This document shows positions 1-34,734 of a stretch of 34,734 nt of DNA, one piece after another. The position numbers and the translations under genes were made by a program. Location of the stretch: positions 1 through 34,734 of the forward strand of contig DASYZB010000093.1 in the NCBI GenBank assembly GCA_035946615.1. Direction: 5' to 3'. The notes beneath the pieces were generated by a model. The model ran no database searches, was not told the origin of the DNA, and saw only the letters and a list, made by a program, of their open reading frames with translations. Positions within the stretch are counted from its first letter, which is position 1; every line of letters begins with the position of its first letter. The stretch comes from Verrucomicrobiia bacterium (GTDB lineage Bacteria; Verrucomicrobiota; Verrucomicrobiia; Limisphaerales; UBA8199).

Positions 1-1
1 C

Positions 2-127
2 GTAACCGAGGGGCTGAACTCGAAAATCCAGAGTCTCAAGTCCGCTGCCCGAGGCTTTCGCAACTTTCACAACTACCGGATTCGTATCCTGTTCTTCTGC
101 GGAAAGCTCAATCTCTACCCACTATGA
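2..127 (+). CDS. ISL3-family transposase, C-terminal fragment (cut by window edge)
   Basis: The first 127 bases read in one frame as the last 41 residues of a transposase, ending at TGA 125-127. The segment contains VTEGLNSKIQ, then AARGFRNFHNYRIR and FFCGKL. This matches the conserved C-terminus of ISL3-family DDE transposases, where the glutamate of TEGLNSK is the last acidic catalytic residue. The rest of the gene lies outside the window, so an intact element cannot be told from a remnant. The right end of the element is probably within the following 50 bases, but its inverted repeat cannot be confirmed without the left end. The family assignment comes from memory of the motif. Confidence 0.75.
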   Translation, partial: VTEGLNSKIQSLKSAARGFRNFHNYRIRILFFCGKLNLYPL

Positions 128-322
128 TCCCCGTAGAAACAAAAGCTTTGGAGCGATAGGGCTTGATTCACTCTTTGAGAGTCGAGCCGTCCCGCCGTGA
201 AAGGATGTAACGAATTTGGCAAGTCATAGTGGGCGGGGCGGCGGGGCTGCAGTAGCGCTGGGGCGGGGGCGCGAGACGAATTTCAATTGACTCGTTCGGT
301 CTTGTGACTAAAGGATGAGCGC

Positions 323-1153
323 ATGAAGAGCGGCGGACAACCGGCAGCCCTTGAGGGCAAGGTTTTGGTGGTGATTGGGGGGACGGCCGGGCTGGGTCTC
401 TCCGCTTGCAAGGCCTTTATCGAGGCGGGGGCCCGAGTGGTGGCCGTGGGATTGAAGCCCGAGAATGTGGCCTCGGCCGCGCGGGAGTTGGGGGAATCGG
501 CGCGGGTGCTTTGTGGGAATGCCTCGACTGCAGACACGGCGCCAGGCGCGATTGCGGAGGGCCTGGCCGCCTTTGGCCGATTTGATGGAATGTATCATGT
601 GGCCGGCGGGTCTGGACGGCGTTTGGGTGACGGGCCCCTGCACGAAATCACCGATGAGGGGTGGCATTCAACAATCGACCTGAACCTGACCTCTGTTTTC
701 TATTCCAATCGCGCCGCCATCCGGCAGTTCCTGGCTCAGAAGACGGGCGGCAGCATTTTGAATATGGGCAGCGTACTGGGCTGGTCGCCTTCGCCGCGTT
801 ACTTTGCCACCCACACTTACGCCGCAGCCAAAGCGGCCATAATCGGTTTAACCAGGTCCTGCGCCGCGATGTATGCCGCGGACAACGTGCGGTTTAACGT
901 CCTGGCCCCGGCGCTCGTGGCTACGCCGATGTCTCAACGGGCCCAGGCCGACGAGGCTATCACGCGGTTTATCCGCGCCAAACAACCGCTGGATGGCGGG
1001 CGCATTGGGCAAGCCTCCGATCTGGATGCGGCAGCGGTTTTTTTTATGTCGGAGGCCTCGAAATTCGTGACTGGCCAGGTATTGGCAGTGGACGGGGGCT
1101 GGTGCGTGAGCGAAGGGGGCGTGGAAGAACGGATGAGGGATGAAATCAGTTGA
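323..1153 (+). CDS. SDR-family NAD(P)-dependent oxidoreductase
   Basis: A 276-residue short-chain dehydrogenase/reductase of normal length for the classical SDR family. It has a Rossmann fold with the cofactor loop GGTAGLG at residues 19-25 (a variant of TGxxxGxG), an NNAG-equivalent HVAGGSG near 92-98, and Asn121. The catalytic set is Ser150, Tyr166 and Lys170 in a YxxxK arrangement. The C-terminus has the usual FVTGQVLAVDGG. The start is supported by AAGGA about 8 bases upstream of the ATG. The substrate cannot be deduced. The next gene starts within 35 bases on the same strand, so the two may be co-transcribed. The transposase end lies about 200 bases upstream. Confidence 0.9.
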   Translation: MKSGGQPAALEGKVLVVIGGTAGLGLSACKAFIEAGARVVAVGLKPENVASAARELGESARVLCGNASTADTAPGAIAEGLAAFGRFDGMYHVAGGSGRRLGDGPLHEITDEGWHSTIDLNLTSVFYSNRAAIRQFLAQKTGGSILNMGSVLGWSPSPRYFATHTYAAAKAAIIGLTRSCAAMYAADNVRFNVLAPALVATPMSQRAQADEAITRFIRAKQPLDGGRIGQASDLDAAAVFFMSEASKFVTGQVLAVDGGWCVSEGGVEERMRDEIS

Positions 1154-1186
1154 CATGTTGGCATGATCCCTTGCAGGTTTGGCGGC

Positions 1187-2248
1187 ATGCAGAATACGAC
1201 GAGGCTCGCCATTTTTGTTTTGTGTTTGATTGGTCTGCAGGCAACGGTGGCGTCACCAGAAGGAGTGGATGCTTTTAGCCTGTGGCAGGAGGGGGCGCTA
1301 CGTGGGGCCAACGTCATGCAGAAACAATGCACGGTCGAAGACCTGCAGGTCCTGCGCAGTTGGGGGGCAAACCTCGCGGAGATTCCCGTCTCGAATGTCT
1401 ATGCGCCGGCCACGCCCTACGATTTTCAGCCGGAGAACCTGGCCAAATTGGACCAAGCGATCAAGGCGGCGGAAGAAGCCCACCTTTATGTGGCGCTAAC
1501 CTGCCGCGAGGGACCAGGCCGGCCAGACTTTAACCGGAGTCATGAAATCTGGCGGGATGCTCCTGCGCAGGTGGCTTACGCGAAGATGTGGCGCGAGATT
1601 GCATCACACTACCGCGGGCGCCCCAGCATCGTTGGGTATGACCTCATGTGCGAACCCCACCCCGACCAGTACGCAAAGGAACCTTTGGGTGACTGGAACG
1701 TGCTCGCACGAAAAATCACCGCCGCGATTCGTGAGGTGGACAAGGAGACCCCAATTCTTGTCAATTCGATCGGCTGGGCCTACCCGCAAACTTTCCAGGT
1801 CCTCGAGCCTACGGGCGATTCACGCACCGTTTATGTCGTGCATTTCTACGACCCCCATTATTACACGCACCAGAAACCGGCAGATAAAGTGGCCTATCCG
1901 GGGTTCCGTTTGCCAGAAAAGGAAGGTGGCGCATGGGACAAGGCGGTTGTCGAGGCGCGGTTGGCGCCGGTTCGGGAGTTTCAAAAGAAGCATCACGCAC
2001 CCATTTTCGTGGGTGAGTTCGGCTGCGCGCGGTATGCGCCCGGCGTGGAGGCCTGGATGGGCGACCAAATCGGGCTGTACGAACGCTACGGATGGTCGTG
2101 GGCCTACTGGGCTTTCCGGGAATGGGACGTGATGAATATCGAGAGGACGGCCGACCCGACAGATAAGGTGAACCGGCCCGGCGCGCCGTTGCTGCAGCTT
2201 TTCAAGACATACTTTAAAAAAGACAAGAAGTTTTTGAGCGGCAGCTAA
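1187..2248 (+). CDS. Secreted GH5-like (clan GH-A) glycoside hydrolase
   Basis: A secreted (beta/alpha)8 glycosidase of the cellulase/mannanase type, 353 residues from the ATG at 1187. That start is preferred over the ATG at 1163 because it places a clean signal peptide (MQNTTRLAIF, then a hydrophobic stretch to about residue 23) at the N-terminus. The acid/base is probably Glu156 in YDLMCEPHPD and the nucleophile Glu277 in IFVGEFGCAR. A VVHFYDPH segment near 217-224 and aromatic WSWAYWAF near 303-310 fit the GH5 active-site wall. In most GH5 enzymes the residue before the acid/base is Asn (NEP); here it is Cys155. The substrate cannot be named. A hairpin with a T-run follows the stop. Confidence 0.8.
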   Translation: MQNTTRLAIFVLCLIGLQATVASPEGVDAFSLWQEGALRGANVMQKQCTVEDLQVLRSWGANLAEIPVSNVYAPATPYDFQPENLAKLDQAIKAAEEAHLYVALTCREGPGRPDFNRSHEIWRDAPAQVAYAKMWREIASHYRGRPSIVGYDLMCEPHPDQYAKEPLGDWNVLARKITAAIREVDKETPILVNSIGWAYPQTFQVLEPTGDSRTVYVVHFYDPHYYTHQKPADKVAYPGFRLPEKEGGAWDKAVVEARLAPVREFQKKHHAPIFVGEFGCARYAPGVEAWMGDQIGLYERYGWSWAYWAFREWDVMNIERTADPTDKVNRPGAPLLQLFKTYFKKDKKFLSGS

Positions 2249-2261
2249 CTTTTTGCATGTT

Positions 2262-2284
2262 GCGCGAGCCTCGCCGCGCTTTTT
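2262..2284 (+). terminator. Putative rho-independent terminator after the GH5-like gene
   Basis: GCGCG (2262-2266) pairs with CGCGC (2275-2279) over an 8-base loop and is followed by five T's (2280-2284). It lies 13 bases after the stop codon of the hydrolase gene and before the zinc-ribbon gene. The stem is short, so strength is uncertain. Confidence 0.5.
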
Positions 2285-2363
2285 CAACTGTTCCACACAA
2301 TATCTCGCCGTGCTCATTGGGCAAAGTTGACTTGAGCAGCGGCGGCAGATACTCTGTTTTTAC

Positions 2364-3092
2364 ATGTTGGAAGCAATTGAGAAGCTACTGATTTTACAAG
2401 ACCGCGACAGCAAGATACGCCGCCTGAAAGGTGGGTTGTCCCATATCGGACCGGAACGGCAGATGTTCCAGGCCAGGGCGGCGGAGGCGCAAAGCGCCCT
2501 CGAGACGGCCAAGAGCAGGGTCAAACAGATTGAATCGGACCGTAAAGGCCTTGAACTGGAAGTGGAAAGCAAGAAGCAGCTTATTGCGCGTTATGCCAAT
2601 CAGCAGCTTGAAACGCGCAAGAATGAGGAGTATCGGGCGCTGGCGCACGAGATCGATACGTGCAAGGCGGACATATTCGGAATCGAAGACCGCGAGATCG
2701 AGTTGATGGAGCAAGCCGAAGCGGCCCAGAAAGAGGTCCTTGCCTTCACGCAAGCCACTGCCCAAGCTCGTAAAATGATGGAGGAACAACTGACCCAACT
2801 CGAAGCGCGGGAACAGAATCTAAAGAAAGAACTGGGAGAATTGGAAACCAACCGCGAGGAGCTTTCCGCTGCCGTGGATGAGGGGGCCCGCGACCGCTAC
2901 GAGCGCCTGGCCAGGAACAAAGGGGAGAATGTGGTGGTTGGGGTTCAGCGCGGGGTTTGCGGCGGGTGCCACATGCGCCTGCCGCCGCAATTGCTGGTCC
3001 AATGCCAGGCTCAGCGGGAATTGGTCACGTGCAGCAACTGCGGCCGCATTCTTTATTATACCCGCGACATGGATTTGGCCGTCGCCGATTAG
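2364..3092 (+). CDS. Coiled-coil protein with C4-type zinc ribbon (DUF164/zf-RING_7 family)
   Basis: A 242-residue protein made of a long antiparallel coiled coil (about residues 5-180, very rich in Glu, Lys, Gln and Ala) and a C-terminal zinc ribbon. The ribbon ligands are Cys199/Cys202 in VCGGCHMRLPP and Cys223/Cys226 in TCSNCGRILYY. This layout, including the MRLPPQ turn, is typical of the widespread bacterial C4-type zinc ribbon family (DUF164). Members are thought to bind nucleic acid or act in translation-related roles, but this one cannot be assigned a precise job. The stop codon is only about 7 bases from the 3' end of the convergently transcribed RNase P RNA gene, so that RNA's terminator, if there is one, must lie within this coding region. 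Confidence 0.85.
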   Translation: MLEAIEKLLILQDRDSKIRRLKGGLSHIGPERQMFQARAAEAQSALETAKSRVKQIESDRKGLELEVESKKQLIARYANQQLETRKNEEYRALAHEIDTCKADIFGIEDREIELMEQAEAAQKEVLAFTQATAQARKMMEEQLTQLEAREQNLKKELGELETNREELSAAVDEGARDRYERLARNKGENVVVGVQRGVCGGCHMRLPPQLLVQCQAQRELVTCSNCGRILYYTRDMDLAVAD

Positions 3093-3098
3093 AAGAGC

Positions 3099-3524
3099 GG
3101 TTTTGGAAGGGCTGTAAGCCGAATTTTGTCTGCCCCGAATTTACGGGGGAGAGAATCATTTGTCTCAGCAGCCAGTACCCGGGACCTATCCAGCGAATTT
3201 CGCGAGACACGGAGCGGGCCGCTCCGGGGTCCTCTATTTGGCCTTGCACCCGATGGGGTTTTCCGTGCCCCCAAGCTTGCGCGTGGAGCGGTGGGCTCTT
3301 ACCCCACCTTTTCACCCTTGCCACGTTCGTGTGACCACGAGCGTGGCGGTTTGTTTTCTGTGGCACTGTCCGTCGGGATGCCTCGCGGCATCACCGCCCG
3401 CGTGTATCCGGCAACCGGCCGCCTTGCGGCGCCCCGTTGTCAGTTACGCGGCATCGCGCCCTCTGGTGTTCGGACTTTCCTCCCCCGGCTTGCGCCGGAA
3501 GCGATTCTCCGCCCTTCCAAAACC
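3099..3524 (-). ncRNA. rnpB: RNase P RNA, bacterial class A
   Basis: Read on the minus strand this is the catalytic RNA of RNase P, which removes 5' leaders from pre-tRNAs. The 5' part contains GGGGGAGGAAAGTCCGAACA, the universal P4/CR-I region. Further on are GGTAAGAGCCCACCG and TGCAAGGCCAAATAGAG, both diagnostic of class A. The 3' end carries GACAAAATTCGGCTTACAG. The ends are set by a perfect 14-bp P1 helix: minus-strand GGTTTTGGAAGGGC from 3524-3511 pairs with GCCCTTCCAAAACC from 3112-3099. The length of about 426 nt suits the class. Two long reading frames cross this region on the plus strand, but they are by-products of the RNA gene. A good promoter lies immediately upstream. Confidence 0.95.
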
Positions 3525-3530
3525 GGCGGC

Positions 3531-3558
3531 AATATACAACCTTTTAGTTAAATTTCAA
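3531..3558 (-). promoter_or_regulatory. Sigma-70-type promoter of rnpB
   Basis: On the minus strand, -35 TTGAAA (3558-3553) and -10 TATATT (3536-3531) are separated by 16 bases. Initiation about 7 bases after the -10 box would fall at the first bases of the P1 helix, which agrees with the independently inferred 5' end of the RNA. Confidence 0.75.
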
Positions 3559-3620
3559 AGCTAATGGCAAAGTCTAAGCAACGAGCCGCCATTCTTGAAG
3601 GTTTGAAACCAACCTTGTCA

Positions 3621-3650
3621 TTGGCCCTGGGCCGGGACCGGTGCTATACT
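3621..3650 (+). promoter_or_regulatory. Sigma-70-type promoter with extended -10, for the M16 peptidase
   Basis: -35-like TTGGCC (3621-3626), an 18-base spacer, then -10 TATACT (3645-3650) preceded by TGC, which makes an extended -10. The leader to the ATG at 3688 is about 30 bases and contains a GGGAAAGGGA ribosome-binding site. It is about 60 bases from the divergent rnpB promoter. Confidence 0.6.
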
Positions 3651-3687
3651 ATCCACACATCCGGGAAGCTGCTATGGGAAAGGGAAT

Positions 3688-6366
3688 ATGAAATTGAGGA
3701 AATGGCTGTTCATTCTGCTGCTTTTGGGGCTGGTATCTCCGCATGGACTGCGCGGCGCTCCAGCGCCAGCGCTTGAAAAACTGCCGGTCCTTCGCGCCAC
3801 ACTCACCAACGGGTTGCGCGTGATCATCGTTTATAATCCGCTGGCCCCGGTCGTGAGCACCGTGGTCAATTACCGGGTCGGCTCGGATGAAACCACGCCG
3901 GGCTTTCCCGGTTCGGCGCACGCCCTCGAACACATGATGTTTCGCGGCAGCCCGGGGCTCTCAGCGGACCAACTGGCGGACCTCTCGGCAATGCTTGGGG
4001 GCGACGACAATGCCGACACCCAGCAAGCCGTGACACAGTATCTGTTCACTGTGCCCGCCGAGGACCTCGAAACGGCCTTGCACATTGAGGCAGTGCGGAT
4101 GCGGGGCCTGTCGCTGACACCCAAGCAGTGGGACCAGGAGCGAGGGGCCATCGAGCAGGAGGTGGCACAGGACCTCTCCAATCCGGAATATGTATTTTAT
4201 GTGAAACTGCTGGAAGCCCTTTTCAAAGGCACCCCTTATGCCCATGACGCCCTGGGCACGCGGCCTTCGTTCGACAAAACCACCGCCGCCGCGCTCAAGC
4301 AGTTTTACCAAACCTGGTACACTCCGAATAATGCCATTCTGATCATCGTTGGCAATGTGAACCCTCAAGAAACACTCGCCCAGGTCAAAAGACTCTTCAG
4401 CGGCATCCCCCGCAAAGAACTGCCGCCTCGTCCGCAATATGAGTTCCAACCCGTCACGGCTGAAACGATGAAACTCGAGACCGACCAGCCTTATGGGATG
4501 GCCGTGATCTCCTTCCGTTTCCCGGGGACCGACAGTGCGGATTACGCCGCGGCGCAGGTCCTCTCGGATGTCCTCAGCAGCCAACGGGGCAAGCTCTATG
4601 GGCTTGTGCCGGAAGGCAAGGCGCTGGGCGCCGCCTTTGCCTATGACAGTCTTCCCAAGGCGGGGGTGGGCTATGCCATTAGCGAGTTCCCAGCCGGGGC
4701 TGATGGGCAGGCATTGATCGATCAAATGCGCGCTATCCTCGAAAATGAAATGACCAACGGGGTAAACCCTGAGTTGGTCGAGGCCGCCAAACGCCGCGAG
4801 ATAGCCAGCGCCGAGCTGCAGCGCAATTCCGTTTCGGGTCTGGCTTCGGTTTGGTCCGAAGCGGTAGCCGTCGAAGGGCGGCAATCACCTGATGACGATG
4901 TCGAGGCCATTCGCAAGGTGACGGCTGATGATGTGAATCGGGTCGCCAGGGCGAACCTGGCTTTCTCACATGCGATTTCGGCGATTCTGACACCGCAGCC
5001 CTCGGGCAAACCGGTGTCGCCAAAGGGCTTTGGCGGCCAGGAATCTTTCACGCCCAAGGAAGTCAAAAAAGCGACGCTGCCTGCCTGGGCCCGAAAGGCG
5101 GCAACCCGGCTCGAAATGCCCGTCTCGACCCTTCACCCCCTGGACACTAATCTGGCTAATGGCCTGAGAATCATCGTCCAGCCGGAGACCATCAGCGATA
5201 CTGTCAGCGTTTTTGGCCGGGTCAAAAGCAATGATAAGGTCGAGGAACCGCCCGGGCAGGACGGGGTGGGGAGCGTGCTCGAGGAACTGTTCTCCTACGG
5301 AACAACCTCTCTGGATCGGCTGGCATTCCAAAAGGCATTGGATGACATCGGCGCGATGGAATCGCCCGGCGCGAGCTTTTCGCTGCAGGTTTTGAGGGAA
5401 CATTTTGATCGAGGGGTCCAGTTGCTGGCCGATAATATCCTGTCGCCTGCGTTGCCAGCGGAGGCATTCAAGGTGATTCAACCCGAGCTTGCGGCAGCCG
5501 CAGCCGGGGAGCTGCAAAGCCCCGGTTACCTGGCGCGCCGCGCCCTGGAGATTGCGTTGTTCAGCCAGCGGGATCCCTCCGCGCGCCAAACCACGCCCGA
5601 AACGATCAAAGCGCTCTCCATCCAAGAGGTAAAGAGTTACCACCAACACGTCTTTCGCCCCGACCTGACGACCATCGTCGTTATCGGCAAGGTCGAGCCG
5701 GCCCACGCTGTGGCGGTCATCTCAAAGTACTTCGGGCAGTGGGCGGCTACCGGCCCGAAGCCCAACACCCTGTTCCCCCCGGCTCCTGTAAACGCCCCGG
5801 CCATCAACCAGGTGCCGGATGCCAGCCGCGTGCAAGACCGGGTGACCCTGGCCCAAACGCTGGGGCCCTTGACGCGCACCAACGAGGACTACTACCCGCT
5901 CGAATTGGGCAACCACGTTCTGGGCGGCGCTTTTTATGCCACTCGCCTCTATCGCGACCTGCGTGAGAATGCCGGCCTGGTCTATTTCGTTTCGTCGCAA
6001 TTTCAGGTTGGCCAGACCCGCGGGGTTTATTCGGTCCAATACGCGTGTGACCCGCCCAATGTGTCCAAAGCTCGCGCCATCGTGATTAGCAACCTCCAAG
6101 CCATGCAGCGCGCGCTGGTAACGCCACCCGAACTCCGCCAGGCAAAGGTTCTCCTGTTGCGCGAGATTCCGCTTTCGGAGTCCAGTGTGGATCGCATCGC
6201 CCAAGGCTGGCTCTCGCGTTCGGTGCTTGAATTGCCTCTCGATGAGCCCCTCCGCGCGGCCCAGCGATACATCAAACTCAATGCCAAAGATGTCCAGGCT
6301 GCCTACGCCAAATGGCTGAAGCCGGCGGATTTGGTCGAGGTGACCCAGGGCCCCACGCCGAAATGA
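3688..6366 (+). CDS. Secreted M16-family (pitrilysin-type) zinc peptidase, two-domain
   Basis: An 892-residue insulinase-like metallopeptidase. A signal peptide (MKLRKWLFILLLLGLVS) implies export across the inner membrane. The inverted zinc motif HxxEH is intact as His78-Ala-Leu-Glu81-His82 in the N-terminal M16 half, with the downstream acidic ligand region ERGAIEQE near 151-158. The second half (from about residue 490, NGLRIIVQPE) repeats the fold but has no HxxEH, as usual for two-domain M16 proteins whose C-terminal half closes the chamber. A substrate-clamping RxxY-type segment is present as ATRLYRDLRENAGLVY. A ribosome-binding site, GGGAAAGGGA, sits just before the ATG. The likely role is degradation of small peptides in the periplasm; the substrate is unknown. 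It converges on the NUDIX gene. Confidence 0.9.
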   Translation: MKLRKWLFILLLLGLVSPHGLRGAPAPALEKLPVLRATLTNGLRVIIVYNPLAPVVSTVVNYRVGSDETTPGFPGSAHALEHMMFRGSPGLSADQLADLSAMLGGDDNADTQQAVTQYLFTVPAEDLETALHIEAVRMRGLSLTPKQWDQERGAIEQEVAQDLSNPEYVFYVKLLEALFKGTPYAHDALGTRPSFDKTTAAALKQFYQTWYTPNNAILIIVGNVNPQETLAQVKRLFSGIPRKELPPRPQYEFQPVTAETMKLETDQPYGMAVISFRFPGTDSADYAAAQVLSDVLSSQRGKLYGLVPEGKALGAAFAYDSLPKAGVGYAISEFPAGADGQALIDQMRAILENEMTNGVNPELVEAAKRREIASAELQRNSVSGLASVWSEAVAVEGRQSPDDDVEAIRKVTADDVNRVARANLAFSHAISAILTPQPSGKPVSPKGFGGQESFTPKEVKKATLPAWARKAATRLEMPVSTLHPLDTNLANGLRIIVQPETISDTVSVFGRVKSNDKVEEPPGQDGVGSVLEELFSYGTTSLDRLAFQKALDDIGAMESPGASFSLQVLREHFDRGVQLLADNILSPALPAEAFKVIQPELAAAAAGELQSPGYLARRALEIALFSQRDPSARQTTPETIKALSIQEVKSYHQHVFRPDLTTIVVIGKVEPAHAVAVISKYFGQWAATGPKPNTLFPPAPVNAPAINQVPDASRVQDRVTLAQTLGPLTRTNEDYYPLELGNHVLGGAFYATRLYRDLRENAGLVYFVSSQFQVGQTRGVYSVQYACDPPNVSKARAIVISNLQAMQRALVTPPELRQAKVLLLREIPLSESSVDRIAQGWLSRSVLELPLDEPLRAAQRYIKLNAKDVQAAYAKWLKPADLVEVTQGPTPK

Positions 6367-6397
6367 AATGGATGCCCTACGGACTTTGCGAATCGGG

Positions 6398-6856
6398 CTA
6401 AGAACCCTCAAGCCTTTGGCTTAACTCGATCAGAAACGCGACCTGCGCCGGATTAATCTTTTCCTTGGCCTCATTGAGGTGAAAGAACGCAGCGCGATCG
6501 ACTTCAGGGAACTCTTGCTGGTGTCCGGAGCGGGGCGGCCATTCCATGCTGAAGGTGTTGCTCTGGAGGCGCGTGGTGTCAAAATCGCCTTCAAAGGCCC
6601 AGGCGCGCACCAGCTTGCCAGCCTTTTGTTTGATCGGCGACAGCGGTATGAACGGCCCGTGCGGCTTAAACCCTAATTCCTCTTCGAACTCGCGCTGCGC
6701 CGCCAATAACGGCTCCTCTCCGGGCTTGAGTTCTCCTTTGGGAATGGTCCAGGCTCCGGCATCCTTGTTTTTCCAAAAGGGGCCGCCCGGGTGGACCAGC
6801 AGAAACTCCGCAGACCCCCGTCGATACATCAACAGCGCTGAACTCTCTTTAGACAT
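6398..6856 (-). CDS. NUDIX hydrolase
   Basis: A 152-residue NUDIX protein if started at the ATG at 6856 (MSKESS); an in-frame GTG at 6865 would add three residues. The NUDIX box is complete: G-ELKPG-E-EPLLAAQ-RE-F-EEE-LGF, giving the metal-binding REFEEE core. Upstream lie GAWTIPKGEL and an N-terminal strand, SSALLMYRRG. The family hydrolyses nucleoside diphosphates linked to another group; this sequence resembles the short diadenosine-polyphosphate or NTP-cleaning type, but the substrate is inferred only loosely. Either start lies inside the last codons of recJ (overlap of 8 to 17 bases), so the two genes are probably translationally coupled. Confidence 0.88.
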   Translation of the reverse strand: MSKESSALLMYRRGSAEFLLVHPGGPFWKNKDAGAWTIPKGELKPGEEPLLAAQREFEEELGFKPHGPFIPLSPIKQKAGKLVRAWAFEGDFDTTRLQSNTFSMEWPPRSGHQQEFPEVDRAAFFHLNEAKEKINPAQVAFLIELSQRLEGS

Positions 6857-8597
6857 TTCCCTCACTCCAATCGAGCACCTTTAATTGCACGCACCGCCGG
6901 CCATTGTACTCGTTGATTTGGGGGACAAAGGCCAGGTCAAAGGGGTCCTTGGGAGGCGCGGCAGAACCAGCCCCCCACCAAAGAGCTTCACAAGAGGCCG
7001 TACCGTCGGTGACCCACATCTTGAGATGCTGGCGGTCGGGGCCCAGGCGTTGAGCGGGGCGCTGGTGGCGCACGTTGCGAGTCATGAACTGGAAACCAGG
7101 GTTGCCGCAGCCCATCGGCTTCAAATGGCCGAGATGCGCCAGGCATTCGAGGTTCATTTCCCCCAAGCCAACCGTGGCATCGAGCTGCAAGGTGGGTTGG
7201 AACGCTTCAGGCGGCAGGGCCTCTCGAACCAGTTCATTGAGACGCGCGCGGAGCAGGTCGATTTTCCCAGGGAGGACCGTCAGGCCGGCAGACATGGCAT
7301 GGCCGCCGTGCCGGACCAGCAAATCGCCGCACTCGCGCAAAGCGGCAGCCAGGTCAAACCCGGCAATGCTGCGCCCAGAGCCGCGGTATTCATTGCCTTG
7401 GCCCCCGGCGATGATTGTGGGCCGGTGGAATTGCTGGAGCAACCGGGATGCAACGATGCCAACGACCCCGATGTGCCACGATGGATTGGCTTCAACAATA
7501 ACGAAATCGTGATTCACGTCGAGCCTGGCCTGAACAGCCGCCAACGCCTCCTGCGTGATGCGCCGCTCGATGGTTTGGCGCTCGCGGTTACGGCCATCCA
7601 GAGCCTGGGCCAACGGCATCGCAGCCTCCAAACCGGACGCAAGGAGCAATTGCAGCGCCTGTTCAGCGTCTTCGAGGCGTCCCGCCGCGTTCAGGCGCGG
7701 CGCAAGCTGGAATCCAGTTTCATACACCCCAATCGGCGCGGGGCATTGGGCCACTTTTTTCAAAGCAACCAGTCCGGGGCGCCTGGTCGAATTCAATCGC
7801 TCCAGGCCAGCGGAGGCCAGCGTCCGATTCTCACCGGTTAGGGGGACAAGATCAGCAATGGTGCCCAAAGCAACCAAATCCAGCAGCGGGCGCAGATCGA
7901 ATGTGGCGGCGCCCGCCAATCCGGCTACGCGCCCGTGCTTAACAAGCGCATGCGCCAATTTAAACGCCAGCCCGGCGGAGCAAAACTCCGTAACCGCGAG
8001 GCGGTCGGCCTCAATCGCCGTGGGCAAGCCGCTCCTGGGCTGGAGCTGAGGGTTTACCAGCGCCAAAGCGGCCGGAGCAGGAGTCGAGACCTGGTGATGG
8101 TCGAGCACGATGACATCCACCCCGCGCGCGCCCAACCACGCGATTGGTCCAGGGTTGGCTGAACCGCAGTCCACCGCCAGAAGCAATTTGACCGGGAATT
8201 TTTTCAGGCAATTCTCAACTGCCTCCTGGCTCAAGCCGTATCCCTCATCCAGCCGCCGGGGCAGGTAGTACGAGACAGACCAACCCAGCCCTTGGAGGAC
8301 TTCGACTAGCAGGGCCGTGGCAGTTACGCCATCCACGTCATAATCGCCAAAAATCACCAACGGCTCGCGGTGTTGATGGGCTGCAAAGAGCCGCTCGATG
8401 GCCGCCTTCATGTTGGGCAGCAGGAATGGATCGACCAGGTCTTTAAGCCTGGGTTGTAGAAAACCGGCAATGGAAAGAGGGTCGCCCAGCTTCCGATTCA
8501 ACAGGCATTGGGCCAGCAGCGCCGGGATGTGCAACTGCTTTGCCAACTGCCCGGCCAGTAGCGGCTGCGCGGCGGCCAGAGACCAGCGAAATTTCAT
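6849..8597 (-). CDS. recJ: Single-stranded-DNA-specific exonuclease RecJ
   Basis: A 582-residue RecJ, the 5'-3' single-strand exonuclease used in recombination and mismatch repair. The DHH-superfamily motifs are present in order: DYDVDG (85-90), VDCGS (142-146) and DHHQ (166-169). EFCSAGLAFKL and LVALGTIADLVPL follow, and the DHHA1 domain carries RHGGHAMSAGL. A C-terminal OB-like region ends in LDWSEGNV. The length is close to the usual 560-580. It is the first gene of a two-gene unit with the NUDIX hydrolase. About 70 bases separate it from the upstream TerC-family gene on the same strand. Confidence 0.95.
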   Translation of the reverse strand: MKFRWSLAAAQPLLAGQLAKQLHIPALLAQCLLNRKLGDPLSIAGFLQPRLKDLVDPFLLPNMKAAIERLFAAHQHREPLVIFGDYDVDGVTATALLVEVLQGLGWSVSYYLPRRLDEGYGLSQEAVENCLKKFPVKLLLAVDCGSANPGPIAWLGARGVDVIVLDHHQVSTPAPAALALVNPQLQPRSGLPTAIEADRLAVTEFCSAGLAFKLAHALVKHGRVAGLAGAATFDLRPLLDLVALGTIADLVPLTGENRTLASAGLERLNSTRRPGLVALKKVAQCPAPIGVYETGFQLAPRLNAAGRLEDAEQALQLLLASGLEAAMPLAQALDGRNRERQTIERRITQEALAAVQARLDVNHDFVIVEANPSWHIGVVGIVASRLLQQFHRPTIIAGGQGNEYRGSGRSIAGFDLAAALRECGDLLVRHGGHAMSAGLTVLPGKIDLLRARLNELVREALPPEAFQPTLQLDATVGLGEMNLECLAHLGHLKPMGCGNPGFQFMTRNVRHQRPAQRLGPDRQHLKMWVTDGTASCEALWWGAGSAAPPKDPFDLAFVPQINEYNGRRCVQLKVLDWSEGNV

Positions 8598-8667
8598 GCG
8601 ACAGCCGAGTGTGAAACAAAGCAGCTCCCCTCTTCAACCTAAAACCGGACAGGAACCCGGATGCTCC

Positions 8668-9633
8668 TTATTCATTGGCGGGCTTTTCACGCCGCGCTGC
8701 TGTAATCGAAAGAATGATCGAAATCAGAATGATGGCCGCAACCGTCAAGAGCGAAACGCCAATGGGAATTTCGATCTGAAACCAAGCCGGCGGCTGGCGA
8801 TCATGCGGGTCCAGGAGCATTTTGATTCCAATGAAAATGAGCACAATAGACAACCCGACTTTGAGATAGCGGAAGTAGCCCAAAGCCCCGGCCAGCACGA
8901 AATAGAGGCTGCGCAAACCGAGGATGGCAAAAATATTGGAAGTAAAGACGATGAAGGGCCGGGTGGTGACGGCGAAGATGGCGGGAATAGAATCGACGGC
9001 AAACACCAGGTCGGTAGTTTCGACCATGAGCAGGACCAACGCCAGCGGGGTCAAGGCGCGCCGGCCATTCCAATGGGTCAGGAACGTCTCGCCCTCGATG
9101 CGGGGGGACACCGGGTAAAACTTGCGCACCCAGCGGAGCACCCAGTTCTTCTCCGGGGCCACAACGGGTTTAACGAAGAGCATTTTGATGCCGGTGTAGA
9201 GAATAAAAAGGCCCAGTAGATAGAGCACCCAATGCAGCCAACTGATAATCGCCACCCCAAGCAGAATCATCCCCCCTCGCATGACCAGCGCCCCCAGGAT
9301 TCCCCAGAAAAGCACCCGGTGTTGATATTCCGCCGGGACCTGGAAATAAGAAAACACCAGGGCGATGACGAAGATATTATCCATCGAGAGAGACAGCTCG
9401 ATGAGGTAGCCGGTGAGGAATTCGAGGGACTCTTTTTGACCGCGCAACGGCTTGAGAACGATGGCGAAAATGAGCGCCAGGCAAAACCAGAGGGCCGTCC
9501 ACAACAAAGATTCCTTGAAACCGACTGCGTGCGGGCGGCGATGGAGCAGCCCCAGGTCCAGCGCCAGCAGAAGCAACACGCAGGAAATGAAGCCAATCCA
9601 ATACCAAGGGGTGATTTGAACCACCGCCAGCAT
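8668..9633 (-). CDS. TerC-family integral membrane protein
   Basis: A 321-residue polytopic membrane protein of the TerC/Alx family, with about eight or nine hydrophobic segments. The family's charged signatures are visible: SLSMDNIFVIAL in one helix and TTDLVFAVDSIPA in another, whose aspartates are thought to bind metal ions. Long TerC proteins of this kind (Alx-like) have been linked to manganese export and to protein secretion into the periplasm. A role in metallating exported proteins would fit its position just after secDF, but that is inference. No yybP-ykoY manganese riboswitch is apparent in the 73 bases before the start. Confidence 0.9.
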   Translation of the reverse strand: MLAVVQITPWYWIGFISCVLLLLALDLGLLHRRPHAVGFKESLLWTALWFCLALIFAIVLKPLRGQKESLEFLTGYLIELSLSMDNIFVIALVFSYFQVPAEYQHRVLFWGILGALVMRGGMILLGVAIISWLHWVLYLLGLFILYTGIKMLFVKPVVAPEKNWVLRWVRKFYPVSPRIEGETFLTHWNGRRALTPLALVLLMVETTDLVFAVDSIPAIFAVTTRPFIVFTSNIFAILGLRSLYFVLAGALGYFRYLKVGLSIVLIFIGIKMLLDPHDRQPPAWFQIEIPIGVSLLTVAAIILISIILSITAARREKPANE

Positions 9634-9673
9634 GTGTACGAGACACCAATTACCCGAGTTGTCCTATTGCCAC

Positions 9674-9690
9674 ATGTCCTTCCGGGACAT
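9674..9690 (-). other. Small hairpin between secDF and the TerC gene
   Basis: ATGTCC (9674-9679) pairs with GGACAT (9685-9690) around a 5-base loop. There is no T-run on either side, so it does not look like a complete rho-independent terminator. It may only modulate read-through or mRNA stability. Confidence 0.3.
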
Positions 9691-9706
9691 CCCCCCGCAA
9701 GCGCAC

Positions 9707-12223
9707 TCAGGAGGCCACTTGGCCTCGGATGGGGCTGCGCGAAGTGGCCGGCGCCGCGCTTTGTTGCGCTGGCAACGGGGAGGTCCCGATGGCTGGGCGC
9801 TGGCCTTTGTGCCACCAGAGCACCAGGGCGCTGGCGATGTAAATGCTCGAATAGGTGCCAGTGATAATGCCGATCAGGAATGTGAATGCAAAATCATTGA
9901 TTTCACCACCGCCGAAGATAAACAGCGAGAGAGTGGCGATGAAAACCGTGCCGGAGGTGATAAGCGTGCGGCTCAGGGTTTGGTTGAGCGCCTGGTTCAT
10001 TACCTCTTTGAACGTGCCTCGAAGGCCCAGCTTCAGGTCTTCACGAATCCGGTCGAAGATCACAATGGTATCATTAGTTGAGAATCCAATGATGGTCAGG
10101 ATAGCTGCCACCGTCGTCGCGCTGAACTCGCGGCGAGACAGATAGTAAATGCCGATTGTCATCAACACGTCATGGATGACCGCCAGCACCGCGCCGACCG
10201 CAAACGAGAATTCATACCGAAAAGCCACATAAACAAGGATGCCAAACAACGAGAGCAACGAGGCGATAATGGCCGACTGCTGGATGTCTTTGCCCACGCT
10301 CGGCCCAACCGATTCCTGGCTCCACTGGCTGAAGCCGGCATCCGGGATATGTTGCAGGACACTCTTGACTGTATCGGCGGTGCCCGCCTGGGAATCGACC
10401 CGGAGCGTGACGCGTCCGCTCGAGAGGTCCGTTTGGTACTGGATGAGCGGGTCTTTGATCCCGGCGCCGGTGAGAGCCGCGCGCAGCTTATCGGTTTCGA
10501 CCTTGTGCTGGAATGCGCACGTGGTGGTGTCTCCACCGACAAAATCGCGGCCAAAAGCGCTTTTGCCCCGGTGAATGCCCCAGCCAATGCCAATGGCGAT
10601 AATGATCCAGGACGTGATGAATGCCGGCTTGGCCAGCTTCATGAAATCGAGCTTGGTGGCGCGAATCAAGTGCAGCATCGGGACGGACTTAAGCCAGCCA
10701 CGCTCCAGGAGCCAGTCAAAGATCATGCGCGTAACGACCAGCGCAGTGAACAGGCTGGCCAAAACACCAATCGTCAGTGAAACACCGAAACCACGAATCG
10801 AGCCGGTGCCCATGTTCCAAAGGATGATCGACGAAATCAACGTCGTGACGTGCGAATCGAAGATCGTTCCAAACGCCCGGCTGTAGCCGGCCGAAATGGC
10901 GCCTCGCAACGATTTGCCCTTGGCGGATTCCTCGCGGATACGCTCGTAAATCAGCACGTTGGCATCGACTGCCATACCAACCGTCAGCACCACACCGGCA
11001 ATGCCGGGCAAGGTGAGCGTCGTGCCCACCGCGCACATGACGCCCAGCAGGATGATAATGTTGGCGATCAAGGCGACATTGGCCACCAGCCCCGCAATCA
11101 TGTAATAGACCAGCATGAATAGCGAAACGAGCAGCGTGCCATACACACAGGCCTTGATGCCGCTGCGGATCGAGTCCTTGCCCAGGGTCGGATCGACCAG
11201 GCGCATGGACATGATTTGGAGTGGTGTTTTGAGTGGGTTTTGCAAAACCGTCTCCAACTGAAATGCCTCCTGCTGGTTGTAATCGCCCTCAATAACTCCG
11301 CTGCCGCCTGTGATCGGACTTTTAATCACTGGGGCGGTTTGCAATTCGCCATCCAGGATAACCGCCAGTTGGCGCCCCACGTTATCCGTTGTAATCCGAG
11401 CGAAGGTGTCCGCCGCCGAGCTGTCCAGGGTGAAAGCGATTTCTGGCTGGCCCAGGTTGTCGCGGGTAACCATGGCGCTCTTGATGCCGCCGGTCATTTC
11501 CGGGCGTTTTTTTACCCAGTACTTTTCGACCTGTTTTTTCCCGTCCGGCATGGTTCGGACATGGCTCATGAGCTGATAACCGGGAACGGTGGCCACCCCT
11601 TGATCAATCAGGTTGCGGTTATCTTCATTCACCAGCGAGAATTCCAAAAACGCCGCCTTCTTGATGGCAATTTTCGCGTTCTCCTGGTCCGCGGCAGAGA
11701 GCCCGGGCAACTGGACCAGAATCGAATCGCTGCCTTGAGGCTGGATGACCGGCTCAGCCACCCCGAAGCGATCGACGCGTTTGCGCAGCACCTCGACCGC
11801 CTGGGAAATCGCGGCCGTTGTATCGGAGGAATTAGTGAGGTTTGTGGTGTTCAAGCTCACGAGGAACGAGGTGCCGCCCTGTAAATCGAGGCCCAGGCGG
11901 ATTCTTCCGGCTGCGGAGCGCTGGAGCCGGTTGAGGATATAAGTGTTCGGGTGCGTCTCGTTTTTGGCCTCGAACATTGGAAAATAACGGGTCAGGTCAT
12001 TGGTCCCAATGGCATCTACCAGGTCGTCATAAGGCTTTTCAGGGGCCGTTTTTTCGAGAGCGACGGCCTTTTGGACAATGGAATTAAAATTGGCATCGCG
12101 GTTGACCGCGTGCTGGCGGAAGTACTGGATAATATCGGTGCCCTCAGGCGGATACAGCTCGTAGAGCGACCACGCCACTACGAGGACAACAATGACAAAT
12201 CGCCAGACATTATTTCGATTCAT
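9707..12223 (-). CDS. secDF: Protein translocase SecDF (SecD-SecF fusion)
   Basis: An 838-residue fusion of SecD and SecF, which use the proton motive force to pull secreted proteins through SecYEG. The N-terminal helix (about 7-22) is followed by the SecD signature LGLDLQGGTS from residue 110, the periplasmic P1 region, and the helix block with MAVDANVLIYERIREE. SecF begins near residue 530. It carries GRDFVGGD, GFSTNDTIVIFDRIREDL and a final helix block, giving twelve expected transmembrane segments. The fused form is common in several phyla, including Bacteroidota and Verrucomicrobiota. yajC ends 15 bases upstream on the same strand, the usual yajC-secDF arrangement. No clear Shine-Dalgarno sequence precedes the ATG. 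Confidence 0.96.
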   Translation of the reverse strand: MNRNNVWRFVIVVLVVAWSLYELYPPEGTDIIQYFRQHAVNRDANFNSIVQKAVALEKTAPEKPYDDLVDAIGTNDLTRYFPMFEAKNETHPNTYILNRLQRSAAGRIRLGLDLQGGTSFLVSLNTTNLTNSSDTTAAISQAVEVLRKRVDRFGVAEPVIQPQGSDSILVQLPGLSAADQENAKIAIKKAAFLEFSLVNEDNRNLIDQGVATVPGYQLMSHVRTMPDGKKQVEKYWVKKRPEMTGGIKSAMVTRDNLGQPEIAFTLDSSAADTFARITTDNVGRQLAVILDGELQTAPVIKSPITGGSGVIEGDYNQQEAFQLETVLQNPLKTPLQIMSMRLVDPTLGKDSIRSGIKACVYGTLLVSLFMLVYYMIAGLVANVALIANIIILLGVMCAVGTTLTLPGIAGVVLTVGMAVDANVLIYERIREESAKGKSLRGAISAGYSRAFGTIFDSHVTTLISSIILWNMGTGSIRGFGVSLTIGVLASLFTALVVTRMIFDWLLERGWLKSVPMLHLIRATKLDFMKLAKPAFITSWIIIAIGIGWGIHRGKSAFGRDFVGGDTTTCAFQHKVETDKLRAALTGAGIKDPLIQYQTDLSSGRVTLRVDSQAGTADTVKSVLQHIPDAGFSQWSQESVGPSVGKDIQQSAIIASLLSLFGILVYVAFRYEFSFAVGAVLAVIHDVLMTIGIYYLSRREFSATTVAAILTIIGFSTNDTIVIFDRIREDLKLGLRGTFKEVMNQALNQTLSRTLITSGTVFIATLSLFIFGGGEINDFAFTFLIGIITGTYSSIYIASALVLWWHKGQRPAIGTSPLPAQQSAAPATSRSPIRGQVAS

Positions 12224-12238
12224 GACAACGGACTACAA

Positions 12239-12592
12239 CTAACCTCCGGCTTCGCCGCTGCGCTCGGTGATTTCGGCAATGGCGGCCTTGGTAATTTCAA
12301 ACTTCGCATCTCCTGAGCGAAGTGAAAGGGTTTTTTCTTTAACGGTGATGATAACCCCGACCACACCGCCAGTCGTCACGATTTTATCGCCTGGTCTCAC
12401 CGTTTTGAGCATTTCGGCATGCTCCTTTTGCTTCTTTGATTGGGGGCGAATGAGGACGAAATAGAACAGGACCACCATCAGAACCAAAGGGACGACCATC
12501 CCGAGGGTCTGGGCGGTCGGATTGGCCTGCGTGCCAGGCGGGGGCGGAGCTTGTCCCATGCCGAGAATCAATCCTGTATTCAACAAATTCAT
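12239..12592 (-). CDS. yajC: Preprotein translocase subunit YajC
   Basis: A 117-residue YajC, the small single-pass accessory subunit of the SecDF complex. A short Pro/Gln-rich N-terminus is followed by a transmembrane helix (about 30-48, VVPLVLMVVLFYFVLIRP). Then comes the signature RPQSKKQKEHAEMLKTVRPGDKIVTTGG with its strand-rich tail. It is the first gene of the yajC-secDF unit. Its start faces the divergent sensor-kinase gene across 247 bases that hold an 11-bp tandem repeat. No ribosome-binding site is evident. Confidence 0.95.
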   Translation of the reverse strand: MNLLNTGLILGMGQAPPPPGTQANPTAQTLGMVVPLVLMVVLFYFVLIRPQSKKQKEHAEMLKTVRPGDKIVTTGGVVGVIITVKEKTLSLRSGDAKFEITKAAIAEITERSGEAGG

Positions 12593-12640
12593 CCAATGAA
12601 ATGAGCTGATAAAGATATGAATCTAAGGGAGATTAGCAAG

Positions 12641-12662
12641 CCCAACGTGAGCCCAACGTGAG
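12641..12662. repeat. 11-bp tandem repeat in the yajC / sensor-kinase divergent region
   Basis: CCCAACGTGAG occurs twice, head to tail and without mismatch (12641-12651 and 12652-12662). It is about 50 bases upstream of the yajC start and 180 bases upstream of the kinase start. It could be a binding site for a regulator or simple slippage; nothing else in the 247-base gap is recognisable. Confidence 0.6.
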
Positions 12663-12839
12663 AAAAATGCAAAAGAGCCGCCAAAGCGCCATGCTTGCGG
12701 CGCGGCGCCGGCTGCTGCCAACTGTCCAAAAATCAGCACCTCACAGGCAGATGTAAGACTCTGGCTGCTTTAGCTAGGCCTGCTGATTGCCATTTGGCTT
12801 CTTTAAACCATTGGCAAGCAACATGCATACCAGCCCTCA

Positions 12840-15230
12840 ATGACTCGGTTCTCCAGCCTGCGTGCTCGACTGGTAGGGACTGTGTTTCTGGCGGTGGCGC
12901 CGGCCTGGATGTTCATGTACTGGCTGGTCAAGCGAACCGGCAGCAAACAGGACCTGTACTGGACCCTATTCTCCGGCGGCATCGGTTTGCTGTCGCTGGC
13001 GGCGGCCTGGTTTGGGGGCGAGCGATTCGTCCTGCGCCAGGTCCGGATTCTCTATCGAGCGGCGCGCCTGCTTGCCGGAGGCCATTTCAGCAGCCGCACC
13101 GGCCTTGCATCCGAGCACGGTGAAATGGGCGAGCTGGCCCGGACCATTGATGGCATGGCCGCTTCACTGGAAGAACAGGTCAAGGAGCGCGAGCAAGTTG
13201 AAAAAAATCTCCTGACGCGTTCGCTCCAGCAAACGGTTATCAGCGCGCTGGGACAATTCGCGCTGATTAGCGATGATTTTCCCACGCTGCTGGACCAGGC
13301 GGTGATGTTGGTCTGCCAAACCCTGGAAGTGGAGTATTGCGGGATTTTTGAACTCGAACCGGGCGGTCAAACGATGGTGCTACGCTCCGGGGCAGGATGG
13401 AATGAAGGCGCGGTAGGCCACGCCACAGTCTTGACAGACCCAAACACACAGCTCGGTGTCACATTGCTGGCTGGCGAACCGGTGGTAGTCGAGGACCTCG
13501 CCAGCGAGACCCGTTTTGGCGCCGCGCAATTTCATTTGGAACACGGGGTGGTCAGTGGAATTACGGTGGCCATTGTGGGCCAAAGCGAACGGGAGGTCTT
13601 TGGGGTGCTGGGCGCTCACACAACGCATCGGCGCCAATTTAGCGGTGACGAGGTCCATTTCCTTTTGGCTGTGGCGACGGTACTGGCAATGTCCGTGGCG
13701 CGCAGGCATGCCGAGGCCACCCTCCAAAAACTGGCCGCCTTCGCCCAACTCAATCCAAACCCGGCAATGGAGTTGGACGCTAACGGCAGCTTGACCTACG
13801 CTAATGAGGCCGCCGCTAAACTCGCTGCCTCCATCGGAAAAACCGATTCCGGGGCGCTGCTGCCCGTGAACATCCGCTCACTGGTGCAGACTTGCCTGGC
13901 TACGGCGGACAAGCCCGTCAGCCTGGAAACCCGGCTCGAAGGCCGGAGTTTCTCCTGGGCGTTTTATCCGGTGAAGTCAAGCCAAGTCGTGCATGCTTAC
14001 ATCGAGGACATCACGGACCGGCTCAGCCTCGAGGCCCAGTTGCGGCAATCGCAAAAGATGGAGTCGGTCGGGCAACTTGCTGCGGGCGTTGCTCATGACT
14101 TCAATAATATGCTCACCATTATCCAGGGCCATGCCGGCATGTTGCTGGCAAAGTCCGGTGATAAACAGGATTTCTTCGATTCCTCTCAAGCCATCTATTT
14201 CGCCGCCGAACGCGCCGCCAATCTAACCCGCCAATTGCTCATGTTCAGCCGCAAGAACGTGATGCAACCGGCACTGCTGGATTTGCGCGAGGTGGTTACG
14301 CACATGACGCGCATGCTCGAGCGGCTGCTTGGGGAAACGATTTATCTGGAGTTCCTGCCGCCCCCGGAGCTTCCCCTGGTGCAGGCGGACGCAGGAATGG
14401 TCGAGCAAGTCATCATGAACCTGGCTGTTAATGCCCGCGATGCCATGCCCAAAGGCGGCATCCTGACCATCAGCGCCAGCCCGATCGAAATACACCAGGG
14501 CTACATGCAAAGTCATCCCGAAGCGCGGCCAGGCTCGTTCGTTTGCTTGCGAGTTACCGATACCGGCTGCGGCATGGATGCCTTTACCCAAACCCGCATC
14601 TTCGAGCCCTTTTTCACCACCAAAGAGGTCGGCAAAGGCACCGGTTTGGGCCTGGCCACCGTGTACGGCATCGTCCGGCAGCATGAGGGCTGGATCGAGG
14701 TATTCAGCGAGCCGGGGCGCGGTGCAAGTTTCAGCGTGTTTTTCCCTGCCAGCTCGCAAGCGGCAGGTCCCAAGGCCCTCGAGGCCACCTCCTCCACCCC
14801 AGTGCGGGGCGGGGAGGAAACAATCTTGATCGTGGAAGACGAGCCGGTGCTGCGCGATATGGCCCACGTCATTCTCCAGGACTGCGGTTATCATATACTC
14901 GAGGCTGCTTCGGGGCGCCAAGCCCTGCTCGTCTGGGAACAACACCAGCAGGACATCGATTTGGTTTTGACAGACATGGTGATGCCGGAAGGCGTCTCCG
15001 GCATGGACCTGGCCCTGAAACTCATTGCAGCCAAACCCTCGATCAAGATCATTTTTGCCAGCGGCTATAGCATGGACAATCTCGACACGAGTTTCCTCAC
15101 AAACGGGCATGCGCTGTTTCTGCAAAAACCCTACACCCATCTGTCCCTGGCAAAAGCCATCCGCGAATGCCTGGATCGCAGAGCGCCGGCAAAGGCCCAA
15201 TTGCAAGCGCATGCCGAGAGCACCACTTAG
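12840..15230 (+). CDS. Membrane-bound hybrid sensor histidine kinase (HAMP-GAF-PAS-HisKA-HATPase-REC)
   Basis: A 796-residue hybrid kinase. Two hydrophobic segments (about 12-30 and 40-58) anchor it with almost no periplasmic domain. A HAMP-like linker (60-118) leads to a GAF domain (145-288) and a degenerate PAS (295-395). The phospho-acceptor is His419 in AAGVAHDFNNML. The ATP-binding domain has an N box at 528-535 (LAVNARDA), G1 at 574-579 (DTGCGM) and GTGLGL at 600-605. A C-terminal receiver (660-790) has the acidic pair in VEDEP and its phospho-acceptor Asp712 in LTDMVMP. Sensing is probably cytoplasmic, through GAF and PAS. No response regulator with an output domain is adjacent, so phosphate must go to a phosphotransfer protein elsewhere or the receiver is regulatory. 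Confidence 0.93.
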   Translation: MTRFSSLRARLVGTVFLAVAPAWMFMYWLVKRTGSKQDLYWTLFSGGIGLLSLAAAWFGGERFVLRQVRILYRAARLLAGGHFSSRTGLASEHGEMGELARTIDGMAASLEEQVKEREQVEKNLLTRSLQQTVISALGQFALISDDFPTLLDQAVMLVCQTLEVEYCGIFELEPGGQTMVLRSGAGWNEGAVGHATVLTDPNTQLGVTLLAGEPVVVEDLASETRFGAAQFHLEHGVVSGITVAIVGQSEREVFGVLGAHTTHRRQFSGDEVHFLLAVATVLAMSVARRHAEATLQKLAAFAQLNPNPAMELDANGSLTYANEAAAKLAASIGKTDSGALLPVNIRSLVQTCLATADKPVSLETRLEGRSFSWAFYPVKSSQVVHAYIEDITDRLSLEAQLRQSQKMESVGQLAAGVAHDFNNMLTIIQGHAGMLLAKSGDKQDFFDSSQAIYFAAERAANLTRQLLMFSRKNVMQPALLDLREVVTHMTRMLERLLGETIYLEFLPPPELPLVQADAGMVEQVIMNLAVNARDAMPKGGILTISASPIEIHQGYMQSHPEARPGSFVCLRVTDTGCGMDAFTQTRIFEPFFTTKEVGKGTGLGLATVYGIVRQHEGWIEVFSEPGRGASFSVFFPASSQAAGPKALEATSSTPVRGGEETILIVEDEPVLRDMAHVILQDCGYHILEAASGRQALLVWEQHQQDIDLVLTDMVMPEGVSGMDLALKLIAAKPSIKIIFASGYSMDNLDTSFLTNGHALFLQKPYTHLSLAKAIRECLDRRAPAKAQLQAHAESTT

Positions 15231-15243
15231 CCTAACGACTCAG

Positions 15244-15403
15244 TTTAAACAGGAGACAACAGACAAAACGGAGGCGTGAACATGAAGCCAAAACTGTGTC
15301 TTGCACCCTGTGGCCGGTCACTGAATGGTGTGGCGCCGTTTGTGCCTGCGCTGCCCACAAAAGTGCCTCAAAAATCTCCGTTCCCGTTTCCTCCTGTTTA
15401 TTT
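15244..15403. repeat. Inverted-repeat element of the AAACAGGAG family
   Basis: TAAACAGGAG at 15246-15255 is repeated in perfect inverted orientation at 15391-15400. The similarity continues inward: left ACAACAGACAAAACGGAG against right (complement) GAAACGGGAACGGAG. About 100 bases of non-coding sequence lie between the arms. The element fills the gap between the convergent kinase and proS genes. Related single arms occur at 23795 and 23860. It has the look of a small non-autonomous, MITE-like or REP-like element. Confidence 0.65.
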
Positions 15404-15453
15404 CTGAGGGGTCGGTCCCTCTGTGTGCAGTCCATCCACTGGTCCTCCAAGTA

Positions 15454-17187
15454 TCAGAGACTTCGCGGCTGGGTCACCGTCCCCTTCACGAGTTCCAACG
15501 TCTTGTCCACAGCCAATCCGCTCTCCACGGCCATCAGGCTGCCGGCTCGCGGCTTTAACTCGATTTGCCCCTTGGCCAGCGACTTCTCACCTATCCCAAT
15601 GCGGATTGGAAAGCCGATCAACTCTGAATCCTTGAACTTGACCCCGGGCCTGTCATTCCGGTCATCGAGAATGACATCAACGCCGCGCGCCAGGAGTTCT
15701 GAGTAAATGGTTTCCGCGCAGCGCATCACAGCACTTTCTGCTGCGACACTGAGCGGAGTGATGCAAACCGTGTAAGGGGCTACGCTGAGCGGCCAGACAA
15801 TCCCGTTCGGGTCATGGCTTTGTTCAATGATTGCCTGCAGCGTGCGCGTGACGCCAATCCCGTAACAGCCCATAATTGCCGGTTGTTGTTTGCCCGCTTC
15901 ATCCAAAAACAACGCGTGGAGCGCCAGGCTGTACTTCGTGCCCAGTTTGAACACGTGGCCGACCTCGATTGCCCTCTGGACACGCAGCGGTTTGCCGCAA
16001 ACGTGGCAGGGCTCGCCGGGTTGAACCAGGCGCAAATCGGCCCAGCCGCTGACCTGGATATCCCGGCTTATGGACACGTTGCGCAGGTGGAAGCCGTCTT
16101 CATTAGCGCCGGTGGTCATGTCCAAAACCCCTCTCAAGCGCTCATCCGCATAAACAGGGTAGCGCGCCATGCCCACTGCCCCCAGGCTGCCCGGATGCGC
16201 CCCCAACGCGGTAAAGATTTCCTCGGTCTCAGCGGACCGGAACGTCGTGGTGCCAAGCATCCCCGCCAGCTTGGCTTCGTTCAATTGGTCGTCACCGCGC
16301 AACAGAACCAGCACCGGTTTGTTCTCGGCAATATAAACCAGAGTTTTAATCTGGCGCTCCGCTGGCACATTGAAAGGCTGTTTTGTGAGCGCTTCGATTG
16401 TCACCACGCCGGGCGTGGGGAATTTCTCGGTCGGCCCGCTGGGATTACCCGCCAGAGCTGTCTGCGGCGAACGGCTGGTGGCCTTCTCGACATTGGCGGC
16501 GTAACGGCAGCCTTCGCAAATGACCACTTCGTTCTCGCCGGTCTCGGCCGGGACCATGAATTCGTGCGAAAACTTCCCGCCCATCACCCCGGTATCGGCC
16601 TCGACCGCAATGGTCTTGAGGCCGCAGCGCTCAAAGATGCGGGCATAAGCGTCGTACATTTTGCGGTAGCTCTGCTGCGCCCCCTCATCGCTTGCATCGA
16701 AACTGTAGGCATCTTTCATGACGAATTCTTTGGCCCGCATCAGGCCGAACCGAGGGCGTATTTCGTCACGAAATTTGGTTTGGATTTGGTAAAAATTCTT
16801 AGGCAATTGCCGGTAGGAGTTTATCTCGCCGGCAACAAGCGTGGTGATGACCTCCTCGTGCGTCGGACCCAGGACCCATTCCTTCTTCGCCCGGTCCCGC
16901 ACCTTGAACAAGACGTCGCGAGCCGTCTCATAGCGGCCACTCTGCCGCCAAATGTCCGGCGGCTGGAGGGCCGGCATCAGCACCTCCAGGGCGCCCGCCC
17001 GGTTCATTTCTTCACGAACGATTTGTTCGATCTTGCGCAACGCGCGCAGGCCCAGGGGTAGAAAGGTGTAAAGACCGCCCGTGAGCTTGCGAATGAGGCC
17101 GGCGCGCAACAAGAGTTGGTGCGAGATGATCTCCGCTTCCGCTGGAGTCTCTTTCAAAGTCGGAATCAAGGTCTGTGACCAACGCAT
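15454..17187 (-). CDS. proS: Proline--tRNA ligase
   Basis: A 577-residue bacterial-type prolyl-tRNA synthetase, which charges tRNA-Pro. Translation is placed at the ATG at 17187 (MRWSQTLIPT). The open frame extends upstream, but that stretch runs into repeat DNA and has no homology to the family. Class II motifs are visible: motif 1 in PLGLRALRKIEQIVREEM, motif 2 in FRDEIRPRFGLMRAKEF with MKDAYSF after it, and motif 3 in GCYGIGVTRTL. Between motifs 2 and 3 lies the INS editing insertion (roughly residues 220-390, including LVLLRGDDQLNEAKL), which clears Ala-tRNA-Pro. The anticodon-binding domain follows at the C-terminus. A pair of 180-bp repeats precedes the gene. Confidence 0.95.
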   Translation of the reverse strand: MRWSQTLIPTLKETPAEAEIISHQLLLRAGLIRKLTGGLYTFLPLGLRALRKIEQIVREEMNRAGALEVLMPALQPPDIWRQSGRYETARDVLFKVRDRAKKEWVLGPTHEEVITTLVAGEINSYRQLPKNFYQIQTKFRDEIRPRFGLMRAKEFVMKDAYSFDASDEGAQQSYRKMYDAYARIFERCGLKTIAVEADTGVMGGKFSHEFMVPAETGENEVVICEGCRYAANVEKATSRSPQTALAGNPSGPTEKFPTPGVVTIEALTKQPFNVPAERQIKTLVYIAENKPVLVLLRGDDQLNEAKLAGMLGTTTFRSAETEEIFTALGAHPGSLGAVGMARYPVYADERLRGVLDMTTGANEDGFHLRNVSISRDIQVSGWADLRLVQPGEPCHVCGKPLRVQRAIEVGHVFKLGTKYSLALHALFLDEAGKQQPAIMGCYGIGVTRTLQAIIEQSHDPNGIVWPLSVAPYTVCITPLSVAAESAVMRCAETIYSELLARGVDVILDDRNDRPGVKFKDSELIGFPIRIGIGEKSLAKGQIELKPRAGSLMAVESGLAVDKTLELVKGTVTQPRSL

Positions 17188-17264
17188 ACGAGCCGCGCAG
17201 TGTGGAGAGCCAATAGCAAGATGGAAAGCGCGAAGTGCATGTTGGGTTAATTCCGGGTCCCGCG

Positions 17265-17623
17265 TCCAGCGGCATTGAATTGGACGGACATAGCGAGAAC
17301 TGAAGAACATCCAAAAGCGGTAGAGGACTACCGCAGTCCAAGACGCTAGCGCGCCGTCTGGCGCACGTTCGCGCAAAGCGTTTTGGACTGCGCCAGCCCT
17401 CTGGCGCTTTTGGGCCGCGCCTTGCGTAAAGTTCCACTCTCACGCCCAGTGGCATTGAATTGGGCGGGCGGGGTGAGAACTGAAGGACACCCAAAAGCGG
17501 TAGAGGACTACCGCAGTCCAAGACGCTAGCGCGCCGTCTGGCGCACGTCCGCGCGAAGCGTTTTGGACTGTGCCAGTCCTCTGCGCTTTTGGGCCGCGCC
17601 TCGCGTAAAGTTCCACTCTCACG
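17265..17623. repeat. Two tandem 180-bp repeats with nested cloverleaf-like palindromes
   Basis: Copy 1 is 17265-17444 and copy 2 is 17445-17623, with a period of 180 bases, a few substitutions and a single-base deletion in copy 2. Each has a roughly 103-bp palindrome (17311-17413 and 17491-17592). In copy 1 the outer stem CCAAAA/TTTTGG encloses three parts. These are a hairpin GCGGTAG-AGGA-CTACCGC (17317-17334), a long stem AGTCCAAGACGC (17335-17346) with GCGTTTTGGACT (17378-17389), and a hairpin GCGCCAG-CCCT-CTGGCGC (17390-17407). The inner loop contains GCGCC-GTCT-GGCGC. A partial third copy of the core is at 17623-17646. Reading frames here are artefacts of the repeat. Confidence 0.9.
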
Positions 17624-17646
17624 ACGCTAGCGCGCCGTTCTGGCGC
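17623..17646. repeat. Partial third copy of the repeat core
   Basis: GACGCTAGCGCGCCGTTCTGGCGC matches positions 17522-17545 of copy 2 except for one inserted T. It directly abuts copy 2 and ends shortly before the stop codon of the lipoprotein gene, suggesting internal deletion or recombination between copies. Confidence 0.7.
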
Positions 17647-17659
17647 GGTGGGCAGACTT

Positions 17660-18010
17660 TTACTTCGGCTGCTGTTGCTGTTGGGCGAGGTAGTTTTTGA
17701 CCTGTTCCAGCGTGTCAGAGACGACTTTCTTTTCCGGAGCGGTCAAAGCGGGATTCTGGTTGAGTGTATCCAACTCAACCAGGACCTGATCGTAATTAAT
17801 GCCGTAACGAAGGTCGGCGGAGATCTTACCAACCGCTCCCTGAATGTCCGCGTTAGTATTGCCAGCCAGCGCTTGCTTGAGTTTGCTCAGCGCTATCGGC
17901 GCATTATTCGCTACGGGCGCAGCCTCAACGGTATCCTTCTTTTTGCCGCAACCAGCAAAGGCGACCAGACAGGCCATCACAAGCGCCGCAAGCCAGTTAG
18001 CTTTTTTCAT
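17660..18010 (-). CDS. Small predicted lipoprotein of unknown function
   Basis: A 116-residue protein with a lipoprotein signal: MKKANWLAALVMACLVAFAGC, where FAGC is the lipobox and Cys21 the lipidation site, followed by a GKKKD linker. The mature part is short and mostly helical (LSKLKQALAGN, LEQVKNYLAQ) and ends in a poly-Gln run, QQQQQ. No family is recognised. It follows the prepilin-like gene by 38 bases on the same strand, so the two may share a transcript. The repeat cluster lies directly downstream. Confidence 0.8.
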   Translation of the reverse strand: MKKANWLAALVMACLVAFAGCGKKKDTVEAAPVANNAPIALSKLKQALAGNTNADIQGAVGKISADLRYGINYDQVLVELDTLNQNPALTAPEKKVVSDTLEQVKNYLAQQQQQPK

Positions 18011-18048
18011 CGAGATTTAAAAGTGCGCGGTTGGGTGGCGCAGAAACG

Positions 18049-18990
18049 TCATTGCAAGGCAGAAGAATGCTCGGCGAGCCAAACAAAGTCCGAGATGTCG
18101 CCAAGCTGGCTAACCGTGACCGTAGCGACGTTCCCACCCTGAAGTGTGGGGCCAACCCATTTGTGGATTTCAGCATGGCCGTCACAGAAGGAGAACCCGC
18201 AGCCACCCGCGTGCAGTGCAGCAGGCCAATCAACAAATTTCCGCTGGGTCAGGTCAGCAACCGTGCCCAGCGCGCCGTCATTGATACTCTTGGGATTCTC
18301 ATCCACAGTCATAAACACCATCGACGGGCCAATGACCGTGAAAGTGTCATTTTTGCCAAATGTGGCAAACTTGCCATTGTTGCTGTGGTTGCCGTCCAGC
18401 CAAGGACCTTTGGTCGGATGGCGGATGAGGCCGCCGTGACCAGTGCCGCTGGTCCAGAAGGTATCGTCAACGCTGCCGACAGCGCCGCTTGCGGAGATGG
18501 TCCGCACAGCCGAGATGGTTTGCCCAATAAGACTCGGTTGCTGATTGCCGCTGTACTTGCCGGTCCGCACGTCGGCTGGACAATGAAATATTTTGATGTT
18601 GTTGGCGATGTATGGATCGACCAGGCAATAGCTTGGATCGTAATAGGGGTCGGGATTGAAAACGTCGGGGGTATTGTCTCCTAGGGCATTGGGACACCAA
18701 TGAAAGTACTTGATCGAACTGCCCGGGTCATCCGGGTTGGGCGGGTACCATTGGTAATCCATCGAGTACTGATGCCATGCCAACGCCATCTGCTTGGAAT
18801 TGTTCATGCATTGAATCTGCTGCGCCTTGGACTTGGCGCGCGACAGTGCCGGCAGCAGCATGGCTGCCAGAATCGCGATGATGGCTATCACCACCAGCAA
18901 TTCGATTAGCGTAAAACCCCTGGTCATCGAGGGATTGGCCTGCAAACTGGAAGGTCTCCTTCCGCATCGGGATTGATAATTCATATTCAT
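18049..18990 (-). CDS. Prepilin-like protein with N-terminal methylation motif and H-X9-DG C-terminus
   Basis: A type II secretion pseudopilin-like protein, about 313 residues from the ATG at 18990; other possible starts are 18984 and the ATG of MTRGFTLIE. The leader [28 protein letters not shown] has the prepilin peptidase site G|FTLIE with Glu+5 and one hydrophobic helix. The remainder is a soluble domain ending in [16 protein letters not shown], which fits the H-X9-DG motif of the large family expanded in Planctomycetes and Verrucomicrobia. The open frame reaches into the purF coding region, but that part has no pilin character. These proteins occur in many copies per genome and most have no known role. 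No other pilus gene is adjacent. Confidence 0.85.
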
Positions 18991-19096
18991 AAGCGAGCGC
19001 TGGAATTCAAATCGACGTGAGTCAAAATAGGCCCCTTGGCAAAGGCGGTCAAGAACCAAATCTCGATGACGATATTGGCTAATTTGGGCCGCCTGA

Positions 19097-20557
19097 CTAC
19101 AGCAGCCGAATCTGCGCCTGTTCTTTGGCGATGGATTCGGCCAGGCTGGGCAAGCGCCCATTGCGCCGCTCGATAATATGCTTGTCGGTTCCAGGGTCAT
19201 AGGCAACGGGATAATTGCCGTCGTAACAGGCCATGCAGAATGAGTCGGCGGGCAGGCCGGTGGCCTTGACCATGCCCTCTTGCGAGAGGTAATGCAGTGA
19301 ATCGGTATTGAGATACTTGCGAATTTCTTCCACGGAATGATTCGCCGCCATCAGTTTGGTGCGGTCTGGAAAATCGATTCCATAAACGCACGGGTTCATG
19401 TGCGGCGGGCAACTGACCAGCACATGGACCTCCTTCGCCCCGGCTTCTTTCAGATTGTTCACGCGCGCCTTGCAGGTGGTGCCTCGCACAATCGAGTCGT
19501 CCACCACGATGACCCGCTTGTCCTTCACCAATTCCTCGATCAGGTTGAGTTTCACGCGCACATCGAAATCGCGAATCAATTGCGAGGGTTGGAGGAAGCT
19601 GCGGCCAACATAGTGGTTGCGCACAAACGCCATCTCGAAGGGCACCCCCGATTCCAGCGAATAGCCCAGCGCCGCGCAATTGCCGCTGTCGGGCACCGGC
19701 ACCACCACATCGGCTGCTATCGGGAACTCGCGCGCCAGTTGCCGGCCCATTTCCACTCGCACTTTATACACATTGCGGTTGGCAATGGCGCTGTCGGGAC
19801 GCGCGAAATAAACATACTCAAAAATGCAGAAAGCGCGGCGTTGCTGGTCTGGAAAGGCCTGCGTGCTGGTCACCCCCTTTTCATTAATCACCACCACCTC
19901 GCCGGGCTCGACGTCGCGCACGAACTTTGCGTGAATCAAATCCAGGGCGCAGGTCTCGCTGGCCAGCACCCAGCCATCCTCGATGCGACCCAGGCACAGC
20001 GGTCGGAACCCATGCGGGTCCCGCACCCCGATTAGCTCTTTTTCGGTCAGAATGACCAGTGAATAGGCCCCTTCGATGCGGCGGATGGCCTGCAGCAGGC
20101 TGCTGCCCTGGCCATTCGTCGAGGGTTGGGCCATCAGGTGCAGAACGATCTCGCTATCTACCGTGGTTTGGAAAATCGAGCCTTTGGCCTCAAGTTCATC
20201 GCGCAACCGCGCGGCGTTGGTCAAGTTCCCGTTGTGGGCAATCGCGATTTGGCCGCGGACGCAATCGACCGTCAATGGCTGGGCATTGAGCAGGTGAGAA
20301 GAGCCGGTCGTCGAGTAGCGGGTATGCCCGATGGCGCTCTGGCCGACCAAGCCGTGGAGCACATCGCCATTGAAGACTTGGGAAACCAAGCCCATGCCTT
20401 TATGGCGGTAGAAGCGGCGGCCATCTGAGGTGACGATGCCGGCGCTCTCCTGCCCGCGATGCTGCAACGCGTACAGGCCGTAATACGTCAACTCGGCCGC
20501 GTTCGGGTGGCCAAACACGCCGAACACGCCGCAATAATGTTTTGGGTAATCCTGCAT
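19097..20557 (-). CDS. purF: Amidophosphoribosyltransferase (glutamine PRPP amidotransferase)
   Basis: PurF catalyses the first step of purine synthesis, PRPP plus glutamine to 5-phosphoribosylamine. From the ATG at 20557 the protein has 486 residues. A GTG at 20581 would add eight residues. Processing before the Cys in [11 protein letters not shown] exposes the N-terminal nucleophile of the glutaminase domain, so the chosen start leaves an eight-residue propeptide, typical of the Fe-S type. Other marks are [20 protein letters not shown] and the PRPP loop [13 protein letters not shown]. Cysteines in CPPHMNPC and FCMACYDG fit [4Fe-4S] ligands of the Bacillus-type enzyme. Since the enzyme needs an Fe-S cluster, the divergent suf genes are a suggestive neighbour. 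Confidence 0.95.
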
Positions 20558-20812
20558 CAACGCCAGACTGCTTTGCGACACTGGAAATCCAACATCGGGA
20601 AACCCGTTTGAGCAAGCACCAACTTGCCGCCTCCCGTGAACCTGAAAGAGTTTATATCTGGCTCCGGGTTTTCGCTTTACCCCCGCTTGAGGAAATCCAC
20701 CGCAAAGTTACAAGAATTTATCCAAAAACCAAGTTTAAAGTTTCTGGCTCTGGGGCTATCCGAAAATTATCGGCAGAGAGCAGGGCGATGGGCTATATTG
20801 ATTTCCGTAATT

Positions 20813-21364
20813 ATGAACAGCAGCAGCGACCCTATTAACCTGACACGCGACGTCGAGGCCGCCATTATCCCGATTGGCTCGAAAGTGACCCTGCAAAAGG
20901 GCGAACAAGCCTATATCACCCAATCGCTGGGTGGAAGTTACACGGTGGTGGTCAATGGCAACATGTTTCGCATTGAAAACAAGGATGCCGATGCACTCGG
21001 CCTCCAGGCGGCTGCCTCCACGGCTGCCACCGGCGCCCCCCAAACCCAGGAACAACTCGAAAAGGAAATCTGGAACCAACTCCGTTCGTGCTATGACCCG
21101 GAAATCCCGGTGAACATTGTCGATTTGGGTTTGATTTATGATTGTCATATCAGCCCCTTGGCTCCTTCCAGTTTTCGGGTCGATGTGAAAATGACGCTCA
21201 CCGCTCCCGGCTGCGGCATGGGGCCGATGCTGGCGCAGGATGTGCAGAACCGGTTGTTGGGACTGGAAAGCATCGAGGACGTAGCCGTCGAACTGGTCTG
21301 GGACCCGCCCTGGAATCAGGCGATGATGACCGAAGCGGCCAAACTGCAATTGGGATTGATGTGA
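20813..21364 (+). CDS. sufT: Fe-S cluster assembly factor SufT (DUF59/MIP18 domain)
   Basis: A 183-residue SufT. The start at 20813 (MNSSSDPINL) is chosen because the upstream open frame is unlike the family. An N-terminal beta domain has IPIGSKVTLQKGEQAYITQSLGGSYTV. A linker near 60-80 leads to the MIP18/DUF59 domain (about 81-175) with DPEIPVNIVDLGLIYD and the reactive Cys134 in TAPGCGMG. SufT proteins help mature or deliver Fe-S clusters. It is the first gene of a four-gene run: its TGA overlaps the ATG of sufS (TGATG), so the two are translationally coupled. A TATATT lies only 14 bases upstream of the ATG, with no convincing -35 box. Confidence 0.9.
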   Translation: MNSSSDPINLTRDVEAAIIPIGSKVTLQKGEQAYITQSLGGSYTVVVNGNMFRIENKDADALGLQAAASTAATGAPQTQEQLEKEIWNQLRSCYDPEIPVNIVDLGLIYDCHISPLAPSSFRVDVKMTLTAPGCGMGPMLAQDVQNRLLGLESIEDVAVELVWDPPWNQAMMTEAAKLQLGLM

Positions 21365-22629
21365 TGACGACGGAGGTTGCCACACCACAACGCAAACGGC
21401 CTGCTATGGATTGGTCAGGGCTGCGCGCTGATTTCCCCATTCTCGACCAGCAGGTTCATGGGCAGCCGCTCATCTATTTCGACAACGCTGCCACGACCCA
21501 AAAGCCGCGCGCGGTGATCGAGACCTTGCGCCGTTACTACGAACGGGATAACGCCAACGTCCACCGCGGCATTCACGAACTGAGCAACCGGGCAACTGCC
21601 GCTTTTGAAGCCGCTCGCTCGCGCGCCGCCCAGTTCATCAATGCGCCCACTGCCGACGGCATCATTTTTACCAGAGGGACGACCGAAGGGATTAACCTGG
21701 TGGCTCAGGCCTGGGGGGACCGGCATCTCAAAGCGGGCGACAAGGTCCTTCTCACCGAGATGGAACACCATAGCAACATCGTTCCCTGGCAGCTCGTCGC
21801 CAAGCGGACCGGGGCGAAACTGATTTTTCTGCCGATAACCGGGGACATTGGACTGCTGGACCTGAACCGTTTGGACGAGTGGTTGACCCGGGAAGTGAAA
21901 TTGCTCGCGATGACCCATGTCTCCAACTCGCTCGGCACCATCAACCCGGTTGCCGAGCTCTGCGCCCGCGCCCGAAAGCTCGGCGTCCTCACCCTGGTGG
22001 ATGCGGCTCAAAGCGCGGGCCATCGCCCGGTAGATGTGCAGGAGATCGGCTGCGATTTCCTCGCGTTTTCCGGCCACAAAATGTGCGGGCCCACCGGCAT
22101 TGGCGTGCTTTATGGCCGCCCCGAGGTGCTCGATACCATGCCTCCTTACCAGGGAGGCGGAGAAATGATTCTCAACGTCGAGTTCCAGCGCAGCACGTGG
22201 AAACATGCGCCCCACAAGTTCGAGGCCGGCACTCCCAATATCGCGGGGGCAGTCGGGTTGCGCGCAGCCATGGATTACCTGGATAACATCGGACGGCGGC
22301 AGATTGCCGAACACGACCAGGAATTGGGCGCTTATGCCTACGAGAAGCTCTCGAAATCCAAGGGCAACATCCGCCTGTTCGGACCCCATATTGGCCGGGC
22401 TGGCCTGGTGAGTTTCCTGCTCAAAGACATTCACGCGCATGATGTGGTGACCGTGGCCGACCAGCGCGGCGTCGCCTTGCGCGGCGGACATCATTGCAAC
22501 CAGCCCCTTATGCGCAAGCTCGGCGTCGAGTCCACCGCCCGCGCCAGCTTTTACTTTTACAATACCACCGCTGAGATCGACCGCTTCGTTGAGGTGTTGG
22601 CCGATATTCAGAAATTCTTTGGAGTGTAG
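21364..22629 (+). CDS. sufS: Cysteine desulfurase, SufS type (group II)
   Basis: A 421-residue PLP enzyme that takes sulfur from cysteine and holds it as a persulfide for Fe-S assembly. The ATG at 21364 overlaps the sufT stop. The open frame extends 222 bases further upstream, but only inside sufT. PLP binding is at Lys239 in FSGHKMCGP; HH at 135-136 in EMEHHSNIVPW and Asp213 in LVDAAQSAGH help hold the cofactor. The catalytic Cys378 lies in LRGGHHCNQP, the RxGHHC form of SufS rather than the long loop of IscS. Group II enzymes need a sulfur acceptor (SufE or SufU); no SufE is present here, but a scaffold-like protein follows two genes on. Confidence 0.95.
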   Translation: MTTEVATPQRKRPAMDWSGLRADFPILDQQVHGQPLIYFDNAATTQKPRAVIETLRRYYERDNANVHRGIHELSNRATAAFEAARSRAAQFINAPTADGIIFTRGTTEGINLVAQAWGDRHLKAGDKVLLTEMEHHSNIVPWQLVAKRTGAKLIFLPITGDIGLLDLNRLDEWLTREVKLLAMTHVSNSLGTINPVAELCARARKLGVLTLVDAAQSAGHRPVDVQEIGCDFLAFSGHKMCGPTGIGVLYGRPEVLDTMPPYQGGGEMILNVEFQRSTWKHAPHKFEAGTPNIAGAVGLRAAMDYLDNIGRRQIAEHDQELGAYAYEKLSKSKGNIRLFGPHIGRAGLVSFLLKDIHAHDVVTVADQRGVALRGGHHCNQPLMRKLGVESTARASFYFYNTTAEIDRFVEVLADIQKFFGV

Positions 22630-22642
22630 TCCAACCGTAACC

Positions 22643-23191
22643 ATGCTCACTGCCGATTCCATTTCTGCGCAATCGACGATGGGCGAGGTGCTCCGCGCCT
22701 ACCCGGGCGCGCAGCGCGCCTTGTTCCGCCGCTATCATATCGGCGGCTGCAGCAGTTGCGCTTTTCAGCCCGATGAAACTTTGGAACAAGTCTGCGCGCG
22801 TCATGGCGGCTTGAATGTGCGGGAAGTCCTGGCCCACATCCAAACCAGCCACGAACAGGACGCGAAACTCCTGATGAGCCCCCGGGAATTAGCGGCCTGG
22901 CTGAAACAGGATTCTTCGGTCCGCCTGCTCGATGTGCGGTCTCGTGAGGAATTCGAGGCGGTGCATCTTGATGGGTCTCAACTGCTCTCCCAGCCGGTCA
23001 TGAGAGAGGTGCTGGCCGAAGGCACTAACTCCCGCCCGTTGGTTATCATCGATCATCAAGGAAAACAGGCCCTGGATGCCGCCGCCTATTTCATCGGCCA
23101 CGGGCTCCAGAACGTGCGCTGTCTCCAAGGCGGCCTGGACGCCTGGGCCAGGGAAATCAATCCGGCCATGCGCCGCTACCGCGTCGAGTAA
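22643..23191 (+). CDS. DUF1858-like domain fused to a cysteine-less rhodanese
   Basis: A 182-residue two-domain protein starting 13 bases after sufS. Residues 10-67 match the DUF1858 fold found near hybrid-cluster and ScdA-type proteins: TMGEVLRAYPGAQ, then GGCSSCAF with Cys36 and Cys39 as a probable redox or metal pair. Residues 75-170 form a rhodanese domain: LLDVRSREEFEAVHLDGS, then LQGGLDAWAR at its end. The active loop, normally C-x-x-G-x-R, reads D137-H-Q-G-K-Q, so the persulfide-carrying cysteine is replaced by Asp. Classical sulfurtransferase activity is therefore unlikely. Sandwiched between sufS and the scaffold gene, it may be a docking or redox partner of Fe-S assembly; that is inference. 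Confidence 0.85.
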   Translation: MLTADSISAQSTMGEVLRAYPGAQRALFRRYHIGGCSSCAFQPDETLEQVCARHGGLNVREVLAHIQTSHEQDAKLLMSPRELAAWLKQDSSVRLLDVRSREEFEAVHLDGSQLLSQPVMREVLAEGTNSRPLVIIDHQGKQALDAAAYFIGHGLQNVRCLQGGLDAWAREINPAMRRYRVE

Positions 23192-23210
23192 CATGCGGTC
23201 TTGCCTTTCA

Positions 23211-23239
23211 TCTTTGCGGTCCTTGTGTTCTTTTGCGGC
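23211..23239 (+). repeat. Dispersed TCTTTGCG...TTCTTTTGCGGC motif, copy 1
   Basis: This 29-base stretch is 26/29 identical to 33053-33081, and both read on the plus strand in non-coding DNA. Here it fills the 87-base gap between the rhodanese gene and the NifU-like gene. Confidence 0.6.
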
Positions 23240-23278
23240 GGTTTTGCAATCGTCTCTGAAATCTGCGATGATTTGATT

Positions 23279-23797
23279 ATGGATAAGGATTTACAAACCC
23301 GCATCGCCGAGGCGATGCGCGACCCCAAAAACCTCGGCGAACTCCCTGACGCCGATGCCATCGGCACCGTGGGCAATTCCGATTGCGGCGAGATGCTCCG
23401 GATGTGGGTCAAGTTCAAGGAACAAAACGGCAAAAGGGTAATCGACCGCGCCACATTCCAGTCGTTTGGCTGCGAGACAGCTATTGCCGTTGCGAGCCTG
23501 GCAACTGAACTGATTCGCGGTAAGACCGCTGACGAAGCTTTGGCCCTCAAAACGGAGGAGTTGGCGGGAGAATTAGGCCCGCTGCCGCCCATGAAGATTC
23601 ATTGCGCCCAGTTGGTTGAAGGGGCTCTGCGCTCCGCGCTCGACCCTGCAAAGTCTCAACCCGCCGCTCCGGACGGCCAGCGCCCTGAGAGTCCAAAACC
23701 CAGCGTGACTCCGTTGGACAGCTTTGTTCAACCTAAACCCGGCGTAAAAATCACCTTTCTTGGGCCTGGCCAAGAGCCCCCAATCCAATGCCCTTAA
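23279..23797 (+). CDS. NifU/IscU-like Fe-S cluster scaffold protein
   Basis: A 172-residue scaffold protein, started at the ATG at 23279. The longer open frame begins in the repeat upstream and adds a spurious hydrophobic segment. The IscU-fold domain (1-122) has the three cluster-binding cysteines in family positions: Cys36 in GNSDCGEM, Cys65 in FGCETAIA and Cys109 in IHCAQLVEGAL. The usual Asp after the first CG is Glu38. Residues 123-172 form a Pro/Gln-rich tail ending in a lone Cys171, which is outside the family norm. The protein should receive sulfur from SufS and assemble a cluster. The stop codon is the first base triplet of an AAACAGGAG repeat. Confidence 0.9.
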   Translation: MDKDLQTRIAEAMRDPKNLGELPDADAIGTVGNSDCGEMLRMWVKFKEQNGKRVIDRATFQSFGCETAIAVASLATELIRGKTADEALALKTEELAGELGPLPPMKIHCAQLVEGALRSALDPAKSQPAAPDGQRPESPKPSVTPLDSFVQPKPGVKITFLGPGQEPPIQCP

Positions 23798-23873
23798 ACA
23801 GGAGCTAACAGAGGATTGAAAAGAGGCGCCGACAGTCTTAGCCGGAAACATGCAGAAAGAAACAGGAGGAAAC
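23795..23873 (+). repeat. Two direct copies of the AAACAGGAG repeat arm
   Basis: TAAACAGGAG at 23795-23804 is identical to both arms of the element at 15244-15403. AAACAGGAGGAAAC at 23860-23873 is identical to the complement of 15386-15399. Both copies here point the same way, with 55 bases between them. They occupy most of the 118-base gap between the NifU-like and GH20 genes. Confidence 0.6.
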
Positions 23874-23915
23874 CGGCGCAATTACTTTCGACGCTGCGCA
23901 TAAAAAATATTCCCC

Positions 23916-24986
23916 ATGAATCCATTTCTAAAATTACCCGTCTCACCCCTGTGCCTGGCACTCCTCGCCCTCGTCACAGGGTGCCACACAGCAAATTCTG
24001 ACCGGCAACCCGACCGCCGGACCGCCTGGATACAATCCTGGCGCGCCTCCAACCCGGTCTGGCGCGGGGTGCATTTGGGCGCCCATAACGACGAGCAGGT
24101 TGACCAACTGATTCAGGCCCTGCCCAAGCTCGCCCAGCGCGGCGTCAATGTGGCAGTCGTCGAGGTGGATTACAGCCTCGCCTTTGAAACGCACCCCGAG
24201 GTGCGCTCCAGCCCCTGCATTTCCAAAGCAAAAGCCAGCGAACTGGCTGAGGCAGCCCATTCCCTGGGCATCCGCCTCATCCCGCAACTCAACTGCCTCG
24301 GTCACCAATCCTGGAGCAAACACACCGACCCGTTGCTGACCGCGCATCCGGATTTTGACGAAACGCCCGGCCAATACCCGGACAACAAAGGCATTTATTG
24401 CCGGAGCTGGTGTCCACAGAACCCTGCAGTCAACGCGTTGGTGTTCGACCTCATCGACGAGATGATCGATGCGTTCCACGCCGATGCCTTCCACGTCGGA
24501 ATGGATGAGGTCTTCATCATTGGCTCCGAATATTGCCCCCGGTGCCGAGCCCATGACCCAGCCAAACTTTTTGCCAAAGCCGTCAACGACCTGCACCGCC
24601 ACATCGTCGGCAAGCGGCATATCGAGATGTTTATGTGGGGCGACCGGCTCCTGGACTCGCGCGCCCTGGGCTATTCGAAATGGGAAGCCTCACAGAATGG
24701 AACCCAGTCCGCCATTGACCTTATCCCCAAGGACATCGTGGTCTGCGATTGGCATTATGAAAAAAGCGAGCGCTACCCGTCTGTGCCGTTGTTGCTGCAA
24801 AAAGGGTTCCGCGTATGGCCTTCAGGCTGGCAACCGTTGGAAGCGAGCCTGGCCTTCAGCTCCTTTGCCCGCCAGCAAAACAACCCGCGCCTGGTCGGTT
24901 ACCTCTGCACGACCTGGGGCAAAGTTAAAATCCCAGCCTCCCCGGATTGGCCGCCCCTGGCCGACGTGTTGAAACAGTGGAAATAA
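23916..24986 (+). CDS. GH20-like beta-N-acetylhexosaminidase, lipoprotein
   Basis: A 356-residue glycosidase. The lipoprotein signal ends in ALVTGC (lipidation at Cys23), so the enzyme is probably anchored to a membrane facing the periplasm or outside. The fold is a single (beta/alpha)8 barrel. The GH20 active-site motif is present as HVGMDE, with Asp197 assisting and Glu198 as acid/base in substrate-assisted hydrolysis of terminal GlcNAc or GalNAc. GIRLIPQLNCLGHQ at 118-131 fits the preceding strand. The usual N-terminal alpha/beta domain of GH20 (GH20b) is missing, so this is a minimal catalytic form. The following gene begins within about 65 bases, suggesting a glycan-degrading pair. Confidence 0.85.
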   Translation: MNPFLKLPVSPLCLALLALVTGCHTANSDRQPDRRTAWIQSWRASNPVWRGVHLGAHNDEQVDQLIQALPKLAQRGVNVAVVEVDYSLAFETHPEVRSSPCISKAKASELAEAAHSLGIRLIPQLNCLGHQSWSKHTDPLLTAHPDFDETPGQYPDNKGIYCRSWCPQNPAVNALVFDLIDEMIDAFHADAFHVGMDEVFIIGSEYCPRCRAHDPAKLFAKAVNDLHRHIVGKRHIEMFMWGDRLLDSRALGYSKWEASQNGTQSAIDLIPKDIVVCDWHYEKSERYPSVPLLLQKGFRVWPSGWQPLEASLAFSSFARQQNNPRLVGYLCTTWGKVKIPASPDWPPLADVLKQWK

Positions 24987-25051
24987 GTTCAAAACTTAAA
25001 CTTTTCGCCTTTTGTCAACGCCCTCGGCGGGGGTTGGGGCGCCGAGGATGT

Positions 25052-28000
25052 GTGCGCTCTTACTTTCAACTTCATCGTGCCGGCCCCGTGCTTGTATTGG
25101 CGGCAGCCATCACCGCGGGCTTTTTGATTCCGCCCGCCTTCGCCGCTCCCGGATCGGAGACTCCGTTGGAAAGCGGTTGGACCAACCCGCCTGTCGAAGC
25201 GCGGCTGCGGGCTTATTGGTGGTGGCTCAACGGCAACGTCACCACGCAAGCCATCACCCGCGACCTGGAAGAGATGAAGACCAAGGGTTTTGGTGGAGCA
25301 GTGATCATTGACGCTAACGGCGCAGCTCAGGAAGGTAATTCCCCTGTGCCGCACGGGCCGGCATTTTTTTCGCCGGAGTGGCGGGCTCTTTACAAACACG
25401 CGTTGGCCGTGGCCCATCGGCTCGGATTCCAGATGAGCCTCAACATTCAAAGTGGCTGGAACCTGGGCGGACCTGTCGTTCAGGCCGATGACGCTTCCAA
25501 AACCATCGCCTGGTCAGAGTTGCGCGCCAACGGGCCGGCTCATTTGACTATTGCCCTGCCCTTTCCCAAAAGGCGCGACTCGTATTACCGCGACGCATTC
25601 GTCGTGGCGTACCACCTTCGAGCCAATCCCATGATGCACCGGCCACTTGAGAACTGGGCGGAAAAGGCCCTCTACAAATCGCTCCAACCCTCTTCAGCCC
25701 CCGATACCGCGCCACTGTTTCAGGAGTATCCCGCTACGGCTGACGAAGAGGACGTGGAGACCCGCGAGGTGGTTGATATATCTTCCAGGCTGGGTCCGGA
25801 CGGCAAGCTGGATTGGGATGTGCCAACCGGGCAGTGGCAAATCCTCAGGTTTGGCTGGACGATCGGCCCAAACGCGCGAGTCTCAACCAGCAGCGACGGC
25901 TGGCATGGTTACGCGCTGGATGTCTTCGACGCCGGTGCATTCAACCGCTATTGGCGGGGCGTCGTTCAACCGCTGATCGCCGACGCCGGGCCGCTCGCCG
26001 GGACGACTTTGAAATACCTCCATACCGATAGTTGGGAAATCGAGGGGGTCAATTGGACGCCGAGCCTCCCAGTGGAATTTAAAAGGCGCTTTGGCTATAG
26101 CATGATTCCGTTTCTGCCTGTGCTGGCGGGCCGTATTGTCAATAGCCGCGAGATCAGCGACCGCTTTCTTGAAGATTACCGCAAGACACTCGGCGACCTG
26201 ACCATTGAGCATCACTACAAACTCTTTCGCAACTACGCGCACCGGCGGGGCTTGCTGATTCATCCCGAATCGGGCGGCCCGCACGCTGTGCCCATTGACG
26301 CCCAGCGCGACCTCGGCTGGGACGACGCCCCGATGAGCGAGTTCTGGGCATGGTCCTGGGAGCACCGCATCGGCAATACGAACCGCTTTTTCATGAAGCA
26401 ACCCGCCTCCGCCGCCCACACCTACGGACATCGCTTCGTGTTCGGGGAAGGCTTCACTTCCATCGGACCTCACTGGCAGTCCCGCCTGGCCGACAACCTC
26501 AAGCCTGCCTTTGATAAAGCGCTGTGCGAAGGCCTGAACATGCTGGTCTGGCACGCCTTTGTTTGTTCCCCGCAGGCCATGGGCATTCCCGGCCAGCAAT
26601 ATTTCGCCGGCACCCACCTTAACCCCAACGATACCTGGTGGCCCATGTCCGCCCCGTTCTTTGCGTATATCGACCGCTGCCAGTTCCTCCTCCAGCGCGG
26701 GCTGCCCATTTCAGACGCCGTGTATTACTATGGCGACCACGTACCAAACTTCACCCAGTTGCGCAGCTCCGACCCTGCCCATCTCGGACCGGGCTACGAT
26801 TATGATGTTATAACCGAGGAGGCTGTTCTCACCCGGCTCGCTGTCAAAAATAGACGGCTCGTGCTGCCCGATGGAGTGAGTTATCACATGATGATCATCC
26901 CCGACCGCGATGTCATTTCTCTGCCAGTCTTGCGGAAGTTGAAGCAACTGGTGGCTCAAGGCGCCACCGTTCTTGGCTCAAAACCCGCCCGCGCCAGCGG
27001 GCTAAAAGACTATCCCCAATGCGACCAGCAGGTGCAGCAACTCGCAAATGAACTGTGGGGTCCGGCCAAGGCTAGCCTAATGGAACACCGCTCCGGGAAA
27101 GGAAAGGTCATCACTGGCCGAACGGGACGCGACCTGCTTTTGGCTGCAGGCATCCCACCGGACTTCACCTATGTAGAGAGCGCCGGAATACAGGGAGGCA
27201 ATTCCGCCTCGCCGGCGCGGTCAGCCGGCCAATACCTGGCAGGCCGCGAGCCCTCAGGCGGCGCCGTTTCTCAAACCTTGTATGAACCCACCGGCCAGGG
27301 ACCCGGCCTGGATTACATTCACCGCCGCGATGGGGCCACAGACATTTATTTCTTGGCTCACGGCGCCAACGAGCCGGCGTCGTTCCATTGCACGTTCCGA
27401 GTTTCCGGCAAACGCCCCGAATTATGGGACCCTGTCTCGGGCCGGCACTGGGTTGCGGCTGCTTACACCCAGGCAAATGGAAGCACGACTTTATCGCTGG
27501 ATTTTGCCGCCTGCGGCTCGATGTTCGTCATCTTCCGCAATCCGGCCCCGGCGCCTGAGGGCGACGCGAAGCCCAACTTCCCGGTTTTGGCTCCAGTCGA
27601 AGAATTGGCCGGGCCATGGACGGTCTCGTTCGACCCGAGATGGGGAGGGCCGCCATCGGCCACATTCGACAAATTGGAAAGCTGGACTGCTCGGGCCGAC
27701 GAAGGAACCAAGTATTATTCCGGCACGGCGGTCTATCGAAAGACTTTCAGCCTGCCTGCCAATCATACAGACAAAGAGATGTGGATCGACCTGGGCGACG
27801 TGCGCGAAGTGGCTCAAGTCAAGTTGAATGGCCAATCGTTGGGGATTGTTTGGACCCTCCCTTATCGTGTTGACGCCACCAAGGCGATCCACTCCGGCGC
27901 CAACCAGTTGGAAGTCAAAGTGGTGAATTTCTGGTGTAATCGCATCATCGGCGATCAGTTCCTGCCGCCGTACAAACGATTCACCCAGACCAATATCCGC

Positions 28001-28072
28001 AAACTGACCCAACGCTCGCCACTGATGGTCTCAGGTCTCCTTGGCCCGGTGCGTGTGCTTCGGGAATACTGA
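25052..28072 (+). CDS. Secreted GH106-type alpha-L-rhamnosidase
   Basis: About 1006 residues from a proposed GTG at 25052. This start gives a normal signal peptide (MRSYFQLHRAGPVLVLAAAI, ending near AFAA at 32) with GAGG four bases upstream. The open frame extends to an ATG at 24947, but that overlaps the GH20 gene and buries the signal. The N-terminus of the mature protein has the GH106 hallmark RAYWWWLNGN at 53-62, followed by ITRDLEEMKTKGFGGAVI. The middle has LKYLHTDSWEIEGVNWT and GEGFTSIG. A beta-sandwich resembling the sugar-binding domain of GH2 closes the protein (YSGTAVYRKTF to VVNFWCNRIIGDQ). The family cuts alpha-L-rhamnose from pectins or glycoconjugates; catalytic residues were not assigned. 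Confidence 0.85.
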   Translation: MRSYFQLHRAGPVLVLAAAITAGFLIPPAFAAPGSETPLESGWTNPPVEARLRAYWWWLNGNVTTQAITRDLEEMKTKGFGGAVIIDANGAAQEGNSPVPHGPAFFSPEWRALYKHALAVAHRLGFQMSLNIQSGWNLGGPVVQADDASKTIAWSELRANGPAHLTIALPFPKRRDSYYRDAFVVAYHLRANPMMHRPLENWAEKALYKSLQPSSAPDTAPLFQEYPATADEEDVETREVVDISSRLGPDGKLDWDVPTGQWQILRFGWTIGPNARVSTSSDGWHGYALDVFDAGAFNRYWRGVVQPLIADAGPLAGTTLKYLHTDSWEIEGVNWTPSLPVEFKRRFGYSMIPFLPVLAGRIVNSREISDRFLEDYRKTLGDLTIEHHYKLFRNYAHRRGLLIHPESGGPHAVPIDAQRDLGWDDAPMSEFWAWSWEHRIGNTNRFFMKQPASAAHTYGHRFVFGEGFTSIGPHWQSRLADNLKPAFDKALCEGLNMLVWHAFVCSPQAMGIPGQQYFAGTHLNPNDTWWPMSAPFFAYIDRCQFLLQRGLPISDAVYYYGDHVPNFTQLRSSDPAHLGPGYDYDVITEEAVLTRLAVKNRRLVLPDGVSYHMMIIPDRDVISLPVLRKLKQLVAQGATVLGSKPARASGLKDYPQCDQQVQQLANELWGPAKASLMEHRSGKGKVITGRTGRDLLLAAGIPPDFTYVESAGIQGGNSASPARSAGQYLAGREPSGGAVSQTLYEPTGQGPGLDYIHRRDGATDIYFLAHGANEPASFHCTFRVSGKRPELWDPVSGRHWVAAAYTQANGSTTLSLDFAACGSMFVIFRNPAPAPEGDAKPNFPVLAPVEELAGPWTVSFDPRWGGPPSATFDKLESWTARADEGTKYYSGTAVYRKTFSLPANHTDKEMWIDLGDVREVAQVKLNGQSLGIVWTLPYRVDATKAIHSGANQLEVKVVNFWCNRIIGDQFLPPYKRFTQTNIRKLTQRSPLMVSGLLGPVRVLREY

Positions 28073-28131
28073 AGCGCTTTGAAAAAGCCCATGGCCCAGA
28101 AATTGCTCGTCGGCAAGCGGCTCGATAACCC

Positions 28132-29163
28132 ATGTCGCTCATACAAACTCCGGTATTGATGGACCGCGCGCCACAACCTGCCGCCTCCGGGCTGATTGGT
28201 TTCCGCGCCTATCTGGTGGCCACCTCTTGCGTGGCGCTCGCTTTGGTCCTGCGCTCGGCTCTGGATTCGTTATGGGGAGATACACTCCCTTACGCCACGT
28301 TTTTTCTGTCCGTGCTTGTGGTGGTCCAGTTTGCCGATACGGGCCCGGTCCTCCTAACAGTCTTTGCGGGCTTCCTGCTGGGAGATTGGTTCTTCGTGCC
28401 GCCACGGCATTCCCTGCTCATCGCGCGACCAGCCGATCGAATAAACGCGGTTTTATTCTTCTTTCTCACTGGCATGGTGCTTCTTCTATCCCGAAGGACG
28501 CGCAAGGCCATGATCGGCGAGCGCGCCGCTCATACCACGTTGTTGCGCCAGGTTGAAGCGTTGCGGGAGAGTGAGGCGCGCTATTCTTCAGTCGTTGAGA
28601 ACAGCCACGATGCCATTCTGTTGACGGACCATGCAGGAGCGATTTTAGCGGCCAATCAGGAAGCCTGCCGCCTCTTCAAACGCACCGAGCGGGAGCTTTG
28701 CCGCATCGGCAGGAACGCGCTGGTGGACCCGACGGAGGCTCAGCGAGTTGCCGCCGCTGTGACCCAGCGCGAACAAACGGGGCACTTCCAAATCGAGCTC
28801 ACATTCGTGCGAAGCGATGGGACCCGGTTCCTGGGAGAGGTTTCGAGCGGTGTTTTTAAGGACCGCGATGGTTTGCCCAGGAATAGCACAATCATCAGGG
28901 ACATTACCGACCGGAGGCGCGGCGAACAAGAAAGGGAACGCCTTGTTCGTGAATTGCAGGCCGCCTTGAATGAGGTCAAAACCCTCAGTGGGTTGCTGCC
29001 GATTTGCGCGCACTGCAAAAAAATCCGTGATGATCAAGGGTATTGGAACCAAATTGAACTCTACATTCGGCATCACTCGGACGCGAGGTTCACTCACAGC
29101 ATCTGTCCGGAGTGTTCGACGAAGTTCTACCCCGAGCTCTTTTCTCAAGACTGGTCCATCTGA
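28132..29163 (+). CDS. DUF4118-PAS protein with a C-terminal four-cysteine module
   Basis: A 343-residue membrane sensor. Residues 22-120 hold about four hydrophobic helices of the DUF4118 type known from KdpD-like kinases (YATFFLSVLVVVQF, GDWFFVPP). A PAS domain follows (about 147-262; ENSHDAILLTDHAGAILAAN to STIIRDITD), then a short helix. The C-terminus is LLPICAHCKKIRDDQGYWNQIE...ICPECSTKFYPE, with Cys292/Cys295 and Cys325/Cys328 spaced like zinc ligands. This tail is found at the end of many PAS and receiver proteins and has no established function. There is no kinase, cyclase or output domain. The gene is separate from the upstream glycosidases by 59 bases. Confidence 0.85.
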   Translation: MSLIQTPVLMDRAPQPAASGLIGFRAYLVATSCVALALVLRSALDSLWGDTLPYATFFLSVLVVVQFADTGPVLLTVFAGFLLGDWFFVPPRHSLLIARPADRINAVLFFFLTGMVLLLSRRTRKAMIGERAAHTTLLRQVEALRESEARYSSVVENSHDAILLTDHAGAILAANQEACRLFKRTERELCRIGRNALVDPTEAQRVAAAVTQREQTGHFQIELTFVRSDGTRFLGEVSSGVFKDRDGLPRNSTIIRDITDRRRGEQERERLVRELQAALNEVKTLSGLLPICAHCKKIRDDQGYWNQIELYIRHHSDARFTHSICPECSTKFYPELFSQDWSI

Positions 29164-29306
29164 GCCGCTTCAAAATCAGCTTGAAATCATGATGGGCGCA
29201 GACATACTCATTGTGTATTTGTGATGCGAGTTTAAGGCCGCCATGGCAAGTGACGGATAAAGGCGGCTTGGGTTTGGTTCTCGCCTCATCAGTAATTGGT
29301 TATCAT

Positions 29307-29391
29307 GCCCGCGTGGCGGAATTGGCAGACGCGCTAGATTCAGGTTCTAGTAGGTAACACTGTACAGGTTCAAGTCCTGTCGCGGGCACCA
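29307..29391 (+). tRNA. tRNA-Leu (anticodon CAG)
   Basis: An 85-nt class II tRNA. Acceptor stem GCCCGCG (29307-29313) pairs with CGCGGGC (29381-29387), followed by discriminator A and an encoded CCA. The anticodon stem CTAGA/TCTAG encloses the loop TTCAGGT, giving CAG, which reads CUG. A long variable arm (TAGGTAACACTGTA region) is normal for leucine tRNAs. The T arm carries GGTTCAAGTCC. Confidence 0.95.
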
Positions 29392-29410
29392 CCTCAAATC
29401 AGCAAGTTGC

Positions 29411-29429
29411 AAGCCGGGAGCGGTTTTTC
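29411..29429 (+). terminator. Likely rho-independent terminator of tRNA-Leu
   Basis: AAGCCG pairs with CGGTTT (one G-T pair) around a GGAG loop, and the T-run continues to TTTTTCT. It lies 20 bases after the tRNA 3' end. Confidence 0.5.
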
Positions 29430-29439
29430 TATTCAGGGC

Positions 29440-29665
29440 GCTAACAGCCATTGATCGTCGGATTCCATGACCGAGCGCGGACCGCTTCCCTTCAGCCATG
29501 CCAGAGCATTGGTGTCCCCCCGCAGGTACGCATCCCCAAAGGCGGTGGATACCACCAGAATCACCCGATGATGATTGGGATTGCGCGGTTCCCTGTCTCC
29601 CGGCAAGACACGATCAGTGAACACCGAATGTTCGGCGTTGTGCGGCGAGGGGTTTTAGCCCTGAG
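29440..29665 (-). pseudogene. C-terminal remnant of an alpha/beta-hydrolase (dienelactone-hydrolase-like)
   Basis: On the minus strand a frame without its own proper start reads AEHSVFTDRVLPGD, then NPNHHRVILVVSTAFGDAYLRGD and ALAWLKGSGPRSVMESDDQW. This is the style of the C-terminal end of secreted alpha/beta hydrolases. There the GAEHS histidine completes the catalytic triad and the last helix reads like FWDAYLRGD..A..WL. Upstream in the gene's direction a stop codon interrupts the frame within about 5 residues of AEHS, and no Ser-nucleophile segment (GxSxG) or earlier part is visible. It is therefore a decayed fragment. Recognition rests on memory of the family, not on an alignment. Confidence 0.55.
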
Positions 29666-29728
29666 CACGGCAGGCGTGAGCACCGGGCCGCCAGACTGTC
29701 TGATTGGTATGCCGCATGAATTCGGCAC

Positions 29729-30190
29729 ATGAACGCTCCCGTAAATGTTCAGCAGCGGATCTGCAAAGCGGTTTTAGAGCAATTCCAGGAGTTGCTCAGG
29801 AAGTGGAAAGAGCAATGCCAGGGATTGCCCTTGCCTGAGTCGGTTTACGTCGAGCAATGGGACAGGCCGCGTTATTTGCTGCCGGCCGGGGTTGTGATTG
29901 CAAAGTGGACCGTCACTCGACAGGGCATTGTGGAATTACCGCTTTCCTCGGCGAGGCCCTCCCATGTTGCTGTGGGGCTGGCTAACTGTTATCGAACAGC
30001 CTGGGGTGAGTTTGCTGTCGGCGAGGACGGGGAGAGAGTTACAATCGGCTTCAAGCATTCGCCTTGGTATGGGCGTGGCGATATTTACCGGGTGGGCGCC
30101 ACTGAAAGCGGCAATGTCCGCCTCGAAAGGATGAAACCGGCCTGGTCATTAACAAGCTCATTCCGGCTTATCTTAGGCGCTTCCCGTTAG
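29729..30190 (+). CDS. Hypothetical protein, 153 residues
   Basis: An open frame with an ATG start (MNAPVNVQQR) and no recognised family. The N-terminal 40 residues are probably helical and charged (VLEQFQELLRKWKEQ). The rest is strand-rich with Trp, Tyr and Gly (YVEQWDRPRYLLPAG, HSPWYGRGDIYRVG). No signal peptide, membrane segment or metal motif is seen. There is no clear ribosome-binding site. It lies between a gene remnant and an atypical purD. The balanced amino-acid composition and lack of a competing frame favour a real gene, but it could be an orphan or decaying. Confidence 0.5.
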   Translation: MNAPVNVQQRICKAVLEQFQELLRKWKEQCQGLPLPESVYVEQWDRPRYLLPAGVVIAKWTVTRQGIVELPLSSARPSHVAVGLANCYRTAWGEFAVGEDGERVTIGFKHSPWYGRGDIYRVGATESGNVRLERMKPAWSLTSSFRLILGASR

Positions 30191-30291
30191 GGCCTTACTA
30201 AAAGGCGCCAACCGGCTGGAAAACGCAAGCCGCTAAGCTCCCAAGCTCCTTGCTTTCTGATCAGCCTGCATCATTATTGGCCAAAAGCAAA

Positions 30292-31611
30292 ATGCGACAG
30301 AATAATTTAAAGCCGGCATTTATCGGCAAAGACGGACGCACGAGCGCAATCCAAAAGTCTTTGAGCAGAAGCACCCGGGTTGCGGGCGAGCCCGTGAGGC
30401 TTTCGGAAGGGAAGCCGGAAAAGGCAGACGCTCTTCGCCTGGCGAAGCAGATCAAACCGGATTTTGTCATAATCGGGCCGGAAGTACCGCTGGCGGAAGG
30501 GATCGTCGATGACTTGGAGGGACTCGGAATCCCCTGCATTGGCCCCACACGCTCTTTGGCCCGCCTGGAATCCAGCAAAGCATTCACCCGGCAACTGCTT
30601 TCCAAGCATAATATCCCTGGAAACCCCGAATACAGAGTGTTTAAAAGCATCGGGAGCGTGGAAGCTTATCTGAGAGAGCTGGGGGATTTTGTCGTGAAGC
30701 CGGACGGTTTGACTGGCGGTAAAGGTGTCAAAATATCTGGCGCCCACCTCCACTCTATAGCGGAAGCCGTCGATTACTGCGCGCAGTTATTCAAGGAGCG
30801 CGCGCCGGCAGTTGTCATCGAGGAAAAGTTGGATGGCGAAGAGTTCAGCCTTCAGTCTTTTTGTAGTGGCACCCAGGTCAAGGACATGGTGGTGGTGCAG
30901 GACCATAAAAGGGCCGGTGAGGGCGATACGGGACCAAACACCGGAGGAATGGGGTCTTACTCCGATGAGAATCTCAGCTTGCCATTTTTGCTCCCGCAGC
31001 ATCTTGAATTTGCGAGCGCGATTAACAAGGCCGTGGCTGAAGCCCTTTTCGCTGAAACAGGCCAAAAGTACAGAGGGATTCTCTACGGCGGCTTCATGGT
31101 GACCCGGAAGGGAATCCGTCTCCTGGAGTATAACGCTCGATTCGGTGACCCTGAAGCATTGAATGTTTTGTCTTTGCTCAGAACGGACCTCGTGGATATT
31201 TGCGAAGCAATAATCGAGGAAAAACTCAACGAACTCCCGATTATTTTCGAGAAACGGGCAACGGTTTGCAAGTATGTTGTCCCTGAGGGCTATCCGGAAA
31301 ACCCAGTAAGAGGAAAGTTGCTCGACATGACCAAAGTGCCTCAGGAATCTGACAACTTAAAGGTCTATCGCGCCGGGGTTGACGAAACAGGGGGCCGGCT
31401 TTATCTGAGCGGTTCGCGAGCTATTGCCTTCGTTGGAATCGGAAAGGACCTGGATGAAGCACAGGCAATCGCTGAAGAGGCCGCCAGCGCTGTGCACGGG
31501 CCGGTGTTCCACCGCCGGGATATTGGAACTTACGACCTGATCCAACAACGAGTGCGCCACGTTCGGTCTCTTTGCGAAGTGCCTCCCGCCCCTGCTTTGA
31601 ACGGTGGTTAA
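30292..31611 (+). CDS. purD: Phosphoribosylamine--glycine ligase, divergent archaeal-like form
   Basis: A 439-residue ATP-grasp ligase that joins glycine to phosphoribosylamine, the step after PurF. The ATG at 30292 is preferred to a TTG at 30250. The ATP-grasp parts are well kept: LGDFVVKPDGLTGGKGVKI, EEKLDGEEFSLQSF, GPNTGGMGSYS and EYNARFGDPEALNVL. These resemble archaeal PurD more than the common bacterial form (NVRFGDPE). The N-terminal domain is odd. The expected glycine loop GxGGREHA appears as IGKDGRTSAI, and the later GNPG segment is not recognisable, with IGPE reached about 10 residues early. GC content looks lower than in the neighbours. The active site core seems intact, so function is plausible but unproven. 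Confidence 0.8.
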   Translation: MRQNNLKPAFIGKDGRTSAIQKSLSRSTRVAGEPVRLSEGKPEKADALRLAKQIKPDFVIIGPEVPLAEGIVDDLEGLGIPCIGPTRSLARLESSKAFTRQLLSKHNIPGNPEYRVFKSIGSVEAYLRELGDFVVKPDGLTGGKGVKISGAHLHSIAEAVDYCAQLFKERAPAVVIEEKLDGEEFSLQSFCSGTQVKDMVVVQDHKRAGEGDTGPNTGGMGSYSDENLSLPFLLPQHLEFASAINKAVAEALFAETGQKYRGILYGGFMVTRKGIRLLEYNARFGDPEALNVLSLLRTDLVDICEAIIEEKLNELPIIFEKRATVCKYVVPEGYPENPVRGKLLDMTKVPQESDNLKVYRAGVDETGGRLYLSGSRAIAFVGIGKDLDEAQAIAEEAASAVHGPVFHRRDIGTYDLIQQRVRHVRSLCEVPPAPALNGG

Positions 31612-31933
31612 TTGGTCACTGAAGGCCGAAAGCCACGATTTTCAAGTTGGCCTCAGAAGTTGCTTGTTCCCCCGAAGCCTTGAGGGGGCACCGTACCGGT
31701 GTTGCCCGGTCAACATCCAGCGTCTCATGGTTGGAGGTCCACTGAGCAATGTGAACCAGATCAACGAAACTACGCAACCCGTCGCCGCCGGATGCCAGGA
31801 ACCGGCATGACGTATGAGAACGCCACCTGCGATGGCCAAGAACACTACGATCAGTGGCGTCACAAAAACCTGATCGAACCCCGGTACGAGGACTCGCCCG
31901 GAAACCAATCTGCGGCTCTTTAATAGTGAATTG
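31612..31933. other. 322-base stretch between purD and the sigma-factor gene, no confident gene
   Basis: There is a hairpin CCCCC (31669-31673) / GGGGG (31684-31688) without a T-run, shortly after the purD stop. A minus-strand frame from 31908 to 31642 (GTG start) encodes an 88-residue peptide with one strongly hydrophobic stretch (VTPLIVVFLAIAGGVLI). Its start would be only 25 bases from the sigma-factor start, and no family is recognised, so it is not called as a gene. No promoter stands out. Confidence 0.4.
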
Positions 31934-33037
31934 ATGACTGAGACTCAGGAACTGCTGAGCCTGTTCGTGCGCACCGGCTCGGAATTGGCTTTTCGCCAAC
32001 TGGTCGAACGCTACTTCGACCTGGTCTATTCCACAGCAATTCGCTTGGTCGATGCCGACACCCATCGCGCTCAGGATGTGGCGCAGATTGTTTTCACGGA
32101 CCTGGCGCGGATGGCTTTCAAATTGTCGGGCGAAACGATGCTCGGCGGCTGGCTGCATCGGCACACGTGTTTTGTAGCCAGGACCCTCATGCGCGGCGAA
32201 CGGCGCCGGGAGGCCCGCGAGAAGCAGGCCGTTCTAATGAACGACCCCAGAGATATGAACAACAGTCTCCTTGCACAGATAGCCCCGCTGCTGGATGAAG
32301 CCATAAACGAACTGGGGCCCGATGACCGCCAGGCCATCCTGCTGCGCTTTTTTGAAGGACGCAACTTGCGCGCGGTCGGCGAGGCGCTGGGCGTTAGCGA
32401 AAACGTTGCGCAAAAACGCGTGGCCCGCGCGGTGCGGGAACTGGGCGTGCTCCTCAGGAATCGTGGGTTCGCTCTATCCGCCGCCGCCCTGGCGAGCGGA
32501 CTGGCGGCCACCGCCGTTAAGGCCGCTCCCGCAGGGCTGGCGGCACTGATTGCCGCCAAGGCCTTCAGCGCCGCAGGATTGGCCGGAGCAGCCGTCTTGA
32601 CTCCGGCCAAGGTGGCGGTGCTGGCCAAGCTAAAGGCAGCACTGCTCAGCGCCGTCATTGTCGCCGGTTTAACGACCGCCTTCTTCCTTATTCAATCCCG
32701 CACTAGCTCGCAAAAGACTAACCTGGTCCAGCCTTCCAGCCCGGCGCAGGTGCAAGCCCTGCCCGATGGGATTGTTGGCCCGCAGGACGCCCGGTCCACC
32801 CCAGCGGACCGATTGCCAGGAACCCCAGAAGCAAAAACCGAGCTGACGGGACGCCTCAAGGTTGACGGTGACGCTGTCCAGCAGGCGGAATCCTCCAGCA
32901 ACGCGCGACCACCGAAGACGGTGCGTGCTGTCGGCCTGGTTGCCCCAATTCTTGCGGCTGATGCCCGGTCAGGGGGCAAGATCAGAATCGAAGGCCCTTC
33001 GAATATTCACGATTGGCAGAGAACTCAAAGAACGTAA
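31934..33037 (+). CDS. ECF-type sigma-70 factor with alanine-rich transmembrane tail and truncated YceI-like end
   Basis: A 367-residue protein. Sigma region 2 spans about 18-90 (LAFRQLVERYFDLVYSTAIRLV; AQDVAQIVFTDLAR). Region 4 is at about 118-175 (LDEAINELGPDDRQAILLRFFEGRNLRAVGEALGVSEN). It continues into an Ala-rich segment (180-255), a transmembrane helix (about 255-275, LLSAVIVAGLTTAFFLI) and a Pro/Ser/Gln-rich extracytoplasmic stretch. The last residues, GKIRIEGPSNIHDWQ, look like the first strand of a YceI-type domain, but a stop follows six codons later. ECF factors with such tails are common in Verrucomicrobia and probably sense from the membrane. The ATG at 31934 is used rather than the TTG one codon earlier. 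No anti-sigma gene is adjacent. Confidence 0.85.
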   Translation: MTETQELLSLFVRTGSELAFRQLVERYFDLVYSTAIRLVDADTHRAQDVAQIVFTDLARMAFKLSGETMLGGWLHRHTCFVARTLMRGERRREAREKQAVLMNDPRDMNNSLLAQIAPLLDEAINELGPDDRQAILLRFFEGRNLRAVGEALGVSENVAQKRVARAVRELGVLLRNRGFALSAAALASGLAATAVKAAPAGLAALIAAKAFSAAGLAGAAVLTPAKVAVLAKLKAALLSAVIVAGLTTAFFLIQSRTSSQKTNLVQPSSPAQVQALPDGIVGPQDARSTPADRLPGTPEAKTELTGRLKVDGDAVQQAESSSNARPPKTVRAVGLVAPILAADARSGGKIRIEGPSNIHDWQRTQRT

Positions 33038-33052
33038 AGCCAAAAGCCTAAA

Positions 33053-33081
33053 TCTTTGCGTTCTTTGCGTTCTTTTGCGGC
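33053..33081 (+). repeat. Dispersed TCTTTGCG...TTCTTTTGCGGC motif, copy 2
   Basis: Matches 23211-23239 at 26 of 29 positions, in the same orientation. It starts 15 bases after the premature stop of the sigma-factor gene, within the 132-base gap to the secreted protein. The sequence is internally repetitive (TTTGCGTTC twice). Confidence 0.6.
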
Positions 33082-33169
33082 TACTCGCTCCTCTTGCGGC
33101 CCGGTCTGGTTCTGGCGCCCAAGCCGGACAGCCAAAGTTCCCTCGCACTAGTCGCTCCGCTCCATTTTG

Positions 33170-33871
33170 TCAAAACTGTCGGAGGCGGTAGAAGACTCGG
33201 GGAAAATTGGTCATGACCCCAAAGTCCGTAAACGAGGAATTGGTCGTGATTGGTGACACCGCCGAATACGGACCGGTGACGCTGGGCGCGCGTTCCACCT
33301 CAAAGCTGCCGCCGTTTGCGTCCCATTCCAGGCTCACATTGCCTTTAGAGTCCGGAGGGAACAAACGGAGTTTCGGAATCGGAATGGCAACCAGAGTCAG
33401 GTAATACACCTGGCCTGGCGTTCCATTTGTCTGGTTCAAACTGATTTGAATCCCCGGCCACGGCTGGCTCACGGTGCGATTTGTGTTTACACATTGGGCT
33501 TCTGTGCTTGCGTAGCCGTTGTTGATAGTCACATCCAAATACATATCTTGTCCCGTGGCCACCTCGCCTCCTGTTTGGTACGTGCCGCTGCCCATGACCT
33601 GATACTCTGGCCCGGGTGTGGCGCCCGCATGAAAGGAGACGCCAAAGACTTCGTAGGTTGTGTTCAGCGGGTTCTGGTCGATTACACGCAAGCCAAACGT
33701 CCCCGCCATCGGAACAACAATCGTGGGCCGCGCGCAGATAGGACAATCATCCAGCAACTGGCTGCCGCTAATCAAGGTGTAGAACTGCTCATTTGTTGCC
33801 TGGGCAACGGAGGTGGACTCTCCGACTCCAATCCAAAGCAGCCCCGCCAGAATCACCTTTGTCGCATTCAT
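33170..33871 (-). CDS. Secreted protein of unknown function with Fn3-like C-terminal segment
   Basis: A 233-residue protein with a signal peptide (MNATKVILAGLLWIGVG, cleavage probably after SVAQA). The mature part is strand-rich. The first two thirds (QFYTLISGSQLLDDCPICARPTIVVPMAGTFGLRV) hold a CPIC pair. The last 60 residues (NVSLEWDANGGSFEVERAPSVTGPYS and FTDFGVMTNFPRVFYRLRQF) look like the Fn3-like tail found in many secreted Verrucomicrobial proteins, where it usually supports binding or surface display. No enzymatic motif is seen. It does not share a strand or an obvious promoter with the sigma-factor gene. Confidence 0.8.
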   Translation of the reverse strand: MNATKVILAGLLWIGVGESTSVAQATNEQFYTLISGSQLLDDCPICARPTIVVPMAGTFGLRVIDQNPLNTTYEVFGVSFHAGATPGPEYQVMGSGTYQTGGEVATGQDMYLDVTINNGYASTEAQCVNTNRTVSQPWPGIQISLNQTNGTPGQVYYLTLVAIPIPKLRLFPPDSKGNVSLEWDANGGSFEVERAPSVTGPYSAVSPITTNSSFTDFGVMTNFPRVFYRLRQF

Positions 33872-33990
33872 CCTTCCTTAAATGGTCCCACAAAATCTAG
33901 CACCACACCGACCCCGCCGCAAGAGCCAGTCGCGGCTGAAGCTTCCTTCGGCGATCCGGACGGACAGACTCTTCACGATTGTCTCGAGGC

Positions 33991-34018
33991 AAAAAGTGCG
34001 CCGGATTTCTCCGGCGCA
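33991..34018 (-). terminator. Rho-independent terminator of the SPFH gene
   Basis: On the minus strand TGCGCCGGA (34018-34010), a GAAA loop and TCCGGCGCA (34005-33997) form a perfect 9-bp GC-rich stem, followed by C and five T's (33995-33991). It lies 31 bases after the SPFH stop codon, at the expected place and on the expected strand. Confidence 0.85.
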
Positions 34019-34048
34019 ACGTGTCGAACCCCCACAAGCTCCCCCAGC

Positions 34049-34734
34049 TTACGCCTGTTTGGCAGGCGCGTGGCCGTTGGTCTGATTTTTGAGCATCAGG
34101 CCCAGCAGGCCGTCCACCACGCCCGGGTTCGCATTCGAACCGCTTACCGCCACGTCCGGCACAATCCGGACGTTCCGGTCGCCGACGATCTGCATCAATT
34201 GCATGACCGTGTAGCCCTGCGAGCCCAGCGCATCCACGCCGGCCCGATAGGCCTCGGCTTTCGCCGTGCCCGTGGCGCGAATCGCTTCCGCATCGCCATG
34301 CGCCCGCAAGCGGACAGACTCGGCTTCGCCCGTCGCCTGCTTGATTTGCGCATTGGCGTGCAGTTCGGCGATATTCACGCCTTGCTCCGCGCCGACCACC
34401 TCGTGCTGGATGTCCGCCAGCGAGGTCTGGCGCACCAGTTGCTGGCGCTGTTTTTGCGCCGCTTCCTGGACCTCATAGGTCTTCTTCTGTTCTTCGGCGA
34501 TCTTCCGGTCCGTCTGCGTCTGCATTAGTTGTGCCGGCGGATTGATATCGCCAATCAGCGTGTCAATGGCCTGCACGTCATAGGCAGCCACAGCTTCCCG
34601 GATGTGTTCCGCGGCTTCCATCTGCCGCTGGCTGCGCGCGCTCAGGAAGTCGAGCACCGTGTAATCCTGCGCCGAGTTGCGGAAATAATTTCCTACAATC
34701 GGTTGCAGGACGTGATCAACCAGGTTCTGCATCG
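34049..34734 (-). CDS. SPFH/flotillin-like protein, C-terminal part (runs off the window)
   Basis: The frame is open to the window edge, so only the last 228 or so residues are visible and the ATG near 34732 is probably internal. The N-terminal visible part (PIVGNYFRNSAQDYTVLDFLSARSQ) looks like the end of a band-7/SPFH domain. It is followed by a long charged, helical region with repeated Ala, Glu, Gln and Lys (TDRKIAEEQKKTYEVQEAAQKQRQ; AEAIRATGTAKAEAYRAG), typical of flotillins. The tail has VRIVPDVAVSG. Such proteins organise membrane microdomains. A strong terminator follows. Confidence 0.8.
   Translation of the reverse strand, partial: MQNLVDHVLQPIVGNYFRNSAQDYTVLDFLSARSQRQMEAAEHIREAVAAYDVQAIDTLIGDINPPAQLMQTQTDRKIAEEQKKTYEVQEAAQKQRQQLVRQTSLADIQHEVVGAEQGVNIAELHANAQIKQATGEAESVRLRAHGDAEAIRATGTAKAEAYRAGVDALGSQGYTVMQLMQIVGDRNVRIVPDVAVSGSNANPGVVDGLLGLMLKNQTNGHAPAKQA

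Follow-up and report, generated by a model that had tools for sequence, protein, structure and literature searches.

RESULTS

A tandem repeat array between a lipoprotein gene and proS

The window, by which we mean the whole 34,734-nucleotide (nt) stretch of DNA that was analyzed, carries a block of repeats which, as the preliminary description of this DNA had placed it, lies between a lipoprotein gene and proS, both on the negative strand. The upstream gene (positions 17660 to 18010) encodes a 116-amino-acid (aa) predicted lipoprotein (MKKANWLAALVMACLVAFAGCGKKK...) that had no family match in protein-family profile searches; the distance between its stop codon and the array is 13 bp. On the downstream side, proS (15454 to 17187) encodes a 577-aa proline--tRNA ligase (NF006625, 752 bits), and 54 bp separate its start codon from the array. 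Positions 18049 to 19206 on the negative strand, upstream of the lipoprotein gene, encode a protein that resembles a pseudopilin and has N_methyl and DUF1559 (SBP_bac_10) domains.

Repeat comparison of the window resolved the block, which spans positions 17242 to 17646 and was assigned to neither strand, into two full copies of a 180-bp unit and a truncated third. A direct repeat of 162 nt with 86% identity joins positions 17242 to 17403 with 17422 to 17583 at a spacing of 180, and another of 41 nt with 98% identity joins positions 17404 to 17444 with 17583 to 17623 at a spacing of 179; the tandem 180-bp repeats that had been reported are thus real. The extent given before, 17265 to 17646, was right at its end, while its start moved to 17242 and the truncated third unit at 17620 to 17646 was added. 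Inverted repeats of 37 to 38 nt with 84% identity were also found within the window. Tandem Repeats Finder at a score of 60 listed nothing for the array, although the direct-repeat comparison shows it explicitly.

The 180-bp unit is built from two inverted 35-nt arms, L and R, with spacers of 29 nt between convergent and 81 nt between divergent arms. The array opens with a partial long spacer of 71 nt (17242 to 17312, positive strand), homologous to the end of the 81-nt spacer. It is followed by arm L1 (AAAAGCGGTAGAGGACTACCGCAGTCCAAGACGCT; 17313 to 17347, positive strand) with the local hairpin GCGGTAG-AGGA-CTACCGC, by the 29-nt short spacer between the convergent L1 and R1 (17348 to 17376, positive strand), and by arm R1 (17377 to 17411), which reads AAAAGCGCCAGAGGGCTGGCGCAGTCCAAAACGCT on the negative strand and has the stem GCGCCAG/CTGGCGC. 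The 81-nt long spacer between the divergent R1 and L2 (17412 to 17492, positive strand) leads to arm L2 (17493 to 17527, positive strand), which is identical to L1, the 29-nt short spacer of unit 2 (17528 to 17556, positive strand), and arm R2 (17557 to 17590, negative strand), in which one half-stem has a one-base deletion (GTGCCAGTCCTCTGCGC). Of the third long spacer only the truncated start is left (17591 to 17623, positive strand; direct-repeat family), and the third-unit remnant consists of the tail of an L arm with its short spacer (17620 to 17646, positive strand; direct-repeat family and blastn). As had been noticed from the letters alone, the two lateral arms of copy 1 differ in sequence and are both perfectly self-complementary, and the right arm of copy 2 has lost one base. 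The arm core pattern matched the window four times, against 0.00 matches expected from shuffles.

The arms are dispersed through the source genome and its order

A search of the host genome and its relatives for the palindrome, as had been proposed, returned many copies. In the source genome (5.6 Mb in 161 contigs), blastn gave 72 matches and an iterated profile found 90 arms at 60 places, 83 of the arms with an E value below 1e-3, while the 13-nt arm core had 47 exact matches against none for a reversed control. Most copies are degraded, and they are arranged as 35 single, 22 double, and 3 larger places; the length class of 80 to 85 nt for the long spacer recurs at about a dozen other loci of this genome. 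Confident arms occupy 58 loci. According to a simple home-made gene caller, 52 of the 54 assessable ones are intergenic, and the median distance is 44 bp to the 3′ end of a gene and 129 bp to a 5′ end.

Beyond the source genome, arms were present in 19 of 40 near relatives (the source genome counted in), in 106 of the 196 genomes of the order, and in 3 of 287 genomes sampled elsewhere in the phylum. An exact 29-nt pattern searched over 84,980 species recovered 16 stretches, all from Verrucomicrobiota metagenome-assembled genomes (MAGs). The usual unit of the relatives is a convergent dimer of approximately 100 bp bounded by AAAGCG and CGCTTT. The loci fetched from one relative, G472, were mostly doublets and included about 27 dispersed dimers, and because many of these dimers carry identical arms at unrelated places, the sequences suggest a fairly recent spread of dimers in this genome. 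Conserved sequence runs approximately 15 to 20 bp past both ends of its 102-bp dimer (TCCTGCATNCG before and ACGGAGCCNATGCCG after), so what is mobile or duplicated in G472 may be a unit longer than the dimer. In the distant relatives G268 and G277, AAAGCGGCAGAGGACTGCCGCACTCCAA is kept and the GACGCT tail is replaced by AGATTCGCTTCGCTCATC or similar. Neither an empty site nor a target duplication was seen among the nearest genomes, which belong to other genera or are approximately 75% alike in DNA; in genus g17, the flanks were approximately 75% alike and the intergenic parts unmatched.

A RAYT clade accompanies the arms

Judged by the Pfam profile Y1_Tnp (PF01797), the arms appeared to have no transposase: none of the 43 PF01797 loci fetched had arms nearby, including the seven matches in the source genome, which belong to other groups. 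This apparent absence was overturned by the complete genome G293 of the same class, where a 184-aa gene that bears a RAYT signature has divergent pairs of arms on either side; the Pfam Y1_Tnp search does not detect this gene. Against NF047646 (NCBIfam, REP-associated tyrosine transposase), the G293 protein scored 75.4 bits, under the cut-off of 80, a value that one library has set as its threshold and that is no property of the protein itself.

The source genome has a RAYT gene of its own among the arms, at positions 39027 to 39578 of contig C113. Three arms lie downstream of it, at distances of 37, 154, and 228 nt, and one lies 157 nt upstream. The flank of this gene has the same architecture as the window, namely, a short spacer, R, an 83-nt spacer, and L. 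A second RAYT gene of the same clade (C65:47037-47591) is flanked by a different REP family, AAAGCGGTGTCGCGCTTCGCTTGCCACCGCACTCCAA, which has 16 copies in the source genome when up to 3 mismatches are allowed; a copy of that family lies immediately next to one arm, at C65:44550. The source-genome RAYT matches the Escherichia coli TnpA_REP structure (PDB 4er8) with an E value of 1.5e-6, and the HUH motif (HYH) and the catalytic Y127, which stands in the Y...NP context, are invariant in 12 aligned RAYT proteins. Since the residues with which E. coli TnpA_REP contacts GTAG are only partly conserved in the alignment to 4er8, the mode of recognition must differ in detail from that of the E. coli enzyme.

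Arms were found within 500 bp of 19 of the 30 RAYT loci tested first, compared with 0 of 43 other Y1_Tnp loci (Fisher P = 3e-10), and on both sides of the gene at 15 of these 30 loci. Across the order, 56 of 196 genomes have a RAYT at E values up to 1e-15, and 48 of them were counted as having close members. Arms occur in 40 of the 48 genomes having the RAYT and in 66 of the 148 without it (P = 2e-6, kinship ignored); the latter are 66 of the 106 arm-bearing genomes, as scored in draft genomes with strict cut-offs. In a larger set of 49 RAYT loci, a REP of one scaffold, AAAGCG-hairpin-CGCASTCCA, was located within 500 bp of nearly all. The window-type arm accompanied 19 of the 26 RAYTs that are at least 66% identical to the G293 protein, versus 1 of the 23 below that value. 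When the AGAGGACT apex, which marks the window type, was mapped as a label on the RAYT tree, it required 3 changes versus 15 in shuffled labels (0 of 500 shuffles). The hairpin apex of the scaffold REPs follows the RAYT tree. Two RAYT genes, in G353 and G382, have an in-frame stop (aligned positions 16 and 52) between intact arms, so the transposase there seems to be decaying while the repeats persist.

Its inverted repeats and tandem arrangement would also fit the array being a DDE-type miniature inverted-repeat transposable element (MITE), an integron attC site, or a CRISPR-like array. The arms are commonly single, though, the units are separated by neither gene cassettes nor unique spacers but by spacers that are themselves repeats, and the sole associated transposase found, in searches covering Y1_Tnp and RAYT, was the RAYT; we consider that explanation very improbable.

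Comparison of copies points to the single-arm hairpin as the maintained unit

The 103-nt palindromes fold far better than shuffled sequences, with z scores of −8.0 to −9.1 as DNA and −8.3 to −8.7 as RNA, that is, about −8 to −9 in both of the molecules in which folding had been suggested as a check. The nested cloverleaf that had been described did not hold as the lowest-energy fold, which is one long hairpin. Imposing the lateral hairpins on copy 1 costs 2.4 to 4.2 kcal/mol as DNA and 8 to 11 kcal/mol as RNA, and energy alone therefore gives the cloverleaf no preference. Its lateral hairpins are nevertheless what the comparison of copies shows to be kept.

Among 136 distinct arms, the local stem GCGNNAG/CTNNCGC is 94.9% paired, and its covariation score was 0.265 versus 0.118 in shuffled alignments, with 0 of 500 shuffles reaching it; the signal collapsed when the stem was shifted by one column. 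In place of the single copy without covariation that the preliminary description had named as evidence against itself, there are many copies with clear covariation. The distinct dimers comprise 73 convergent and 36 divergent ones. Within the 73 convergent dimers, the local hairpins are 97.6% paired, compared with 81.5% in the same columns for the long hairpin between L and R, and at positions 8 and 19, which are the positions that distinguish L from R, pairing between the two arms drops to 15% and 19%, respectively. Heterodimers of L and R account for 50 of these 73 dimers, and the two arms are identical in only 1. Because local pairing is high and L-to-R pairing fails at the very positions distinguishing the arms, we take the single-arm hairpin to be the maintained unit. 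Many of the paired changes represent the old L/R dimorphism, and the sequence counts are not counts of independent events. The REPs with other apices, 69 in number, form their fourth to sixth stem pairs in 93 to 94% of cases versus approximately 37.5% by chance, in many sequence versions, and these REPs of other RAYT subclades give partly independent support for a maintained hairpin.

Template-switch correction perfects palindromes without selection. It is conceivable, though on balance rather unlikely, that the paired substitutions in the arms arose by such quasipalindrome correction during replication and not by selection on the fold, the more so as the L/R difference could be one old event copied many times. 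Correction of this kind should, however, homogenize L and R across the dimer, yet they are identical in that single dimer only, and the apices differ between RAYT subclades yet still pair. The earlier proposal that the folded shape and not the sequence is maintained is supported by covariation for the lateral hairpins, and template-switch correction could add to the pattern.

The array is absent beside proS in relatives

In all 12 family relatives compared, no arm was located within 1.5 kb of proS, although most of them carry the arm family elsewhere. The lipoprotein gene was not found beside proS in the relatives, where the comparison was limited to presence or absence. Within this sample, the array beside proS is specific to the source lineage, and it is therefore no conserved control element or leader of proS. 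A search of positions 16900 to 18000 against Rfam gave chance matches only, none near a curated threshold.

These data bear on the possibility that selection maintains the array as a regulatory element of the lipoprotein-proS region, be it a transcription barrier, a 3′ stabilizer, an attenuator, or a processed RNA. Very stable RNA hairpins would indeed form on the transcribed strand 13 nt past the stop codon of the lipoprotein gene, arm copies lie nearer to gene 3′ ends than to 5′ ends, and REPs elsewhere are known to stabilize mRNA (PMC3733652, PMC6006769). Nevertheless, the unit of the 180-bp array also adjoins dozens of unrelated genes, none of the 12 relatives has it at proS, and the threshold of no Rfam family was reached, and we judge such a role improbable. 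The array is most likely no special device of a neighboring gene, and any effect on expression of the lipoprotein gene or proS would be a by-product.

DISCUSSION

The block between the lipoprotein gene and proS is very probably a tandem, BIME-like REPIN array of a Verrucomicrobiota REP family that is paired with its own RAYT clade. Among the three options raised at the outset (a transcription barrier, a processed RNA, or a non-autonomous mobile element), the last is most likely the right one, in view of the dispersed copies, the covariation, and the cognate RAYT in the same genome. The observations that carry this reading are the dispersed and mostly intergenic copies, the L/R heterodimers, the covariation of the hairpin, the flanking of RAYT genes in many genomes, and a RAYT clade that tracks the REP type.

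By analogy with work on TnpA_REP (PMC8266576), and given the association between RAYT and arms, the arms would be mobilized by the RAYT. In the model drawn from that work for folding, foot binding, cutting, and transfer, each arm would fold into its own 7-bp hairpin in single-stranded DNA of the lagging strand. The RAYT, as an HUH Y1 nuclease, would bind the hairpin together with the conserved unpaired foot TTGGASTG, which lies on the 5′ side of the hairpin when read on the strand where the foot precedes it. The enzyme would then cut near the foot and move or copy the REPIN into a different intergenic region, in many cases immediately past a stop codon. The tandem 180-bp array may have arisen when the unit was duplicated locally, and it would now be decaying, as the one-base deletion in R2 and the truncated third unit suggest.

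The inverted pair of REPs with a short spacer, the many mostly intergenic copies, and a cognate RAYT nearby are features of REPINs (Bertels and Rainey 2011, PMC3116915). The likeness extends to a spacer between two inverted REPs that could form a long hairpin, to dispersal between genes, and to tandem clusters that include the flanks, one cluster lying beside the cognate RAYT. The Verrucomicrobiota elements, which are known from sequence, differ in their host, in the foot and hairpin (AAAGCG-hairpin-CGCASTCCA), in the dimorphic arms of the L/R heterodimer, and in that singlets outnumber doublets in the source genome (35 versus 22, the copies being degraded). With the BIMEs of E. coli (PMC2817692, PMC6006769) they share alternating inverted REPs of two types, two alternating spacer classes (here 29 and 81 nt), tandem units, and a RAYT beside such an array (C113), whereas no sequence relation to the alternating Y and Z REPs and their different spacers was seen. 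As in the REPtrons of RAYT TnpA_REP (Nunvar 2010, PMC2817692; PDB 4ER8), a gene for an HUH Y1 nuclease with the catalytic HUH motif and tyrosine is flanked by inverted REPs, with one REP type per RAYT and the two changing together. In contrast to these REPtrons, the RAYT described here is unseen by Pfam Y1_Tnp, the foot is not GT[AG]G, and the GTAG-contacting residues of the E. coli protein are only partly kept.

Judging by the arms compared, the family lacks both published REP tags, GTAG and CGTC, in the defining position. A canonical GTAG-tagged REP (for the tag, see PMC3733652 and PMC6006769) would have the foot GTAG followed by the hairpin GGACT-ACCGC-AGTCC, and in L arms of the GCGGTAG type, a GTAG does stand ahead of a potential 5-bp stem. 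This GGACT/AGTCC stem lacks covariation, and 56 of the 136 arms have one of its pairs broken, while GCAG or CCAG replaces GTAG in most arms. We rejected this assignment as very improbable, GTAG being a variable part of the supported stem. The CGTC-tagged REPs (Di Nocera 2013, PMC3733652) are alike in that the arms end in CGTC or CGTT on one strand, form inverted heterodimers, and lie in intergenic regions near 3′ ends. In the CGTC-tagged REPs, the foot directly adjoins a stem of 8 to 9 bp that begins with AT pairs, the tail is CCA, and a transposase partner is lacking (PMC3733652), whereas here the stem is a different one, a RAYT is associated, and the CGTC end varies, some relatives having lost it. 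This assignment was likewise rejected: TTGGASTG separates the CGTC/CGTT ends from the 7-bp stem, and the tail is lost in G268 and G277. Atypical structures other than GT[AG]G have been reported for class 2.6 and class 3 TnpA_Y1 (PMC6006769), which resemble our family in having REPs without GT[AG]G beside TnpA_REP-like genes. Class 2.6 has been described chiefly from Bacteroidetes, with weaker structures (PMC6006769), and it is set apart here by its description and not by sequence. A search of open-licence papers for the arm core sequence found no paper on the repeat, an earlier description elsewhere being possible, and of papers on REPs, the only one found to deal with Verrucomicrobia describes GTAG repeats from a single species, O. 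terrae. Within a known kind of bacterial mobile DNA, the family forms a little-known branch.

Going a step further, we find it somewhat more likely than not that the scaffold AAAGCG-hairpin-CGCASTCCA with the foot TGGASTG defines a third REP super-family, which would have diversified together with a Verrucomicrobiota RAYT clade. That clade may read a code of structure plus foot unlike that of E. coli TnpA_REP, each subclade having its own apex, and the L/R dimorphism may serve to avoid a perfect long palindrome.

RAYTs and REPINs are the best-known example of bacteria keeping a transposase alongside a population of tiny repeats. Studies of them have centered on Proteobacteria and on repeats with GTAG feet. 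The Verrucomicrobiota family is order-wide, differs in its foot, and comes with a defined RAYT clade and numerous natural pairs of RAYT and REP, which makes it a ready comparative set for questions such as how a hairpin is read by RAYTs and what lies behind the preference for heterodimers. The REPIN family also accounts for a repeat seen again and again across many draft genomes of Verrucomicrobiota, and its arms may be among the sequences at which such draft assemblies are fragmented.
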